Assembly: GCA_038869735.1 (NCBI GenBank)
Contig: JAWCQO010000002.1
Span: 73,337 to 137,336 of the forward strand
Length of the DNA: 64,000 nucleotides
Source of the DNA: Candidatus Anstonellales archaeon
GTDB lineage: Archaea > Micrarchaeota > Micrarchaeia > Anstonellales > CG1-02-47-40
Direction: 5' to 3'
Shown here: positions 1 to 64,000 of the stretch, one piece after another
Layout of the letters: each line of letters starts with the position of its first letter
How positions within the stretch are numbered: the first letter of the stretch is position 1
Made by a program: the position numbers and the translations under genes
Notes under the pieces: generated by a model
The model's database searches: none
Told to the model about the DNA's origin: nothing
Seen by the model: only the letters and a program-made list of their open reading frames with translations

Positions 1-181
1 AAAACGAAACTCCAAACATAACACCTCCAGTCAGAGCTTTTCCACCAAAAAGCTCAAGTGCCCCTAAGGCGGCAAATACAAGTGAAAGTGCCGTCCATTG
101 ATTCGGAGAAATCGGAATTAGTGAAAATATCTCGCCTGCTCTATCTGATATGCGCCGCGCAAAATTTGTCTCTTTTAGCAT
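1..181 (-). CDS. CDP-alcohol phosphatidyltransferase, N-terminal part (probable archaetidylinositol phosphate synthase); runs off the window
   Basis: Only the first 60 codons lie in the window. They read MLKETNFARRISDRAGEIFS, then a segment with SPNQWTALSLVFAALGA entering a first membrane helix. This matches the start of archaeal CDP-alcohol phosphotransferases; the catalytic DGxxAR motif would lie beyond the edge. The ATG is at 181-179, two bases after the stop of the inositol-1-phosphate synthase gene, so the two are co-transcribed. That neighbour supplies inositol phosphate, which makes transfer of a CDP-archaeol lipid to inositol phosphate the likely reaction, at the membrane. The substrate is inferred from context; another headgroup is possible. 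Confidence 0.7.
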   Translation of the reverse strand, partial: MLKETNFARRISDRAGEIFSLIPISPNQWTALSLVFAALGALELFGGKALTGGVMFGVSF

Positions 182-183
182 CT

Positions 184-1272
184 TCACTCATCGCATGAAA
201 TAAATTCTTCCAACATTTTTCTTGCAACATCATCACTATATTGCTTTGGGGGGTGTTTCATAAGATAAGCTGACGCTGCCTCAATGGGTCCGCCAAGTCC
301 CCTATCCATTGCGATTTTAGCTGCTCTAATTGCATCAATAGCAATTCCTGCAGAATTTGCTTTATCATCAGCCTCCAATCTCACGTCTATACTATAAGGC
401 ATACCCGCCCACATAGCACCTTCTATTCTCATAAACATAATCTTTGTGTTTCCTAAAAAAGGAATGAAATCACTTGGACCAACGTATATATTAGCATCAG
501 GCAACCTCTCCTTAAGCTGACTCTGAACACTTTCAGTTTTTGAAATTTTCTTACTCTCAAGTCTCTTTTGTTCCTTCATGTTTATGAAATCAGTATTTCC
601 CCCTACGTTTATCTGATACGTCCTCAAAATTTTAGCCCCTCTTTCGTCGCAGAGCCTCACAAGAGTTCTATGCAATATTGTAGCTCCAACTAGCCCCTTT
701 ATATCGTCACCTACTACAGGAATCCCGGCCCTTTCAAATCTCCTTCCCCATCTGCCATCGCTTGCAATAAATACAGGAATGCAATTTACAAAAGCACATC
801 CAGCCTCTAGTGCAACTCTGGCCCAAAATTCAGTAGCTTTCTGACTTCCCACAGGAAGGTAATTGATGATTACTTCCGTTTCCGTCTTCCTTAACTTGTT
901 TAAAATTTCCTTTTTTAGTTGACTCGGGCTTTTTTTGTTTTTGATCGGATTTATCCTGTTCTCAACCCATATCCCTACTCCGTCTAGAACCGGACTCTCA
1001 GATACAATGCACTCGCTCTTAGGCATCCGTTCTACCCACCGAACCAAATTTGGTTCGCAGTATACAGCTTCGTGCAGATGCTTGCCTATCTTATTTTTTC
1101 CAACATCAAAGGCCGATACAAATTCTATATCGTCCCACGAATACTCCCCAACCTTCTCGTGCATTATCCCGATTACTTTCTTTTCTGGGTTTTGATGATA
1201 ATATTCAATTCCCTGATATAGGCCAGCAAAACAGTTTCCGACACCTACGACTCCGACACGTATCTTTGACAT
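184..1272 (-). CDS. inositol-1-phosphate synthase
   Basis: NAD-dependent enzyme converting glucose-6-phosphate to inositol-1-phosphate, the first step to inositol lipids and solutes. The N-terminal Rossmann loop GVVGVGNCFAG and the later motifs NYLPVGSQKA, GDDIKG, GGNTDF and SVDVRLE-type SIDVRLEADDKANSAG are those of the archaeal/actinobacterial form, and the length (362 residues) fits it. An upstream in-frame TTG at 1284 exists, but the ATG at 1272 has GTGAT just before it and gives the standard N terminus MSKIRVGVVG. It is the first gene of an operon with the CDP-alcohol phosphotransferase. AT-rich TATA-like sequence lies at about 1300-1345 on this strand. Confidence 0.9.
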   Translation of the reverse strand: MSKIRVGVVGVGNCFAGLYQGIEYYHQNPEKKVIGIMHEKVGEYSWDDIEFVSAFDVGKNKIGKHLHEAVYCEPNLVRWVERMPKSECIVSESPVLDGVGIWVENRINPIKNKKSPSQLKKEILNKLRKTETEVIINYLPVGSQKATEFWARVALEAGCAFVNCIPVFIASDGRWGRRFERAGIPVVGDDIKGLVGATILHRTLVRLCDERGAKILRTYQINVGGNTDFINMKEQKRLESKKISKTESVQSQLKERLPDANIYVGPSDFIPFLGNTKIMFMRIEGAMWAGMPYSIDVRLEADDKANSAGIAIDAIRAAKIAMDRGLGGPIEAASAYLMKHPPKQYSDDVARKMLEEFISCDE

Positions 1273-1408
1273 GCAATCACGCAAAATATTTTAGTTCCAT
1301 ATAAATATATACCTCCATATAAATATATAAAATATATACATATATTTGCCTTTCCTTCGAATTTTCTCTTTGACTGCAACAAACGCACTTGGACAGTCAT
1401 CCGCAGCA

Positions 1409-1798
1409 TCAATACAAAGCTAAATAAGACCTTTCTCGTAATCCAATTATCCTTATCCCTTCGCCAAGCAACTTCCTTTTGAGAAGGATATCGTTTGTGC
1501 AAACGATTGCGGATTCCTTTTTTGCAAAATCAAATATCCACTTATCTACTTCTCCGTGACTTTCGACTATCTTTATTCTGCCCTCATCATTTAATTTATG
1601 CAACATTGTAATAGCAAGATTTGCCGCACGCCCAACCCTTCCTTTGTTACGCCGCAAATGCATAAGCTCCCCAACTACTCCGGAAGGCACTATTATTCTA
1701 TAAGGACATTCAACTATTCTTCCTATCTCTGAAAAAATATCAACTCTAAACTGATAGGAAACAAGCAAAAAATTTGTGTCAAAGATAATAACTTGCAT
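1409..1798 (-). CDS. PIN-domain ribonuclease, Fcf1/VapC-like
   Basis: A 129-residue stand-alone PIN domain. It starts MQVIIFDTNFLL with the first catalytic Asp in strand 1, has an acidic residue in GVVGELMHL, and a late conserved Asp in CTNDILLKRKL followed by GIRIIGLRERSYL. These fit the archaeal single-domain PIN family related to eukaryotic Fcf1/Utp23, which act in rRNA processing. No antitoxin gene is adjacent, so a housekeeping RNA-processing nuclease is more likely than a toxin. A TATA-like CTTTAAAG lies about 30 bases upstream of the ATG, so the mRNA may be leaderless. Target RNA unknown. Confidence 0.75.
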   Translation of the reverse strand: MQVIIFDTNFLLVSYQFRVDIFSEIGRIVECPYRIIVPSGVVGELMHLRRNKGRVGRAANLAITMLHKLNDEGRIKIVESHGEVDKWIFDFAKKESAIVCTNDILLKRKLLGEGIRIIGLRERSYLALY

Positions 1799-1904
1799 AT
1801 AAACAAATCTTGCTTAACAAAAACTTTAAAGCAACTTGTCTTGACTTAACTATGCCAGCAATGTCTACTTAGACGCCTCCCTCACTTCTCAGTTCAAAAA
1901 GCAA

Positions 1905-1967
1905 TATTTTTAATCTTTTATATTAAAACTAAACCATCTGCATCTACTCATCTCATTTTTGGAGGTG
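1905..1967 (+). promoter_or_regulatory. promoter and Shine-Dalgarno of the pyrophosphatase gene
   Basis: Two overlapping TATA-like stretches occur at about 1905-1914 and 1916-1926. A strong GGAGGTGG lies at 1961-1968, eight bases before the ATG at 1976. The leader would be 25-45 bases, so this gene uses a Shine-Dalgarno start. Confidence 0.5.
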
Positions 1968-1975
1968 GCGTTGCA

Positions 1976-4090
1976 ATGGAGAATTCTACTCAAATTCTCG
2001 TTTCGCTTTTCTGTGGTCTGCTGTCAATAGGCATTTCACTCTTTCTTTATCTCAAAATCCGGAAAGCTGAAAAAGGAGATCAAAAGATGAATGAAATTGC
2101 AGACGCGATACGCATAGGAGCAATTGCTTATCTAAAAAGACAAACAAGATACGTAGGTTTTTTTGCAGCCGTTGTGGCAGCAATTTTTTTAGTTATAGGC
2201 GCACTTTTTGATAGACTTTGGTTTGGAATTGCAATCGCTTTTCTGGTGGGAGCGGCTTCTTCATCACTAGCAGGTTATATAGGAATGGATATAACTACAC
2301 AAGCAAACGTACGCACCGCACAAGCTGCAAAGAAAGGATTGGGTGAAGCGCTCAACGTTTCATTCCATGCCGGAGTTGTTATGGGTCTGGCCGTTGTAGG
2401 GCTCGGCTTGACTGGAATCTCAATTCTTCTACTCTTTTTTGACTGGACAATCTCAAACTCTATCTTAGTATCAGTTGAAAACCAGAGCGCAGCCCTAATG
2501 CAAATGATAGCTGGAATGGCCTTTGGTGCCTCCCTCGTTGCAATGTTTGCGCGGGTAGGAGGGGGGATATTCACCAAAGGAGCAGACGTAGGAGCAGACC
2601 TAGTTGGAAAAATTGAGAAGGGAATTCCAGAAGACGACCCTAGAAATCCAGCAGTTATAGCTGATAATGTAGGCGACAATGTTGGCGATTGCGCAGGTAT
2701 GGGCGCAGACATATTTGAGTCATACGTAGTAACTCTCATAGCTTCTATGATTCTCGGAAACATCGTGCTTGGACCTAGCGGCATGTTTTTTCCTTTACTA
2801 ATTGCTGTGGGGGGTATACTTGCAACGTTTATAGGCGCTTCTGTTGTAAGGATTAAAGATAATGCCGACCCTATGACAGCGCTATCAAAAGGCATTCTTG
2901 TAACAGCAATCGTATGCGCAACTTTATTCTATTTTTTGTCATCCTTCTCACTACCACAGGAAAGCTCGTTTGGCGTTTTTCTCTCAGCACTGGTTGGGCT
3001 TTGTGTAGGTCTTGCAATAGTGTATATCACTGATTACTTCACTTCCACAACCAAACCTCCAGTCAGAGATATAGCAACATCTTCACAGACTGGAGCAGGC
3101 ACGAACCTGATTACAGGAATAGCCGTAGGTCTTAAATCGACTGCACCCTATGCTCTGACAATTTCTCTTGGTATTTTACTCTCCTTCAAGTTTGGTGGTG
3201 TTTATGGGGTTGCAATAGCAACAATGGCTATGCTTTCACTTGCAGGAATTGTTGTAGCTGTAGATACTTTTGGTCCAGTTGCTGACAACGCAGGCGGAAT
3301 CGTTGAGATGTCTGGCCTTCCTGCCTCTGTTAGGGCAGTTACAGAAAGGCTTGATGCAGTCGGAAACACAACAAAAGCAACAACCAAAGGGTTTGCCATC
3401 GCGTCAGCAGGTTTGGCTGCGCTTGCTCTTCTTCTTGCCTTTGCTCACGAAGTGAACCTAACAGCCAATAAGCTTGGAATAACTGGCTTCCCTCTCTCTG
3501 CTTCCGGTGTACCAATAATAAATATAATGGACGCATCGGTTATAATCGGTCTTGTAGTAGGCGGAGCCCTTCCTTTCATCTTTTCTTCATATGCTTTGAT
3601 GGCAGTAGGCAAAGCTGCCCAAAAGATTATTCTTGAAGTGAGACGTCAGTTTAGATCAATAGATGGCTTGATGGAGGGGAAAGCAAAGCCAGACTACGCT
3701 TCCTGTGTAGATATTTCAACTGATGCTGCTATTCGCGAGCTTCTTGTTCCAGGGCTTCTGGCAGTGGGAACTCCACTTGCAGTAGGCTTTATGCTGGATT
3801 CTGCTGCAGTTGCAGGATTCTTAGTAGGTGCCCTCATATCCGGCCAGCTTCTGGCTGTATTTATGAGCAACGCCGGTGCAGCGTGGGACAACGGAAAGAA
3901 ATACATCGAACAGGGCAATCTTGGAGGAAAAGGTTCTGAAGCTCACAAAGCAGCAGTAGTTGGCGATACTGTTGGGGATCCCTTTAAGGATACAGCAGGC
4001 CCATCGCTCAACCCAATGATTAAAATTTTAAATACGATTTCCATCCTGTTCGTTTCATTCTTTTTGCAGTATGCACTGCATTTTATATGA
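1976..4090 (+). CDS. hppA: membrane-bound proton-pumping pyrophosphatase, K+-independent type
   Basis: Hydrolyses pyrophosphate and pumps H+ across the membrane. It has 704 residues, about 16 hydrophobic helices, and the substrate-site signatures DVGADLVGKIE, DDPRNPAVIADNVGDNVGD and late GDTVGDPFKDTAGPS. In the family the residue after GNTT separates subclasses: Ala in K+-dependent pumps, Lys in K+-independent ones. Here it reads VGNTTKATTKGFA, so the K+-independent H+ pump is predicted. The start has a strong Shine-Dalgarno sequence. It is monocistronic, with about 210 bases before the next gene. It probably recovers energy from pyrophosphate made by aminoacyl-tRNA and nucleotide synthesis. 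Confidence 0.96.
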   Translation: MENSTQILVSLFCGLLSIGISLFLYLKIRKAEKGDQKMNEIADAIRIGAIAYLKRQTRYVGFFAAVVAAIFLVIGALFDRLWFGIAIAFLVGAASSSLAGYIGMDITTQANVRTAQAAKKGLGEALNVSFHAGVVMGLAVVGLGLTGISILLLFFDWTISNSILVSVENQSAALMQMIAGMAFGASLVAMFARVGGGIFTKGADVGADLVGKIEKGIPEDDPRNPAVIADNVGDNVGDCAGMGADIFESYVVTLIASMILGNIVLGPSGMFFPLLIAVGGILATFIGASVVRIKDNADPMTALSKGILVTAIVCATLFYFLSSFSLPQESSFGVFLSALVGLCVGLAIVYITDYFTSTTKPPVRDIATSSQTGAGTNLITGIAVGLKSTAPYALTISLGILLSFKFGGVYGVAIATMAMLSLAGIVVAVDTFGPVADNAGGIVEMSGLPASVRAVTERLDAVGNTTKATTKGFAIASAGLAALALLLAFAHEVNLTANKLGITGFPLSASGVPIINIMDASVIIGLVVGGALPFIFSSYALMAVGKAAQKIILEVRRQFRSIDGLMEGKAKPDYASCVDISTDAAIRELLVPGLLAVGTPLAVGFMLDSAAVAGFLVGALISGQLLAVFMSNAGAAWDNGKKYIEQGNLGGKGSEAHKAAVVGDTVGDPFKDTAGPSLNPMIKILNTISILFVSFFLQYALHFI

Positions 4091-4267
4091 AACCCATTCC
4101 CACTAACTCCAGATTAGGAACCCAGATCAGAGCAGTGGCCAATAATTTGCCAAGAGCTTAATCTGAATGCTTAAAACAGCTCCTGAACCCTTGTAAATTT
4201 GAGCTATCTACATCCCCTCTACACCCCCTCCAATACACCAAAAACGAATCACCTTGCAAACTCTCAT

Positions 4268-4276
4268 CTTTTTAAT
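4268..4276 (+). promoter_or_regulatory. TATA box for a leaderless receiver-domain mRNA
   Basis: CTTTTTAAT is centred 29 bases before the GTG at 4301, the spacing expected if transcription starts at the start codon. No Shine-Dalgarno sequence precedes that GTG. Confidence 0.45.
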
Positions 4277-4300
4277 TTTGTTGGCGCAAAACTATTCATT

Positions 4301-4789
4301 GTGTTGAATATCTTAGTTGTCGAAGACAACGAAACACTACTAAAGCTATATATTGAGGCATTTCGTGTAGCCTCCCACTCTATAGGCTCAGAAATCCAAA
4401 TTACGACAGCGGAAAACGGACGAGTTGGACTAAAAAGATTCCTAGAGCGCTGGAACGATGGCCATCCATTTGATGCGGTCTTTACAGATGAAGATATGCC
4501 GGAAATGACCGGCAGAGAAATGAGCGCTGAGATCAGAAAGTTATGTGGAATCCCAATCATAAGAATAAGCGGAAGTTTGCAAAAAGAAGAAGGCTATTTT
4601 ACGTTCAACCTTCAAAAGCCATTTAAGCTTTCAAATCTGATTGACATAGTCAGGAACATTAGAGATTCATTGGAGCTTTCACAATTACCAAAAAGCGAAT
4701 CAAGAAAAGCATTTGCTAAGCCAACCAAAACCATCCCATTAACTAATGAAATCTCAAAAAACAAAAGACGCATTCAAACTGCCCAATAA
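4301..4789 (+). CDS. single-domain response regulator (receiver domain)
   Basis: A CheY-like receiver of about 120 residues with a basic C-terminal tail of about 40. It begins LNILVVEDNE (acidic pocket) and has the phospho-acceptor Asp in VFTDEDMPEMTG, the switch Ser in IRISGS and the conserved Lys in LQKPF. No output domain is visible; the tail (SESRKAFAKPTKT onward) is low-complexity and Lys-rich. The open frame extends back to 4199, but the receiver fold starts at GTG 4301, which has a well-placed TATA box. No histidine kinase gene is in the window, so the partner is unknown. Confidence 0.85.
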   Translation: MLNILVVEDNETLLKLYIEAFRVASHSIGSEIQITTAENGRVGLKRFLERWNDGHPFDAVFTDEDMPEMTGREMSAEIRKLCGIPIIRISGSLQKEEGYFTFNLQKPFKLSNLIDIVRNIRDSLELSQLPKSESRKAFAKPTKTIPLTNEISKNKRRIQTAQ

Positions 4790-4818
4790 ACTAAACACCA
4801 ACAATCCAAGCTACGTCT

Positions 4819-5001
4819 GGCACAAATTAATTCATTGGTGAATTCTTTTCGAATGAAAGAGCCGAGAGCGAAAGAAAATTAACTCCAAAAAAGGCACAAA
4901 TTAATTCATTGGTGAATTCTTTTCGAATGAAAGAGCCGAGAGCGAAAGAAAATTAACTCCAAAAAAGGCACAAATTAATTCATTGGTGAATTCTTTTCGA
5001 A
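4819..5001 (+). repeat. 74-bp tandem repeat, 2.5 copies
   Basis: Copies begin at 4819, 4893 and 4967 (exact 74-base steps). The first two are complete and look identical; the third stops after 35 bases at TTTTCGAA. Each unit holds a small perfect inverted repeat, AATTCATTGGTGAATT (6-bp stem, TTGG loop). The array lies between the receiver gene and the rpo7 promoter and has no coding frame. The rest of the 360-base gap holds only the rpo7 promoter. Confidence 0.95.
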
Positions 5002-5061
5002 CAGTCCCTGCGATTCTTTAACTCCGCAACTCTAAGCTAATAAATCATCAAAAGCGAAAGC

Positions 5062-5070
5062 TATTTATAC
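5062..5070 (+). promoter_or_regulatory. TATA box for the rpo7 operon
   Basis: TATTTATAC lies about 85 bases upstream of the chosen GTG start (5150), just after the 74-bp repeat array. It would drive rpo7, spt4 and probably rps26e with a leader of about 55 bases. Confidence 0.45.
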
Positions 5071-5149
5071 GTATTAAGAGAATACTCTTCTTGACGTCTG
5101 CTGTTTGCGATTGTGCCTCGAACACAAAATCAAAAATCAAGGTGAACTT

Positions 5150-5731
5150 GTGTATTGGAAGATAGAATTGGAAGATAGAGTGCGCGTTCCTCCACAGTAC
5201 TTTTCCATGAATCTAAACGATGCGATAACGCAGATTCTGCGCGAGAAATACGAGCGCATATGTGACAAAGACCTTGGCGTTATCATTTCAATATGGGACG
5301 CAAAGACTCATGGGGATGGAACGGTGATTCATGGAGACGGAGCAGCCTACTATGATGTATCTTTTTTGGCTCTCACATACCTCCCAGAGGTAAACGAAAT
5401 TTACGAGGCAGAAGTTTCAGAACTCGTTGAATTCGGAGCATTTTTAGATCTCGGCCCAGTCGAAGGTCTAGTACATCTATCGCAGATAGCAAATGACTTT
5501 CTTACATTCAACAAAAAAATTCCCGCATTTGTTGGTAAAGAATCAAAAAAATCACTCAAAAAAGGAGACCATGTTTTTGCAAAGGTATCAACAGTAAGTA
5601 TGAAGAGCTCACTAAATGATGTAAAAATAGGGCTTACCATGAGACCGGAAGGTTTGGGAAAGGACGAATGGATTGTGTTAGCAGAGAAGAAAAAAACGGA
5701 AGAGAGTAAAAAGACTCAGGAGAAAAAATAA
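5150..5731 (+). CDS. rpo7: DNA-directed RNA polymerase subunit Rpo7 (RpoE')
   Basis: Stalk subunit of archaeal RNA polymerase, partner of Rpo4. The N-terminal half (VYWKIELEDRVRVPPQYF, GDGTVIHGDGAAYYDVSF) is the Rpb7 tip domain. The second half is an S1/OB RNA-binding domain, with YEAEVSELVEFGAFLDLGPV and EGLVHLSQI. The open frame starts at 5105, but GTG 5150 has GGTGA four bases before it and gives the family N terminus, so 193 residues are chosen. The C-terminal tail is Lys/Glu-rich. spt4 and rps26e follow on the same strand. Confidence 0.93.
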   Translation: MYWKIELEDRVRVPPQYFSMNLNDAITQILREKYERICDKDLGVIISIWDAKTHGDGTVIHGDGAAYYDVSFLALTYLPEVNEIYEAEVSELVEFGAFLDLGPVEGLVHLSQIANDFLTFNKKIPAFVGKESKKSLKKGDHVFAKVSTVSMKSSLNDVKIGLTMRPEGLGKDEWIVLAEKKKTEESKKTQEKK

Positions 5732-5847
5732 CAGGTTCGTTAGGGCAGGATAAAGAATAAAGAATAGGTCTGAAAAAGAATTAAATCTGAACAGAATTAA
5801 AGAAAAAAAAGCATCAAAAACATAAAGTTGTGGGTGAAATCTGAAAA

Positions 5848-6039
5848 ATGGAAAAGTTTAAAGCATGTAAAAATTGCAGGACTCTTTTCATAACAGGTTC
5901 AACATGTCCACTATGTAACTCAAGTGATATTACTGATAAATATTCAAGTCAAATAATCTTTTTTGATATAGAAAAGTCCCAAATAGCAAAAAAATTTGGT
6001 GCAACGGTTCCCGGAAGATACGCGGTGCGTGTTAGATAG
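5848..6039 (+). CDS. spt4: transcription elongation factor Spt4 (RpoE'')
   Basis: A 63-residue zinc protein that pairs with Spt5 to hold RNA polymerase in elongation mode. Two zinc knuckle pairs are seen, CKNC and CPLC, followed by the Spt4 core (IIFFDIEKSQIAKKFGATVPG, here cited in part) and the closing GRYAVRVR. GGTGA lies before the ATG. The rpo7-spt4 order is the common archaeal arrangement. The stop is 22 bases before the S26e start. Confidence 0.93.
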   Translation: MEKFKACKNCRTLFITGSTCPLCNSSDITDKYSSQIIFFDIEKSQIAKKFGATVPGRYAVRVR

Positions 6040-6061
6040 TAAACACCAGAGGAGTGTATGC

Positions 6062-6403
6062 ATGGGAAATAAGAAAAAGAGGGGAAGGGAGCGTTTGCTG
6101 AACTGTAGCTCATGCGGTAGGAGAGTACCACGCGATAAGGCAGTTCAGTTTGACCGCACATTAATCTTTTCCACAGATATGAAAACAAAAGATGATGTTA
6201 AGGTCCTCTCTCGCGTTTCGAACAATTATTGTCCCTCATGTGCAAAAGCAATGAGAATATACGAAAAGAAAAAGGAGATACTCAGAAAGCGAAGGCAGCT
6301 GAGGGAATCAAGGCGGCATTTCAGGCAATCCTTCGGTCAGCAATCTACCTATCCTAAAAATCAGGAAAGTGGCCAGCCGCATTTTTCAAAAATTTCACAA
6401 TAG
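6062..6403 (+). CDS. rps26e: 30S ribosomal protein S26e
   Basis: A small-subunit protein of the eukaryotic/archaeal S26e family. The core has CSSCGRRVPRDKAV and NYCPSCAKAMRIYEKKKE, matching the conserved CxxC-VPxDKA and YCxSCA zinc signatures. The C-terminal 45 residues are basic (RRQLRESRRHFRQS) and end in a Gln/Ser-rich tail. The frame is open from 5996, overlapping spt4, but ATG 6062 has GAGGAGTG just upstream and starts the family domain. S26e is typical of TACK-type archaea and eukaryotes and is missing from most Euryarchaeota, so it is a useful lineage marker. Confidence 0.88.
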   Translation: MGNKKKRGRERLLNCSSCGRRVPRDKAVQFDRTLIFSTDMKTKDDVKVLSRVSNNYCPSCAKAMRIYEKKKEILRKRRQLRESRRHFRQSFGQQSTYPKNQESGQPHFSKISQ

Positions 6404-6482
6404 TTAATTTAATAACAAGATATCACACTATAACATATTAACATATAACGCCATCAAAAAGTGGCGTACGTGGGGTGGCGTG

Positions 6483-6782
6483 ATGGAGGAGACGATAAGT
6501 TTTGAAGGAAAAAAATATGTAGGCATCCGTCTCCAACTTGGAAACGTCCCTCTTATTATCATCAAAGCAAAACACGGCTACGTGGCATGCAGCTACATAG
6601 ACAAAGAGACCGCAGAAAAACTTGGCGACATTGCTTGCTTTGTTTCTGGTGTAAAATCTTACGAAGATATCCTAAGGGCAAAAATTCGCTCTGCAACGCA
6701 ATGGGCGGAAGACATAGGAATACGGGAAGGAATGAGCGTTAAAAAAGCACTGGAACTCATAGACTCCTATGATGGAAAATAG
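6483..6782 (+). CDS. DUF1805 (YunC-like) protein
   Basis: A 99-residue protein with the DUF1805 pattern: an N-terminal strand EGKKYVGIRLQLGNVPLIII, then AKHGYVACSYI, AEKLGDIACFVSGVKSYEDIL and a C-terminal IGIREGMSVKKALELI. The family is found in archaea and Firmicutes and has no settled biochemical role. GTG at 6480 is directly followed by ATG at 6483; GGGGTGG upstream serves either, and ATG is preferred. No clear operon partner. Confidence 0.75.
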   Translation: MEETISFEGKKYVGIRLQLGNVPLIIIKAKHGYVACSYIDKETAEKLGDIACFVSGVKSYEDILRAKIRSATQWAEDIGIREGMSVKKALELIDSYDGK

Positions 6783-6829
6783 TCTTGTGGTAGATAGACA
6801 TAAGAACTAGACGCTCTAAGACATTAACA

Positions 6830-7222
6830 TTAAGTAACATAACTTAGGCAATTCAGCACTATTTGTTGTCGGGCATTCTCATCATCAAAATATCCGGGCT
6901 CTAATTCATCGCAGAATCTTCTGTTTCGAGTTGCCTGGGCTAATCTTAAAAGGCAGAGTATGGCCCCCCTCTTTGCCTCGCCCTCATCATTAATCCTATA
7001 TTGATTACGAAATTGGAAGATTCCCTTACACGTATCAATTCCTTCTTGTACGTTACCCCTCATCATCACGGCATAAGCTGCTAAATTAGAAAAACAGTTT
7101 ATCCTATTATCCACACCAACAACTTCCATACAGTCTCGCTGCTCATAATTTGTGCATCCTGACAAAATCACAAAAACAGACAAAGGTAAAAGTAAAATCA
7201 AAACCCCGTAACGTGATTTCAC
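6830..7222 (-). CDS. small predicted lipoprotein, coupled to cdc6
   Basis: A 130-residue protein of unknown function. It has a signal peptide (MKSRYGVLILLLPLSVFVI) ending in a lipobox-like LSGC, so it is probably exported and lipid-anchored at Cys22. The mature part carries five more cysteines (DCMEV, NCFSN, DTCKG, LCLLR, NCLSY) and is mostly helical. The GTG start overlaps the stop of cdc6 (GTGA), which implies translational coupling. There is no obvious functional link to replication. No recognised family. Confidence 0.6.
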   Translation of the reverse strand: MKSRYGVLILLLPLSVFVILSGCTNYEQRDCMEVVGVDNRINCFSNLAAYAVMMRGNVQEGIDTCKGIFQFRNQYRINDEGEAKRGAILCLLRLAQATRNRRFCDELEPGYFDDENARQQIVLNCLSYVT

Positions 7223-8496
7223 AGTGAACCATTCTCCATACTTGTTGTCTTTTCACTATCTCTGACAGTATTTTCACTTGCTCCTGATTGCTTTGAGAAC
7301 GCTTCCTCTACAATTCTTTTCATATCTTCTACTGGATATCCACTTTTTATTAACCTTGTGTGTCCTCTTATTCCTCTCCCACTCTGCACAGTAGTAATTA
7401 AACCCAACATCTCAAGTTCATTTAAATACTCGCGATACCATCGTGCAGATTTTCGTTTTTTACCAAGCACGGTACATATCTTGCTATACTCCTCGTAAAC
7501 TTCGCCTGACAGCAAAAAGTTTTCTTCGTTTTCAGACTCTCCAACCCCTATTGTCCCAAGCCGGGAGTATCTCCCCCCCCGAAGAGATAAATTGGCAACC
7601 GCATAGAGCACAAGCCTTTGATTTTCTGGAAGAGTAATTATGGTTTCTTTTACTAAGTCTTCTTCAACTTTCATACGAGCCTCTTCAACATGTTTATCAC
7701 TTACCTTATCCGCTCCTTCGCTGTCCGCTATCTCTCCGGCTCGAAGCATAAGTTTTAGGGCATACCGCGCATCTCCTGTTTCATTGGCTGCAACTGCTGC
7801 TGCAAGGTTTAGAGCAGATTCGTCAAGTGCGCCTTCACGCAACCCAATGCTAGCTCTCTGTTCAAGTATAGTCCTCATCATTCTTACATCATAGGGAGCA
7901 AACGTCATCTCAATCTCACAAAGCGAGCTTCTACTGCGCGGATCTAACAGTTCCTTGAACGATAGGCGATTTGATATCCCAATAATTGAGATTCCTCCCT
8001 GTTTCAATTCGTCGTTTGCGCGCGTTAGCGCGTAAATAAGCTCATTTAAATCCTTAACCATATCTATCTCGTCCAAAACTACTATGAGTTGTATTTTGTT
8101 TTGTGATATCCACTCCAGGAGCTTCTCATATATAAGCGAAATGCCAAAACCTGCTTTCTCGAGTTCTGGCACAAACGTCTTGGTGATTTTGTGCATCACC
8201 TTGTATTTTGAGTTGTAAATGCGACAGTTCAAGTAAAACATTTTTGCATAATAGCTGTTAACTTCATTTAACTTCCCCATAACATGTTTAACAGAACAAG
8301 TCTTACCCGTCCCCGTTTTTCCATATATAAAGAGATTTTGGGCTCTTTTACCCTCAATTGAAGGCGAGACTGCAACCATTATACCCTCAATTTCTTTCTC
8401 TCTAAATGGAAGTATTGCTGGGATATAGTGGGGAGAAAGAACGTCCTTGTTCTTAAATACGCTTTTCCTCTCAAGCAATTGAGAAAAAGATGGCAT
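7219..8496 (-). CDS. cdc6: Orc1/Cdc6 replication initiator
   Basis: Origin-binding AAA+ ATPase that recruits the MCM helicase. It has Walker A GKTGTGKT near residue 60, Walker B VVLDEID near 140, a sensor-1 segment IIGISNRLSF, a sensor-2-like GDARYALKLM, and a C-terminal winged helix (from about 300: SKICTVLGKKRKSARWYREY). The length of 425 residues is normal. The gene is divergent from sepF across about 115 bases, where no clear ORB-type origin repeat could be seen. Archaeal origins often lie next to cdc6, so this gap or nearby DNA remains a candidate origin. Confidence 0.92.
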   Translation of the reverse strand: MPSFSQLLERKSVFKNKDVLSPHYIPAILPFREKEIEGIMVAVSPSIEGKRAQNLFIYGKTGTGKTCSVKHVMGKLNEVNSYYAKMFYLNCRIYNSKYKVMHKITKTFVPELEKAGFGISLIYEKLLEWISQNKIQLIVVLDEIDMVKDLNELIYALTRANDELKQGGISIIGISNRLSFKELLDPRSRSSLCEIEMTFAPYDVRMMRTILEQRASIGLREGALDESALNLAAAVAANETGDARYALKLMLRAGEIADSEGADKVSDKHVEEARMKVEEDLVKETIITLPENQRLVLYAVANLSLRGGRYSRLGTIGVGESENEENFLLSGEVYEEYSKICTVLGKKRKSARWYREYLNELEMLGLITTVQSGRGIRGHTRLIKSGYPVEDMKRIVEEAFSKQSGASENTVRDSEKTTSMENGSL

Positions 8497-8610
8497 ATCC
8501 TACCCTCTCCATTTCTATCTCTCCCACGCAAGCAAACATTTATTAAGAAAAGCCTTATTAATCCTTTCCGTTTAATCATCATGGCTTATATTTGCTTTGA
8601 GGTGACCAAT
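8497..8610. promoter_or_regulatory. divergent promoter between cdc6 and sepF
   Basis: This 114-base spacer holds TATA-like CATTTATTAAG (about 8536-8546), usable on both strands, and TTATTAAT just downstream. GAGGTGA at 8599-8605 precedes the sepF ATG. No long inverted repeats or origin recognition boxes were recognised by eye. Confidence 0.4.
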
Positions 8611-8976
8611 ATGGGGATTTTTGAGAAAATCTCAAGGGGTTTGGGGCTTGGACGTGATATGAATATAGAAGAGTATATGGACACAGTTGAGATGGAAAAT
8701 GTAGACGTCCTTCACGAAGCAGCCGACTTCTATGTAAAGCCGATAGCCTTGGAATCAGAGGAGGACATCTCAGTTATTCAGGACGAGCTTAAGAAAAAAA
8801 ACATAATACTCCTCAACGTAACCCCTATCTCTAAACAGCCAAATCGCCTAAAGCGGATAATAGATGAGCTTAAGACTTACATTACAAAGACAAATGGCGA
8901 TATTGCGCGGATTGACAACGATAAAATTCTGCTAACTCCTTCAAAAGTAAAAATAGTAAAAAGCAGGCGTAAGTAA
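8611..8976 (+). CDS. sepF: SepF-like cell division protein
   Basis: Membrane anchor for the FtsZ ring in archaea. The N terminus MGIFEKISRGLGLG is amphipathic, as expected for membrane binding. It is followed by a linker and the SepF core (VDVLHEAADFYVKPIAL, VIQDELKKKNIILLNVTPI, LKRIIDELKTYITKTNGDIA, DKILLTPSKVKI). The frame is open from 8428, but ATG 8611 has GAGGTGA five bases upstream and gives a 121-residue protein of normal size. FtsZ is not in the window; an FtsZ-based division system is inferred. Confidence 0.88.
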   Translation: MGIFEKISRGLGLGRDMNIEEYMDTVEMENVDVLHEAADFYVKPIALESEEDISVIQDELKKKNIILLNVTPISKQPNRLKRIIDELKTYITKTNGDIARIDNDKILLTPSKVKIVKSRRK

Positions 8977-9117
8977 TTCTTCTTCCTTTTCTTTTTGTTT
9001 ATCTACCACTTCATTTAAGCAACCTATGCTATTATCATAAAATTGCATTCTATCACGTCTTCTCGCCTTATGACCTTACTTTTTCCCAGCAAATACCTAA
9101 TATTTCCTGCTTTTGTC

Positions 9118-9786
9118 CTACTCTTCCTTAAAACCAAATTTTCCAATCATCTTAACAAAAATAACAGGCAAAATACTCGTAGATTGCCCACCTTCCCCCT
9201 TCTTTTCATACAAAACCAAGTCTTGGTATACATCACCAACAGGGATTACCATCTTTCCATTTTCCTTTAGCTGAGAGATAAGTGGCGGAGGTATCTCTGG
9301 AGCCGCTGCACCTGCAATTATCCTATCATAAGGCGAATTTTTCCCATAACCGAGTGTACCATCACCAAGAACAAATTTAATGTTCTTTGCATATGAAAAT
9401 GCAGACAAGCATTTTTTTGCCATACTAAGCAGTTCTTTCTTTCTCTCTATTGTTGTTACCCTACCATCTTTTCCAACGAGGAAAGAGAGGATAGCAGCAA
9501 CATATCCACTCCCCGTGCCAATGTCAAGTACATTCATTCCTTCCCTAACATCAAGCCTTTCAAGTGAAAACGCAACTACACTTGGAGCCGATATGGTTTG
9601 TCCGTAGCCAATTGGTAGTGGCATATCCTCATAAGCCTGTGCCGAGTATTCGGGACGAACAAACTTTTCTCGCGGTACTTCAAGAAGCGCCCTTGCAACC
9701 CTTTCTTTACAATATCCCTTCAATATAAGAGATTCAACAAGTTCTTTATTTTTATTTATCTTATCTATCAACAAGCACCACCGCAT
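9118..9786 (-). CDS. pcm: protein-L-isoaspartate O-methyltransferase
   Basis: SAM-dependent enzyme that methylates damaged isoaspartyl residues to start their repair. It shows the family order: VPREKFVRPEYSAQAYEDMPLPIG, YGQTISAPSVVAFSLE, the SAM loop VLDIGTGSGYVAAIL, and late AAAPEIPPPLISQLKENGKMV. The first ATG (9786) overlaps the upstream methyltransferase gene by 19 bases. GGTGGT within that overlap could instead serve a TTG at 9774 or 9771, so the true N terminus is uncertain by four or five residues. It is translationally linked to the upstream gene. Confidence 0.93.
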   Translation of the reverse strand: MRWCLLIDKINKNKELVESLILKGYCKERVARALLEVPREKFVRPEYSAQAYEDMPLPIGYGQTISAPSVVAFSLERLDVREGMNVLDIGTGSGYVAAILSFLVGKDGRVTTIERKKELLSMAKKCLSAFSYAKNIKFVLGDGTLGYGKNSPYDRIIAGAAAPEIPPPLISQLKENGKMVIPVGDVYQDLVLYEKKGEGGQSTSILPVIFVKMIGKFGFKEE

Positions 9787-10463
9787 TTATTTATAACCCT
9801 TCTAAAAACTCCAAGGATGCACGCATTCTCAATTTTTGTTGGTTGCGCCCTACCTAAAACCCTTCTAAATGCACAAGCCGTTTTTTGAGGATTGTTAAGT
9901 CCACCTTCAATCGCCATCTTCTCAAAAAACTTAACTGCCTGTTCCCTTTCCTTATATGTTGCAAGTTCAGCTCTCTTCTCTAAACGCAACTTAGACAGCT
10001 CATACAACACAATAGCAACAGCGTGAGAGACATTCATAACAGGATATATGTGATGAGTTGGGACGTGTATCATCATTTCACAAAGTTCAATTTCACTTTC
10101 TTTTAGTCCTATGCTCTCCCGTCCAAAGAGGACGGCCATTTTTCCCTGTCTTTTCATTTTTGAAAATTCTTTTAGTGAAATAGGTTGTCTAATGATGTGC
10201 TTGTGCCGTCTAAGTATTCCTGTAGTACCAACTACACTATCACAACCTGCTACAGCTTCCTCTAATTTAGCAACGATTCTTGCGTTTTCCAACACATCCA
10301 AGGCGTGCTTTGCATACTTCCTGGCTTCCAAGCCTATCTCACAGCGTGGCCTTACTAAATAAAGTTCATAAAATCCAAAGTTTTTCATTGCCCTCGCACA
10401 GTGGCCAATGTTAATCTGATGTTCTGGTTCAACAAGCACAACCCTAAGAAGCTTTTTAAGCAT
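9768..10463 (-). CDS. TrmJ/SpoU-family RNA 2'-O-methyltransferase
   Basis: A SPOUT-fold methyltransferase, most like TrmJ, which methylates position 32 of tRNA. It begins LLRVVLVEPEHQINIGHCARAM, with later GCDSVVGTTG, the SAM-knot segments VLFGRESIGLKESEIELC and MNVSHAVAIVLYEL, and a C-terminal helical extension of about 80 residues. An upstream TTG (10478) is in frame, but ATG 10463 follows GGTG with suitable spacing. It overlaps pcm downstream. The exact target RNA is inferred from the family only. Confidence 0.85.
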   Translation of the reverse strand: MLKKLLRVVLVEPEHQINIGHCARAMKNFGFYELYLVRPRCEIGLEARKYAKHALDVLENARIVAKLEEAVAGCDSVVGTTGILRRHKHIIRQPISLKEFSKMKRQGKMAVLFGRESIGLKESEIELCEMMIHVPTHHIYPVMNVSHAVAIVLYELSKLRLEKRAELATYKEREQAVKFFEKMAIEGGLNNPQKTACAFRRVLGRAQPTKIENACILGVFRRVINKCGGAC

Positions 10464-10520
10464 ATGAAAACACACCAAACTATCTGACTCTGTCTCTATT
10501 TATCTGATGAGATATTTTTA

Positions 10521-11090
10521 TTATCTAATAACACGCCCCTCTACAAGATCGATTATCGTGGACGGCTTTCCATATTCACATGGTCCTGAGTCAATTGCTA
10601 CTGAAACGGATTCAATTATGCTTTTTTCAATGTCATTAAAAGAGGCAGGAGGATTTCTTTTGCTGATATTTGCGCTTGTAGTTACAACAGGCACTCTACA
10701 ATGCTTTAGAAGTAATTCACAGAAGGCATGTTTTGGGATTCGAACGCCAAGCTTCCTGTTGGCTGATGCAGGAATTTCTCTTCCAGTCCTACATTTAAGT
10801 ATAAGAGTATATGGGCCCGGCAGGTACTTTCTCAAATATTGCATCTGTTTATCGTCTACTATGCAATAGTCCTCAATCATCTTGATGTCTGCCATCATAA
10901 CTGACAATGGCGCCTGTCTGTCCCTCCTCTTGACCTCATAAACCCGTCTCACTGCTTCAGTATTCGTTGCGTCACATCCTATCCCATAAAGAGTGTCTGT
11001 CGGATAAACGATAAGCTTCCCCGTCAACACCGCACGCGCGGCCTGAAGCACCGCTCTCCGAGGTTCCTTAAGAAAAGATACCACGACCAT
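10521..11090 (-). CDS. threonylcarbamoyl-AMP synthase (Sua5/YrdC/YciO)
   Basis: First enzyme of the universal tRNA t6A37 modification: joins threonine, bicarbonate and ATP. It has 189 residues in the short YrdC form without the Sua5 C-terminal domain. Signatures are LIVYPTDTLYGIGCDA, VYEVKRRDRQAPLSVMM, YLPGPYTLIL, LGVRIPKH and VPVVTTSANISKRNPP. GGATAGAGAGAT precedes the ATG. It stands 42 bases upstream of the next gene's open frame and is probably co-transcribed with it. The Kae1/KEOPS partners are not in the window. Confidence 0.92.
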   Translation of the reverse strand: MVVVSFLKEPRRAVLQAARAVLTGKLIVYPTDTLYGIGCDATNTEAVRRVYEVKRRDRQAPLSVMMADIKMIEDYCIVDDKQMQYLRKYLPGPYTLILKCRTGREIPASANRKLGVRIPKHAFCELLLKHCRVPVVTTSANISKRNPPASFNDIEKSIIESVSVAIDSGPCEYGKPSTIIDLVEGRVIR

Positions 11091-11250
11091 ATCTCTCTAT
11101 CCAACTAAAAGACTCCTTATAAATGCAAGAACTTGACATAACAAACGACTGTCACTCTCCATTCGTACGCTTCCATTTCCTCTCCTAACACTTAACCAAA
11201 AACATACCCATGCCGTTTTTGTCCGTTTTTAATGTAAGCCACATTTTGCT

Positions 11251-12834
11251 TTACCTCTCCCTGACGTCAATTTTTGCTCCAATGACTTTCTCAAGCTCCT
11301 TTATTGCCCCTCCCTTCTTGCCTATAATTTTTGGTATATCCTTCCGTCTTAGACCAATTATCACCCGGTTTCCACGAAATTCAATCTCAAAACCTCCCTT
11401 TACCCTTCCACTTAATAGCTTCTCAAGCTTTCGAGCCACTTCATCTTCATCTATAATTCGACGAGATAGACTTCTCCTTTCCATCTCTTCAGAAATAGGA
11501 AGAACAACTGTCTCTTCTCCAAATTTGTATATCTCATACTTCAACTTTTCAGTTTCAAAATCTTTTACCTCAATTACTGGTCTTGCTAAATCCTCCTCTG
11601 TCATTCCGGTAGGAACCTTAACTTTTAGCTCCATTGAATAGACTTCAGCTACCTCCCCTCCCCGTATCATTATTATGGTATCTATCACTTGTGGAATCAT
11701 CCCAAGTTCAATCCTATTGATAAATCTCTGGACAGCATCTATTGTCCTGTTTGCATGCAATACCCCAACAAGTCCAATTCCAGCCATCCGCATATCTGCA
11801 TAAATGTTGAAATCATCACTCTTTCTCATTTCATCATATACGGAGTAGTCTGGTCTCACAAGTAGCACTATGTCATTTGTAAGCTCAAACTTGCCCTCAA
11901 GCGGTGCGTATTGAGTAACCTCGTCACCAACTTGAAGGTCTCTTGGAGACTCCATGGTTTTTACAATTTTTCCACACGAAGAATAATAGTTAGCAAGAGC
12001 AGCGGCAAACGTGCTTTTACCGCTTCCGGGTGGTCCACATACGATTATTCCTTCTGCAGTTCCATCCAACCTTTCGCGGAGCTTTTTGCTCATATCATAA
12101 TCCTCAAGTTTTCTGCTTAGTATGGGTCGAACAGCAGTAATCTCAAACCCATCTGAGAATGGAGGTTTAGTGATTACAATCCTGTACTTACCCATCTGAA
12201 TTACCGTTGCCCCTTCTCGGTCTATTTCTAAGTAATATTCCTTGTTTCTTTCGGTTGCTTCAACAATTTCAGTTGCCATTCTGCGAATATCATTTGTTGT
12301 TAACTTTTGATCCCCCACTTTAGCAAGACGAAAATTTCCCGGCTTTCCGATCTTCGCCATCGGACATGCTCCGGCTCTCAAGTGAACAGACATTGTCTCA
12401 TTTGAAAAATATTTTTCAAAAGCCAGCTCACTGACCTGCTCTCGAGCTTTGAGATAAATGACTTCAATGTCCTCTACCCTCGCAATCTCTGCCTGAACCG
12501 TATCCCCTGTAATCAAAACTGCCCCAAGCTGTTTTGCAAGTCCTCTTATGAGCGCATCAATTTCTCCCTTTTTTGCAAATTCAATACTTCGTGGGTCTGG
12601 TCTCTCTCCTCGAATTTCAACTACAATGCCCGTTTCCTCTCCAATCTCCCTTAACCTCTTTAAAACCGCAAGACCAGCGAATCCAACCTCTCTCTTACAA
12701 TTAGCCTGATGTTCTATCTCAGCTATCGAAGCTGCAGGTATAACCAACGTTCCTGAAAGTCCAGCTGAGCGCACAAGCTCTATTATTCTTCCGTTTACTA
12801 TAACTGATGTGTCGCATACAAAAACTTCAGGCAT
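11251..12834 (-). CDS. PIN-ATPase-KH protein (PilT/VirB11-like, COG1855 type)
   Basis: A three-part archaeal protein of 527 residues. Residues 1-130 are a PIN nuclease domain (VCDTSVIVNGRI, EIDALIRGLAKQLGAVLITGD). Residues 170-430 are a VirB11/PilT-type ATPase with Walker A GPPGSGKST, an Asp-box segment VRPDYSVYDEMRKSDDF and GLVGVLHANRTIDAV. The last 70 residues are a KH RNA-binding domain (IIGLRRKDIPKIIGKKGGAI). The family is widespread in archaea and its role is not settled; RNA processing or an RNA-guided ATPase is more likely than pilus assembly. GGGTGC lies before the ATG. Confidence 0.88.
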   Translation of the reverse strand: MPEVFVCDTSVIVNGRIIELVRSAGLSGTLVIPAASIAEIEHQANCKREVGFAGLAVLKRLREIGEETGIVVEIRGERPDPRSIEFAKKGEIDALIRGLAKQLGAVLITGDTVQAEIARVEDIEVIYLKAREQVSELAFEKYFSNETMSVHLRAGACPMAKIGKPGNFRLAKVGDQKLTTNDIRRMATEIVEATERNKEYYLEIDREGATVIQMGKYRIVITKPPFSDGFEITAVRPILSRKLEDYDMSKKLRERLDGTAEGIIVCGPPGSGKSTFAAALANYYSSCGKIVKTMESPRDLQVGDEVTQYAPLEGKFELTNDIVLLVRPDYSVYDEMRKSDDFNIYADMRMAGIGLVGVLHANRTIDAVQRFINRIELGMIPQVIDTIIMIRGGEVAEVYSMELKVKVPTGMTEEDLARPVIEVKDFETEKLKYEIYKFGEETVVLPISEEMERRSLSRRIIDEDEVARKLEKLLSGRVKGGFEIEFRGNRVIIGLRRKDIPKIIGKKGGAIKELEKVIGAKIDVRER

Positions 12835-12904
12835 CTAAAAGCACCCATTCACTTTAAATCTCATATACCTTAAAAACCCCCTACCTGCGGACCGCACCCT
12901 AGCT

Positions 12905-12916
12905 AAAATTTATTAT
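12905..12916 (+). promoter_or_regulatory. TATA box of uvrB (leaderless)
   Basis: AATTTATTATC is centred about 30 bases before the uvrB ATG (12942), and no Shine-Dalgarno sequence follows. This fits a leaderless mRNA. Confidence 0.4.
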
Positions 12917-12941
12917 CTCAAAAATCAAAATTAAAACCCCT

Positions 12942-14885
12942 ATGGTGCATTATTCCCTTCGCTCTGACTTCAAACCAACCGGAGACCAGCCAAAGGCAAT
13001 AGAAGAGTTGGTTAGGGGACTTGATGGAAGAAGTAAACAAACTCTCCTTGGAGTAACTGGCTCTGGAAAAACGTTTACAATTGCAAACGTAGCCTATCGA
13101 ACAAATCGTAGCATGCTTGTCATCTCACACAATAAAACTCTCGCTGCCCAACTCTATTCTGAATTTAAAGGGTTCTTTCCAAAAAATAAGGTAGGTTATT
13201 TTGTCTCCTACTATGATTACTATCAACCGGAGAGCTATATCCCGCAAACGGATACTTACATCGAAAAGGACGCAAAGATAAATGAAAAAATAGAAAGAAT
13301 GAGGCTAAATGCAACGGCTCATCTCATGACTGAAGGGCCGAGCATCATAGTTGCTACGGTTTCCTGTATTTATGGCATCGGCTCTCCGGATGAGTGGAGA
13401 AAAATGAGTTTAGCTCTAAAAGTGGGACAGGACACACCAAGAAGTTCACTTATTGCTCGACTTATTGCGATGCAATACGAGCGAAATGATATCGCTCTTG
13501 CTCCTGGTAAATTTAGGGTCCAGGGAGAAACAATTGATATCATTCCAGGCTACTCTGACGAAATCGTGCGGTTATCACTTAACGACGGAACAATTGAAAG
13601 AATTTCCATCCTCGACCCTCTCAATATGAATGTTATTCAAAGACAATCGGACATTCTTCTTTTTCCAGCCAAACATTACCTGGTGCCAGAATCTGCAAAA
13701 GAGCGAGCACTTCGTGAAATTGAACTTGAGCTGGAGCAGCGCCTTCCAGAACTTGATGAACTTTGCGCTCATCGATTGCGCACCCGCACAAAATATGATA
13801 TTGAACTAATACGGGAGATGGGGTACTGTAACGGAATTGAGAACTATTCACGCCATTTTGACGGAAGAAGCCCCGGTCAACCTCCATATACTCTGCTTGA
13901 CTTCCTCCCTAAGGACGCAATAATAGTTATAGATGAATCCCACGTCACTATACCTCAACTTCATGGAATGTTCAGAGGAGACAAAACGAGAAAGAAAAAC
14001 CTAGTGGATTACGGATTTAGGCTCCCTTCAGCATATGATAATCGGCCGCTCAAGTTTGAGGAGTTTGAAGAAAAGGTTTCTAATCACGACTTAATCTTCG
14101 TTTCCGCAACCCCGGGTGAGTATGAGAAGAGCCACTCCTCCCAGATAGTTGAGCAACTTGTTCGACCAACCGGCCTCCTAGACCCTTATGTTGAGGTGAG
14201 AGGCACCCACAACCAAATAGAAGACCTCATCCACGAAATTAAATTAAGGAGAGATAGAGACGAGCGCGTATTGGTAACGACACTTACAAAAAGGATGGCT
14301 GAAGATTTATCAGAGAGACTTATCCAAGCCGGAATTCGCGCAAGATACATGCATTCAGAAATAGAAACATTAAAGAGAAATCAACTTATAAGACAGCTGA
14401 GATTAGGCGAATTCGACTGTATTGTAGGAATAAACCTCCTGCGTGAGGGATTGGATATTCCTGAGGTGAGCCTCGTTGCTATTCTCGATGCTGACAAAGA
14501 GGGATTCCTCAGAAACGAGACAAGTCTTATCCAGACCATTGGAAGAGCTGCGAGGAATGTAAATGGAACTGCCATAATGTATGCAGAGAAAAAAACGCCA
14601 GCCATCTTGGCAGCAGTTCTTGAAACTAATCGGAGAAGGCGAGTGCAAGAAGAATACAACAAAAAGAATAATATTGTTCCAAGGAGCATTGTAAAAGATA
14701 TCCCTGTACAGATAACGATTGAGTTTGAAGAGAAAGAAAGAAGAGTAAGCAGAGCTGAGATAAAACGTCAGATAATCATCCTAGAAGAAAAGATGAACGA
14801 AGCGGCAGAAAGGCTTGATTTTGAAGAAGCAATAGACCTCCGAGATAAGATAACAGAACTCAAAAGAAAAATGGCAAGGATGTAA
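12942..14885 (+). CDS. uvrB: excinuclease ABC subunit B
   Basis: Helicase-like damage-verification subunit of bacterial-type nucleotide excision repair. In order: Walker A GVTGSGKT (about residue 40), the beta-hairpin region YYDYYQPESYIPQTDTYIE, IVIDESHVTIPQ, SATPGEYE, the motif region LREGLDIPEVSLV and QTIGRAARN, and a C-terminal UVR motif (EEKMNEAAERLDFEEAIDL) that binds UvrC. Its length of 647 residues is near normal. It forms a cluster with uvrA and uvrC. UvrABC in archaea is generally taken to come from bacteria by transfer. Confidence 0.97.
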   Translation: MVHYSLRSDFKPTGDQPKAIEELVRGLDGRSKQTLLGVTGSGKTFTIANVAYRTNRSMLVISHNKTLAAQLYSEFKGFFPKNKVGYFVSYYDYYQPESYIPQTDTYIEKDAKINEKIERMRLNATAHLMTEGPSIIVATVSCIYGIGSPDEWRKMSLALKVGQDTPRSSLIARLIAMQYERNDIALAPGKFRVQGETIDIIPGYSDEIVRLSLNDGTIERISILDPLNMNVIQRQSDILLFPAKHYLVPESAKERALREIELELEQRLPELDELCAHRLRTRTKYDIELIREMGYCNGIENYSRHFDGRSPGQPPYTLLDFLPKDAIIVIDESHVTIPQLHGMFRGDKTRKKNLVDYGFRLPSAYDNRPLKFEEFEEKVSNHDLIFVSATPGEYEKSHSSQIVEQLVRPTGLLDPYVEVRGTHNQIEDLIHEIKLRRDRDERVLVTTLTKRMAEDLSERLIQAGIRARYMHSEIETLKRNQLIRQLRLGEFDCIVGINLLREGLDIPEVSLVAILDADKEGFLRNETSLIQTIGRAARNVNGTAIMYAEKKTPAILAAVLETNRRRRVQEEYNKKNNIVPRSIVKDIPVQITIEFEEKERRVSRAEIKRQIIILEEKMNEAAERLDFEEAIDLRDKITELKRKMARM

Positions 14886-14944
14886 AAGCAACCAACAAAT
14901 AATTACGTTTATGTAATCTTTAGTAAGTTTAAAGGCGAGTTTAG

Positions 14945-17764
14945 ATGCAGCAAGACAAGATAATCATAAAAGGTGCAAGAGAGCACAATCTCAAAAATAT
15001 AAACCTCGAAATCCCACGCAATTCCTTAACTGTCATTACAGGAATTTCTGGGAGTGGAAAAAGCACACTGGCATTTGATACTATTTATGCAGAGGGTCAA
15101 AGAAGATACGTTGAATCTCTATCCTCTTATGCTCGTCAATTTCTTGGTATAATGTCAAAGCCTGATGTGGATTCTATAGAGGGTCTCTCCCCAGCAATTT
15201 CAATAGAGCAAAAGTCTCCCCCCTCCAATCCTCGTTCAACGGTTGGGACGATTACTGAGATTTACGATTATCTACGTCTTTTGTATGCAAGAATTGGAGA
15301 GCCTTACTGCTCCAAGTGTGAAAAGAAAATCACAATACAAACAACAGATGCCATCACAGACGTTATCCTTTTTTCCTATTCTGGAAAGAAGGTCGAAATC
15401 CTCGCTCCAGTTGTAAGAGGGAAGAAAGGAGTCCACGAGAAAATCTTTGAAAGAATCTCACAGATTGGTTTTGAGAAAGTAAGAGTTGACGGCGTAATTA
15501 TTGATGTAGGGACAATCCTCCCCAACTTAGACAAAAACAAAAAGCACAACATAGAAATAGTTGTAGACAAGGTTGCATCGAACCCTGAAGAGAGAGGGCG
15601 ACTATTTGAAGCTGTTCAAAAAGCACTTCTATATGGAAGCGGACTGGTAATAGTAAAAGCAGGAGATGAGGAGAAGCTTTTTTCCCAAAAAAATTCTTGT
15701 CCGGATTGCGGGGTATCCATCGGTGAGTTAGAACCGCGTACTTTTTCATTCAATTCGCCATACGGCGCATGCGAGGAGTGCCATGGCCTTGGAGTAAAAA
15801 TGGAATTTGACCCAGAACTTGTTTTGGATTTTGATAAATCTATTGCGGACGGTGGAATAGTGGCTTGGAAATCAAACATAGCAAGTATTAGAAGCGGGAT
15901 GCTTGAAACAGTTGGAAAGAAATACGGATTTGACCTCTTTACACCTCTTGGACAGATGTCAAAGCAACAGATAGACATTATATTATGGGGCAGCGATGAG
16001 ATTTTCCACTACAAATTGCGCTCGCGCACTGGTAGCACCGTACACGAGTTTGACGGTTCATTCGAAGGTGTTATCCCCAATCTTGAGCGTCTATATCGAG
16101 AGACAAAGTCAGAGTGGAGAAGAGAGGAAATCAGAAAGTTTATGCGAGAAAGAACATGTCCTGCTTGCCAAGGAAAAAGACTCAAAAAAGAAGCTTTATA
16201 TGTAAAAATTCAAGGAAAATCAATAATTGACCTTTGCGAACTTCCAATAAGCGACTGCTACAAGTTTATCTCTTCTCTCACTCTTTATGGAAGCCAAAAG
16301 ATAATTGCTGAACCAGTCCTCAAAGAGATAAAAAGCCGCCTTGAGTTTCTTATAAACGTTGGAGTTTCATACCTCACTCTCTCAAGGACGTCCGACACAC
16401 TTTCTGGAGGAGAGATGCAAAGAATACGCCTTGCTACGCAGATAGGTTCAAACCTAACCGGCGTAATCTATGTTCTGGATGAACCAACAGTCGGTCTCCA
16501 TCAGCGCGACAACGAAAGACTCATATCTACTCTCAAATCCATCAGAGAGATGGGAAACACGTTGATAGTAGTTGAGCACGATGAAGAATGCATAAAAAAT
16601 GCCGATTACATAATTGACCTTGGTCCCGGCGCAGGAGAAAATGGCGGGAGAGTGATGTTTGCAGGCTCACCCGAGGGAATTGGAGAACGCTCAGAATCGA
16701 TAACAGGGCAGTATCTTTCAAAGCGCCTCTTCATTCCAATACCAAAAAAGAGAAGAAAAAGCACGAAGTTCCTAAAAATTAAAGGATGTCTTGAGAATAA
16801 TCTAAAAAATATTGACGTGTCTTTTCCTCTTGGAACGTTTATCTGCATTACTGGCGTTTCCGGAAGCGGAAAATCAACTCTAATCATTGAAACACTATAC
16901 AAAGGTTTGGCTCAGAAAATATACGGCAAGAAGGAGAGACCAGGAAAGTTCTCCGGTTTTGAGGGCCTTGACTACATAGACAAAGTTGTAATCATCGACC
17001 AAACACCAATCGGCAGAACACCAAGAAGCAACCCCGCGACTTATACTGGCGTATTCACTCCGATAAGAGAGCTGTTTGCAATGACTCCAAGTGCAAGGAT
17101 GAAAGGTTATTTAGCAGGAAAATTTTCATTCAATGTGCAAGGAGGAAGATGTGAGAAGTGTGAAGGTGGAGGAGTGGTTAGAATAGAGATGAACTTTCTT
17201 CCAGATATTTATGTTCCTTGCGAGGAATGCGGTGGCAAAAGATACAACCAAGAGGCTCTTTCGGTTACATATAAGGAAAAAAATATAGCAGATGTTCTTG
17301 AAATGAGTGTAGATGAAGCATATCAGTTTTTTCAAAACATCCCCAGAATACAAAATAAATTATCATCCCTTAGAGATGTCGGTCTTGGATATATAAAGCT
17401 TGGACAACCAGCTACAACCCTTTCAGGAGGTGAAGCTCAAAGGGTCAAGCTCTCTTACGAACTATCAAAAAGACCTACGGGAAGAACCGTTTACATCCTT
17501 GATGAACCAACAATTGGGCTTCACTTTGATGATGTAGCAAAGCTTCTGGATGTCCTCGTGCGCCTTGTAGAAAAGGAAAACACCGTAATTGTCATAGAAC
17601 ACAATTTAGATGTGATAAAGACAGCAGATTACATAATAGACCTTGGTCCGGAAGGAGGAGAGGCAGGGGGAGAGATTGTTGCAACAGGAACTCCCGAGGA
17701 GATTGCCAAAAACAATAAAAGCTATACTGGCCAGTATCTAAAAAGAATTTTGCAGGAAAATTAA
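14945..17764 (+). CDS. uvrA: excinuclease ABC subunit A
   Basis: Damage-sensing ATPase with two ABC modules in 939 residues, the normal length. The first module has GISGSGKSTLAFDTIYAEGQ and the second GVSGSGKSTLIIETLY. Zinc knuckles are CSKC, CPDCGVSIG, and CEKCEGGGVVRIEM with CEECGGKRYN. ABC signatures read TLSGGEMQRIRLA and TLSGGEAQRVKLS. The gene begins 59 bases after uvrB. Both are expected to act together on bulky DNA lesions with UvrC, 900 bases further on. Confidence 0.97.
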   Translation: MQQDKIIIKGAREHNLKNINLEIPRNSLTVITGISGSGKSTLAFDTIYAEGQRRYVESLSSYARQFLGIMSKPDVDSIEGLSPAISIEQKSPPSNPRSTVGTITEIYDYLRLLYARIGEPYCSKCEKKITIQTTDAITDVILFSYSGKKVEILAPVVRGKKGVHEKIFERISQIGFEKVRVDGVIIDVGTILPNLDKNKKHNIEIVVDKVASNPEERGRLFEAVQKALLYGSGLVIVKAGDEEKLFSQKNSCPDCGVSIGELEPRTFSFNSPYGACEECHGLGVKMEFDPELVLDFDKSIADGGIVAWKSNIASIRSGMLETVGKKYGFDLFTPLGQMSKQQIDIILWGSDEIFHYKLRSRTGSTVHEFDGSFEGVIPNLERLYRETKSEWRREEIRKFMRERTCPACQGKRLKKEALYVKIQGKSIIDLCELPISDCYKFISSLTLYGSQKIIAEPVLKEIKSRLEFLINVGVSYLTLSRTSDTLSGGEMQRIRLATQIGSNLTGVIYVLDEPTVGLHQRDNERLISTLKSIREMGNTLIVVEHDEECIKNADYIIDLGPGAGENGGRVMFAGSPEGIGERSESITGQYLSKRLFIPIPKKRRKSTKFLKIKGCLENNLKNIDVSFPLGTFICITGVSGSGKSTLIIETLYKGLAQKIYGKKERPGKFSGFEGLDYIDKVVIIDQTPIGRTPRSNPATYTGVFTPIRELFAMTPSARMKGYLAGKFSFNVQGGRCEKCEGGGVVRIEMNFLPDIYVPCEECGGKRYNQEALSVTYKEKNIADVLEMSVDEAYQFFQNIPRIQNKLSSLRDVGLGYIKLGQPATTLSGGEAQRVKLSYELSKRPTGRTVYILDEPTIGLHFDDVAKLLDVLVRLVEKENTVIVIEHNLDVIKTADYIIDLGPEGGEAGGEIVATGTPEEIAKNNKSYTGQYLKRILQEN

Positions 17765-17851
17765 TCTTGCCCTGAAGCCTGCCAAAAAATGGCACGAAGG
17801 GCCGGTTAAAAGGTTAACTGCCTAAAAAGTTTTGCGGGGTATAAAAAGTAT

Positions 17852-18589
17852 ATGGGTAGTCTTACAGCAATCACAAAGAAACACATGGAAGAGGAGGACG
17901 AATCAAACAAAGGGGGACTACTGCGTCAAATAATACTAGGAGGTCAGGACGGCCTCGTTAACGTTTTTGGTATAGTCCTCGGAGTCGCTACGGCAACCGA
18001 AAATCCACAGCTTGTTATAATAGCAGGATTAGCTGCGACTCTTGCTGAGTCCCTTTCGATGGCCGCTGTTGCATACACTTCCTCACGAGCTGAGGAAGAC
18101 CACTACAAAAAGATGCTTGAAGTTGAAAAATGGGAGATCGAGAATCTCCCCGACATAGAAAAAGAGGAGATTAGGATAATCTACCGCAAAAAGGGCTTTA
18201 AGGGGAAAGATTTGGAGAAGATAGCTGACATTATCACCTCTGACAAAAATCTTTGGTTACAGGTAATGATGCAAGAAGAGCTGGGTTTCTCTGATATTCA
18301 GAAAATAAATCCTCCGCGTGAAGGAGTTGTTGTTGGATTGTCAGCGTTTTTTGGCTCCCTTATTCCTCTCTTCCCATTTTTATTATCGCCATCGTATTTC
18401 ACACCAAGCATAGCATTCTGGGTATCTATTTTGTTTTCCTTGTTTGTCTTATTTGTAGCAGGAGTAATAAAAGGCAAGCTAACAACAGGCAGGCTACTCC
18501 ATGATGGACTTGAAATGATGCTTATAGGCGGTATTGCAGGAATAGCGGGGTATAGTGTGGGTGCCGTTTTGGGAGTAGCTGGGTTTTGA
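17852..18589 (+). CDS. VIT1/CCC1-family iron/manganese transporter
   Basis: A five-helix membrane protein of the vacuolar iron transporter family, which moves Fe2+ or Mn2+. The family start is visible (IILGGQDGLVNVFGIVLGVA), then AATLAESLSMAAVAYTSSRAE, an acidic cytoplasmic metal-binding stretch (EKEEIRIIYRKKGF), and three C-terminal helices. The start is uncertain: a TATA box (GTATAAAAAG, about 17838-17847) is only 14 bases before ATG 17852, so transcription would begin near 17868 and ATG 17885 (MEEEDESNKGG) may be the real start. It sits between uvrA and uvrC, which is unusual. Confidence 0.85.
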   Translation: MGSLTAITKKHMEEEDESNKGGLLRQIILGGQDGLVNVFGIVLGVATATENPQLVIIAGLAATLAESLSMAAVAYTSSRAEEDHYKKMLEVEKWEIENLPDIEKEEIRIIYRKKGFKGKDLEKIADIITSDKNLWLQVMMQEELGFSDIQKINPPREGVVVGLSAFFGSLIPLFPFLLSPSYFTPSIAFWVSILFSLFVLFVAGVIKGKLTTGRLLHDGLEMMLIGGIAGIAGYSVGAVLGVAGF

Positions 18590-18667
18590 ATCTTTACTCT
18601 TTTATACGCCTACGCAAAAATATTATTGGATGCTGTTAATTTTTTCTTTAGGCCTTGGTGATACTCA

Positions 18668-20275
18668 ATGTTAGATATATCCAAGATAACTCTTCCTTCC
18701 CTGCCAGGCTGCTATCTATTCAAAGATAAAAAAGGAACCGTTCTTTACGTAGGAAAGGCAAGAAATCTAAAAAAGCGAGTCAAGAGCTATTTTTCACGCA
18801 AGTGCGACAATAAAACCGCAACTCTTTTGGAAGAAAGCGCAAGCGTTGACTTCATCATCACAGACAATGAGGTTGAGGCTCTGCTTCTTGAAAACAGCCT
18901 TATCAAACGCTACTTCCCCAAATTTAATACCGAGTTGAAGAGTTCTGAAAAGTTTACATATATCGTTATAACAAAAGAAAAGTTTCCACGGCTTCTCCTC
19001 AGCAGAAGGATTAGAAGCCGGTTTGCACCCAATGGGAGATGGTATGGCCCCTTCGCGCGAGGTTCTGCGCGCATTTTAGTTGCGGATACGCTCAGAAAAG
19101 CGTTCGGAGTCAGAATCTGCAAAAGATTGCCAAAAAAAGCTTGCCTTCAGTACTATCTTGGAAACTGTACAGCTCCATGCGAGGAAAAGATAAGCGAAGA
19201 GGACTACCTCAAGCGTATATCAATATTGGAATCTGTGCTTACAGGGGAAGGCGAATCCTTTAACAAGATACTTGAAACTATGCGAAGCGAGATGAAGAAA
19301 GAATCAGACAAGAAAAACTTTGAAAGGGCAATGACTCTAAGGGATAGCATACGACTACTTGAAGGCCTTTCCCAGAAACAGAAGATTGAACGCAAAAAGG
19401 CAGGAAGCGAAGACTACATCTCATATATTTCAGTGAACGGAAAAGTAACTCTCCAAATATTTAAAGTGATAGAAGGGGTAATCCGCGACAGAGAACGATT
19501 TTTCTTTGAGGCAAGAGAAGGAGAGGAACTGGAAGAATTCCTAAGCAACTATTACGAAAGAGACAACACTCCAGACGCAATCTATTTAGAAAACAAATTT
19601 GAGGGTATTGACGCAATGGAAAAGTATCTGACAAAAAAGGCCGGAAGGCAAGTTAGACTATTAGTACCAAAAAAAGGAGAGAAACTAGATATACTAAATC
19701 TCCTTAAAAAAAATGTGGAAGCCGAAGTAACAGGAAAAACCAATCCTGCGCTTCTTACACTCCAAAAGGCACTAAAGCTCCGCGAAATTCCACGGGTTAT
19801 CGATTGCTTTGATATATCTACTCTCTTTGGTAAGGATTCCGTAGGGAGCGTTGTTCGTTTTGTTAATGGAAAACCAGAGAAATCATCATATAGACGCTTT
19901 AAAATACGCTTTGCAGGTGAAGGGGGAACCAAACAAGACGACCCAAATATGATAGGTGAAATAATCTTTAGACGGTATAAGCGGTTAATGGAGGAAAATG
20001 CTCAAATGCCAAACCTTGTCCTGATAGATGGCGGCACATCGCAACTTAAAAGAGCAATGGAAGCTCTCTCTCGTCTTCGCACGGATATAGACTGCATCTC
20101 GCTTGCAAAAGGAGAGGAAGCTATATACTCTCCTAACTTTCCTCAAACAATAAAGCTTGGTAAGAACAACGAAGGCTTAAAAATCCTCATCTACGCTCGG
20201 GATGAGGCTCACAGATTTGGTTTATCCTACCACCGCGCTTTGAGACGAAAAGCCGTTAAACCACATATTTATTGA
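18668..20275 (+). CDS. uvrC: excinuclease ABC subunit C, lacking the C-terminal HhH domain
   Basis: Double-incision nuclease of UvrABC repair. The GIY-YIG domain (residues 1-90: LPGCYLFKDKKGTVLYVGKARN) makes the 3' cut. A UVR-type helical pair follows at about 200-240. The RNase H-like domain (VIDCFDISTLFGKDSVGSVV, LVLIDGGTSQLKRAMEAL) makes the 5' cut. The protein stops 10 residues after RDEAHRFGLSYHRALRRKA, where bacterial UvrC normally continues into tandem helix-hairpin-helix motifs. At 535 residues it therefore appears to lack the HhH DNA-binding domain. The stop is clean, with no sign of a frameshift. Confidence 0.93.
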   Translation: MLDISKITLPSLPGCYLFKDKKGTVLYVGKARNLKKRVKSYFSRKCDNKTATLLEESASVDFIITDNEVEALLLENSLIKRYFPKFNTELKSSEKFTYIVITKEKFPRLLLSRRIRSRFAPNGRWYGPFARGSARILVADTLRKAFGVRICKRLPKKACLQYYLGNCTAPCEEKISEEDYLKRISILESVLTGEGESFNKILETMRSEMKKESDKKNFERAMTLRDSIRLLEGLSQKQKIERKKAGSEDYISYISVNGKVTLQIFKVIEGVIRDRERFFFEAREGEELEEFLSNYYERDNTPDAIYLENKFEGIDAMEKYLTKKAGRQVRLLVPKKGEKLDILNLLKKNVEAEVTGKTNPALLTLQKALKLREIPRVIDCFDISTLFGKDSVGSVVRFVNGKPEKSSYRRFKIRFAGEGGTKQDDPNMIGEIIFRRYKRLMEENAQMPNLVLIDGGTSQLKRAMEALSRLRTDIDCISLAKGEEAIYSPNFPQTIKLGKNNEGLKILIYARDEAHRFGLSYHRALRRKAVKPHIY

Positions 20276-20290
20276 TTTATTCAAATTAAT

Positions 20291-20782
20291 TTATTCAATC
20301 TTTGCAAAGACTATTGTCTTGAGATTTGAATCTGTCCCAGAGCATTTTTTGCAACTTACATACCAAAAAAAGAACTCGGTAGGTGTTTTTGAAAACTTCT
20401 TTTTGCACAGTTCTGAAAGCTCAGACAGCGCAGAAGAGAGCCCAGAATACGCTCCAACATAAGACTTAGACAGAAAAGTTCCGCTGAGAAAAACATTCTG
20501 TTTATCGTCTGGATGAGGTTTTTGCACTTCAAAAAGCACCTTTCCCCAGAAAAGCCCCTCCATTCCGTAAAGCATCATTTGCGGAGATGAAGCTCCAAGC
20601 GAGTGTTTTTCAATCTGTTCGCTTGCGTATTTTATAGTTGCTTTTAAGTTTATTGGTACGTGAAACAGCTGTAATACGTTAACTGCCAAAAAAGGTTTTT
20701 GTTTGAATTGCCATACTCGCTGATCATATTTTTTTACGTCCAAGTCAGGATAGCACATGTCGTCTTTTGTTTGACCTACCAT
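20291..20782 (-). CDS. unknown protein, possibly a GyrI-like small-molecule-binding domain
   Basis: A 163-residue soluble protein not recognised with certainty. It contains MVGQTKDDMCYPDLDVKKYD at the start, then alternating strands and helices (NVFLSGTFLSKSYVGAYSGL, FFFWYVSCKKCSG). The size, the single-domain pattern and the KSYVGAY segment recall GyrI-like/SOUL folds, but this is weak. A TATA-like CTTTTATAAG centred near 20811 favours a leaderless ATG at 20782 over the upstream start at 20803. It converges on uvrC, 15 bases from its end. Confidence 0.6.
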   Translation of the reverse strand: MVGQTKDDMCYPDLDVKKYDQRVWQFKQKPFLAVNVLQLFHVPINLKATIKYASEQIEKHSLGASSPQMMLYGMEGLFWGKVLFEVQKPHPDDKQNVFLSGTFLSKSYVGAYSGLSSALSELSELCKKKFSKTPTEFFFWYVSCKKCSGTDSNLKTIVFAKIE

Positions 20783-20817
20783 AAAACTAATAAGGCAATT
20801 CAACTTATAAAAGTTTA

Positions 20818-21336
20818 TTACGATAGCGCTTGGGCAATCTTTTCCCCAAAGATGGTTGCAGAATTTGGTCCGTCTGCAGTTATTATTTTGCCATCTCGCT
20901 CAACAGAAGCTCCTGTGTAATACGAGCCAGCATTCTTCAAAAGCTCCTTTGTTTTGCTGTCAGGAAACGAAGTAACCTTTTTCCCATTAACTATTCCGGC
21001 AGATGCAAGTATGCGAGGAGCAATACAAATTGCTCCAACAACCTTTCCGGAGGCGTAAGCCTCTCTTGCAAGCTTTAAAACATCAGGATTTTCTGCAAGT
21101 CTGTGTGACTCTACTCCCTTGCCACCAACAAAAACAACTGCGGAATAATTTGCCAGCTTTACTTGTGAAACAAGCAAATCAACATTTGTCCTTCTACCAA
21201 GCATCCCCACAGCTTCTCCCTTTTTTGTGCTTGCCAATTCAGAATCTACGACGCCTACCTTTTCCAGAGCCTTTTTAGTCTCAAACAGTTCTTCGTCTCT
21301 AAAATCAGAAGGAGCAATTACAAAAAGGACTTTTTT
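20818..21336 (-). CDS. DJ-1/PfpI family protein
   Basis: A 172-residue class-I glutamine-amidotransferase-like fold of the DJ-1/PfpI group (deglycase, chaperone or protease activities are reported in the family). The nucleophile Cys sits in KVVGAICIAPRIL, where many homologues have AICHGP. The N-terminal MKKVLFVIAPSDFRDEEL supplies the conserved Glu. The close is DGKIITADGPNSATIFGEKI. A frame extends upstream to 21363, but ATG 21336 has GGAGGGTG eight bases before it. Because the residue after Cys is Ile rather than His, its catalytic dyad may differ. Confidence 0.88.
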   Translation of the reverse strand, partial: KKVLFVIAPSDFRDEELFETKKALEKVGVVDSELASTKKGEAVGMLGRRTNVDLLVSQVKLANYSAVVFVGGKGVESHRLAENPDVLKLAREAYASGKVVGAICIAPRILASAGIVNGKKVTSFPDSKTKELLKNAGSYYTGASVERDGKIITADGPNSATIFGEKIAQALS

Positions 21337-21359
21337 CATATCAAACACCCTCCTTTTAC

Positions 21360-23132
21360 TCATTTTTTGCTTTTGTAATAAAAATATTGCCCTGCTTCTT
21401 TTTGTTTTCTATCCATAATCGAATCAGGTTTGTTTATTCTCGGCCTAAGAGTGTCTACATCCCTTCGCATAGTTATCCCCATACTCTTGAGAAAAGAGTT
21501 CATTCCATTTATCTTTGACTGCGGCGAACTTGCATGTCCATAAACAGATGACCTCCCATCAAAAACTATAATACGAGAAGCAAGCGAATCAATCAAAACG
21601 ACGTCATGGTCTATAACCAAAGCCGATGAACTAGAATTCACAATCAAGCTTCTAATAAGCTCTGAAAATTGAAGCCTCTGCTCAATGTCAAGAAATGCAG
21701 AAGGCTCATCTAATAAATAAAGCTCAGCTTCTTTTGAAAGACACGAAGTTATTGCAACTCTCTGGAGTTCTCCGCCAGACAACTGAGTTAGCTTTCTTAG
21801 CATAAGGCGTTCAATACCCAATCTCCTTTTACATTCCTCAAAGAATTGCGCATTAAGCTTTTGGGATGAGAAAAATTCGCTAACCGTCATCTTTGCATCT
21901 GCGCTTAAATACTGCGGTTTGTACGAAAGAGAGACTCTGGGTAAATCCCCATATTTTTCATCTGGTTTCTCAATTCCACAGATAAGCTTTGCAAATAGTG
22001 TTTTTCCAAGCGCGTTCTTACCTACCACTCCCACGATTTCGCCTTCCATTATCTCCCCAGCTTCCGAGGAGAAAACAAATCCAGGATATTTTTTTTGGAA
22101 TTGTGGATAGGCCAGTTTAACGCTTGCTTTTCTTTCAGATTCACTTCCAAAAGAAAAGCGTATCTCGTTTTCTCTGAAGCGGACATTCTCATCCCTAAGA
22201 ACTCCACTTAGGTATTCATTTATCCCTCTTCTCGCACTCTTAAGGCTCGAGACTACGCCGTAGCCGTTCTCATGCCCCCAAAAGATGTACACATAATCAC
22301 ACAGGTAGTCAAGCACCGCTAAATCATGCTCAACAACCATCACATTTTTTGTTTCACCAACCTCTCTTATAGCAACTGAAATAGCTATCCTTTGTTCGAT
22401 GTCTAAATAAGAAGAAGGTTCATCAAAGTAATAGATATCAGCGTCTTTCAGTAACGATGCAGCTAGAGCAAGGCGCTGAAGCTCGCCTCCAGAAAGGTTT
22501 TTGATCTCTCGTTCCAATATATCCTGCAATGAAAATCTCCTGACCACATCCTCAAAATTTCCTCTTTCGTCAATTCTTTTTAGAATCTCATTTACCTTCC
22601 CAGAAACCACATCCGGAATTTTATCTATATTTTGCGGCTTGTAAGATACTACAAGTTGCTTTGCTCTTTTATCCAAAAAATAATTTTTTATCGCAAGTGG
22701 AAGATCAGGAGGAAGACCTTTCTCTTCATCATTTTGACTAAGGTTCCCAAAATTCGGTGAGAGCTTCCCTGACATAATTTTTATAGCTGTACTCTTTCCA
22801 ATACCATTTTTTCCAATTATGCCACAAACGCCTGCTTGGGGTATGGGGAGGTTGTATAGCCTAAAGGAATTAACACCATATTGGTGAATGAGAGTCCCAG
22901 TTTCAGATGGTAGATTGATTATATCTATGCAATCTACAGGGCACTTTTTAGGGCATATACCACAACCGGTGCATAACACCTCGGATATTACAGGAAAACC
23001 TTCGTTGTCTATCCATACTGTCTTATCCCCCATCTTTACTCCAGGGCATACTTTCATGCAAACATAGCCGCATCTTGCTCCAAGGCAAAGAGAACGGTCT
23101 ATTATAGCTATTCTTTTATGACTCTTTTTCAT
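21360..23132 (-). CDS. ribosome recycling ATPase ABCE1 (Rli1)
   Basis: Splits 70S ribosomes after termination or rescue, together with aRF1 or Pelota. The N terminus carries two 4Fe-4S clusters (CLGARCGYVCMKVCPG and CTGCGICPKKCPVDC). Twin ABC modules follow, with Walker A GKNGIGKST and GKNALGKT, signatures LSGGELQRLALA and LSGGELQRVAIT, and Walker B segments ending FDEPSSYLD and LDEPSAFLD. The length of 590 residues is standard. It starts 11 bases after the pelota stop, so the two form an operon that makes functional sense. Confidence 0.97.
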   Translation of the reverse strand: MKKSHKRIAIIDRSLCLGARCGYVCMKVCPGVKMGDKTVWIDNEGFPVISEVLCTGCGICPKKCPVDCIDIINLPSETGTLIHQYGVNSFRLYNLPIPQAGVCGIIGKNGIGKSTAIKIMSGKLSPNFGNLSQNDEEKGLPPDLPLAIKNYFLDKRAKQLVVSYKPQNIDKIPDVVSGKVNEILKRIDERGNFEDVVRRFSLQDILEREIKNLSGGELQRLALAASLLKDADIYYFDEPSSYLDIEQRIAISVAIREVGETKNVMVVEHDLAVLDYLCDYVYIFWGHENGYGVVSSLKSARRGINEYLSGVLRDENVRFRENEIRFSFGSESERKASVKLAYPQFQKKYPGFVFSSEAGEIMEGEIVGVVGKNALGKTLFAKLICGIEKPDEKYGDLPRVSLSYKPQYLSADAKMTVSEFFSSQKLNAQFFEECKRRLGIERLMLRKLTQLSGGELQRVAITSCLSKEAELYLLDEPSAFLDIEQRLQFSELIRSLIVNSSSSALVIDHDVVLIDSLASRIIVFDGRSSVYGHASSPQSKINGMNSFLKSMGITMRRDVDTLRPRINKPDSIMDRKQKEAGQYFYYKSKK

Positions 23133-23143
23133 GAAAATCAGCT

Positions 23144-24181
23144 TTATTCTATCCTAAACCTAAGAATTGCAGCCAGTCCACCAAAACCATCCAACTTTTC
23201 TGCAGGGCTGCAGCCTGATGAAAATACATGCAAGTTAACTTTCATCAAAACAGCCTTTTCAACAAGCTCCGAGACGTCTTTTCTTTTTCTCAAGAGAGAG
23301 TCAAGTACAAGGAGCTCCGAAACAGCTCCATACTCCATTGCCCTTTTCACTTCATCAAGTCCCCAAGCACAAAGGCCGTCTTCCCGGCCAACATGCTCCA
23401 TAAACTTATTCATAATTGCGGCGTTGCGTTCAATCTCATGCTCTACTATCGCTTTTGATATTGCTCCTCGCGAAAGAAGCTCCTCAACACCACTTCTTTC
23501 TGCATAAGAGACAGAATCAAACACTATTTTTTTGAGAAGTTGAGGGTCTTTGTGCATTATGAATTTCTTTAAATTATCTTTTGTAAATCCAGGTCCAGCT
23601 ATAACTATTCGCTCCTCCTTTCTTTCTTGGACTTTTTTTAATATCTCGTCAAAATACTCTCTCTCCTTTTCTGCAAAGCGCTCATCCCGTTTTGATGCTT
23701 TACTCTCAATCTCAAAATCATAATGTACCCCTCTTCCGGTGAGAGTTGCAAAGAGCGCTTTTTCATTGTCTAATACCACTATAATGACTTTCGGTTTCTT
23801 CGAGTCCATCACTGCTTTTTTGAGTCTCTGAAGTTCATGTTCCTTCCAATCTTTCTGTATAACAATCGGAAAGCCAGTTTCAACATCTACCGTGTGATAT
23901 TGCCCACGGGGCGCGTATTCCTCAGGCTCTCCGGAAATTATTTTTCCAGTAACCCTCAGCCTATTTAGCTCTTCAGAAAACTCTACTTTTTCAGCCTCTA
24001 ATTCTATATTAACAGGCATTTTTTCTCCTGCGTCATCCTCTGTTGGCTTGAATCTCCTCCAAGTTTTTGAAAATACACGGTCTCCGATATTAAGAATACT
24101 TCCAATATGCCACAGGTCCTCTGCATTTTCCGGAATTATTCTTATCTTTCCTTCTTTTATATGAGAATAGTTAACCCTCAT
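23144..24181 (-). CDS. pelA: ribosome rescue factor Pelota (Dom34)
   Basis: An aRF1-like protein that enters stalled ribosomes and, with aEF1A and ABCE1, frees them. Its three domains are visible: an N-terminal Sm-like fold (VNYSHIKEGKIRIIPENAEDLWH, cited in part), a central domain (VIVVLDNEKALFATLTG, VIAGPGFTKDNLKKFI) and a C-terminal domain (GLCAWGLDEVKRAMEYGAVSEL). The GGQ of release factors is absent, as expected. It has 345 residues and lies directly upstream of the ABCE1 gene on the same strand. Confidence 0.96.
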   Translation of the reverse strand: MRVNYSHIKEGKIRIIPENAEDLWHIGSILNIGDRVFSKTWRRFKPTEDDAGEKMPVNIELEAEKVEFSEELNRLRVTGKIISGEPEEYAPRGQYHTVDVETGFPIVIQKDWKEHELQRLKKAVMDSKKPKVIIVVLDNEKALFATLTGRGVHYDFEIESKASKRDERFAEKEREYFDEILKKVQERKEERIVIAGPGFTKDNLKKFIMHKDPQLLKKIVFDSVSYAERSGVEELLSRGAISKAIVEHEIERNAAIMNKFMEHVGREDGLCAWGLDEVKRAMEYGAVSELLVLDSLLRKRKDVSELVEKAVLMKVNLHVFSSGCSPAEKLDGFGGLAAILRFRIE

Positions 24182-24269
24182 CCTTTAGATTGTAATTTTT
24201 AGGATTTAAAAAGTAAGAAGGAACAAAAAGAAAGAAAATGAAGAGCGCTTAAAAAATAAGCTCAAAAAG

Positions 24270-24485
24270 TTAGGCGTTCTTCATTTTAGCTTCACAAACA
24301 TACCCGGCGCTGTCAACATAGTACATGTATCCAGACTTTCGTGTAATCTTTTCGTTGCCGACTTTCTTCTTGCGCCCACCTTTGTTGTGTTTCATAGGCG
24401 AAGCCCAGACATAGCCATCTTTCCCTACATAATAAAGATAGCCGTCTTCTCTATTTATCTTCTCAGAACCAATTCTTTTTCCCAT
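24270..24485 (-). CDS. 71-residue two-repeat protein of unknown function
   Basis: A small basic protein made of two copies of one motif. The copies are GSEKINREDGYLYYVGKDGY then VWASPMK, and GNEKITRKSGYMYYVDSAGY then VCEAKMK, joined by the basic linker HNKGGRKKK. Each copy reads as a short beta-rich unit (GYxYYV...GYV). GGAGGTGT lies upstream of the ATG, a strong translation signal for a protein this small. It lies between pelota and RFC but is separated by about 90 bases on each side and is probably its own unit. Similar GYLYYxxKDGYV proteins are recalled from other microbes, all uncharacterised. Confidence 0.75.
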   Translation of the reverse strand: MGKRIGSEKINREDGYLYYVGKDGYVWASPMKHNKGGRKKKVGNEKITRKSGYMYYVDSAGYVCEAKMKNA

Positions 24486-24579
24486 TTCTTACACCTCCAA
24501 AGAGATACCAAAACAAAATACCATAGAGAATATTTAAAATCCTTTCTCTCGATAAGCGAACAATCCTACCTCCATAAAA

Positions 24580-25542
24580 TCAAGGATTCTTTCCAATCAG
24601 CATAACCTGAGCTAATAGCGCTTCCAACTGTATTCTCTCATTGGCACCCTCAACCATTCTAAAATTATACTCTCCTATCCGATCTACAAGATGAACTTTT
24701 TTTTCTTCTGCAATTGGCAACGAAGGTACCTCTCGATAGATTTGCAAGATTACATCCTCTCCAGACATTCCATATTTTATCATAAGCTCATCTAACATGT
24801 TTCTAGCTTCACTAAACCGTCCGCGAAGAGCCGCTTCAATCATTTTTCTTATTTCAGAAGGCTGTGCATGCGAGCCCATCTTATAAACTGCCTCTGGTGT
24901 TATCTTTTTTGATTGGAAAGAAACGCCCTGCAAGACGTTTATTGCCTTTCGCATATCCCCTCCACTTACATATAGAAGCGTTGATATGGCCTCTTCTGAT
25001 ATCGTTAAACCTTCATTTTTAGATATTCTCTCAACCATGCGGCGCATGCTATCATCTGAGAGAGGCAAGAACCTAAACACCGAACATCTACTCTGCAGTG
25101 GCTCTATTATTTTTGAGGAGTAGTTGCACGAGAGGATAAAGCGCGTTGCTGAAAGGTATCTCTCCATCGTTCTTCTAAGTGCATGCTGCGCATCCGGAGT
25201 AAGCGCATCAGCTTCATCTAAGAATATAATTTTAAACGGGACGGACTGTATAGCGACGCTGCGCGCAAAATCCTTTATTTTTCCCCTTACTACATCTATG
25301 CCCCTCTCGTCACTTGCGTTGAGCTCTAAAAGGTTTCCTGAAATGTCCTCTCCATACAAATCATGTGCAAGTGCTATGGTTGCCGTTGTCTTTCCAATTC
25401 CAGGTGGCCCAGCAAAAAGGAGGTTTGGTAAATTACGGCTTTTCACAAAAGCCTTTAATGCCTCAACAACGTAATCCTGCCCAATCATATCAGAAAGCGT
25501 TTTTGGGCGATACTTCTCGGTCCAAGGTAATATCTCTTCCAT
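24580..25542 (-). CDS. rfcS: replication factor C small subunit
   Basis: AAA+ clamp-loader subunit that loads PCNA. It begins MEEILPWTEKYRPKTLSDMI. Walker A is GPPGIGKTTAT, Walker B FLDEADAL, the arginine-finger SRC motif is LQSRCSVFRF, and the C-terminal collar domain follows. The open frame starts at 25596, but a TATA box (TTATATAAGG) lies about 40 bases upstream of ATG 25542, and that Met gives the family N terminus. It has 320 residues, normal for archaea. The large subunit is not in the window. Confidence 0.95.
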   Translation of the reverse strand: MEEILPWTEKYRPKTLSDMIGQDYVVEALKAFVKSRNLPNLLFAGPPGIGKTTATIALAHDLYGEDISGNLLELNASDERGIDVVRGKIKDFARSVAIQSVPFKIIFLDEADALTPDAQHALRRTMERYLSATRFILSCNYSSKIIEPLQSRCSVFRFLPLSDDSMRRMVERISKNEGLTISEEAISTLLYVSGGDMRKAINVLQGVSFQSKKITPEAVYKMGSHAQPSEIRKMIEAALRGRFSEARNMLDELMIKYGMSGEDVILQIYREVPSLPIAEEKKVHLVDRIGEYNFRMVEGANERIQLEALLAQVMLIGKNP

Positions 25543-25655
25543 AAAATCGCGCAATAGTTTTTTTGGGACAAACCTTATATAAGTTGTTTTGACCAAATAA
25601 ACATAGCTCTCTACCTCAACACGAATAGCAGGTTGTTGCTCCAGCGGTGCCTAAT

Positions 25656-26006
25656 ATGGACGAGAAAAAAAAGGATCTTGCATTTATTTTACTTACTTCA
25701 GCAATCCTGTTGTTGCTTATCTATACAACTGGAGCTGGTGGTTTTAATCAAGCAGGAATAGCGTTAATCGCACTGGCTTTTTGTGGTGTGGTCAGTGGCT
25801 ATATTATGTTTGACATTTTTAGAAAAAACTTGACTGCAAAACAATCAGGGTTAGTTATGGCTGCATCATCCATCCTCGCAATTGTAGCCTCCTCAATCCT
25901 CATTCTTGGAAAATTATCCTTTTCCAGCCTCGGTTTCATATTTATATTATTCTTCCTCCTCCCACCAATAAGCGTGATTAGCAGAACACGCCTTGTCGAA
26001 TCTTGA
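25656..26006 (+). CDS. small membrane protein of unknown function
   Basis: A 116-residue protein with a charged N terminus (MDEKKKDLAF) and four predicted helices: about residues 8-27 (ILLTSAILLLLIYTT), 32-53, 64-85 and 88-106. No motif suggests a function. GGTG at 25646-25649 lies before ATG 25656, which is preferred over GTG 25647. Its stop is nine bases before the ileS start, so the two are likely co-transcribed. No family was recognised. Confidence 0.6.
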   Translation: MDEKKKDLAFILLTSAILLLLIYTTGAGGFNQAGIALIALAFCGVVSGYIMFDIFRKNLTAKQSGLVMAASSILAIVASSILILGKLSFSSLGFIFILFFLLPPISVISRTRLVES

Positions 26007-26014
26007 ATAGGGGC

Positions 26015-29000
26015 ATGATTGAAATGCACAATCAAATTTCTCTTGAACAAGAAATATTGGATTTTTGGAAAAAGGAGAAAATATACCAAAAGTCAAACAA
26101 TAAAAACAAAAATAACGAATTGTTTTTTTTCTGTGACGGCCCCCCTTACGCCACAGGACAGATACACCCCGGAACAGCATGGAATAAGTGTCTCAAAGAT
26201 TCAGTATGCAGATACAAGCGCATGTGTGGAAAATCTGTTCGCGCACAGCCAGGCTACGATACCCACGGCCTTCCCATAGAAGTAAAGGTGGAACAGGAGC
26301 TACAAATAACTTCCAAGAAGGAGATAGAAGAGCGGGTAGGTGTTGAAAAATTCATAAACAAATGTAGGGACTTTGCAACTCGCCATATCTCACTAATGAG
26401 TAGTCAGTTTGAGCGATGCGGAGTATGGATGGACTTTGATTCTCCTTATATAACTTACAAAGACAATTACATCGAATCTTCATGGGCAACTATAAAGAGG
26501 GCTTACGAGCGAGGGCTTCTGTCGCGCGGTCTATACGTGCTTCCATACTGCGCAAGATGTGAAACTACTCTCGCAAACTATGAATTAGAATATGAGGAGG
26601 ATACCGACCCAAGCATCTACGTAAAATTTAAGCTTCAAAACTCAGACGAATATTTGGTCATATGGACAACTACTCCATGGACACTCATATCCAATATGGC
26701 AGTGATGGTTCATCCTACATTAACATATGTTAAAGCAAAAGTAAACGGAGAAATTTGGATAATAGCAAAGGAGAGATTAGATGCAGTGATGGCTTTTGCC
26801 AATTCTTCAGCAATCATCATTGGGGAATTCTCTGGAAAAAAACTTGAGGGACTAAAATATGAACATCCACTACAAAAGAAGATAGGGAAGGAATATGAGC
26901 GAAAAGTCGTTTTGTCTGACGAATTTGTTAGTGTTGAAGACGGAAGCGGACTTGTTCACTGCGCACCAGGTCATGGCCCACAGGACTTCATAATAGGAAA
27001 GAGATTTGATATAGAAATATTCTCTCCGCTTGATTCTGCAGGAAAATTTACCTCTCAAGCAGGGGCTTATGCCGGCAAGAAGACAAATGAAGTTGAAGAG
27101 GAAATACTCTCTGACTTGGAGAATTCCGGTTGCCTTATCTATGCAGGAAAAATGAGGCATCGCTATCCTCATTGTTGGAGGTGCAAAACAAAGCTTATCT
27201 ACTTAGCTACTGAACAGTGGTTCATAACAATAAACAAGCTCAAGGATAGGATGCTGGAAGAGATAGAAGAATGCAAATGGCAGCCTCCATTTGCAAAGCT
27301 TAGGTTTATCGATTTTGTTCGGGCTGCCCCAGATTGGTGTATTTCACGTCAAAGATACTGGGGAATTCCGCTTCCTATTTGGGTTTGTAAAGATTGCAGC
27401 GCTTTTAAGGTTATAGGTTCGCTGGCAGAGCTTGGAGTGAACATCAATGATCTTCATAAGCCTAAGCTGGACAAAATAGAGCTTGACTGCGAGAAGTGCT
27501 CAGGCAAGATGAAAAGAACACCAGATATTCTAGATGTCTGGTTTGATTCGGGCAACGCAGTTTGGGCTCAGTTTGAGGGAAGCGAATACCCTTATCCTGC
27601 CCACCTCATCATAGAAGGAAAAGACCAAATTCGAGGCTGGTTCTACTCTCTTCTTGGAAGTGGCATTGTCCTCAAAGATAAAATACCATACGCTTCAGTT
27701 CTCATGCACGGATTTTTTGTAGATGAGAAAGGAGAAAAAATGTCAAAATCTCTTGGAAATTTTGTTCAACTTGAAGAAATCATAGGAAAGTATGGAGCAG
27801 ACCCATTTAGGCTATGGTGTCTCTCATCAACAATATGGGAAGATTTGAGATTCTCTTGGGATGAAATACGCGAAGCTTCGCGAGATGTTGGAATCCTCTA
27901 TAACCTCGGCATCTATCTTCAGCGTTTTTATCCTGAAAGCAAGATACCTTTCAAAAAGCCTACCAAACCAGAAGACATCTATATTCTCTCACGGCTTGAA
28001 AGCACTGCAAAAGAATGTACTGAAGCCTTTGAAGAATACAGAATCCACGACGCAGTAAAAGCTATCAGGAGATTTATAGTTGAGGACATCAGCCATTTCT
28101 ACCTCAAACTTATCAAAAAAAGAGATGACGAGGAGGCATTGTCATACCTCTATGGGTCGGTGCTTGGTGCCATAACGTTGGCTTCCCCAATAATACCGTT
28201 CACCTGCGAAGCAGTATATCAAAATTTTTTCAGAAGGTACGAAAAAGAAGAATCAGTGCATCTGCGGCCATGGTATACGGCAGATGATATGGGTATAAAT
28301 AGACTTATAGAGCGGAGAGTCAGCATTGTATTAGAAATAATAGCGGCTGCCACACACGCGCGACAAAAAGCAGGAATAAAACTTAGGTGGCCGCTTGAGG
28401 AGATGCTTATCTGGAGTGAAAACAGTGAGGTAAAGGACACTACAGTAGAACTTTCCCAGATATTATCCGAAATGGCTAATGTAAAGAAGGTTTCGTTTGC
28501 AAAGCCACATTCACTAACGTTTTCATTGACAATAAATTACGAAAAGATAAATGAAGAATTCAAACAAAATGCACAATGGATAATTGATAAGCTTAAAAAA
28601 GCGGACCCTGAAGTAATAGAAAGCGAACTTTTAAAAAATGGAATGTTCGTTCTTGAGAAATACAAGATTACTAAAGAAATGGTCTCAGTTGCACAGCAGG
28701 CAGCAGAGGGCTACGCCATATCTTCTTTTGATGACGGAATTGTTTATATAAAAACAAAAATGTCCAGACAACTTATGTGTGAAGCAATGATTCGTGAAGT
28801 TGCAAGGAGGGTACAGATCGAGCGCAAGAAACTAGGTCTCGTCGAAAAGAACAAGATATCGCTTGAAATCTCGTGTAGCAACGAACTCAGGTCCATGCTT
28901 GAAGAGGGCAGAGAACATCTTGCTACTCAGGTTAATGCTTCCTCTTTGGAGTTTTCCAAAGACCTAAAAAACGCCTCTCGTTTTGAAATAGACGGAGAAA

Positions 29001-29029
29001 TAGTCCTCATCAGAATTACAAGATTATGA
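26015..29029 (+). CDS. ileS: isoleucyl-tRNA synthetase
   Basis: Charges tRNA-Ile. A class I synthetase of about 1,004 residues with the signature GQIHPGTAWNK in HIGH position and GEKMSKSLGNF. The editing domain carries VIWTTTPWTLISNMAVMVHP. The catalytic region has YWGIPLPIW and DVWFDSGNAVW. Anticodon-binding and C-terminal domains follow (HDAVKAIRRFIVEDISHFYL, RQKAGIKLRWPLEEM). ATG 26015 is chosen; ATG 26024 is equally possible, and the TTG at 26003 would overlap the upstream gene. Confidence 0.96.
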   Translation: MIEMHNQISLEQEILDFWKKEKIYQKSNNKNKNNELFFFCDGPPYATGQIHPGTAWNKCLKDSVCRYKRMCGKSVRAQPGYDTHGLPIEVKVEQELQITSKKEIEERVGVEKFINKCRDFATRHISLMSSQFERCGVWMDFDSPYITYKDNYIESSWATIKRAYERGLLSRGLYVLPYCARCETTLANYELEYEEDTDPSIYVKFKLQNSDEYLVIWTTTPWTLISNMAVMVHPTLTYVKAKVNGEIWIIAKERLDAVMAFANSSAIIIGEFSGKKLEGLKYEHPLQKKIGKEYERKVVLSDEFVSVEDGSGLVHCAPGHGPQDFIIGKRFDIEIFSPLDSAGKFTSQAGAYAGKKTNEVEEEILSDLENSGCLIYAGKMRHRYPHCWRCKTKLIYLATEQWFITINKLKDRMLEEIEECKWQPPFAKLRFIDFVRAAPDWCISRQRYWGIPLPIWVCKDCSAFKVIGSLAELGVNINDLHKPKLDKIELDCEKCSGKMKRTPDILDVWFDSGNAVWAQFEGSEYPYPAHLIIEGKDQIRGWFYSLLGSGIVLKDKIPYASVLMHGFFVDEKGEKMSKSLGNFVQLEEIIGKYGADPFRLWCLSSTIWEDLRFSWDEIREASRDVGILYNLGIYLQRFYPESKIPFKKPTKPEDIYILSRLESTAKECTEAFEEYRIHDAVKAIRRFIVEDISHFYLKLIKKRDDEEALSYLYGSVLGAITLASPIIPFTCEAVYQNFFRRYEKEESVHLRPWYTADDMGINRLIERRVSIVLEIIAAATHARQKAGIKLRWPLEEMLIWSENSEVKDTTVELSQILSEMANVKKVSFAKPHSLTFSLTINYEKINEEFKQNAQWIIDKLKKADPEVIESELLKNGMFVLEKYKITKEMVSVAQQAAEGYAISSFDDGIVYIKTKMSRQLMCEAMIREVARRVQIERKKLGLVEKNKISLEISCSNELRSMLEEGREHLATQVNASSLEFSKDLKNASRFEIDGEIVLIRITRL

Positions 29030-29044
29030 TGGCAACCAACTTAC

Positions 29045-30025
29045 TTACACCATCCAGAAATTTACCCCAAAAATCTCGCCTCCGAATGCCCTCGAGAGCT
29101 GAATAACCGCAAACGCTGAAATTAAAAAGCCAAAGAATGGCATAATAATGTTCTGCATAGTAAGAAGAGAAAGCAATGCTGAGTATTTTGCAAAAATCTC
29201 AGCAACCCTATCAACAAACTTTTCGCTTCTTAATCTGTCTATTTGATGTCTTATGTTTGCGCCATCAGATAAATCAACTGATGCTATAGCCCCAAAATCC
29301 GCATGAAAGTCTGAAAGTGTACTTGAGAGCCCCTCGTACGCTATCCATCCATCAGATTCTAATGACAATGAAAGATAGATTGAAAGAGGAAAAAATATGT
29401 AGGCTCCAATCGCAAGTCCAATGAACGCTCCCCCTATTTTTCTTGTTGCAAAGAATGAACGAAAGAATATCCCAATAGGAAAAAGAAGAGAGAGTGCGTA
29501 TTTAGATAAAAAATCAACAATCAAATATTGAATATTCGTAGCCACCATAATGATCAGAAGATAAAACTGTATAAGCCACAGATTGGTTGCCGAAGATTCA
29601 AGGGAAAAAAACGGCTGCGCTGAAACAGAACCAAAAGTAAACGAGAGTTTAGAAACAAATCCTATTATGTTGGTTGTAACTGCACTCGACTGCATAAGCG
29701 CTGAGAGCTGGCTATAAACTTTGTTAAGGCTACAAAGAGACGTTGCAAGTATAGACGCATCTCCAAGACAACCATCAAAAAGAAGCCCTGGAGGTACACT
29801 CTCCTTTCCTAGCGAATCTATTATGGTGGTAATCGTAAATGCCCCTCCAACAAGAGCTCCATTTATTATCGACTGAAAGAGCTCCTCAAAACCAAAAGCG
29901 CTTAGGCGCTTTGACGAAAACGCCTTCCCTAAGCCTATCAAAATACCGGAAATTATTATCGATATCAGAACTAGCGTTGAAGCAATAGCATAGCTTGCTC
30001 TTGCAAAGCTTTCATCCACTATCAT
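29045..30025 (-). CDS. polytopic membrane protein, VirB6/CedA-like in layout
   Basis: A 326-residue protein with about six to seven hydrophobic helices: residues 10-34, 45-66, 150-175, 178-192, 198-222 and 288-320. A long external-looking loop (about 70-145) contains two Cys (DGCLG, SLCSL), and a second loop lies at 225-285. Size and topology match VirB6-type channel subunits of type IV secretion systems and the crenarchaeal CedA DNA importer. No sequence signature proves this. It is the last gene of a three-gene operon, 20 bases after the 81-residue two-helix protein. An unrelated channel protein remains possible. Confidence 0.6.
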   Translation of the reverse strand: MIVDESFARASYAIASTLVLISIIISGILIGLGKAFSSKRLSAFGFEELFQSIINGALVGGAFTITTIIDSLGKESVPPGLLFDGCLGDASILATSLCSLNKVYSQLSALMQSSAVTTNIIGFVSKLSFTFGSVSAQPFFSLESSATNLWLIQFYLLIIMVATNIQYLIVDFLSKYALSLLFPIGIFFRSFFATRKIGGAFIGLAIGAYIFFPLSIYLSLSLESDGWIAYEGLSSTLSDFHADFGAIASVDLSDGANIRHQIDRLRSEKFVDRVAEIFAKYSALLSLLTMQNIIMPFFGFLISAFAVIQLSRAFGGEIFGVNFWMV

Positions 30026-30045
30026 AAGCCTCGAGTCGGTTTGAG

Positions 30046-30291
30046 CTATTGAAGTAGTTTAAGCGAAGTGTCCCGTATAATAACCGCAGCCCCAAGTATA
30101 GCTGCAACAATAATGCCGCCGACAATCATCCCAATTGCAACGCTCTGCCACCTTCCTTTGACTTCGGACGGTTGAGTTTGTGCAACGCCGTATACTATAC
30201 CTCCAAGCACAATAAGTATAAGCGATATTACAGGTCCGATGTTAGTAAGAGTGGCCTGTATTCCAGCAAGAAGCGTTTCTATATATGCCAT
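30046..30291 (-). CDS. two-helix small membrane protein, VirB2/CedA1-like in layout
   Basis: An 81-residue protein with two helices: residues 16-37 (IGPVISLILIVLGGIVYGVA) and 51-72 (AIGMIVGGIIVAAILGAAVI). They are joined by a polar hairpin QTQPSEVKGRWQS. This is the plan of VirB2/TrbC pilins and of CedA1: hydrophobic hairpin, short polar loop, small-residue-rich helices. A strong GGAGGTAAG precedes the ATG, suggesting high expression as expected of a pilin-like subunit. It lies five bases after the upstream gene. The family assignment is inferred from shape and neighbours only. Confidence 0.6.
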   Translation of the reverse strand: MAYIETLLAGIQATLTNIGPVISLILIVLGGIVYGVAQTQPSEVKGRWQSVAIGMIVGGIIVAAILGAAVIIRDTSLKLLQ

Positions 30292-30296
30292 TTTTC

Positions 30297-30839
30297 TTAC
30301 CTCCTAACCAAAAATACAAACATCAGTGCTCCAGCCGCAGCAAAGATAGCAGAACCTATTGACAACAAACCACCCAACATTATACTTGAAATTACTGCGA
30401 TTACCAAGACATCAGTGGTTGCATTTATATTATTGTAAACATCAATCGCTATTGTAATAAAGATACCAATTGCAGAACCAAAAAGGCCACATATAGCACC
30501 CGTAAAGGCATTTACGCCTCTCTCCATTACTCGTCCCTCCAAATTTCTAAGTACAAAAGCAGAGATCATACCCCCAAGAAAAGATGCTACGCAGATTGCA
30601 GGAAACAAAATCCACGAGTAGACTCTTAATTCTGAAACTCTTATAAGTGAAACGGTCAGCTTCACAATATGAAATGCCACTATTATTGAGCTGCCCATTC
30701 CGGCAGCAAGTAAAATATTTGTTATTGGCCACATTTTTGCAGAAGGAGTATCCATTGCAACCTGACTGATACCATAATCGGGTGACCCTTCTTCTTTTCT
30801 TTTTTGCGAAGGAGGCATAATTCCTTTACTCTCTGACAT
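30297..30839 (-). CDS. four-helix membrane protein, first gene of the putative DNA-transfer module
   Basis: A 180-residue protein. Residues 1-36 are polar and Pro/Lys-rich (MPPSQKRKEEGSPDYG) and probably cytoplasmic. Four helices follow at about 38-62, 73-97, 109-133 and 143-178, rich in Gly, Ala and Ser. It does not match a family known to me. It is followed after five bases by the VirB2-like gene and then the VirB6-like gene, all on the minus strand, and is divergent from the NFACT-R gene. A role in the same membrane complex is inferred from the operon. Confidence 0.55.
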   Translation of the reverse strand: MSESKGIMPPSQKRKEEGSPDYGISQVAMDTPSAKMWPITNILLAAGMGSSIIVAFHIVKLTVSLIRVSELRVYSWILFPAICVASFLGGMISAFVLRNLEGRVMERGVNAFTGAICGLFGSAIGIFITIAIDVYNNINATTDVLVIAVISSIMLGGLLSIGSAIFAAAGALMFVFLVRR

Positions 30840-30914
30840 TTTTTAAATGTAATGTAGGTCTTGAGTCTCAAAAACAATACAGCTTTTAAGCAATCTCAAA
30901 TTAGTTATATTACA

Positions 30915-31760
30915 ATGGCAAAGGATGAGAAAACGATTGTTGAGCTAGATGCATCAAAAAGCGCTCAAGAAAATGCTTCAACTTATTTTGAGATGGCAAA
31001 AAAGGCAAAAGTAAAACTTTCTAGAGTAAAGGCCGCCCTTGCTCAGAGTATCCTTGAACTTGAGAAACTAAAATCAGAAAAGCAAAAAGATAGGGGGTCC
31101 AATAGCTTAAGGGATTCTTCATCCCAACTTCTAAGTCTCTTTAGTATAAAAAGAAAGAAAGAATGGTTTGAGCAATTTCACTTCTTTGTCACTCCTCAAA
31201 AAAAACTCGTAATTGCCGGAAGAAGCAGTAAGCAAAACGACCTAATCTATTCGAAATATATAGAAGACAACGACCTTTTTTTTCACGCAGATATCCAAGG
31301 AGCTCCCGCAACGGTACTAAAAAATGGGCTGCATGCCGATAATCCAGAAAAGCTCCTTAGTGCTCAGTTTGCGGCTTCTTATTCTTCTGCTTGGAAGGTA
31401 GGAGCAGCAAGTGTAGATGTCTATGCAGTAAGAAAAAATCAACTTTCAAAGCACTCACATGGAGGATTTATTCCCAAGGGTGGCTTTGCAATCACCGGAG
31501 AACGGGAGTGGTTTAGAAAAATCCCTCTGGGTTTAAAACTGTATGTTGATGAAAAAGGAATTCCACGAGTAGTTCCTGAAAAAATGAATTTAATGCACAA
31601 CTCAGTTCTAATCTATCCTAGGGGAAAAGATGACAAGCAGGAAGCTGCAAAAAAGATTGCTAAAGCACTCTCTTGCGATAAGGAAGAAATACTTTTACTT
31701 CTGCCTTCTGGAAAGTTTAGGGTAATTTCAGAATTTACCGATAAAGGAGCGAGGGGCTAA
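30915..31760 (+). CDS. NFACT-R domain protein (C-terminal half of RqcH/NEMF)
   Basis: A 281-residue protein. Residues 5-60 match the helical segment that follows the NFACT-N domain in RqcH (IVELDASKSAQENASTYFEM, KKAKVKLSRVKAAL). The rest is the NFACT-R (DUF814) domain: WFEQFHFFVTPQKKLVIAGR, YIEDNDLFFHADIQGAPATV, SHGGFIPKGGFAITGEREWF. Full RqcH/NEMF binds the 60S/50S-tRNA complex and is about 600 residues or more. Here the N-terminal catalytic NFACT-N part is absent. ATG 30915, about 30 bases after a TATA-like TTTTAAGC, is preferred to the upstream start at 30861. Confidence 0.88.
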   Translation: MAKDEKTIVELDASKSAQENASTYFEMAKKAKVKLSRVKAALAQSILELEKLKSEKQKDRGSNSLRDSSSQLLSLFSIKRKKEWFEQFHFFVTPQKKLVIAGRSSKQNDLIYSKYIEDNDLFFHADIQGAPATVLKNGLHADNPEKLLSAQFAASYSSAWKVGAASVDVYAVRKNQLSKHSHGGFIPKGGFAITGEREWFRKIPLGLKLYVDEKGIPRVVPEKMNLMHNSVLIYPRGKDDKQEAAKKIAKALSCDKEEILLLLPSGKFRVISEFTDKGARG

Positions 31761-31761
31761 C

Positions 31762-32322
31762 ATGAAACAAAAAAAAGTGCAAATCGCAGATGGCGTCTTT
31801 ATGGTTACAAGTCAAGAAGGCCTCTGTTCTAATGTCTACGTTCTGATAGGCCGCAATGGAAAAACTCTCCTTATTGATTCCGGAAGCGGGATTCTAGAAT
31901 TTGATTTTGACCCTGACATCTGCCTCTTAACACACGGACACCTAGACCATACCTTAGGAGTCAAAAGTAGCTGGAATGAAGTTTATCTTCATCCTCAAGA
32001 ATTTTCCTTTAAAGGTCCATATATCAAAATTCCTGACAACGCAAAAGCCTTTTCAAAATTCAACGTTTTATTCCCACCATTTTTTCTTGAAATAATTCAC
32101 ACGCCAGGGCACACTCCCGGTAGCGTTTGCATTTTTGAACGAAAAAAAGGAATCCTTTTTTCTGGAGATACAAAGTTTGCTAAAGGAGGGCGGGGACGAA
32201 CCGATCTTGGCGGCGACGAAAATAAAATAATAAATTCACTAAATCTAATAGAATCCCTACCATACAAGCTTCTCTGTCCAGGACACGGAGACATTGAAAG
32301 AAGAAAACAAAGAACTCTTTAG
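31762..32322 (+). CDS. metallo-beta-lactamase fold hydrolase
   Basis: A compact (186-residue) glyoxalase-II/MBL-type metal hydrolase. The metal motif is LTHGHLDHTLG (HxHxDH). Later ligands are the His in IIHTPGHTPGSVCIF, the Asp in LFSGDTKFAKGGRGRTDLGG, and the His in LCPGHGDIE. The substrate cannot be told from the sequence. It starts one base after the NFACT-R stop, with GGAGCGAGGGG as ribosome site, so it belongs to that operon, followed by the glycosylase gene. Confidence 0.85.
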   Translation: MKQKKVQIADGVFMVTSQEGLCSNVYVLIGRNGKTLLIDSGSGILEFDFDPDICLLTHGHLDHTLGVKSSWNEVYLHPQEFSFKGPYIKIPDNAKAFSKFNVLFPPFFLEIIHTPGHTPGSVCIFERKKGILFSGDTKFAKGGRGRTDLGGDENKIINSLNLIESLPYKLLCPGHGDIERRKQRTL

Positions 32323-32336
32323 CGAGATGCTTAAGA

Positions 32337-32978
32337 ATGAGGAAAAAAGGCCCAATATTAAAAGAAGAATACAGAAGGTTAAAAACAGCCATTCAGGCAA
32401 GGATATCCGAATTCGAATCTTTAGGGCGCACAGGCAACAAGAGCCTAATTTTTGCAGAACTCTGTTTTTGCTTACTAACTCCACAATCGTCAGCCATACG
32501 AGCAAACAAAGCAATTCAGGATCTTAAAGAGGCCGGCCTTCTTGCAGTTGGAAGAGCAGAAGAAATAGCTCCGGTCATAAAAAAACACGGAGTGCGCTTT
32601 TTTAATACGAAAGCAAAGTACATTGCTAGCGCAAGAAACTTCGACTTGACCAAAGTGTTGGAAATTGCTAAAAGGGATGAACGGGAAGCCCGCGAATTTT
32701 TGGTCAGAAGCGTAAAGGGAATGGGTTATAAGGAGGCATCACACTTTTTGCGCAATATAGGATTTGGAAAAACACTTGCAATTCTTGATAGGCACATTTT
32801 GAAGAATATTGCTCGGGAAGGAATAATGAAAAAGGGAGCTATCCCAAAGTCACTTAAAAAGACAGATTATCTCCATATAGAAGAAAAACTTTTGGACTTT
32901 TCAAAAGAGAAAAAAATACCCCTTCCTCATCTTGATTTGCTTTTATGGGCAAGAGAAACGGGTTTTATCTTTAAGTAG
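32337..32978 (+). CDS. 8-oxoguanine DNA glycosylase/lyase, Ogg2 type
   Basis: Removes 8-oxoguanine from DNA and cleaves at the abasic site. It is 213 residues, with the archaeal Ogg2 pattern: LIFAELCFCLLTPQSSA, then the helix-hairpin-helix with the catalytic Lys (VKGMGYKEASHFLRNIG), and the catalytic Asp in LAILDRHIL. The C terminus ends in aromatic TGFIFK, typical of Ogg2. It begins 14 bases after the MBL gene. Together with UvrABC and NreA it gives this window several repair functions. Confidence 0.9.
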   Translation: MRKKGPILKEEYRRLKTAIQARISEFESLGRTGNKSLIFAELCFCLLTPQSSAIRANKAIQDLKEAGLLAVGRAEEIAPVIKKHGVRFFNTKAKYIASARNFDLTKVLEIAKRDEREAREFLVRSVKGMGYKEASHFLRNIGFGKTLAILDRHILKNIAREGIMKKGAIPKSLKKTDYLHIEEKLLDFSKEKKIPLPHLDLLLWARETGFIFK

Positions 32979-33000
32979 ACAACTATTAGAGGTGTAGACT

Positions 33001-33987
33001 TTGAGTAATTCTCATACGATTTTGGTTACGGGCGCATCAGGCAGAATCGGACGTGTAGTAATCAAAAACCTAATAAAAAAGAAAGAGCAAGTGCGTGCTC
33101 TCGTGAGGAAAAAAGAAAGCATAAACAGTTTAAGCATAAACAGTTTAGGCGAAGAAGTTGAGATAGTTTATGGCGACATCACCAACAAGAGAAGCTTAAT
33201 TGATGCGGTCAGTAACGTTGAAAAAATAATCCACCTTGCAGGAAGTGTTGATTTTTCAAATCAACAAAAGATGATGAAAATCAACGCAGATGGCACAAAA
33301 AATCTATTGGAAATTTGTCCAAACAGCATAAAGAGATTTATCCACTGCTCCTCAATTGCGGTTTATGGAAAGAAATTAGACAAAGAAGAAGTAGATGAAA
33401 AAAGAAAACCTAACCCAGATTCAATCTACGCTAAAAGCAAGATGAAGGCAGAGGAATATTGTATTGAACATAGCAAGCGACTGCCGATTACAATCTTGCG
33501 TCTTGGGGTGGTCTACGGACCAGGATTTGATGCCGGTTATAGGGAGGTTTTTGAGTTACTAAGGTGTGGAAGAATGCGAATCATCGGTGATGGAAACAAC
33601 GTCATTCCCTTTGTTCACGTGGAGGACGTGGCAAATGCTATCCTCCTCGCTCTCACCTCAAACGTACCTTCAGGTTCATTTTACAACATAGTAGGAGAAA
33701 AAAAGACTCAAGCAGAAGTTTTGTCTTTGGCATCCAAATATCTTGACGTCAAGCCTCCGCAAAAAAGAATCCATCCCCTCCTAGCAAAGGCCGCCTGTCT
33801 CTTCTCACCTACCAAATCAGAATACATAGACATCCTCTCTTCAAATCGCTCATTCTCGTCTACAAAAGCATGGCAGGAGCTTGGATGGAGGCCAAGAATA
33901 AGCCTAGAGGATGGTATAAAAAATATATCTGAGCAGTATAAAAGCAGACAAGTGAAAGGTGAGCTTAATGAAAGTTGGGAGAACTGA
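33001..33987 (+). CDS. NAD-dependent epimerase/dehydratase (extended SDR)
   Basis: Rossmann-fold sugar-nucleotide or lipid-linked epimerase/dehydratase type. The cofactor loop is ILVTGASGRIGRVVI. The catalytic Ser/Tyr/Lys triad sits in FIHCSSIAVYG and DSIYAKSKMKAE, with VPSGSFYNIVGE near the C terminus. A TTG start at 33001 follows GAGGTG by six bases, which supports it although no ATG is available. A perfect 15-base tandem duplication inside the gene gives SINSLSINSL at about residues 40-49. It overlaps the GGGP synthase gene by 20 bases. Substrate unknown. Confidence 0.82.
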   Translation: MSNSHTILVTGASGRIGRVVIKNLIKKKEQVRALVRKKESINSLSINSLGEEVEIVYGDITNKRSLIDAVSNVEKIIHLAGSVDFSNQQKMMKINADGTKNLLEICPNSIKRFIHCSSIAVYGKKLDKEEVDEKRKPNPDSIYAKSKMKAEEYCIEHSKRLPITILRLGVVYGPGFDAGYREVFELLRCGRMRIIGDGNNVIPFVHVEDVANAILLALTSNVPSGSFYNIVGEKKTQAEVLSLASKYLDVKPPQKRIHPLLAKAACLFSPTKSEYIDILSSNRSFSSTKAWQELGWRPRISLEDGIKNISEQYKSRQVKGELNESWEN

Positions 33988-34744
33988 AAAATACCTTTTA
34001 GAAGAAATAGAGAAAAAGAAAGGCCTTCTTCTTGCTCTTATTGATCCTGCAGACTACCAACACAAAGAAGATGCAATAAAAGCAGGAAGAGAAGCTTGCG
34101 AAGGAGGAGCAGACGCTATACTTGTTGGCGGCAGCATAGGGGCAGAAGGAGAACTTCTTGATACCGTAACCAAAGAAATCAAAAGCTCAGTGTCCGTACC
34201 TGTCATTCTCTTTCCAGGCAACATAAGCACCATATCAAAATATGCTGATGCAGTATATTTTATGTCCCTCCTTAACAGCAGACACCCTTATTGGATAACA
34301 GGAGCGCAGATGTTGGCTGCAAATTCAATTCGACTTCTTGGAATTGAGCCACTGCCAGTAGGCTATATTGTTATTGAGCCGGGTGGAACAGTCGGTTATG
34401 TTGGGGATGCAAATCTCATAAGTCGCAATAAACCGCAAATTGCAGCAGCACACGCTCTTTCCGCTCAATATATGGGTTTTAGATTCGTTTTAACGGATGC
34501 AGGAAGCAATCCCTCACTTGGTCCGATCCCACTTGATATGGTAAAAGCAGTTTCTAGCACTATAAATATCCCTTACATTGTTGCTGGCGGTATAAAATCT
34601 CCAACTCAAGCTGCCGGTATAATAAAGGCAGGAGCAGATGCAATTCAGGTAGGAACAGCGCTTGAACATGGAAAAAATCTAAAAAAATTGGTAGGGGAAA
34701 TGGTAAGAGCCATAAGGAATAGTGGTTTGCAAAAAACGAAGTAA
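33968..34744 (+). CDS. geranylgeranylglyceryl-phosphate synthase
   Basis: Makes the first ether bond of archaeal lipids, joining geranylgeranyl-PP to sn-glycerol-1-phosphate. It is a TIM-barrel of 258 residues with LLLALIDPADYQ, GGADAILVGGS, VPVILFPGNIS, PVGYIVIEPGGTVGYVGDA, YIVAGGIKSPTQAAGIIKAG and ADAIQVGTALE. GGTGA lies before ATG 33968, and the gene overlaps the end of the SDR gene, so the two are coupled. This is a diagnostic archaeal membrane-lipid gene. Confidence 0.95.
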   Translation: MKVGRTEKYLLEEIEKKKGLLLALIDPADYQHKEDAIKAGREACEGGADAILVGGSIGAEGELLDTVTKEIKSSVSVPVILFPGNISTISKYADAVYFMSLLNSRHPYWITGAQMLAANSIRLLGIEPLPVGYIVIEPGGTVGYVGDANLISRNKPQIAAAHALSAQYMGFRFVLTDAGSNPSLGPIPLDMVKAVSSTINIPYIVAGGIKSPTQAAGIIKAGADAIQVGTALEHGKNLKKLVGEMVRAIRNSGLQKTK

Positions 34745-34821
34745 ACAAGCAAAATTTTTCTCAGCCTTACTTATTTTATCTTTTATTAGAATAGAAAAAG
34801 AGAAAAATAGTGTCTGTCTAA

Positions 34822-35397
34822 TCATCCTTGTTCTTCTTCTACCTTCAGAATACGGTTTTCAGGTTTTGAGATATAAACTTTTAAAATACTATTTGCTTTT
34901 GGTGATTTCCAAATAACAAGCCAAACTTCTTCTTTTCCTTCGAATTCATCTAAAAATCTCCAAGAAGCCTTTGCATCAGGATAGTCTTCAAGATACTTCC
35001 GCGCTCTCTCACCTCCAGAATATGTGTGAGAAGCTGCTACTGCTTCTTCCTCAAAAGCAACTATACATTTTGGAAGTCCTTCACATACTTTGCAATTTTT
35101 CGTTATGTTTTCTGTCCAAGTCACAAAATGCGATGCAGGATAATCATAATAGAGGTGAAGTCTTTGAGGACATTTGGATGTTATCTCAAATGAAACTCTC
35201 CCCTTTATCTTGTATGACCCGTATTCCTCCCTTGTGGATAACACTTCTATAATATCAGCATTCGGGTATTTTGTCCTCATGTCCTCCATCACGTATTTTG
35301 TTGCGTCTTCAGCGCTCACTGCCGCTTCCCATGGCTTTATGAGGATAAGAATAACCACAACTATAATCAATATCCCTACCACAACTTCCTTTTTCAT
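34822..35397 (-). CDS. membrane-anchored extracytoplasmic protein, unknown function
   Basis: A 191-residue protein with an N-terminal anchor helix (VVVGILIIVVVILILIKPW, residues 5-23) and a soluble outer domain. The domain carries four Cys, in SKCPQRL, NCKVCEG and PKCIV, possibly two disulfides or a metal site. One N-glycosylation sequon is seen (ENIT). ATG 35397 follows GGGAT and starts directly at the anchor; the frame upstream to 35451 is ignored. It converges on the GGGP synthase gene. No family was recognised. Confidence 0.6.
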   Translation of the reverse strand: MKKEVVVGILIIVVVILILIKPWEAAVSAEDATKYVMEDMRTKYPNADIIEVLSTREEYGSYKIKGRVSFEITSKCPQRLHLYYDYPASHFVTWTENITKNCKVCEGLPKCIVAFEEEAVAASHTYSGGERARKYLEDYPDAKASWRFLDEFEGKEEVWLVIWKSPKANSILKVYISKPENRILKVEEEQG

Positions 35398-35493
35398 GCT
35401 TATCCTATCCCTATACTCCCAAAAATGATTTAACCCTTTTCTCTCATCCAAATTCTTAAATAATCAAAAAATCAAATTAATTATCGAATTCTT

Positions 35494-36870
35494 ATGCTAA
35501 CTATCCACCAAAAGCAACACAAACTACATCCTCATAATTCTTCCTCACCAACAAGAGTCTTTAGACGTCTGCACAGCCAAATAAGAAGCAACCACTCCGA
35601 ATCAGGAGAGTCCCATCCCCTACCAGCAAATGGACCTGCAATCACTCACCTCTTTTCTATCCTTTCAGAAACCCTTCCACAGGAAGACAAAATACCACTT
35701 TTACCAAGTTCGCGAGAAAAGCTTCTCTATCTTTTGCTTCATCAGCCTCCTTATCCGTCAATCAGTATCTTGGAAAAACAGATATTTACCGCGTTCATGA
35801 CTCATTTTGGACATACACCTTCTTACAGAAACGAGGCCAAATTGCTTGAAGAAGCAATAACCCATCTAAAAGGCGTTTATGGATCTACACTTCGAAAGGA
35901 CAATAGAAGCCCCGCAATAGCGCACCCTCTCTCAGTAGCCCGAGACGTTGCCGTACTTGGTGGGGACGTTAAAGCCATAATCCTGAGCCTATTTCACGAT
36001 ATAGGAGAGGATTATGGAAACCGTACCGTAAAGAGCATATCAGAAAAGTTTAATCTTCACATAAATGGCTGGTCCCTTTCAGCTCTAATTAGCAAGATGA
36101 CATATGACCATGTAACAACATACGAATCCTATCTAAACGAGCTTTATTCCGACTGGGGCAGGGAAATAGGTGTATTCATGACCACCATAAAGAGCTTAGA
36201 TGGATTAGAGAACGCAAAAACCATCTTTGAGGGCATGGAGAAATCCCATTTAAATCGGCAGATAGAAAAAGCCATACTCCACACGCGGAACTGGAAAAAA
36301 CTCAATAGAGAAGTGTACGAATATATGCTAGAGCTTCTTCGCTCAAAGGGTGTAGAAACAAACAAAATTTTTCATCCAACATTCGCTCAGGCTGAAGCTA
36401 CGCAAAGTGGAGTTCGGGTGGTGAGAGCAATCAACGCTTTAAGTGGAAATCTCCTCCAATTGCTTCCTGATAAAGGCTCAAATTCCATCATAATATATGA
36501 GCCATACCCTCCAGATCTCTATATGCATTCATCTGAATCGTCAACAATCAGCGTAGAATACTCAAACGCATTTCTCCCAAAAAAACTTTTCCATGCGCTA
36601 CTCAAAAAACATTTTGGAAAAGGAACGGAGATACGGGAGATTAGAGACCCGCTATCCATTCATCTTCCATTACTCTCAGACCCAAATGAATATGTCTTTG
36701 ATATAACAAAACCAGACGGCTTTGACTCAGAAATAGATACTGCTTTTTTCAGGCATATCCACAAACTTTCCAATTTTTATCCAAAGTGGTTTTTTTCTTC
36801 TCACAAATTGTTTGACCTAAGTCTTAGATTATACGATTTCTTGTGGAAGCAGATATTCTATAAAGATTAG
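35494..36870 (+). CDS. HD-domain protein resembling RelA/SpoT-family (p)ppGpp hydrolases
   Basis: A 458-residue protein. Residues 1-110 are Ser/Pro/His-rich and unassigned. Residues about 118-285 show the RSH hydrolase pattern: an Arg/Lys lead to the first metal His (RSPAIAHPLSVARDVAVLGG), the HD pair in LSLFHDIGEDY (RSH: LLHDxxEDT), and the last Asp in TIKSLDGLENAKTI (RSH: KLADRLHNMRT). No RelA synthetase motif is seen in the C-terminal 170 residues, which are unassigned. This suggests a hydrolase of (p)ppGpp or a related nucleotide, as in Mesh1. The reaction is inferred; only the HD metal site is supported by residues. Confidence 0.7.
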   Translation: MLTIHQKQHKLHPHNSSSPTRVFRRLHSQIRSNHSESGESHPLPANGPAITHLFSILSETLPQEDKIPLLPSSREKLLYLLLHQPPYPSISILEKQIFTAFMTHFGHTPSYRNEAKLLEEAITHLKGVYGSTLRKDNRSPAIAHPLSVARDVAVLGGDVKAIILSLFHDIGEDYGNRTVKSISEKFNLHINGWSLSALISKMTYDHVTTYESYLNELYSDWGREIGVFMTTIKSLDGLENAKTIFEGMEKSHLNRQIEKAILHTRNWKKLNREVYEYMLELLRSKGVETNKIFHPTFAQAEATQSGVRVVRAINALSGNLLQLLPDKGSNSIIIYEPYPPDLYMHSSESSTISVEYSNAFLPKKLFHALLKKHFGKGTEIREIRDPLSIHLPLLSDPNEYVFDITKPDGFDSEIDTAFFRHIHKLSNFYPKWFFSSHKLFDLSLRLYDFLWKQIFYKD

Positions 36871-36903
36871 AATTCTAGATTAGAATTCTTTTCAACCTCT
36901 CAT

Positions 36904-36973
36904 GGTGTCGGATGATGAGCAATACGACGCTGAGGCAAAATCCAATGATGTCGTGACTTGACTCTGACGCACT
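36904..36973 (+). ncRNA. C/D-box sRNA candidate (2'-O-methylation guide)
   Basis: All four boxes occur in order in a gene-free spacer: box C ATGATGA (36912-36918), box D' CTGA (36930-36933), box C' ATGATGT (36945-36951, one mismatch) and box D CTGA (36964-36967). The guide spacers are 11 bases before D' and 12 before D, as in archaeal sRNAs. Flanking bases can pair into a closing stem (GGTG-CG with CGCACT, one bulged T), forming the kink-turn next to boxes C/D. The two guides are GCAATACGACG and CGTGACTTGACT. No target was checked. Confidence 0.55.
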
Positions 36974-37013
36974 CAATTGCATCCTTTATTCCCTTTCGTC
37001 ATTTGCCAATTAA

Positions 37014-37026
37014 AAATATTTATTAA
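37014..37026 (+). promoter_or_regulatory. TATA box of the 2-oxoacid oxidoreductase operon
   Basis: AAATATTTATTAA is centred about 63 bases before the alpha-subunit ATG (37083), giving a leader of about 35 bases. No clear Shine-Dalgarno sequence is seen. Confidence 0.4.
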
Positions 37027-37082
37027 TGTCTTTGATAAAGAGTAAACTCCACAAATAAATAAGACTTCAAAAGGCGACCCAG

Positions 37083-38897
37083 ATGAACAAAGACGAAAAA
37101 AGCCGCATAACCACGCCCCTTAATGACGTAACCATCAAGATAGGTGGAGAAGCCGGAAGCGGCGTTGCTACGATTGGACTTACTCTTGCCCGATGTCTTA
37201 AAGATCTTGGGTTTTATATATTCTCCGAAAATGATTATCCCTCACTTATACGCGGGGGGCACAACACACAAACAGTAAGGGCATGCACACGAAGAGTCCA
37301 TTCTTTGCTAGGACCAGTCCATCTTCTTTTATGTCTAAATAAAAACTCTGCGATTTTCCACAGGGATGAAGTTGTTGAAGGAGGTGCTATAATATACGAT
37401 GGAGAATCATTTGAACTTAACAGCGAAGAAAAGAGAGACGACGTTTCTTATATCTCTGTGCCACTTTCAAGAATTGCAAAGGAACAGGGAGATCCAGTTT
37501 ATGAGAATTCGGCTGCAATAGGTGCTGGAATGTGCTTACTTGGTGGAAGCATTGATATTGTTGAAGCTCAACTAAATAAGATGTTTGAAACAAAAAAGAG
37601 CGAAGAAATAGCCCTAAAGAACATCACCGCAGCTAAAGAAGGGTTCCAGTATGTAAGCAATCTTGGCAAATCTGGCTCTCTTCAAATAGAAATAAGAGAA
37701 AAAATTAGAGGCCAACTTCTCTTAAATGGAAACGAAGCAATCTGTCTTGGGGCATTGCGCGGAGGATGCAAGTTTGTTGCAGAATATCCTATGAGCCCCT
37801 CCTCCTCCATCCTGCACTTGATGGCAAAATACGAACGGGAGTTTGGACTAGTAGTAAAGCATACTGAAGATGAGATTGCGGCAATAAACATGATTTGCGG
37901 TTCAGCGTTTGCAGGAGCAAGGGCATTGACGGCAACATCCGGAGGTGGATTTTCACTCATGGTTGAAGCACTTGGAATGGCAGGAATATCAGAGCAACCC
38001 ATCGTAATTGTTGAGGTGCAAAGATGTGGGCCCTCCACAGGTCTTCCAACTTATACTGAGCAGGCTGATCTCCAATTCGTTCTTCATGCATCTCAGGGAG
38101 AATTTCCTCGCCTTGTCTTTTGTCCTGGGGACGTAGAAGAGTGTTTCTATGGTACGGTGGACGTTATGAACTTGGCTGAAAAGCTTCAGGTCCCAGCTAT
38201 AATCCTTTCTGATAAGTACTTGGCAGAACAGTATGCAACCGTCAACCGATTTGATGTAAATAGAGCTTGCGTAGATAGAGGAAAAATAATGACTGACGAG
38301 CAAATGAAAAATTTCAGACACTGGATGGATGAGCGCTTCGAAAGCAAAAGCGATGCATCTTATCCTGTTTTCAAAAGACATGTATTTACAGAAGATGGAA
38401 TCTCCCCCCGATGTTTTCCTGGTCAAGAGAACGGAATGCACGTTGCCTCTTCCTATGAACACGATGAAACCGGCTTTACATCGGAAGATCCCCAAATGAG
38501 AGTTGCAATGATAGACAAAAGAGCAAGAAAACTTGCTTCAGTGCCGCAGAGTTTGATCCGACCAAAAATATACGGTGACCCAAATGCGGAATTCCTCCTT
38601 ATAGCATGGGGCTCTACCAAGGGCCCCTGCCTGGAAGCTCTAAAGCTTCTTCAAGACCAGGGTTTCAAGATTAAATTTATGCACATAAGTTGGGCATGCC
38701 CCTTTGATTCGCTCTCAGTTTTAAACGAGTTGCAAAGAAGCAGAAAGCAACTTATATGTGAAGGGAATTCAGAAGCCCAGATGCGCTCACTTATCAGAGA
38801 AAAAACAGGTTTTTTCATAAAGAATGTGTTTCTGAAATACGATGGCAGACCATTTGACCCGATTGCAATAGCGGATGAGATAAAGCGTCTTTACTAA
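37083..38897 (+). CDS. 2-oxoacid:ferredoxin oxidoreductase, fused gamma-alpha subunit
   Basis: CoA-acylating oxidative decarboxylation of 2-oxoacids with ferredoxin. Residues 15-190 are the gamma domain (GGEAGSGVATIG, FSENDYPSLIRGGHNTQTVR, GAGMCLLGG). Residues 210-600 are the alpha part: GNEAICLGALRGG, the YPITPSS-type motif as YPMSPSS, EDEIAAINMICGSAFAGARA and TSGGGFSLMVEALGMAG. The last part is the transketolase-C-like domain (EFLLIAWGSTKGPCLEALK). The 604-residue fused form goes with a separate beta subunit, found nine bases or more downstream. Substrate (2-oxoglutarate, pyruvate or broad) cannot be fixed by eye. Confidence 0.93.
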   Translation: MNKDEKSRITTPLNDVTIKIGGEAGSGVATIGLTLARCLKDLGFYIFSENDYPSLIRGGHNTQTVRACTRRVHSLLGPVHLLLCLNKNSAIFHRDEVVEGGAIIYDGESFELNSEEKRDDVSYISVPLSRIAKEQGDPVYENSAAIGAGMCLLGGSIDIVEAQLNKMFETKKSEEIALKNITAAKEGFQYVSNLGKSGSLQIEIREKIRGQLLLNGNEAICLGALRGGCKFVAEYPMSPSSSILHLMAKYEREFGLVVKHTEDEIAAINMICGSAFAGARALTATSGGGFSLMVEALGMAGISEQPIVIVEVQRCGPSTGLPTYTEQADLQFVLHASQGEFPRLVFCPGDVEECFYGTVDVMNLAEKLQVPAIILSDKYLAEQYATVNRFDVNRACVDRGKIMTDEQMKNFRHWMDERFESKSDASYPVFKRHVFTEDGISPRCFPGQENGMHVASSYEHDETGFTSEDPQMRVAMIDKRARKLASVPQSLIRPKIYGDPNAEFLLIAWGSTKGPCLEALKLLQDQGFKIKFMHISWACPFDSLSVLNELQRSRKQLICEGNSEAQMRSLIREKTGFFIKNVFLKYDGRPFDPIAIADEIKRLY

Positions 38898-38914
38898 CAC
38901 CCTAAGTGATGATA

Positions 38915-39772
38915 ATGAATACAGCAGAATTTAACTCCCCAAACAAACCAACATGGTGTCCTGGCTGTGGAAATTATGCAATACTCCTAGCCTTAAAAAA
39001 CGCTCTTGCAGAAAGAGATTGCAATCCAAAGGATACAGTAATTGTCTCTGGAATAGGCTGTTCAGGAAAGCTTCCTCACTTTGCAAAAACATATGCATAT
39101 GAGTCGTTGCACGGACGTGCGCTGCCTGTAGCAACAGGAATAAAACTTACAAACCATACCCTAAAGGTTATTGCTGTTGGTGGAGACGGAGATGGATACG
39201 GAATTGGCATGGGTCACTTCATACATTGCATGCGAAGAAATATAGACATCACTTACATTGTCCACAACAACCAGATATATGGCCTTACTACTGGACAGGC
39301 TTCACCCACTAGCGAAAAGGGAGCAAAGACAAAGAGTACCCCTCATGGTGTAATAGAAATCCCCATAAATCCAATTTCGCTTGCAATAGCAACAGGTGCA
39401 ACATTTGTTGCTCGCGGGTTCTCAGGAGACCTAAAGCATCTAACCTCACTATTTTCTCAGGCAATAGCTCACAAAGGTTTTTCTCTTGTTGATGTTCTCC
39501 AGCCATGCGTCATATTCAATAAAATAAATACCTACTCATTTTTCCAGAAAAACTGCTATAAATTAGAAGAACAAAATCACAATCCGGAAGATAAGATTGC
39601 CGCATTCCAAAAATCGCTTGAGTGGGGAGAGGGGAAGATTCCAATAGGTATTTTTTACCGCGAATCTCGCCCAACCTATGAAGATGAGCTTCCAACAATT
39701 CAAAAAACTCCATTACACCGCCATGATATATCCAATGTAAACATAGAAAGGCTTCTCGACGAATTTGAATAA
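38915..39772 (+). CDS. 2-oxoacid:ferredoxin oxidoreductase, beta subunit
   Basis: Thiamine-diphosphate-binding subunit, 285 residues. It has the Fe-S/TPP start WCPGCGNYAILLAL, IVSGIGCSGKLPHF, the TPP motif VIAVGGDGDGYGIGMGH followed by the partner site HNNQIYGLTTGQASPT, and VDVLQPCVIFNK near the C-terminal part. GTGATG at 38906-38911 acts as Shine-Dalgarno sequence for ATG 38915, although GTG 38906 and ATG 38909 are also in frame. No separate ferredoxin-like delta subunit is adjacent. Confidence 0.95.
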   Translation: MNTAEFNSPNKPTWCPGCGNYAILLALKNALAERDCNPKDTVIVSGIGCSGKLPHFAKTYAYESLHGRALPVATGIKLTNHTLKVIAVGGDGDGYGIGMGHFIHCMRRNIDITYIVHNNQIYGLTTGQASPTSEKGAKTKSTPHGVIEIPINPISLAIATGATFVARGFSGDLKHLTSLFSQAIAHKGFSLVDVLQPCVIFNKINTYSFFQKNCYKLEEQNHNPEDKIAAFQKSLEWGEGKIPIGIFYRESRPTYEDELPTIQKTPLHRHDISNVNIERLLDEFE

Positions 39773-39803
39773 GCTCTGCTCAACTCACTAAAATGTTCTA
39801 CTA

Positions 39804-40979
39804 TCACATGTAATACAAAATTGTTGGTATTATCAAGCACGCCATAAGTGCAAGCCTGCTTGTCTTTAAGATGTTTGGGAGACTTCCGACTAGTGTAGAG
39901 GCAAGCAAGATTATCAATCCATCAACTCCCGAGACCAACAAAACAGCTAAAATTAAATATCCTAGAATCACAGGATATGTTCGTTTGATGTTTCCGGTCT
40001 CTAATCTCCTTATAATTTTTGAAAGACCAAGCAGAGCAATTGAAGCGACCGCAAACGAAAAGCAAAAGATTCCCACCATCCACAGAATATTACTCTCAGA
40101 AATCTCGCTTGCGATTGCAAGAGCCCCCACTCTTGCCTTTCCAATTGCCTCAAGCGAAGCAAAAGCAAACACTCCTTGAGAAACACTAATTGCAGAAATA
40201 AGTGCCAAATATTTTCGCGCATCTTCTTTTTCACCCTCTCTCCAAAATATAAGACCACCTAAAAGTGCCATTTGGGCAGGCGAAGAGATTCCGGGAATTA
40301 GATCTGCCAACCACCCAAGAATTACTCCAAAAATAATCTCTGGAGCAAAATCAAAATTTATTGTGCTCATATCCCTTTGTTGTGAAAATCTTTTTTCATT
40401 TCCCATAGTTGCAAACACAATCCCACTAACGGCGAACAACCCGCAAAAAAGAGGGAAAAGAGGATCAGGATTTCCACTGTTGAGAACCACAAACCCAAGT
40501 AGCCCAGCTGTTAATGTAACTACTAAACACAAAAAACGAGAAACCATGTCCTTTTCTTTTGCGATGAGCAAAAAGAGAACGGACCCTAAAAGCAGGGGAA
40601 TAAAGCGCTCAGAAATAGAATAAACAAGAGGATAGGACCAAATAGCAATAGGTAGTGACAACAAAGACACAATGCAAGCAAGGACACCAGCAAGTAAGCA
40701 TATCAAAAGAGCCTCGTACCCTCTTCCACGGGTTGCCATCCTATGGCCAGGGAGGACGGAAACAACTGACTTTTCATCAGGAATTCCAAAAAAAATTGCA
40801 GGTACGAATGAAAATACAACTTGCGAACCAAAAATAGCAATTATAAGAAGAGAAATATCAGAGCCATCAAAATTCCACCCCAATATCGAAGCAAGGGTAT
40901 TAGTGTGCAATCCAGGAATAATACCGCTTATCCCACCAACAATTATACCAAAAAAAATTATCAGCAAGTACCCACACAT
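39804..40979 (-). CDS. TctA-family-like membrane transporter
   Basis: A 391-residue protein with about ten hydrophobic helices. It has the Gly/Pro-rich family-type repeats GGISGIIPGLHTNTLASIL near the N terminus and LADLIPGISSPAQMALLGG in the middle, arranged as an inverted pair, and AIFFGIPDEKSVVSVLPGH. This is the archaeal COG1784 type, related to the large TctA subunit of tripartite tricarboxylate carriers. TctB and TctC partners are not present, so it may work alone. Substrate unknown. It is followed upstream by the OB-fold gene on the same strand, 11 bases away. Confidence 0.78.
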   Translation of the reverse strand: MCGYLLIIFFGIIVGGISGIIPGLHTNTLASILGWNFDGSDISLLIIAIFGSQVVFSFVPAIFFGIPDEKSVVSVLPGHRMATRGRGYEALLICLLAGVLACIVSLLSLPIAIWSYPLVYSISERFIPLLLGSVLFLLIAKEKDMVSRFLCLVVTLTAGLLGFVVLNSGNPDPLFPLFCGLFAVSGIVFATMGNEKRFSQQRDMSTINFDFAPEIIFGVILGWLADLIPGISSPAQMALLGGLIFWREGEKEDARKYLALISAISVSQGVFAFASLEAIGKARVGALAIASEISESNILWMVGIFCFSFAVASIALLGLSKIIRRLETGNIKRTYPVILGYLILAVLLVSGVDGLIILLASTLVGSLPNILKTSRLALMACLIIPTILYYM

Positions 40980-40990
40980 ATCTACTCATA

Positions 40991-41344
40991 CTAGCTCCAT
41001 ATTCTTTCTGCTTCAACTCGTTTTCTTCCCATATACTCTAAAACCCTCCCTTCTACTTTCACAACCTCGCCTTTAGAAATAAATGTCGGATTGTAAATGT
41101 CGGCTCTAAAATACACGTTTATACAATTTACTGCTGCGTCGCAAAGAACTACTTTCGTTCTTTCTGCAATTACAATTTCTTTAACAAAGCCAGCAAAATA
41201 AACTCTCCTCCCCTCAGGCAAGCTCTGAATTGTTCCGATCTCAACTTTTTCATAGCCATAATCAAAATACAAATAGGCCACTGCAACTCCTAAAACTGCA
41301 AGAACGATTGACAATATCATGAGCTTTCTCTGCGAAATCTCCAT
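40991..41344 (-). CDS. membrane-anchored OB-fold protein
   Basis: A 117-residue protein with one N-terminal helix (LMILSIVLAVLGVAVAYLYF, residues 8-27) and an OB-fold-like domain outside. The domain reads IQSLPEGRRVYFAGFVKEIV, then TKVVLCDAAVNCINVYF, GEVVKVEGRVLEY and RVEAERIW. The pattern matches the nucleic-acid/OB anti-codon-type strands seen in many archaeal secreted OB proteins; the ligand is unknown. It is the first gene of a two-gene unit with the TctA-like transporter. It is divergent from the deaminase gene. Confidence 0.65.
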   Translation of the reverse strand: MEISQRKLMILSIVLAVLGVAVAYLYFDYGYEKVEIGTIQSLPEGRRVYFAGFVKEIVIAERTKVVLCDAAVNCINVYFRADIYNPTFISKGEVVKVEGRVLEYMGRKRVEAERIWS

Positions 41345-41395
41345 ACAAATATTTTTCTCGGAAGACTTATAACAACAGCACCTCCAATTTTATTT

Positions 41396-42679
41396 ATGTC
41401 AATTCTCATCAAGGAAGCATCAGTCCTCTCACAAGGTAGCAGGGTACAAAAACAAGATGTATTCATTGAAGGAAACATCATTGAAGAAATATCCTCCTCA
41501 ATAAACAAAACTTCAGAGTTTAAGATAAATGCAAATGGTAGTCTTCTGATACCAGGTTTCATTAACACCCACACCCATGTAGCAATGTCTCTCTTGAGGG
41601 GTTACTCTGATGACTTAGCTCTAAAAGAATGGCTAAGCGAAAAAATATGGCCAGCTGAGAAGAAGATGGACCCTAAGGCAGTGTATGCAGGTTCAATGCT
41701 CTCGATTGCAGAGATGCTTCGTTCTGGAACAACTTGTTTTTCAGATATGTATTTCCATATGGATTCGGTTGCAAGAGCCGTTGATAAAAGCGGCATACGA
41801 GCAACGCTTGGCTACGGAATGATAGACCACCAAGAAGAAGATAAAATGAAAAAAGAACTCATAGAGGCTGAACGCTTTGCTCGCAAATGGAATAAAAAAG
41901 CAGAAGGCAGGATTACAGCGTCCATATGCCCTCATGCTCCAAATACATGCAGCGAAAAATTACTCAAGGAAGCAAGTCGCATATCAAAGGCTCTTGGTTG
42001 TAAACTCCATATCCACCTCTCAGAAACGCGAAATGAGCTAATTGACATTCTCAAAAAAACCAACAAGAGACCCGTACAATATCTTGAGTCCCTCGGCTTT
42101 CTTTCAGGAAACCTAATTGCTGCGCATTGCGTTTGGCTTTCAAAACAGGAAATACTCATTCTTGCAAAACACAACGTTTCTGTAGCTCTTTGCCCGGTTT
42201 CAAACATGAAACTTGCTGGAGGTGGTGCTCCCCCCGTTCCGGAATTTATCTCATCAGGTCTAACCATTTCTCTTGGCACCGATGGCCCAGCAAGCAACAA
42301 TTCCCTATCCATGTTTGAAACCATGAAAACTCTTGTGCTTTCGCAAAAGCATGCACGGTGGGATGCAAAAGCCGTAACGTGTAATCAAGCTTTTGATTTT
42401 GCAACTGTTGGAGGAGCAAAAGCTTTAGGAATAGATGCCGGAGAAATAGCACGAGGAAAACTTGCAGACTTGATTCTTGTTGATACAAAAGCTCCAAACA
42501 CCACTCCAAACTTCAATCCAATATCAAATATAGTCTATTCGGCACATCCCGGAAACGTCACCCATACTATAGTAAACGGAAAGCTTCTTATGGAAGATAG
42601 AAAGATAATTGCGTTTGACGAAAATAAGGTGATAGAAGAAGCTCAAAGGCAATCAGAAAAATTAATCACTCAATCCTGA
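41396..42679 (+). CDS. amidohydrolase: 5'-deoxyadenosine/SAH/MTA deaminase family
   Basis: A zinc amidohydrolase of 427 residues. Metal ligands are visible: GFINTHTHVAMSLLRG (HxH), HIHLSET, AAHCVWLS and the catalytic Asp in LGTDGPASNN. The family (MtaD/DadD) deaminates S-adenosylhomocysteine, methylthioadenosine or 5'-deoxyadenosine to the inosine forms. This clears SAM by-products, which fits the neighbouring PfkB kinase and SAH hydrolase genes. The start ATG is preceded by AT-rich TTTTATTT. The 3' end overlaps the convergent kinase gene by 18 bases. Confidence 0.88.
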   Translation: MSILIKEASVLSQGSRVQKQDVFIEGNIIEEISSSINKTSEFKINANGSLLIPGFINTHTHVAMSLLRGYSDDLALKEWLSEKIWPAEKKMDPKAVYAGSMLSIAEMLRSGTTCFSDMYFHMDSVARAVDKSGIRATLGYGMIDHQEEDKMKKELIEAERFARKWNKKAEGRITASICPHAPNTCSEKLLKEASRISKALGCKLHIHLSETRNELIDILKKTNKRPVQYLESLGFLSGNLIAAHCVWLSKQEILILAKHNVSVALCPVSNMKLAGGGAPPVPEFISSGLTISLGTDGPASNNSLSMFETMKTLVLSQKHARWDAKAVTCNQAFDFATVGGAKALGIDAGEIARGKLADLILVDTKAPNTTPNFNPISNIVYSAHPGNVTHTIVNGKLLMEDRKIIAFDENKVIEEAQRQSEKLITQS

Positions 42680-43594
42680 CCCAACCTTTCCAATTACTCG
42701 TGAAGCCAATTCAGTTGCAATCTGACCGCATTTCTTCAAATCAGCCCCTCTTGATAAGCCAAACAAAAAACCTGCTGCGTAAGCATCTCCGGCGCCAGTA
42801 GTGTCAACGACGTTCGTCACACTTTTGGCGCTTATCCTAATAACGCTGTTATTATGATAGATAGCCGAGCCATCTGCTCCAATTTTAAGACAAACAAGAG
42901 GAACCGTTTCAGAAAACTCCTTAGCATCAATTGCCAGTGCTTTTAGCTCCTCCATGTTGGCAAAGAGAATATACGCTCCTTCTTCAATAGTTTTGAGTAT
43001 TCTCTCCCTATTTTTTTGGACCAATTGTGGACTTTCAAGCGAGTAGGCAATCCTAATCCCATAATCCATTGCGCATTTTAAACATTTTAAGGCCGTTTCA
43101 GCTGTTTTTGATTCTCTGCAAAGAGTGATTGACGTTACATAAAAGAAAGATGAATTACTTATCTTTTTTTCATCCACCTTCTCATACCACTCGCCAGCAC
43201 CTAAATCAGCAGCAAAAGTCCTATCTCCACCTTCATCAACAAGAACAACGACTTTTCCAGTCTTCCTCTTAAATAATTCTTCAATGCTTGCTTCTATTTT
43301 ATTTTTTTCCAAGCTATCTGTAAATAGTCTTCCGTCCTCGTCTTTGCCTACGGCCCCCCCATAAGCAGCACTCCCTCCCAAATAGCAAACCCCTTCACAA
43401 ACGTTTCGTGCATTGTCTCCTGGAGATTTCTTTATTATCTTAACCCTATTTCCTATTTTATCCAATTCCCCTCTGTTAGAAAAATAATTAGTAGACCCCT
43501 TTACAAGTCCAAATTTATCAACATCCTCATTCTTAACATATGCATAATAATCGATAACTGGCGTACCAACTCCAAAAACATCAAATCGTGCCAT
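42662..43594 (-). CDS. PfkB-family kinase, probably a nucleoside (adenosine-type) kinase
   Basis: A ribokinase-fold kinase of 310 residues. It has DVFGVGTPVIDYYAYV, the substrate-binding SPGDNARNVCEGVCYLGGSA, GGAVGKDEDGRLF, and the anion-hole/catalytic motif VVDTTGAGDAYAAGFLFG with the base Asp. The closing GKVGSG is also typical. Adenosine kinase-like proteins share this layout, and the neighbouring SAH hydrolase makes adenosine, so adenosine or inosine is the likely substrate. Sugar or other nucleoside kinases of the same family cannot be excluded. It is divergent from ahcY. Confidence 0.82.
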   Translation of the reverse strand: MARFDVFGVGTPVIDYYAYVKNEDVDKFGLVKGSTNYFSNRGELDKIGNRVKIIKKSPGDNARNVCEGVCYLGGSAAYGGAVGKDEDGRLFTDSLEKNKIEASIEELFKRKTGKVVVLVDEGGDRTFAADLGAGEWYEKVDEKKISNSSFFYVTSITLCRESKTAETALKCLKCAMDYGIRIAYSLESPQLVQKNRERILKTIEEGAYILFANMEELKALAIDAKEFSETVPLVCLKIGADGSAIYHNNSVIRISAKSVTNVVDTTGAGDAYAAGFLFGLSRGADLKKCGQIATELASRVIGKVGSGLSD

Positions 43595-43633
43595 ATCGTC
43601 AACCTTTAAACTCTTGCATATCTAATCTCAATC

Positions 43634-44911
43634 ATGAGTAAAATAAAAAATCCTTCCTTGGCAGCGGAAGGCAAAAAAGAAATCTCCTGGGCCCGAGAGA
43701 ACATGCCAATACTCAGAAAAATAAAGAACGAGTTTGAGGAAGATAAACCGCTGGAAGGCCTGACTATATCCGTTGCTCTCCACCTGGAAAAGAAAACTGC
43801 AGTCCTTCTTGAAACACTCCTTGCAGGTGGAGCAGAGATTTATGCCGCATCTTGTAATCCGCTCTCTACAGATGATGCTGTGGCTGCGGCACTCTCATCC
43901 AAGATGGGTATTTACGGATGGGCTGGTCAAACAAAAAAAGAGTATTATGCGTGTTTGCACTCGATTCTTGATGCAAAACCAGATATAGTTATTGACGACG
44001 GTTCTGACCTAATTACTCTTATACACTCAAAGCGCAAGGAACTTATCCCAAAAATAATTGGAGGTTGTGAAGAGACAACTACCGGCGTAAATAGACTATT
44101 TGCGTTGCAGAGGGCAGGTAAATTAAAGTTTCCGGTGATAGCTGTGAATAACGCCTATTCAAAGTTCCTTTTTGACAATAGATATGGGACCGGCCAGAGC
44201 ACTCTTGATGCATTGATGAGAATAACAAACAAGCTCATCGCAGGAAAGACTTGCGTTGTTGTCGGCTATGGGTGGTGTGGAAAAGGCATAGCAAGTAGGC
44301 TGCGTGGGATGGGTGCAAACGTCATAGTCTGTGAAGTCGGAGGCACGATGGGACCTCATGAATCAGGATTCCATAGAGCGTTGGAGGCACTCTATGACGG
44401 CTTTCGCGTAATGAGCATAGATAAGGCAGCCCCGATTGGAGACATCTTTATAACCGCAACGGGCGTTAAAAATGCAATCTCTGCTTCCCATATAAAAAGA
44501 ATGAAAAACGGAGCAATTCTTGCAAATGCTGGGCATTTTGACAACGAGATAGAAATTGGCTGGGCAAAAAAACAATGCATCTGCAAAAAAATTTTAAACA
44601 ATCTCGAACGCTTCAAGCTAAAATCGGGAAAAGTCTTTTACCTGCTCTCAGAAGGCAGGCTTGTTAACCTTGCCCGCCCGTCAGCCCAAGGACACCCAAT
44701 AGAAATAATGGATGGTTCATTTGCAATTCAAGCACTATGCATCCGCTACCTGATTTGCAACAAAGGCAAACTGGAGAGAGCTGTGCTACCCGTACCATTT
44801 GAGATAGACAATACAGTTGCAAGGCTTGCGCTTGAATCTCACGAAATATTTCTTCCCCCGCCCACGGTCCAACAACTAAATTATTCTCGAACCTGGAGAA
44901 TAGGAACATAA
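43634..44911 (+). CDS. ahcY: S-adenosylhomocysteine hydrolase
   Basis: Reversibly splits SAH into adenosine and homocysteine, keeping methyltransferases free of product inhibition. Hallmarks are ISWARENMPIL, CNPLSTDDAVAAAL, GGCEETTTGVNRLF, the substrate-binding VNNAYSKFLFDNRYGTGQST, the NAD loop VVGYGWCGKGIASRLRGMGA, and ANAGHFDNEI. The length of 425 residues is the archaeal/short bacterial size. It starts 40 bases from the divergent kinase. With MetK at 55-56 kb and several methyltransferases in the window it completes the methyl cycle. Confidence 0.96.
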   Translation: MSKIKNPSLAAEGKKEISWARENMPILRKIKNEFEEDKPLEGLTISVALHLEKKTAVLLETLLAGGAEIYAASCNPLSTDDAVAAALSSKMGIYGWAGQTKKEYYACLHSILDAKPDIVIDDGSDLITLIHSKRKELIPKIIGGCEETTTGVNRLFALQRAGKLKFPVIAVNNAYSKFLFDNRYGTGQSTLDALMRITNKLIAGKTCVVVGYGWCGKGIASRLRGMGANVIVCEVGGTMGPHESGFHRALEALYDGFRVMSIDKAAPIGDIFITATGVKNAISASHIKRMKNGAILANAGHFDNEIEIGWAKKQCICKKILNNLERFKLKSGKVFYLLSEGRLVNLARPSAQGHPIEIMDGSFAIQALCIRYLICNKGKLERAVLPVPFEIDNTVARLALESHEIFLPPPTVQQLNYSRTWRIGT

Positions 44912-45016
44912 TGAACATAAGCGGAGGCTTGCTTAACAAGAAAAATTATCTCAACCAGGAGCTGATAAAAATACCTTCACTCATTAAAAAACAAACGATG
45001 TCGCTCAAGATTTCCC

Positions 45017-45787
45017 CTAGCGATTTCTAGCTTCTATTATTGTGCATTTTTTCTCCTCTCTCCCCAATATCAAGTTTTCTATCCCCTTTAAATTATCTGC
45101 TCCTACAATATAAGCAGGCTTACCTATTTTCATAATCTCCTCTAATTTTTTTCTTATCCCACCAGTTACATCGTAACCTCCTGCATCCCAAAAAAAACCC
45201 TTTACTTTTTTTAAGTCTGCTGACACTATTCTCCTTATTGTTTTTCCTTCATTATCTAGCACTCCATCCACGTCTATTATAAAAATTATCTTCTCTGCGT
45301 CCTTTCCAAGATACGAGACTATTGCATCACCGGAACAAACACTCCCTCCCAATTTCAAATCAAAAACCATGTCCCCATGAAGAAGAGGCGTAAAACCTCT
45401 CTTATGCGCAAGAGCAATAGTGCTTTTATCAAACCTCAAAATTTTCTTGTTTTTCTGAATAATAAAATAAAACGGCGAAATCACCGCCATCTTCATTCCA
45501 TTCTTCTCAAACTCCTTTGAAAGAAGAAATGAGAGTGAAAGCACGCTTTCCCTTGTTTTAGAGAAACCTTTCCACTGCGTTCTTGTATGAACTCCGCTGT
45601 CTATCCCATATCTTATGACATATGGATGACCAAACGATCCTCCTCCATGAACCACTATCAGCTTGCTTGGTATCTTTCTGGCAGCTTCTGCAATGACCCT
45701 TGCAATATTCCTAATCCTATCTAATCTTGGTTTTGCCACTTTTGTTTTGTCACTAATAGCACTTCCCCCAATCTTTATTATTATCAA
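45017..45787 (-). CDS. isopentenyl phosphate kinase
   Basis: Last step but one of the archaeal mevalonate pathway: phosphorylates isopentenyl phosphate to IPP. It is an amino-acid-kinase fold of 256 residues with IIIKIGGSAIS, the catalytic His segment VVHGGGSFGHP, GMKMAVISPF, FTPLLHGDMVFD, GSVCSGDAIVSYL, FIIDVDGVLDN, and VTGGIRKKLEEI. The GSFGH pattern distinguishes IPK from other kinases of this fold. It stands alone; mevalonate kinase is 11 kb away. Confidence 0.93.
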   Translation of the reverse strand: MIIIKIGGSAISDKTKVAKPRLDRIRNIARVIAEAARKIPSKLIVVHGGGSFGHPYVIRYGIDSGVHTRTQWKGFSKTRESVLSLSFLLSKEFEKNGMKMAVISPFYFIIQKNKKILRFDKSTIALAHKRGFTPLLHGDMVFDLKLGGSVCSGDAIVSYLGKDAEKIIFIIDVDGVLDNEGKTIRRIVSADLKKVKGFFWDAGGYDVTGGIRKKLEEIMKIGKPAYIVGADNLKGIENLILGREEKKCTIIEARNR

Positions 45788-45945
45788 GCAAACCCCCCAA
45801 CTCTAATCATTTTATTTTTTTTCATCCACTCTTGTTGTGATGCAAAACATATTAATACTCAGTCTTTCTTCGCTTTTGCTCCTCATAATAGTTTACAAAA
45901 TGTATAAGCGGGCATGTAGCAAAACATATATATTAGAGTGTTTAA

Positions 45946-46650
45946 ATGTTCAAGAGGAGGAGAAAAGTGAAAAAGACAAAAAGCGCACAGCCACCTAACC
46001 GTCCAAAAGATCACACAAGGGAGCAGGTAAACGACTTTCTCTTCTTTGCAGGAGCTTTCACAGTCTTTTTTTTGTTGGTCTTCATTTATTTTTCATTTGT
46101 ATCCCCTCCAAAAATAACAAGTAATTTTGAATCAGTCCCGCTATCAGAAGTTACATCACTTCAGCTTACAGGAGGAGAGTCATACTCTTATTTACAGCGA
46201 AGTGCTGGCAAGACTATTGTTTTCAATTACACAGTTAAGGGAAGTTTTGGCTGTTTACTTGTAGACCTTCACATCCAAAATCTTTCATTTAACGTTGGAT
46301 GCTTCGACAAAAAAGGTCGCAATCTGGCACAAAATCAGACGTTCCTGGACTATGTCATGTTTGATAGATGGATGCTCTCAGTTAAACCAGGATGGTCATG
46401 GTCAAGAAATCTAACGTCGCGCATTGAACCGCTCGGACTTCGCTCTCTGACACACTATACCTACAACTACGTAAACGAAGAAAAAAAATTCGGTAGAAAC
46501 GCCTATAAAGTAAAAGTGAGCGTGAATCCCGGCGATAACGATTATCTTCTCTGGATAGATTCGCAAAAGAGAGTCTTACTTGCCATGGAGGGTAAAAATC
46601 TCAGCGTTGAGATTCTCTCATCGGACTTTATAAAACGTATTCCAGAATAA
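45946..46650 (+). CDS. membrane-anchored extracytoplasmic protein with sequons, unknown function
   Basis: A 234-residue protein. Residues 1-27 are very basic (MFKRRRKVKKTKSAQPPNRP), residues 31-52 form an anchor helix (FFAGAFTVFFLLVFIYFSFV), and the rest is an outer beta-rich domain with two Cys. Four N-glycosylation sequons are visible (NYT, NLS, NQT, NLT), which fits an outward location. The ATG is at 45946, with TATA-like ACATATATAT and TGTATAAGC upstream. No family is recognised. Confidence 0.6.
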   Translation: MFKRRRKVKKTKSAQPPNRPKDHTREQVNDFLFFAGAFTVFFLLVFIYFSFVSPPKITSNFESVPLSEVTSLQLTGGESYSYLQRSAGKTIVFNYTVKGSFGCLLVDLHIQNLSFNVGCFDKKGRNLAQNQTFLDYVMFDRWMLSVKPGWSWSRNLTSRIEPLGLRSLTHYTYNYVNEEKKFGRNAYKVKVSVNPGDNDYLLWIDSQKRVLLAMEGKNLSVEILSSDFIKRIPE

Positions 46651-46826
46651 AATTCCCTTCCTCATAAAAGACTTCCTAAAAAAGCAGATATTCATCATAC
46701 TTGAAAATAACCTTAAAAGCAACATCCACGAAGAAAAAGGTGCCAATACTTTATAAACAAGATTCTGCGAAAGATATTTAAAGTTGAATAAATAAGCTTT
46801 ACTTACCAATATTAAAGGTGATGCTA

Positions 46827-47084
46827 ATGGCAAAGTTTATTATTGCAAAGCAGTTAGCAGGGAAGAGAATAATAACAAACGACGGAGAGGATCTTGGAAG
46901 GCTCGTTGATATAACTATCAGCGAGACGTCTGGCAAGCTTGAGTCCATACTATTTGAACCAAATCTCGATAATATGACAGCTCGCAAGATGAAGCGAGAG
47001 GGAGGTCTTGCTTCCATTCCATACGAAGCAGTCTTAGCCGCCTCTGACCATATGATAGTCGACAAAAAAAGCATAGGCTATTAA
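46827..47084 (+). CDS. PRC-barrel domain protein
   Basis: An 85-residue stand-alone PRC-barrel: FIIAKQLAGKRIITNDGEDL, then GRLVDITISETSGKLESILFE and GGLASIPYEAVLAASDHMIV. These small beta-barrels occur in archaea (often near rRNA or cell-division genes) and in RimM; several bind partner proteins, including CdpB-type proteins that bind SepF. The precise role here is unknown. GGTGATG at 46817-46823 precedes ATG 46827, chosen over two earlier in-frame starts within that same motif. Confidence 0.85.
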   Translation: MAKFIIAKQLAGKRIITNDGEDLGRLVDITISETSGKLESILFEPNLDNMTARKMKREGGLASIPYEAVLAASDHMIVDKKSIGY

Positions 47085-47290
47085 AAAATCCTCTAATCCT
47101 CCAAATTTTTTCTTGCTTAAAAAAAGGCAACCAAAACAAGGCTTTTAGAGTTGCGACTCACTAAAAATCGGGTTAATAGATTTAAAGCGTACGAAAGATA
47201 TCCCTTATCCTCTTTCCTGCTGCTTCAAGAAAAAATAAGAACCTCTTGCCTATTGAGATATACTGGCCAAGCTTTCACTCTTTACCCCTC

Positions 47291-47300
47291 TATTTTTAAT
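47291..47300 (+). promoter_or_regulatory. TATA box for leaderless rnhB
   Basis: TATTTTTAAT is centred about 28 bases before ATG 47325, which supports that start over the longer open frame from 47151. Confidence 0.45.
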
Positions 47301-47324
47301 TTCTATTTTCCTACTCTTTTCTGT

Positions 47325-47963
47325 ATGATAGGTGGCATCGACGAGGCTGGAAGAGGATGCGTTTTAGGCCCTATGGTTATCTGTTTGACTGTAATAGATC
47401 CTCTCAATGAGTTCAAACTAAAAGAAATCGGGGTTCGAGACTCAAAAAAACTCTCGCCAAGACGAAGAGAGGCGCTGTTTTATGTCGTCAGGAAACTTTG
47501 CAAGACTTCATGGGTCATAATCTCTGCATCTGAACTAAACAGGCTAATGGAGAACTACAACTTAAATGAGATAGAAGCTCAGAAAGTTGCCTACCTTTTG
47601 CAGAAGGCATCAATTCTTCCACCCGTAGTTTATATAGACGCGCCGGACAACCCTCCAGCAAATTTTGCAAGAAGAATCAAAAAATACTTAAAAAAGCAGA
47701 TCAACCTGTTTTGCGAAAACAAGGCAGAGGAGGCCCACCCAATAGTGGGTGCAGCCTCGATAGTTGCAAAGGTGGTCAGAGATAGAGAAATAGAGAATAT
47801 AAAAGAGCAAACACATTTGGACTTTGGTTCAGGATATACCTCTGACCCAATCACAATCAATTTCCTTTCCAAAAACATAAAAAATCCAGCCATTATTCCA
47901 TATATAAGAACAAAATGGAAAACGGTTTCTGATATCTCACAAAAAAAGCTTTTTGATTTCTGA
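47325..47963 (+). CDS. rnhB: ribonuclease HII
   Basis: Removes ribonucleotides and RNA from RNA-DNA hybrids. The catalytic DEDD residues are in MIGGIDEAGRGCVLGPMV (Asp-Glu), VVYIDAPDNPP (Asp) and the segment VGAASIVAKVVRDREIENI (final Asp). GVRDSKKLSPRRRE and DFGSGYTSDPITINFL are also family motifs. The open frame begins at 47151, but the 58 extra residues are not like the family; ATG 47325 with a TATA box 28 bases upstream gives the normal archaeal size of 212 residues. Confidence 0.95.
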   Translation: MIGGIDEAGRGCVLGPMVICLTVIDPLNEFKLKEIGVRDSKKLSPRRREALFYVVRKLCKTSWVIISASELNRLMENYNLNEIEAQKVAYLLQKASILPPVVYIDAPDNPPANFARRIKKYLKKQINLFCENKAEEAHPIVGAASIVAKVVRDREIENIKEQTHLDFGSGYTSDPITINFLSKNIKNPAIIPYIRTKWKTVSDISQKKLFDF

Positions 47964-48030
47964 TTAACCCTGCCAATAGCAATATTTAAATTGTTATTCG
48001 TTTTATCCTTTTTGTGGTGGTGATTGGATA

Positions 48031-48630
48031 ATGGCTGACCTCCTTGTTGGCTTGCTCTTTGGATTTATAAAATTTGTTTCAAGCATAGTTCTTGCAATAG
48101 CATCTGTTTATATCGGAATAAAAGCGTTTGACCGCCTTACTGAAAGAGTAGAAGAAATAGAAGAACTAAAAAAAGGAAATACTGCCGTCGGCATTTTAAT
48201 AGCCTCCATAATACTATCAATAGCTACTGTCGTATCATCAGGAGTTGCTGGATTTACAGAAGGCATATCTCCCAACTATGACATTAGCTTAATACTGCTT
48301 CTTTCTTTCATAAATCTAGTTAAACTTGTGTTTGCACTTCTTGTAGCAATCGTGACTATATACTTTGCCTTTAATTTTCTTGACTACATCACAAAAGATA
48401 TCTCAGAAATAGAAGAGCTAAAAGAAAACAACGTAGCTATGGCAGTGTTTATAGGCAGTGTCATTTTATCCGTCTCATTTGTTGTAAACGCTGGGATGTC
48501 AACTCTCATTACAACAGAATCGCTGAACTCTTGCTCCATTGCGATATCCTTTGCAGAGGCCGGACTTCCCGTAGATGCAACCGGATGCTACCTTACTCTT
48601 GGTGCCAAAATTCCTGTAGCAAGAGGTTAG
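48031..48630 (+). CDS. duplicated DUF350-type membrane protein
   Basis: A 199-residue membrane protein built of two similar halves. Half one has IKAFDRLTERVEEIEELKKG then NTAVGILIASIILSIATVV; half two has FNFLDYITKDISEIEELKEN then NVAMAVFIGSVILSVSFVV. Each half is a helix pair around an acidic EIEELK segment, the pattern of the DUF350 family, whose function is unknown. A strong GGTGGTGATT precedes the ATG. A short decayed copy of the end of this gene (AGATGCAACCGGA) recurs just downstream, at 48638. Confidence 0.72.
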   Translation: MADLLVGLLFGFIKFVSSIVLAIASVYIGIKAFDRLTERVEEIEELKKGNTAVGILIASIILSIATVVSSGVAGFTEGISPNYDISLILLLSFINLVKLVFALLVAIVTIYFAFNFLDYITKDISEIEELKENNVAMAVFIGSVILSVSFVVNAGMSTLITTESLNSCSIAISFAEAGLPVDATGCYLTLGAKIPVARG

Positions 48631-48661
48631 AGAGGTTAGATGCAACCGGACGCCACATTTA
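48574..48661 (+). repeat. decayed 65-bp duplication of the DUF350 gene end
   Basis: The 13-base AGATGCAACCGGA occurs inside the gene (from 48573) and again after the stop (from 48638), 65 bases apart. Similarity continues more loosely into ACCTTACT versus ACATTTACT. This looks like a tandem duplication of the gene's 3' end that has since diverged. Confidence 0.6.
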
Positions 48662-48690
48662 CTAGTATATTAACTGGATTAACTGGAAGA

Positions 48691-48820
48691 TTCGTTGACG
48701 ATTTACTAGTTAATAACTGGAAGAAAGCACTAACACCACTTCAACGGCGTATTCTAACGGCGTCTTACTGGCACTTTTCGTTGACGATTTACTAGTTAAT
48801 AACTGGAAGAAAGCACTAAC
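48691..48820 (+). repeat. 86-bp-spaced direct repeat, 44 bp identical
   Basis: The 44-base segment beginning TTCGTTGACGATTTACTAGT and ending AAAGCACTAAC is present at 48691-48734 and again at 48777-48820, apparently identical. The 42 bases between are not repeated. The segment contains an internal ACTAGTTAATAACTGG that also resembles ACTAGTATATTAACTGG just upstream (48661). Confidence 0.9.
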
Positions 48821-48845
48821 AATCGGCCAGAAAGAATTAGCAGCT

Positions 48846-48960
48846 GGGTAGATCCCCCGGCTACTTATTTTAGTCTCGGGTTAGCCTTGGAAAAAACGAG
48901 GCAGAAGCAAAAAAGAGTTTGAGTAGATGTTGCTGGATACTTATCTTAGTCCTGGGTTAG
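48846..48960 (+). repeat. degenerate 75-bp-period repeat in the spacer before pyrG
   Basis: GTAGATCCCCCGGCTACTTA at 48848 and GTAGATGTTGCTGGATACTT at 48923 are 75 bases apart. Both are followed by a TTAGTC-GGGTTAG segment. Identity is about 70 percent by eye. The first copy has tRNA-like pieces (AGCTGGGTAGA, TCTCGGGTT) but cannot be folded into a tRNA. With the two preceding entries this accounts for the 340-base gene-free spacer. Confidence 0.55.
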
Positions 48961-48972
48961 TGCGTTTCCCCT

Positions 48973-50589
48973 CTAAACTCCCTTCTTAGCACGATTCGCC
49001 TTTAAGCACGCATCAATAAAAGCTACAAAAATCGGCGAAGGAGATAAAAACCTGCTTTTCAACTCAGGATGTGCCTGCGTTCCGACACCCCATCCATCTC
49101 TCCACTCGACCATTTCAACAATATTTCCGTCAGGAGATTTTCCGCACACCACTAAACCACGATTTTTTAGCTCTTCTAGATATTTGTTGTTTATCTCGTA
49201 TCTGTGTCGATGCCGTTCAAAGATTCGCGCTTTTCCATAAGCCATATATGCATTTGAGTTAGGTTCAAGTATGCATTCATATGAACCCAATCTCATAGTA
49301 GCTCCCTTTAAAGTTACTCCTCTCTGTTCCGGAAGTAGATCAACAATAGGATAAGGCGTCTTTTCGTCAAGTTCAGTCGAATTTGCTCCCTTTAATTTAC
49401 AAACATTTCTTGCGTATTCTATACACTGAAGCTGCATTCCAAAACAAAGGCCAAGGTACGGCATCCGCCTTTCCCTCGCAACTCTTATGCACTCAATTTT
49501 TCCTTCTGCACCGCGCCTTCCAAATCCCCCCGGCACTATAAGTCCATCACAACCATCAAGCGCTTCCTCAGCACGTTTTCCCTTTTCAATCTCTACAGTA
49601 TCAATCCATTTTATTTTGGCCTTCGCTCCTAATTTTGCTCCGCTATGGACTAAAGCCTCTGAAATTGATATATACGCATCTTTTACAGCAGTGTATTTAC
49701 CAGCTATTGCAACAACAATCTTCTTTTCAGGTTTCTTTATCCTCTCGACAAGCTTTTTCCATTCCCCAAGCTCAACTTTTCTTACCTCTAATCCAAGTTC
49801 CCTGCTCAAAACCTTACTCATACCCTGGGTCTCTAAAACAAGCGGAAGCTCATATATGTTTTCCAAGTCAGGATTGTCGAATATTGCGTCTGTTTTGACG
49901 TTGCAATAAAGTGCAATTTTCTCTCTTGTCTCCATCGTTAATCTCTCATCTTCCCTGCATATTATTATTGTGGGCCGAATTCCTAAACTCAGCAGAAGCT
50001 TGGTTGCATGTTGTGTTGGCTTTGTTTTCTGCTCGCCAGGCGCTACGCTCATAACATAAGTAAGCTGAACAAAAAGCACATGCTCTTCTGATGCTAGCTG
50101 GCGCATTGCTTCAAGAAAATATCCATTCTCAAGGTCTCCAACAGTGCCTCCAACTTCAATTAGAACAACGTCAGCGTCCCATTTATCTCCAACCATCTTT
50201 ACGTGTGATTTGATTTCATCTGTAAGGTGGGGCACTATCTGCACATCTCGGCCTAAGAATTCTCCAGCTCTCTCCTTCTCTATTACTCTTTTGAAAATCT
50301 TCCCGCCAGTGAGACTGTTGTCCTTGTCCAGGTTTATATTTAGGAACCTCTCATAAGTTCCAAAATCCAAATCGCACTCGGTTCCGTCATCAAGTACAAA
50401 TACCTCCCCATGGCGGAATGGATTCATTGTACCGCAATCCACGTTAAGATAGCCATCAAACTTTATCGGCACAACACTATAACCCATGCTCTGCAAAATT
50501 TTTCCCAAAGAGGCGCAAAGAACACCTTTTCCAAGACCGCTCATAAGCGAGCCAACAACAACTAAAAACTTCCTCTTTTTTGCTTGCAT
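48973..50589 (-). CDS. pyrG: CTP synthase
   Basis: Aminates UTP to CTP using glutamine and ATP. The 538-residue protein starts with the synthetase domain: GSLMSGLGKGVLCASLGKIL, IKFDGYLNVDCGTMNPFRHG, VFVLDDGTECDLDFGTYERF, and EVGGTVGDLE. The C-terminal glutaminase has the nucleophile in LGLCFGMQLQCIEYAR, plus GLIVPGGFGRRG and the late His/Glu segment GVGTQAHPELKSR. It is monocistronic. The 48.6-49 kb repeat patch lies just after its stop. Confidence 0.97.
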   Translation of the reverse strand: MQAKKRKFLVVVGSLMSGLGKGVLCASLGKILQSMGYSVVPIKFDGYLNVDCGTMNPFRHGEVFVLDDGTECDLDFGTYERFLNINLDKDNSLTGGKIFKRVIEKERAGEFLGRDVQIVPHLTDEIKSHVKMVGDKWDADVVLIEVGGTVGDLENGYFLEAMRQLASEEHVLFVQLTYVMSVAPGEQKTKPTQHATKLLLSLGIRPTIIICREDERLTMETREKIALYCNVKTDAIFDNPDLENIYELPLVLETQGMSKVLSRELGLEVRKVELGEWKKLVERIKKPEKKIVVAIAGKYTAVKDAYISISEALVHSGAKLGAKAKIKWIDTVEIEKGKRAEEALDGCDGLIVPGGFGRRGAEGKIECIRVARERRMPYLGLCFGMQLQCIEYARNVCKLKGANSTELDEKTPYPIVDLLPEQRGVTLKGATMRLGSYECILEPNSNAYMAYGKARIFERHRHRYEINNKYLEELKNRGLVVCGKSPDGNIVEMVEWRDGWGVGTQAHPELKSRFLSPSPIFVAFIDACLKANRAKKGV

Positions 50590-50837
50590 GCATTATTATG
50601 GGCATTCCATTTTAAATTATATTACTATTTTTCCCATTCACTCCTTGCCTCTTATCTACTTATCCCCTTTTAATGCAATATTCATCTTTCATCTTACATC
50701 CCTATCCTGACCTGCAACAGGTAGCCGTCATTTCAATAACCCAGAAATTTTCAAGGACGCATTGGTCTTAGCATTTAACTATTCAACCGGACTACCCCTC
50801 TCAAATTATTTTTAAATCACCTGAGTGGAACTTTTAC
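50590..50837. other. spacer between divergent pyrG and nreA
   Basis: A 248-base gene-free stretch. The pyrG side holds AT-rich sequence (TTTTAAATTATATTAC at about 50611-50626) that could be its promoter on the minus strand. The nreA side holds its TATA box (50806-50816). The middle is pyrimidine-rich; no RNA structure was recognised. Confidence 0.5.
50806..50816 (+). promoter_or_regulatory. TATA box for leaderless nreA
   Basis: TTATTTTTAAA is centred 27 bases before ATG 50838, and no Shine-Dalgarno sequence is present. Confidence 0.5.
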
Positions 50838-52073
50838 ATGCTCCCGCGGTTTTCTCCCCTTCGGGCAAACCCGCTGATACACCACAAACTCCTCCTTCAA
50901 AAAAAGGCAGAATCTTTTTTAAAGGAACATATGTTTGGACCCACGCCTCCATCCTTTTTTGTGGGTTGGCATGGGTACCCAAACGTAAACTGGGGGCCTA
51001 TGGTCTCATGGGAGAAAGTAAACGACAACCCAAAGGACTGGTGGGGGCTACCCTATGAGAAAGTTTTAGAAAACTGCTCCATGCTTGTGCGTGGAAAGAG
51101 AAATTGCGAGGTATTCTCCCGTGACAGACATCTTTTGGAGGCCCAAGAAGCAATAATGAGTACAGTTCCAGTTGACGTCGAAGTCAAATTTGTTAAAAAA
51201 CCGCATTTTCAGCTTGAAGTATCTACTACTACTCCCCCCATGGGGCCAAGCGCCCCTCTAAAAGAGATGCGGGTTGCTCAAAATCCAAAAATCCCAAAGC
51301 GTGTTGATGAAGCAATAGAAGAAGGCTTACCAGCTAGGGAAGCAATAAACGAACTTTATGATTGGGGATTTGAAAATTATTACTTGGTCAAGCTACTGAG
51401 CGCAGGAATCTTAGGTAAAAAAGAAACAAAAAAATTGGTTCCAACCCGCTGGGCAATAACTGCCATCGATGACATTATAGGAAAAGCTATGATAGAAAAG
51501 GTAAAGCTCCTTCCTCAACTATGCGAAATCCAAGTATATTCAACCGAATACCTGCATAACCACTTTGAGATTCTTCTTCTTCCAGGTAGCTGGGAGTTTG
51601 AGCAATTCGAGGCATGGGCTCAAAACACACTCTGGAACATGAAAAAACTACAAGAGATGGGCTTTGACATATCAGTACCTCGAAAGAAGCTTGAGTCCAC
51701 CATCTCTATGTCCTCTTCTACCCCAACGTCAATTGCTCACGAATACGAACCATACGGCGGCAGAAGCGATTATGCTCAGTCGGAAGCAGGCGGGTACTAC
51801 GCTGGCAGATATGGGGTCCTGTGGGGACTTTTACACAAAGTAAAACGCCAAGCTAGAGCAGTAGTTTTCAGAGAAATCTATGAAGATTACCAAATTCCTG
51901 TTGGAGTTTGGGAAGTCCGTGAGAATGCCATACATTGCTTTGATAACAAGCCACTCTGCTTTGAAGATATAAAAGCCGCTCTTCGCTATCTTTCAACAAA
52001 ACTCACCGTACCTATTTCCGATTACTTAAAAAAATCTATGATAATACCTCAAAGCCGCCTAACCGATTTCTAA
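50838..52073 (+). CDS. nreA: archaeal DNA repair protein NreA (Nre family)
   Basis: A 411-residue member of the archaeal Nre family (DUF650/DUF651), which protects against DNA damage in a PCNA-dependent way. Family segments: PPSFFVGWHGYPNVNWGPMV, CEVFSRDRHLLEAQEAIMS, RVAQNPKIPKRVDEAI, LVPTRWAITAIDDIIGK and QARAVVFREIYEDYQIPVGV. The extreme C terminus QSRLTDF is a PCNA-interacting (PIP) motif. The N-terminal zinc pair of some Nre proteins is not seen. RFC elsewhere in the window loads its presumed partner PCNA. Confidence 0.92.
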   Translation: MLPRFSPLRANPLIHHKLLLQKKAESFLKEHMFGPTPPSFFVGWHGYPNVNWGPMVSWEKVNDNPKDWWGLPYEKVLENCSMLVRGKRNCEVFSRDRHLLEAQEAIMSTVPVDVEVKFVKKPHFQLEVSTTTPPMGPSAPLKEMRVAQNPKIPKRVDEAIEEGLPAREAINELYDWGFENYYLVKLLSAGILGKKETKKLVPTRWAITAIDDIIGKAMIEKVKLLPQLCEIQVYSTEYLHNHFEILLLPGSWEFEQFEAWAQNTLWNMKKLQEMGFDISVPRKKLESTISMSSSTPTSIAHEYEPYGGRSDYAQSEAGGYYAGRYGVLWGLLHKVKRQARAVVFREIYEDYQIPVGVWEVRENAIHCFDNKPLCFEDIKAALRYLSTKLTVPISDYLKKSMIIPQSRLTDF

Positions 52074-52075
52074 CC

Positions 52076-52108
52076 AAACGGAGAAGTCTACTTTGCGTCT
52101 CCGTTTTC
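52076..52108 (+). terminator. hairpin terminator candidate after nreA
   Basis: AAACGGAGA (52076-52084) pairs perfectly with TCTCCGTTT (52098-52106) across a 13-base loop, and a TTCTTT tract follows. It starts three bases after the nreA stop. Archaeal termination usually relies on the T tract; the hairpin could also protect the mRNA end. Confidence 0.55.
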
Positions 52109-52238
52109 TTTGTACTGCACCCTACAGCCTTAATAGAGAACCTTACAAGCTACCAGAAAGCAAATGCGAACGAAGCTTACGCTACTTAACAAAAAACTTA
52201 TAAAGAAATAAAGAGTTTAAATAGTTGGTGATATTACG

Positions 52239-52796
52239 ATGTTAGAGTTATCTATCCTAATAGCCGGTATCCTATTATTGGTGCTTCTTTATGCGGTTCT
52301 CACCTTTAATCACTTAATAACTCTCAAAAACCGCATTGAGAATGCTTGGGCACAGATAGACGTGCAGCTAAAGAAAAGAGCAGATCTTGTTCCAAACCTT
52401 GTAGAAACAGTAAAAGGATATGCAAAGCATGAAAAGACCGTTTTTACAGAAGTCACAAAAGCCCGCACAGCCATACTCAACGCCAAATCTGTTAAGGAAA
52501 AGGCAAAAGCAGACAATTTTCTTACTCAAACACTAAAATCCCTTTTTGCAGTTGCTGAGAACTATCCTAAGCTCGAGGCATCTAAAAACTTTCAGATGCT
52601 TCAAGAAGAACTCTCAGGAATTGAAAATAAAATTGCTTATGCCCGCCAGTTTTACAATGACTCCGTGTACGAATTAAATAAAGCAATTCAATCCATCCCG
52701 ACAAACATAATAGCGGCTCTGATGAACCTAAAAGAAAAGGATTACTTCAGAGTTGAAGAGGAGGATACCAAGCCAGTAAAAGTAAAGTTTGAATAA
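52239..52796 (+). CDS. LemA family protein
   Basis: A 185-residue protein with an N-terminal helix ([20 protein letters not shown]) and a cytoplasmic or external coiled four-helix domain: [74 protein letters not shown]. It is a typical LemA. GGTGAT lies before the ATG. In bacteria lemA often precedes htpX, as it does here (120 bases away), which suggests a shared role in membrane-protein quality control. Its biochemical activity is unknown. Confidence 0.92.
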
Positions 52797-52915
52797 GAAA
52801 AACCAAAAGGTCAAAAGCTCAAAATCCAAGTACACCCAAATCCATCGAACTACGCACACAACATTAGAATAATTTTTTAGAATAATCTTATCAGTTTCTT
52901 TTGCAGGTTTTTCAC

Positions 52916-53809
52916 ATGGAGCGTAAGAGTTTCTATGAACAGATTACTCAAAACAAAATAAAGTCTTATCTTCTTTTAGGAGTGATACTCCTCTTAGTAT
53001 TTGCCTCATGTTGGCTTATTGCTTCTCTTCTAATGCCCCGTAGCGGTCCTATTCTGATTGTTTTTGCATTAGTTCTCTCCATTCTCTATTCTTTTGGAGG
53101 TTACTACTACTCTGATAAAATCATCCTCGCTGCAACCGGAGCACGAAAAGTAGAAAAATCTGAATATCCACACCTTTTTCATACAGTTGAAGGACTTGCA
53201 ATAGCAGCGGGCATCCCAACTCCTCAGATATATATAATGGATTCGCCCTCACCAAACGCCTTTGCGACAGGGAAGGATCCAGAGCATGGGATAATAGTAG
53301 TTACTCGGGGTTTAATCGAGCTCATGAATAGAGAGGAAATTGAAGGAGTTCTTGCTCATGAAATATCTCATATCCAAAATTATGACATCCGATTTGCTAC
53401 CCTTGCTGTTGTTCTCGTTGGACTTCTTAGCATCATAAGCAACTTCTTTTTGAGGGCATACTATCCTTTCGGTGAAAGGAGCAGAGGAAGAGGAGGCAGG
53501 TTTGAGATCATGCTTCTCTTTGTTGCAATCCTCTTCATAATATTAGCTCCGATAATCGCTCGATTAGTAAGCCTCGCAATATCCAGAAAAAGGGAATTTT
53601 TGGCCGATGCATCAGCTGCAAAACTTACACGAAATCCACTTGGGCTTGCAAGCGCTCTTGAGAAACTTAGAAAAACCAAGCAACCGCTAGATGTTCCAGA
53701 ATCAGCAGCTCCACTCTTCATTGTCAATCCGTTTGGAGGCAAATTTGCAAATCTCTTTTCAACTCATCCGCCAATAGAGGAGAGAATAAAAGCTCTAAAG
53801 GCAATGTAA
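52916..53809 (+). CDS. htpX: HtpX-type membrane zinc metalloprotease (M48)
   Basis: A membrane protease thought to degrade damaged membrane proteins. It has 297 residues, with two N-terminal helices (LLGVILLLVFASCWLIASLL and the following one), the zinc motif HEISH in GVLAHEISHIQNYD, and the third ligand Glu in KREFLADASAAKLTRNP. Two further helices lie at about residues 150-170 and 190-215. The final motif is FSTHPPIEERIKAL. ATG 52916 is preferred over the in-frame TTG at 52901. Confidence 0.94.
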   Translation: MERKSFYEQITQNKIKSYLLLGVILLLVFASCWLIASLLMPRSGPILIVFALVLSILYSFGGYYYSDKIILAATGARKVEKSEYPHLFHTVEGLAIAAGIPTPQIYIMDSPSPNAFATGKDPEHGIIVVTRGLIELMNREEIEGVLAHEISHIQNYDIRFATLAVVLVGLLSIISNFFLRAYYPFGERSRGRGGRFEIMLLFVAILFIILAPIIARLVSLAISRKREFLADASAAKLTRNPLGLASALEKLRKTKQPLDVPESAAPLFIVNPFGGKFANLFSTHPPIEERIKALKAM

Positions 53810-54024
53810 TCTTTTTTCTTATATCTCCTCACCGATTTCTTTTTTCTCTTCTTCCATATTTGTGCGACCAAACACACCCTACCAAACAAAGCAACTCAAA
53901 AAGACAGCTTCCTAATAACCGTAAAAAGGTCTGAGAAAAAAGATAAAAGCTATGGCATATACTCCAGACAAAGAGAAAACCATCAAGGCTCTTATTTTTA
54001 AGCTGCCTAAAACTCAAATCCTCT
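53810..54024. other. spacer between convergent htpX and trm1
   Basis: A 215-base gene-free stretch. It begins with T-rich tracts (CTTTTTTCTTA, TTTCTTTTTTCTCTTCTT) that could stop htpX transcription. A 48-codon frame from ATG 53952 runs antisense into trm1; its composition gives no reason to call it a gene. Confidence 0.4.
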
Positions 54025-55113
54025 TTACCTTAACATACTCAGCAAATCTTTTGTTTCTGCATCGGTTTTTATTGCTGTTGGACGAAAGTGAGTCCTAGAG
54101 GCCAAAAATCCTGCACTCCTCAACTTCTCAACGACAATCTCTGTCTTTAGAGGCGAAAAACCGTATTTTTTTGCCAATCTATGCAAATCATAATAAAGTG
54201 GAGGCATGCCATTTTCTGAACCCATCAGTCCGAGAATCTTTTCAATTCTCTTTTCAAGCTGATACTTTCTTTCTTTGTTTTTGGCTCTCATAATTTCTAG
54301 AAGATTATCCGAGTGGAGCTTCCCAACATACAATGGACCTGCAACTACCTCATCTCTTTCTTTTTTGCATCCAAATGATTTCTCTTCTATCCTATATCCC
54401 AATGTCTTTTGATTATATAATACGAAACCTTGCCTCTTTACTGCTTCGTACGCTCTTGAAGCGTCCTTTTCAACTTCAATAATTATCTTGAAATAATGCT
54501 GATCTGATAGTGAGAACAGAGGATACGCAAATAAGTTGAACTGGGCAGCACTCCGTTGTACCATTCCTATCAATATTCTAATCCCAATCTCATGGCACAT
54601 TTCATTATGAAGAGGAAAAGAACCGTAATTTCTGACGCATGCCTTGTATTCGGAGCCACAAAGAACTGCTGTGTCAGTCGCAGTTATAGACATCCAACCT
54701 TTCTTGCATTCTTCAAGGTATCTGCATGCATCATAAATAAAAGGGGCAGGTGAACCAAATGGATCATATTCAATAAAATTAAACGCATGCTCTCTGCTTA
54801 TCAAGAGTATTCGCACATCACCTGCAAAAAATGACGCATCTTTGATTTTGTTTATGCGCGCATTTTTTCTTGCACATAGAACTGCTTTTTTACTTCTATC
54901 AGCAAATATTACCTTGCCAACGTTTTCATTTTCAATTTTGTATCTGACTCCTCGAATTCCCGAGCCGCAGAATGCATCACAGATGTCTACCTCCCTTTTT
55001 ATTCCACTTATTGCAAGAGAGCACAGGTCGCGGCAAATTTCCATCTTGGGATTAAAAAAAACTCCTTTATCTATCTTTAATACTGCGCTTCCCTCTTCCA
55101 CTATTTCAGCCAT
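54025..55113 (-). CDS. trm1: tRNA (guanine26-N2)-dimethyltransferase Trm1
   Basis: Dimethylates G26 of tRNA using SAM. The 362-residue protein has AVLKIDKGVFFNPKMEICRD, the SAM site ICDAFCGSGIRGVRYKIE, VIFADRSKKAVLCARKNARI, and the catalytic-site EYDPFGSPAPFIYDA followed by LSITATDT-like MSITATDTAVLCGS. The C-terminal Trm1 domain includes QHYFKIIIEVEK and GPLYVGKLHS. Two adjacent ATG codons (55116, 55113) follow GGGGTAG; the second has better spacing. It lies 22 bases downstream of metK's end on the opposite reading, i.e. metK is upstream in the same direction. Confidence 0.94.
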   Translation of the reverse strand: MAEIVEEGSAVLKIDKGVFFNPKMEICRDLCSLAISGIKREVDICDAFCGSGIRGVRYKIENENVGKVIFADRSKKAVLCARKNARINKIKDASFFAGDVRILLISREHAFNFIEYDPFGSPAPFIYDACRYLEECKKGWMSITATDTAVLCGSEYKACVRNYGSFPLHNEMCHEIGIRILIGMVQRSAAQFNLFAYPLFSLSDQHYFKIIIEVEKDASRAYEAVKRQGFVLYNQKTLGYRIEEKSFGCKKERDEVVAGPLYVGKLHSDNLLEIMRAKNKERKYQLEKRIEKILGLMGSENGMPPLYYDLHRLAKKYGFSPLKTEIVVEKLRSAGFLASRTHFRPTAIKTDAETKDLLSMLR

Positions 55114-55138
55114 CATCTACCCCTAAGCGCACGTGTTC

Positions 55139-56317
55139 TTAAATTCCTGCTTCTTCCCTCAAAATCTTAGCTTTGTCTGTTCGTTCCCAACTGAATTCTG
55201 GTTCTTCCCGCCCAAAATGTCCATAGCAAGCAGTCTTCTTGTAGATTGGTCTCCTCAGATCCAAGTCACGTATTATCTGCCCAGGTTTTAGGCGAAAATT
55301 CTCTTTTACAAGCTTCTCGATTTTTTCTTTTGAAATAGCCTCTGTTCCAAAGGTATCAACAAAAACAGATACTGGCTCAGCAATGCCTATTACATATCCC
55401 AACTGAACTTCGCACTTTCTTGCAAGCCCAGCCTTTACGACATTTTTTGCAATATATCTTGCCATATACGATGCCGAACGGTCTACCTTAGTAGGGTCTT
55501 TTCCAGAAAAGCATCCCCCACCATGAGATGACATCCCTCCATAGGTATCAACTATTATTTTTCGTCCAGTGACTCCGGTGTCCCCAGCAGGTCCGCCCAA
55601 AACGAATCTGCCAGTGCCATTTATTATAACCTTGGTCTTTGGGCTATAATACTCTCCAAGCGAGGGCTTTACAACATTCTCAATTAAATCCTCCTTTATT
55701 CTTTCAAGGCTTACCTCCTTTCCATCATACTTTTCATCATGTTGCGCCGCTATAACCACTGCGCTAACCCCCTTTGGACTATTGTCCTTTCTTTTGTACT
55801 CAACCGTTACCTGAGTTTTTCCATCAGGTCTCAAATAGGGCACAATCCCCTTCTTTCTCACTTCCGCAAGCCGATATGCAAGTTTATGTGCAAGCGAAAT
55901 CGGTAGAGGCATAAGCGTGGGAGTTTCGTCACAAGCATAACCAAACATTATGCCTTGATCCCCAGCCCCTATCTCCTCTAGGTCTTCTTCTCTAACTCCT
56001 TGGGCAATATCCGGAGACTGGGAGTGAATTGAGACCATAACCCCGCTTCCTCTGCAATCAAAATAGTACTCCGGCTTAGTGTAGCCTATTTCTTCAATGG
56101 TTCTCCTAACTATCCCCTCTACATCCGAATATCCCTTAGTTGTAACTTCCCCAGCTACAATTACAATTCCGGTTGTGGCAAGCGCCTCTACCGCAACGTG
56201 GGATTGTGGATCCTGTCTTATTAAATCATCCAATATTGCATCAGCTATCTGGTCGCAGACTTTGTCTGGATGCCCTTCGGTTACTGATTCGGAAGTAAAT
56301 AAATATCTGTCAGCCAT
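55139..56317 (-). CDS. metK: S-adenosylmethionine synthetase, bacterial type
   Basis: Makes SAM from methionine and ATP. The 392-residue protein has the bacterial/eukaryotic MetK signatures: [20 protein letters not shown] at the start, [56 protein letters not shown] and [15 protein letters not shown]. Most archaea use a divergent archaeal MAT instead, so this copy is a sign of transfer. GGAGGTTTC precedes the ATG. Trm1, a SAM user, follows directly downstream. Confidence 0.96.
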
Positions 56318-56407
56318 ATCGAAACCTCCTTCAAAACATTTTCTTTAATTGCTTTTAAAATCCAATTCTTTATATCATTTTTGAGTTTAAATGGAGATGT
56401 GAAGAAG

Positions 56408-57376
56408 ATGAGCATCTTTGCTTGTGCGCCAACAAAAGCAATACTGTGTGGCGAGCACTTCGTTGTGCATGGAGAAAGAGCAATTTCCATACCCTGTAAT
56501 CTAAAAAATTGCGTAGAACTTTCCAAAAAAAGAGGCTCAGACACTCTCTATATCAGAGGAAAAAATGGAGCGTTAAAGCTGAGCTTAGACGGAGAAGCCG
56601 TAGGCTCTTCTACATTGCAATCGCTTGCCCCAATATATTTTGAAGTCCTGAAGCTTGCAGATATCAAAACCCATCCCGCATTGGATATGGTTATTCATTA
56701 TTCAGATGCTCCAAAAGGGATGGGCAACTCAGCTTCAATTGCGTGTGCAGCTGCAAAAGCTCTTTCAAAATATTTTAGGCTTAAGCTTACTAAAAACCAA
56801 CTTTTTGAATTAACCCAAATGTCTGAAAAGGTGTCACACTCAAATCCTTCAGGCATAGATGCAAAAACTGTTGTAGAAGGAAAAGCACAGCTATTTAGAC
56901 GAGGAACAGACTGCAGCCCACCCAAATTTAAGCAAATTTACATTAGACTCCCGCAAAGTTGTGTTTTTCTGATAGTGGATACTTCCATGGAAAAAATAGC
57001 TCAAGCAAAAACATCGAGGCTTGTACATAAATTCACAAAATATCTGATTGGGAATCCAAGTGAAAAAGAAATCCGACTCACTTACAGAAAAATACTGAGA
57101 GGCTTTCTGGTTGAACTTAGGCGAAAAAAACAGGAGCCGCAAGCTATCGGAAATCTGATGAATGAGAACCATAAGTTGTTAAGAGATGCAGGAGTTTCAA
57201 GCAAAAGCATTGAAAAAGCAATAGATGTTTTGATGGCACAGCCCGGTGTTTTTGGCTGCAAGCTAACTGGAGCAGGAGGAATGGGGGGAGCCGTTCTTGC
57301 ATTGGTAAAAAAAAGCAGGATTCCGGATATTGCCGTTTCTCTTTCAGCTAACGGCTTCCGCTCTTTTACAATATAA
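56408..57376 (+). CDS. mvk: mevalonate kinase
   Basis: Phosphorylates mevalonate in isoprenoid synthesis. A GHMP kinase of 322 residues: N-terminal FACAPTKAILCGEHFVVHG, the phosphate loop DAPKGMGNSASIACAAAKAL, the catalytic Asp in SNPSGIDAKTVVEGKAQLF, and the C-terminal LTGAGGMGGAVLALV. ATG 56408 follows GGAGATGTG; the upstream TTG at 56381 is less likely. It is divergent from metK across 90 bases. With isopentenyl phosphate kinase (45 kb) it indicates an archaeal mevalonate route. Confidence 0.92.
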   Translation: MSIFACAPTKAILCGEHFVVHGERAISIPCNLKNCVELSKKRGSDTLYIRGKNGALKLSLDGEAVGSSTLQSLAPIYFEVLKLADIKTHPALDMVIHYSDAPKGMGNSASIACAAAKALSKYFRLKLTKNQLFELTQMSEKVSHSNPSGIDAKTVVEGKAQLFRRGTDCSPPKFKQIYIRLPQSCVFLIVDTSMEKIAQAKTSRLVHKFTKYLIGNPSEKEIRLTYRKILRGFLVELRRKKQEPQAIGNLMNENHKLLRDAGVSSKSIEKAIDVLMAQPGVFGCKLTGAGGMGGAVLALVKKSRIPDIAVSLSANGFRSFTI

Positions 57377-57838
57377 ACCCCTTCTTACAATAAATCCTTT
57401 TACAATATTGCAATATAATGGCCCTATGCATTTAGGCATGATTAGAGTCCTTTTTCTTCTTTTTCTATTTATAGCTACTGCGTTATCCTTAATCTCTTCT
57501 AACCATCACCTCGCTAATTTTTAACCCTTTACAATAATCCTATCCTGGAAATTTGGCATTTATGCATCACTTGCTGACTTTACAAAAGCAGATTCCACCT
57601 TCCAAAGGTTGCCCCAGACCAAAAAGCCACCCAAAAATCGACAACGAATCACAAAACATAAAACTATATTAAAAACAACCTAAAAAACGATGCGCTACCA
57701 AAAAGTATTTATACAAGTTGTTTGTATTATAAGCTTGAAATATTACTTGTAAGAAATTTAATTGCGAGAAACTATTTTCGTGAAAAGTAATAGACATCGC
57801 TTGCTATTCTTTAAGTTTGAATTCGGAGGTGAGTACCT
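57377..57838 (+). other. 462-base gene-free region with the thermosome promoter
   Basis: No convincing gene was seen. The left part has TTTACAAT or CTTACAAT repeated four times (near 57366, 57383, 57398 and 57528) and one 32-codon frame (ATG 57426, mostly hydrophobic) that is not called. The right part holds TATA-like TATTTATAC (57706-57714) and TATTATAAG (57725-57733), then GGAGGTGA (57825-57832) seven bases before the thermosome ATG. The leader of about 100 bases is unusually long for this window and could carry regulation. Confidence 0.5.
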
Positions 57839-59509
57839 ATGGCAAGAAATTTGGAAGGCCAACAAGTTCTGATTTTGCCGGAAGGCGCAACAAGAGTTCT
57901 TGGAAGAGACGCTCAGAGGACAAACATAGCGATTGCATATGCAGTTGCAAATGCCATTAGGACAACTTTGGGTCCAAAGGGAATGGATAAGATGTTGGTC
58001 TCAGAGCTTGGAGATATTGTCATAACAAACGACGGAGCCACGATCCTTGAAGAGATGAATGTTGAGCATCCAGCCGCAAAGATAATGGTTGAGATTGCAA
58101 AGACGCAGGACAAGGAAGTAGGCGATGGAACTACAACTGCAGTTATGATTGCAGGAAATCTTCTCAAGAAAGCAGGCGACCTTCTTGACCAAAACATCCA
58201 CGCAAGCACAATAATAAAAGGTTATACAATTGCTGCTGAAAAAGCAGTAGAATATCTTGATGAAATATCTTTCCCAGTATCACTCAAGGACACCAAAGTT
58301 CTTGAAGATATAGCTTCAGTTGCGATGGGTTCAAAAGCCATAGGTGCAGGAGATGCAAAGAAAGAGCTTGCAAAGCTTGTTGTCAAGGCCGTTACCCGCG
58401 TTGCCGAGCTTAAAAACGGTAAGTACGTGATTGATCAGGACCTGATCAAAATAGAAAAGAAAGCCGGAGGAAGTATACATGACACAACCCTGATTGAGGG
58501 AGTGCTCATCGATAAAGAAATAGTCCATCCTCAGATGCCAAAAAGCATAAAGAACGCCAAGATTGCTTTGTTGGACGCAGCTCTTGAAATTGAAAAGACA
58601 GAAGTTGACGCCAAGATAGAAATCACTTCTCCAGAGCAGATGCAGGCGTTTTTGGCACAGGAGGAGAAGATGTTAAAGGACATGGTTGAAAAGATTGCTG
58701 CAAGTGGCGCAAATGTAGTCTTCTGCCAGAAAGGCATAGATGATGTTGCACAGCATTATCTTGCAAAGAAAGGAATTGCAGCTGTCCGCAGAGTCAAGAA
58801 ATCTGATATGGAAAAGCTTGCCAGAGCAACAGGGGCACGAATCGCAACGAGTCTTGAAGATTTAAGCGAGAAGGAGATAGGCAAAGCCGGTAAGGTCGAA
58901 GAAAGAAAAATAGCAGGCGAGGCAATGGTCTTCGTAGAAGACTGCGCTAATGCCACTTCTGTGACTCTGTTTGTGCGCGCCTCAACAGAGCACGTAGTTT
59001 CAGAAGGCGAGCGTGCAATAAAAGACGCTATTGGCGCGGTCTCCTCTGCAATAGAAGACGGTAGGGTAGTAACAGGCGGAGGAAGCGCAGAAATAGAACT
59101 GGCAGGAAAACTGCAAGAATATGCTATAAAAGTTGGTGGAAGAGAGCAACTTGCAATTTCTGCCTTTGCAGAATCCCTTGAAATTGTCCCGCGCACACTA
59201 GCAGAGTCCACTGGAATGGATGCCATTGATGCAATAGTCTCACTTCGCACAAAACACAAGGAAAAAAACGGAGGAAGCATAGGTGTAAACGTCAATGAAG
59301 CAAAACTTGAGGATATGAAATCTCTGGGTGTCGTTGAACCAGCAAAGGTAAAAAAGCAGGCAATCCAATCGGCTTATGAAGCGGCAAAAATGTTACTGAG
59401 AATAGACGACATGATTTCTTCCAAAGGCAAAACATCAACTACGCCAGGCGGAGGCAAAGGAGGAGGAATGGGCGGAGAAGGCGGCGGAGGATTAGGGGAA
59501 GATTACTAG
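57839..59509 (+). CDS. thermosome subunit (group II chaperonin)
   Basis: Folds proteins in a double-ring ATP-driven chamber. The 556-residue subunit shows the family order: [55 protein letters not shown], the ATP site [16 protein letters not shown], and late [16 protein letters not shown] and IPRTLAES-like [16 protein letters not shown]. The C terminus is the Gly/Met-rich tail [21 protein letters not shown] strong Shine-Dalgarno sequence suggests high expression. Its last codons are duplicated downstream in the 74-bp repeat. No second subunit gene lies in the window. Confidence 0.97.
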
Positions 59510-59684
59510 TCTCCACATAAACGGCATAAGTGAGGAGCATATAAAAAACTGCCGATGGTTGCACTAACAGGAAAGATTACTAGTCTCCACATAAACGGCA
59601 TAAGTGAGGATGAGTACAACGCATATGTTTGGAGGAGGATTAGAGGAAGATTACCAAGTCTTCACACAACTCCTCTACACAAAG
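59499..59684 (+). repeat. 74-bp-period repeat overlapping the thermosome gene end
   Basis: AAGATTACTAGTCTCCACAT and the following bases (38 identical in all) start at 59499, where they include the last codons and stop of the thermosome gene, and again at 59573. A third, diverged copy begins at 59647 (AAGATTACCAAGTCTTCACA). All steps are exactly 74 bases. The third copy keeps more of the gene end: GGAGGATTAGAGGAAGATTA versus GGAGGATTAGGGGAAGATTA in the gene. The rest of the 309-base spacer to 59818 has nothing recognisable; a 70-codon frame from 59555 is a by-product of the repeat. Confidence 0.9.
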
Positions 59685-59818
59685 ATAGTGTTGGATTCAA
59701 CTGCTTCAATTTTCCAGGTTTATCCATTTCAAAACCTAAAGAGCAAATAGAGAAGTTCCAACCCTAAACTAAACCTTCACAACTCAAAAGCACAACCAAT
59801 GTCCAACCTATCTTTTGC

Positions 59819-61078
59819 TCAATACCTTCTTAGCGCATCTACAGGGTCTAACTCAGCAGCTTTTTTAGCAGGGAAATATCCAGATAAAAGACCAACGGAA
59901 ATAGAAAATACAAAACAGAATCCTACAAAAGCAGCATTGATTGAAGTAGGAATCCCACCCAAAATATTCAAACCCAAAGCTGCAGCGACACCTATTATTA
60001 TCCCACACGCTCCTCCAATCGCCCCAATAAGCCCAGACTCAACAAGAAATATCTTTTCTATTTTCTTCCTACTTGCGCCAATAGATTTGAGTATACCAAC
60101 CTCAGGGGTTCTTTCAACTACTGCCGTAAACATCGTATTTGCAATTCCAACGCCACCAACAATAAGTGACACGGCAGCGATGCCCCCCAAGAATAGGGTC
60201 AATATTCCAGTAATCTGTTCAACTTGTTTTGATATATAGTCAGCCGTAATCAAGGAAAAATCTCGCTCATCTTTTTTTAGCTTGTGGGCAGAAAGAAGTT
60301 CGCTTTCTATAATCTCCTTCATCTCCTCCATATTGCGGTCCTTCTCTATAGTTAACCTTATCGCTGAAACCTCATTTTCAACCAAACTTTTTTCTGCTAT
60401 ATCTCTTGCGTCCTCTATCGGTATATAAAACGCTGAGTCGATCATTCTTCCAGCCTGTCCGCTTCCTCCACCCCCCTTCAATATTCCTACGATTCTAAAT
60501 TTTTTCTGCTCGTTTCCGACATAAACAAAACTTCCTATCTCTATTTCATTGTCAAATGCATTATACGCTATCCCTCTTCCTATGACTGCTACCTGCCGGT
60601 CTGTCTCTACAAGCATCCTTCCTTTTTCTATTTCAAGAAGCTGTGTTTGCCTAAACAGGCTTGGCTCTATCCCCGTCAAAAAAGCCGTTATACTCTGCGT
60701 TTTATACCTCACGTCAGCACTTGCTTGTATCACAGCGGAAACATACTCTACTCCCTCTAGTTTTTTTATACGCTCAACATCACTCTTGTATAGCTTCCCA
60801 ACACTTGGCGGCTTATAATTTGCTCTTGAAAATGCAGTCTGGACGCTTATCTCCTTTCCCGGGATTATGACTATTGTATTAGCTCCAAAATTTTTAAGTT
60901 GACTTTGAATGCTATCATTTAAACCTTGGCCTATCGAAACAAGCACCACTATTGCCGCTATGCCAACAATAACACCAATTATTGTGAGCCAGCTGCGCAG
61001 GCTTCGGTGCTTCATGCTTTCTATGGCATAAAGCAAATATTCCTGGCCCTCTGAAAGCATCCTGTTTAACTCGATCAT
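59819..61078 (-). CDS. ABC transporter permease, MacB/FtsX type
   Basis: A 419-residue permease with the MacB layout. One N-terminal helix (LTIIGVIVGIAAIVVLVSIG) follows the amphipathic start. A periplasm-type extracellular domain spans about residues 50-280. Three C-terminal helices form the FtsX core (ITGILTLFLGGIAAVSLIVG, then GVGIANTMF, then RTPEVGILKSIGASRKKIEK, and AAFVGFCFVFSISVGLLSGY). It closes with PAKKAAELDPVDALRRY, the standard MacB end. The ATPase gene normally paired with it is not adjacent in the window. Substrate unknown; export of peptides or lipids is typical. Confidence 0.88.
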   Translation of the reverse strand: MIELNRMLSEGQEYLLYAIESMKHRSLRSWLTIIGVIVGIAAIVVLVSIGQGLNDSIQSQLKNFGANTIVIIPGKEISVQTAFSRANYKPPSVGKLYKSDVERIKKLEGVEYVSAVIQASADVRYKTQSITAFLTGIEPSLFRQTQLLEIEKGRMLVETDRQVAVIGRGIAYNAFDNEIEIGSFVYVGNEQKKFRIVGILKGGGGSGQAGRMIDSAFYIPIEDARDIAEKSLVENEVSAIRLTIEKDRNMEEMKEIIESELLSAHKLKKDERDFSLITADYISKQVEQITGILTLFLGGIAAVSLIVGGVGIANTMFTAVVERTPEVGILKSIGASRKKIEKIFLVESGLIGAIGGACGIIIGVAAALGLNILGGIPTSINAAFVGFCFVFSISVGLLSGYFPAKKAAELDPVDALRRY

Positions 61079-61118
61079 CGGTGCGCACCAACCCTCTTTT
61101 GCTAATCTTCAAAAGAAA

Positions 61119-61128
61119 GCTTATTAAT
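61119..61128 (+). promoter_or_regulatory. TATA box for the AMP-degradation operon (leaderless)
   Basis: GCTTATTAAT is centred 27 bases before ATG 61151, with no Shine-Dalgarno sequence, and would drive both the isomerase and AMP phosphorylase genes. Confidence 0.5.
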
Positions 61129-61150
61129 ATGGCTATTACAATCTTTTTAG

Positions 61151-62140
61151 ATGGTTTCAAAGAGTGTTTTGCTCACGTGCAACGCAATAAAATCCCTCAA
61201 GATACAGGGGGCTCGCAATATAGCAAAGGCAGCAGTGAAAGCCCTTGCCCATCAGGCAAAATCATCAAGGGCACGAAACGCATCAGAATTCATCTCAGAA
61301 CTTTTGGAAGCAGCTGATATTCTTGCTTCCTCGCGCCCAACAGAACCGATGTTGAGGAATTCTCTACGCAAAGCACTGCGCTTTGTCTTCTTTCGTCTTA
61401 ATCTTGAAAATACCGAAGACATTTCCGTGCTAAAAGAGAGAATGGAGCACGAGGCAAGGGAATTTGAGTCAAATATGCGGAGGAACTCAGAAAGAATTGC
61501 AGAGATAGGTTCAAAACTCATCCCAAAAAATTCTGTTGTTCTTACACATTGCCACTCGTCAACCGTGACAGCAATACTCATCCGCGCAAGCGAAACGAGA
61601 GGAATAAAACAGGTTGTTTGCACGGAAACACGTCCCTTATTACAGGGGAGAATAACTGCTAAGGAACTTCACAATGCCGGCATCAAGTGCACCCTAATTG
61701 CAGATTCTGCCGTAAGAGCATCTATAGCAGAATTTAGGCCAGCTGTAGTTATAGTCGGTTCTGACGCAATTTCTGTTTCAGGTGAGCTAATTAATAAAAT
61801 AGGAACTTCTCAGATAGCAGAGCTTGCGAACTCCAGAGGAATCCCTTTTTACTGTGCAGCGGAAATATATAAATTTGACCCAGCAACAATTTGGGGTAAG
61901 ATGGAGGACATAGAAGCAAGGCCTAAAGAAGAGCTTTTATCTACCCTCAAGCCAAGCTCATCACTGAAGGGAAGCTTCTTTGGCGGAATAAAGTTAAAAG
62001 GAGTGGATGCATTTAATCCTGCATTTGATAGAACAGAAGCTAAACTAATAACTTCATATATAACTGAGCTTGGAATTTTTCCTCCCCAGAGTTTGTCCGG
62101 GATAGTCTCAAGTGAGCTTGGAATAAAAAACCCAATATAA
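61151..62140 (+). CDS. ribose-1,5-bisphosphate isomerase (eIF2B-alpha-like)
   Basis: Second enzyme of archaeal AMP degradation: converts ribose-1,5-bisphosphate to ribulose-1,5-bisphosphate. The 329-residue protein is eIF2B-like. It has IKSLKIQGARNIAKAAVKAL, SRPTEPMLRNSLRKAL, VVLTHCHSSTVTAIL with the conserved Cys, CTETRPLLQGRITAKEL, VIVGSDAISVSGELINKIGT and FYCAAEIYKFDP. The Cys and Asp in THCHS and GSDAIS are the catalytic pair described for this family. An aIF2B annotation is common for such genes, but the adjacent AMP phosphorylase gene supports the isomerase role. Confidence 0.9.
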   Translation: MVSKSVLLTCNAIKSLKIQGARNIAKAAVKALAHQAKSSRARNASEFISELLEAADILASSRPTEPMLRNSLRKALRFVFFRLNLENTEDISVLKERMEHEAREFESNMRRNSERIAEIGSKLIPKNSVVLTHCHSSTVTAILIRASETRGIKQVVCTETRPLLQGRITAKELHNAGIKCTLIADSAVRASIAEFRPAVVIVGSDAISVSGELINKIGTSQIAELANSRGIPFYCAAEIYKFDPATIWGKMEDIEARPKEELLSTLKPSSSLKGSFFGGIKLKGVDAFNPAFDRTEAKLITSYITELGIFPPQSLSGIVSSELGIKNPI

Positions 62141-62160
62141 CTTTGTAAGTGGTTTTACAC

Positions 62161-63711
62161 ATGGTAAGAAAAGCACCTGACTCTAAAGTATTTAGAAAAA
62201 GGGATTACCTTTGTACCGTACATCATTTTGACATGACAGCAGGAAGAAAAATAGTTGTTTTAAATGAAGAGGAAGCTATCGAGAACGATATTTATCCTTC
62301 ATACCGAGTCCTGCTTGAGCATAACAAAAGAAAGACTATCGCCATAGTGAACTTATCCAGAGATCACATTAAGAGAGGAGAAATAGGCATTTATGAAGAA
62401 GTTGCAGAGGAGCTTGGGGTAGGCGACGGTGACAAAATCCTTATCAGGCAGATGGAAAAGCCAGAATCAATGGAATATATAAAAAAGAAACTTGATGGCA
62501 AAGAACTTTCTCAAAGCGAAATAGATGCAATAATACAGGACCTAATGGAAAACCGCCTTTCAGAGTCAGAACTATCAGCATTCATAACAGGCATGTACAT
62601 TCGAGGCTCAACCGAGAACGAGGTAGTAGCCCTCACCAATGCAATAGTAAACTCCGGTGAAACTCTTAATCTTCAAAAGAAGCCGATTGCAGACAAGCAC
62701 TGCATAGGTGGAATTGCGGGAAACAGAACAACCATGCTTATAGTTCCAATCTGTGCAGCTGCCGGTGTTTATATACCAAAAACATCTTCGCGTTCAATAA
62801 CCTCAGCCGCTGGAACCGCCGACACAATGGAAGTCCTTTGCAATGTTGAGCTTTCAATTGAAGAAGTGCGCAGAGTTGTTCTAAAGGCTCATGGCTGCAT
62901 AGTGTGGGGCGGAGCCATGGAGCTCGCGTCAGCAGACGACAAGCTTATCCGAATAAGGCATCCACTATCCCTTGACCCATGGGGAATAATGCTTGCCTCA
63001 ATCCTTGCAAAGAAGAAAAGCGTTGGAGCGCAATATATAGTTATAGATATACCGGCAGGAAGAGGAGCAAAAATAACAGATCAAAAAGTAGCCAGCAAAC
63101 TTGCAAGGGATTTTCTTGTTCTTGGAAATCGGCTAGGCATGAAAATAGAATCTTTAATTACTGATGGGACGGACCCGATCGGAAAAGGAGTTGGTCCAGC
63201 CCTTGAATGCAGAGATGTCTTAGAAGTTTTGGAGGGGGGCGGACCAATAGACCTCCGCGACAAGAGCTGTCAAATGGCAGGAATTTTGCTTGAGCTTTGT
63301 GGAAAAGTAAAAAAAGGACTAGGCTATGAAGTTGCCAACAGGCTCATTGATTCCGGAAAAGCACTAGCAAAGCTTAAAGAGATAATTGAACTGCAAGGCG
63401 GAGATCCAAAGGTAACTTCAAAGGACATAGAAGTAGGAAAGTACACCTACGATGTTGTTGCAGAAAAAACAGGAAGAATCGCGCACGTAGACAATCGCCT
63501 TATTTCAAAAATAGCTCGCGCAGCAGGGGCTCCCACTGACAAAGGAGCCGGTCTTTATATGAATTTTGAGAAAGGAGACAAGGTAAAACAAGGGGATGTA
63601 CTTTATACCATCTATGCCGAAAGCGAAAGTAAGCTTTCGTTTGCAATAAAAACCCTTGAGGCATGGGAAGCTTTTGAACTTCAGAAGATAATCCTAAGCA
63701 CAGTAAAATAA
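62161..63711 (+). CDS. deoA: AMP phosphorylase
   Basis: Splits AMP with phosphate into adenine and ribose-1,5-bisphosphate. The 516-residue protein has the archaeal N-terminal domain (GRKIVVLNEEEAIENDIYPS) and the thymidine-phosphorylase-like core: NRLSESELSAFITGMYIRGS, the phosphate/substrate site KHCIGGIAGNRTTMLIVPIC, KTSSRSITSAAGTADTMEVL and HPLSLDPWGIMLASILAKKK. The C-terminal part has VDNRLISKIARAAGAPTDKG. ATG 62161 is chosen; GTG 62149 is also in frame. It lies 20 bases after the isomerase gene. Confidence 0.94.
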   Translation: MVRKAPDSKVFRKRDYLCTVHHFDMTAGRKIVVLNEEEAIENDIYPSYRVLLEHNKRKTIAIVNLSRDHIKRGEIGIYEEVAEELGVGDGDKILIRQMEKPESMEYIKKKLDGKELSQSEIDAIIQDLMENRLSESELSAFITGMYIRGSTENEVVALTNAIVNSGETLNLQKKPIADKHCIGGIAGNRTTMLIVPICAAAGVYIPKTSSRSITSAAGTADTMEVLCNVELSIEEVRRVVLKAHGCIVWGGAMELASADDKLIRIRHPLSLDPWGIMLASILAKKKSVGAQYIVIDIPAGRGAKITDQKVASKLARDFLVLGNRLGMKIESLITDGTDPIGKGVGPALECRDVLEVLEGGGPIDLRDKSCQMAGILLELCGKVKKGLGYEVANRLIDSGKALAKLKEIIELQGGDPKVTSKDIEVGKYTYDVVAEKTGRIAHVDNRLISKIARAAGAPTDKGAGLYMNFEKGDKVKQGDVLYTIYAESESKLSFAIKTLEAWEAFELQKIILSTVK

Positions 63712-63721
63712 AATATGAAAC

Positions 63722-64000
63722 GAACCCGTGTAATCGCGTATGCCACCAAACCTTCTTCCTTACTCTATTTTTGAACTTTTGATTTCTTTTAAGTAAAGAA
63801 CCCGTGTAATCGCGTATGCCACCAAACCTTCTTCCTTACTCTATTTTTGAACTTTTGATTTCTTTTAAGTAAAGAACCCGTGTAATCGCGTATGCCACCA
63901 AACCTTCTTCCTTACTCTATTTTTGAACTTTTGATTTCTTTTAAGTAAAGAACCCGTGTAATCGCGTATGCCACCAAACCTTCTTCCTTACTCTATTTTT
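63722..64000 (+). repeat. 76-bp tandem repeat array, at least 3.7 copies, runs off the window
   Basis: Copies begin at 63722, 63798, 63874 and 63950 with GAACCCGTGTAATCGCGTAT. The spacing is exactly 76 bases and the copies look identical. It starts 11 bases after the deoA stop. Each unit ends with T-rich ATTTCTTTTAAGTAAA, and TTCTTTTAAGTAAAGAA at the junction is a 6-bp inverted repeat. There are no unique spacers, so it is not a CRISPR array. Its full length is unknown. Confidence 0.95.

Follow-up and report, generated by a model that had tools for sequence, protein, structure and literature searches.

A probable pilus-and-channel operon of a minimal, chromosomal T4SS-like machine in Micrarchaeota

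Introduction

Reduced systems resembling type IV secretion systems (T4SSs) are described in Crenarchaea, where the Ced system of Sulfolobales comprises CedA, CedA1, CedB, CedD and CedE (PMC9905601, PMC11868833) and the Ted system of Thermoproteales comprises TedA, TedB and TedC. Resemblance of the CedA N-terminus to the pilin CedA1 is a hallmark of Ced (Beltran et al., PMC9905601), and CedB and CedD each hold part of the VirB4 N-terminal domain (PMC11868833). In bacteria a VirB3-VirB4 fusion is known, and the VirB6 of R388 is a homopentamer that meets six-fold VirB3/VirB4, a five-to-six symmetry mismatch (PMC12624023), while Rickettsia carries five diverged VirB6 genes (PMC2653234). Beyond Ced and Ted, the open-access literature searched (bioRxiv aside) covers the T4SSs of Patescibacteria (PMC12102498) and giant VirB4 proteins of Nanohaloarchaea (PMC10266531), and describes neither a T4SS-like system nor a six-VirB6 array in Micrarchaeota.

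The window analysed here is a stretch of 64,000 nucleotides from the 0.88 Mb genome of Candidatus Anstonellales archaeon (contig JAWCQO010000002.1), a member of the phylum Micrarchaeota, named Microcaldota by NCBI. An earlier note, made from the window's sequence, had likened a three-gene operon within it to a VirB2/VirB6 module of the Ced kind, an idea that now finds support in pilin family matches (T4SS_pilin and TrbC/VirB2), a structural match to VirB6 (TrwI) and an operonic ATPase in relatives. We put at roughly 80% the probability that these three genes supply the pilus and channel part of a minimal chromosomal T4SS-like machine of Micrarchaeota, hereafter system 1; that system 1 is a T4SS-like machine at all, we regard as very likely. 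Both judgements rest on the parts list, on linkage in relatives and on homology of the ATPase and the VirB4 N-domain protein, which is to say on sequence, synteny and predicted structure, from which we infer a single complex.

Like Ced, system 1 combines a two-helix pilin lacking a signal peptide with a polytopic VirB6-like channel whose N-terminus may be weakly pilin-like; its ATPase is of the CedB class by best family model, its genes are chromosomal with no recognised relaxase, and its VirB4 N-domain is not in one piece. It departs from Ced in its CedB score (87 vs 700 bits), in a VirB4 N-domain that forms its own gene fused to a membrane hairpin, in an additional winged-helix coiled-coil gene and in its phylum. 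With Ted it shares the minimal VirB2/VirB6/VirB4 set, although VirB4 is split in system 1; a cleavable signal peptide is a feature of TedC and apparently also of the system-1 pilins of family f6 and of those of a second machine, system 2, described below. Likeness to CedA1, TedC and CedA is here a matter of Pfam models and of predicted folds. Because of the low CedB score and the division of VirB4 over two genes, we would class system 1 as a new variant of the reduced Ced/Ted-like T4SS and not as a member of Ced.

Results

The operon lies on the minus strand and consists of genes for a 180-aa protein (30297..30839), an 81-aa two-helix hairpin protein (30046..30291) and a 326-aa polytopic membrane protein (29045..30025), with intergenic gaps of 5 and 20 bases, the layout that the earlier note had given. 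The very strong Shine-Dalgarno sequence claimed for the 81-aa gene was likewise read directly, as AGGAGGT on the minus strand (30299..30305), 7 bases 5' of the start codon and overlapping the stop codon of the 180-aa gene; hydropathy and the predicted model are consistent with the description of the hairpin and of the polytopic protein. At the thresholds used, the 81-aa protein was matched in 56 of 59 order relatives and the 326-aa family in 58 of 59 (a count that includes paralogs), and this conservation indicates that these are real genes rather than chance open reading frames.

Downstream and convergent with the operon lies a gene that we take to encode isoleucyl-tRNA synthetase (IleRS; 26003-29029), and upstream, divergent from it, one presumably encoding an NFACT-like protein (30861-31760), both named from sequence reading. 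The operon sits between the same two genes in a relative from the same family (G001). Such housekeeping neighbours, in both genomes, argue against an integrated conjugative plasmid or integrative element, as do the order-wide presence of system-1 genes and the phylum-wide presence of homologous pilins. A genome search for the relaxase family PF03432 returned no match, which speaks against the same reading and favours domestication over a mobile origin. Archaeal conjugative plasmids do carry VirB4-like ATPases (PMC12857230), but we consider an origin of this kind very improbable.

Alignment of the 81-aa protein, whose identity across the order is ~42-80%, reveals a helix, a conserved charged loop (P41...K/R-G-K/R-W) and a second helix, with no signal peptide, and its profile matches 240 of 301 phylum genomes (E<=1e-5). 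The T4SS_pilin family (PF18895) matched 21 of 30 homologs (best 2.5e-5) and TrbC/VirB2 (PF04956) matched 4 of 30 (best 9.5e-5), against approximate reversed controls of 0/8 and 1/8, respectively; the window pilin itself matched T4SS_pilin weakly (E 0.013). Two-helix hairpins are easy to match, which counts against our reading, and a sequence-profile search of the PDB with the pilin gave chance matches to hydrophobic helices only, with neither CedA1 nor TedC listed. Homology between the system-1 pilin and the system-2 pilins is clear (hhalign E 1.5e-39), and 8 of 15 system-2 pilin rows matched TrbC/VirB2 (best 7.2e-6), two of the 15 also being in the system-1 alignment and one being the window pilin. 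The system-2 pilins carry hydrophobic N-terminal leaders that look like signal peptides, and the system-1 pilins of family f6 appear to do likewise. Taken together, these matches mark the 81-aa product as a pilin of the VirB2 type. Further pilin-like genes of this genome (G000:C2:247-450, G000:C2:58647-58829 and G000:C11:4306-4491) lie far from the VirB6 arrays, and such extra genes form tandem groups in other genomes.

A strong ribosome-binding site and high pilin conservation are what an abundant structural protein would show, and the operon could on these grounds encode a short adhesive or conductive pilus with its assembly platform, through which no macromolecule passes. In archaea, however, adhesion pili normally belong to the type IV class and are served by different ATPases, and a VirB6 channel together with an ATPase of the HerA/VirB4 class are parts of DNA or protein translocation, so we hold a purely adhesive or conductive role to be rather improbable.

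For the 326-aa protein, the matches comprise a best ortholog-like one plus many paralogs, and viral contigs contained no relative of it. Its AlphaFold2 model (pLDDT 83, pTM 0.75) found its best VIA-align match in R388 TrwI/VirB6 (8rt9_F, Z 10.4, 236 residues, rmsd 5.6), with two further TrwI/VirB6 matches (8rtd_H, Z 9.8; 7o3v_J, Z 9.6), the three covering 205-236 residues within model positions 1-318. TrwI accounts for three of the five tied top matches and for the most residues aligned among them; a designed helical repeat ties with it, and a Z of 10.4 is within reach of helical models by chance. Foldseek returned nothing at E<0.001 with this model, and a Pfam scan of the homologs gave no family, PF04610 being unmatched as well. 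The predicted fold nevertheless leads us to regard the protein as VirB6-like. Its N-terminus aligned with the pilin over 72 columns at hhalign E 3.4e-4 (reversed control E 0.05) with a probability of only 38%, a resemblance that is no more than suggestive of the Ced hallmark.

The lack of a Pfam family for the 326-aa protein would also suit an operon for some unrelated membrane transporter, next to which a hairpin gene lies by chance. Profile searches matched no unrelated family of transporters, VirB6 stands among the top structural matches, and in many genera the genes recur beside a VirB4 motor that is split, all of which makes a transporter hardly credible.

That motor is apparent in relatives, where three genes come directly after the pilin-VirB6 pair: the first encodes a membrane protein of 259 aa, the second an ATPase of 477 aa and the third a soluble protein of 238 aa. 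Eighty named loci were fetched with the ATPase and inspected for gene order: eight show pilin, VirB6, VirB4 N-domain protein (VirB4N), ATPase and winged-helix protein in that order (L117, L129, L133, L135, L138, L148, L151 and L153, with the last cassette gene of L129 cut by the contig end), L041 also has a contiguous five-gene operon, and many further loci among the 80 keep the same order without the pilin. Pilin and VirB6 ortholog lie <=2.5 kb apart in 24 genomes by our own count, and the ATPase was matched in 59 of 59 order relatives at the thresholds used.

In the source genome the system-1 motor cassette is unlinked to the trio, which counts against our reading. It lies on another contig (G000:C5:49680-52662; L057 7679-10662, minus strand), where the gene for a 258-aa VirB4N protein is joined by those for an ATPase of 499 aa resembling CedB/VirB4 and for a winged-helix protein of 238 aa with a coiled coil. 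An ATPase encoded elsewhere, as the earlier note had suggested, is present, but it is not unpaired, standing as it does with the VirB4 N-domain and winged-helix proteins. Its best NCBIfam model is CedB (8.8e-25), followed by VirB4 CD1110, CedD, TraC and HerA; Pfam matches were DUF87, AAA_10, P-loop_TraG and TrwB, and PDB profile matches were HerA and VirB4 (4ag5). Against the 700-bit cut-off of the CedB equivalog model NF041017 the ATPase scored 87.4 bits, and a search of the genome with that model gave 86.9 and 69.4 bits. A tree of 81 ATPases separates a system-1 from a system-2 clade (support 98/90), with the C5 ATPase of the source genome in the former and its C1 ATPase in the latter; these are the only two VirB4-class motors noted in the genome.

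The VirB4N protein was identified by structure search, since a PDB profile search with its alignment gave chance matches only. Its AlphaFold2 model (pLDDT 86) retrieved R388 VirB4 or inner-membrane-complex entries at all of Foldseek ranks 1-10 (probability 1.00), and VIA aligned it to the R388 inner membrane complex at Z 12.8 and rmsd 2.5 over 150 residues (chain 221-380). System 1 resembles the bacterial R388/VirB T4SS in the predicted folds of both VirB6 (TrwI) and the VirB4 (TrwK) N-domain. The 258-aa protein would unite a VirB3-like membrane hairpin with a portion of the N-terminal domain of VirB4, the N-terminal helix pair being VirB3-like by position only. As the N-domain (258/259 aa) and the ATPase are separate genes, VirB4 comes in two gene pieces, unlike a canonical VirB4, in which a single polypeptide carries both domains. 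Two tandem VirB4 N-domain genes precede a single ATPase gene in L149, L155, L178, L183 and L187, an arrangement reminiscent of CedB and CedD with their different parts of the VirB4 N-domain.

The 180-aa protein, which the earlier note had taken for a possible new part of the machine, has a different distribution. It was matched in 11 of 59 order genomes, and the complete operons of family f8 lack it. Only families f1 and f5 have homologs of it ahead of the pilin gene, the VirB6 gene or both, those in one other family being weak; a core role was accordingly rejected. DUF5518 matched 7 of 14 aligned homologs (best E 3.8e-7), and the protein is probably a four-helix, DUF5518-like membrane accessory restricted to certain lineages. 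Conservation of the trio in relatives thus holds for the pilin and VirB6 genes, which share one operon with the ATPase, and not for the 180-aa gene.

Paralogs led to a second T4SS-like system in the source genome, system 2, for which we located two VirB6 paralog arrays (L032:7140-13772, minus strand; array b, L033:9524-19700, minus strand) and a single motor cassette (L058:5015-11239, minus strand). That cassette includes a ~850-aa membrane protein to which no family is assigned, a two-helix protein and a winged-helix coiled-coil protein, and throughout the phylum all three are conserved along with the ATPase. On one contig of isolate Sv174 (L183) the genes for six VirB6 paralogs are contiguous with those for two pilins with leaders, a pair of VirB4N proteins, the ATPase, and two-helix, winged-helix and ~800-aa proteins, which indicates that the parts of system 2 belong together. 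The C-terminal ~98 aa of this system's ATPase form a separate open reading frame directly after the main one in L161 (10595-10891, plus strand), and also in L063, L152, L162, L171, L174, L182 and L188, marking either a split gene or a recoding or frameshift site.

By profile count, each of 27 complete arrays has exactly six VirB6 members (9/9 in a first set, 18/18 in a second; L032, L033, L037-L040, L042, L043, L183, L203-L209, L211-L217 and L219-L222); one more array, starting 128 bases from a contig edge, has five, and one fetched region had no VirB6 match. In a tree of 54 VirB6 proteins, members group by position 1 to 6 and not by genome, and each position splits into array types a and b, so that orthology follows position across genera. 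Support is mostly high; the exceptions are position 4, where the Sv174 protein groups only loosely, and some of the deep forks, which are weak. The simplest reading is of an ancestral six-gene array that was later duplicated whole and whose products are not interchangeable. The array is duplicated in many genomes, one copy bearing giant cysteine-rich domains: in the source genome three array-b paralogs of 680-834 aa (L033:12852-19700, minus strand) contain large cysteine-rich inserted or N-terminal regions, and a 1431-aa cysteine-rich protein follows the array (L033:5224-9519), while array-b members reach 900-1400 aa in other genomes.

The exact number of six per array and the grouping by position suggest that the system-2 channel could be an obligate hetero-hexamer, its six VirB6 subunits unable to replace one another, their genes always in the same order and the ring matched to a six-fold VirB4 motor, a proposal that we favour by a slim measure. 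R388 differs in having a VirB6 homopentamer, in contrast to the six different VirB6 genes of system 2. The rvhB6a-e genes of Rickettsiales (PMC2653234) are similar in that VirB6 paralogs have diverged and gained long extra regions in cells that associate with a host, but they are five and bacterial, whereas the six of system 2 keep their positional order across the sampled families in an array that is duplicated. Families f9 and f10 (G010, G016 and G018) show weak or no system-1 pilin matches, yet have complete six-gene arrays, a pattern that could mean that system 2 is the older of the two machines or the one less easily lost.

Discussion

We propose that in system 1 the 81-aa pilin would be inserted unprocessed, like CedA1, and that the 326-aa VirB6-like channel would be the base on which a pilus is built. 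The hairpin/VirB4N protein may hold the ATPase ring beneath this channel, and the ATPase would power both extraction of pilin into a short pilus and movement of the substrate, likely single-stranded DNA drawn in from contacting cells as in Ced and Ted. Our grounds for both substrate and direction are a CedB-class motor, an unprocessed pilin, genes that lie on the chromosome and a genome in which no PF03432 relaxase was matched: the substrate is probably DNA, and for transfer running mainly inward we would offer even odds. Uptake of DNA as a source of purines is weakened as an explanation by PurM/PurL, since a genome that makes its own purines does not demand DNA as food.

The same machine could be put to the opposite use, delivering protein or nucleic acid into, or drawing metabolites from, the archaeal host of an episymbiont. 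This is the main rival because of lifestyle and precedent: Micrarchaeota are DPANN archaea with small genomes, Patescibacteria have chromosomal relaxase-free T4SSs and pilin arrays (PMC12102498), and Nanohaloarchaea have giant proteins with VirB4 domains (PMC10266531), a host-directed use having been proposed in both cases. The very large cysteine-rich regions of system-2 VirB6 paralogs would also suit cell contact. However, neither effectors nor a coupling protein were identified, system 1 has no large extracellular domains, and the best model for its ATPase is CedB, part of a DNA importer. Delivery to a host is accordingly ranked second, as an unlikely but serious alternative, and DNA import remains our most likely reading of system 1.

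The finding would extend machinery of the Ced/Ted kind to a DPANN phylum, where nearly all of these uncultivated, ultrasmall archaea would carry it on the chromosome. It parallels the T4SSs of Patescibacteria (CPR), an ultrasmall epibiotic lineage in which such systems are likewise chromosomal, lineage-wide and mostly relaxase-free, with VirB2-like pilins and pilin arrays (PMC12102498); those systems are of the bacterial MPF-FATA type, and a six-gene VirB6 array is not described there. The six-gene arrays would make the question of symmetry between VirB6 and VirB3/VirB4 testable in a natural system whose subunits are genetically distinguishable, and system 1 offers a concrete candidate for the exchange of DNA or other material between these archaea and their neighbours or hosts.
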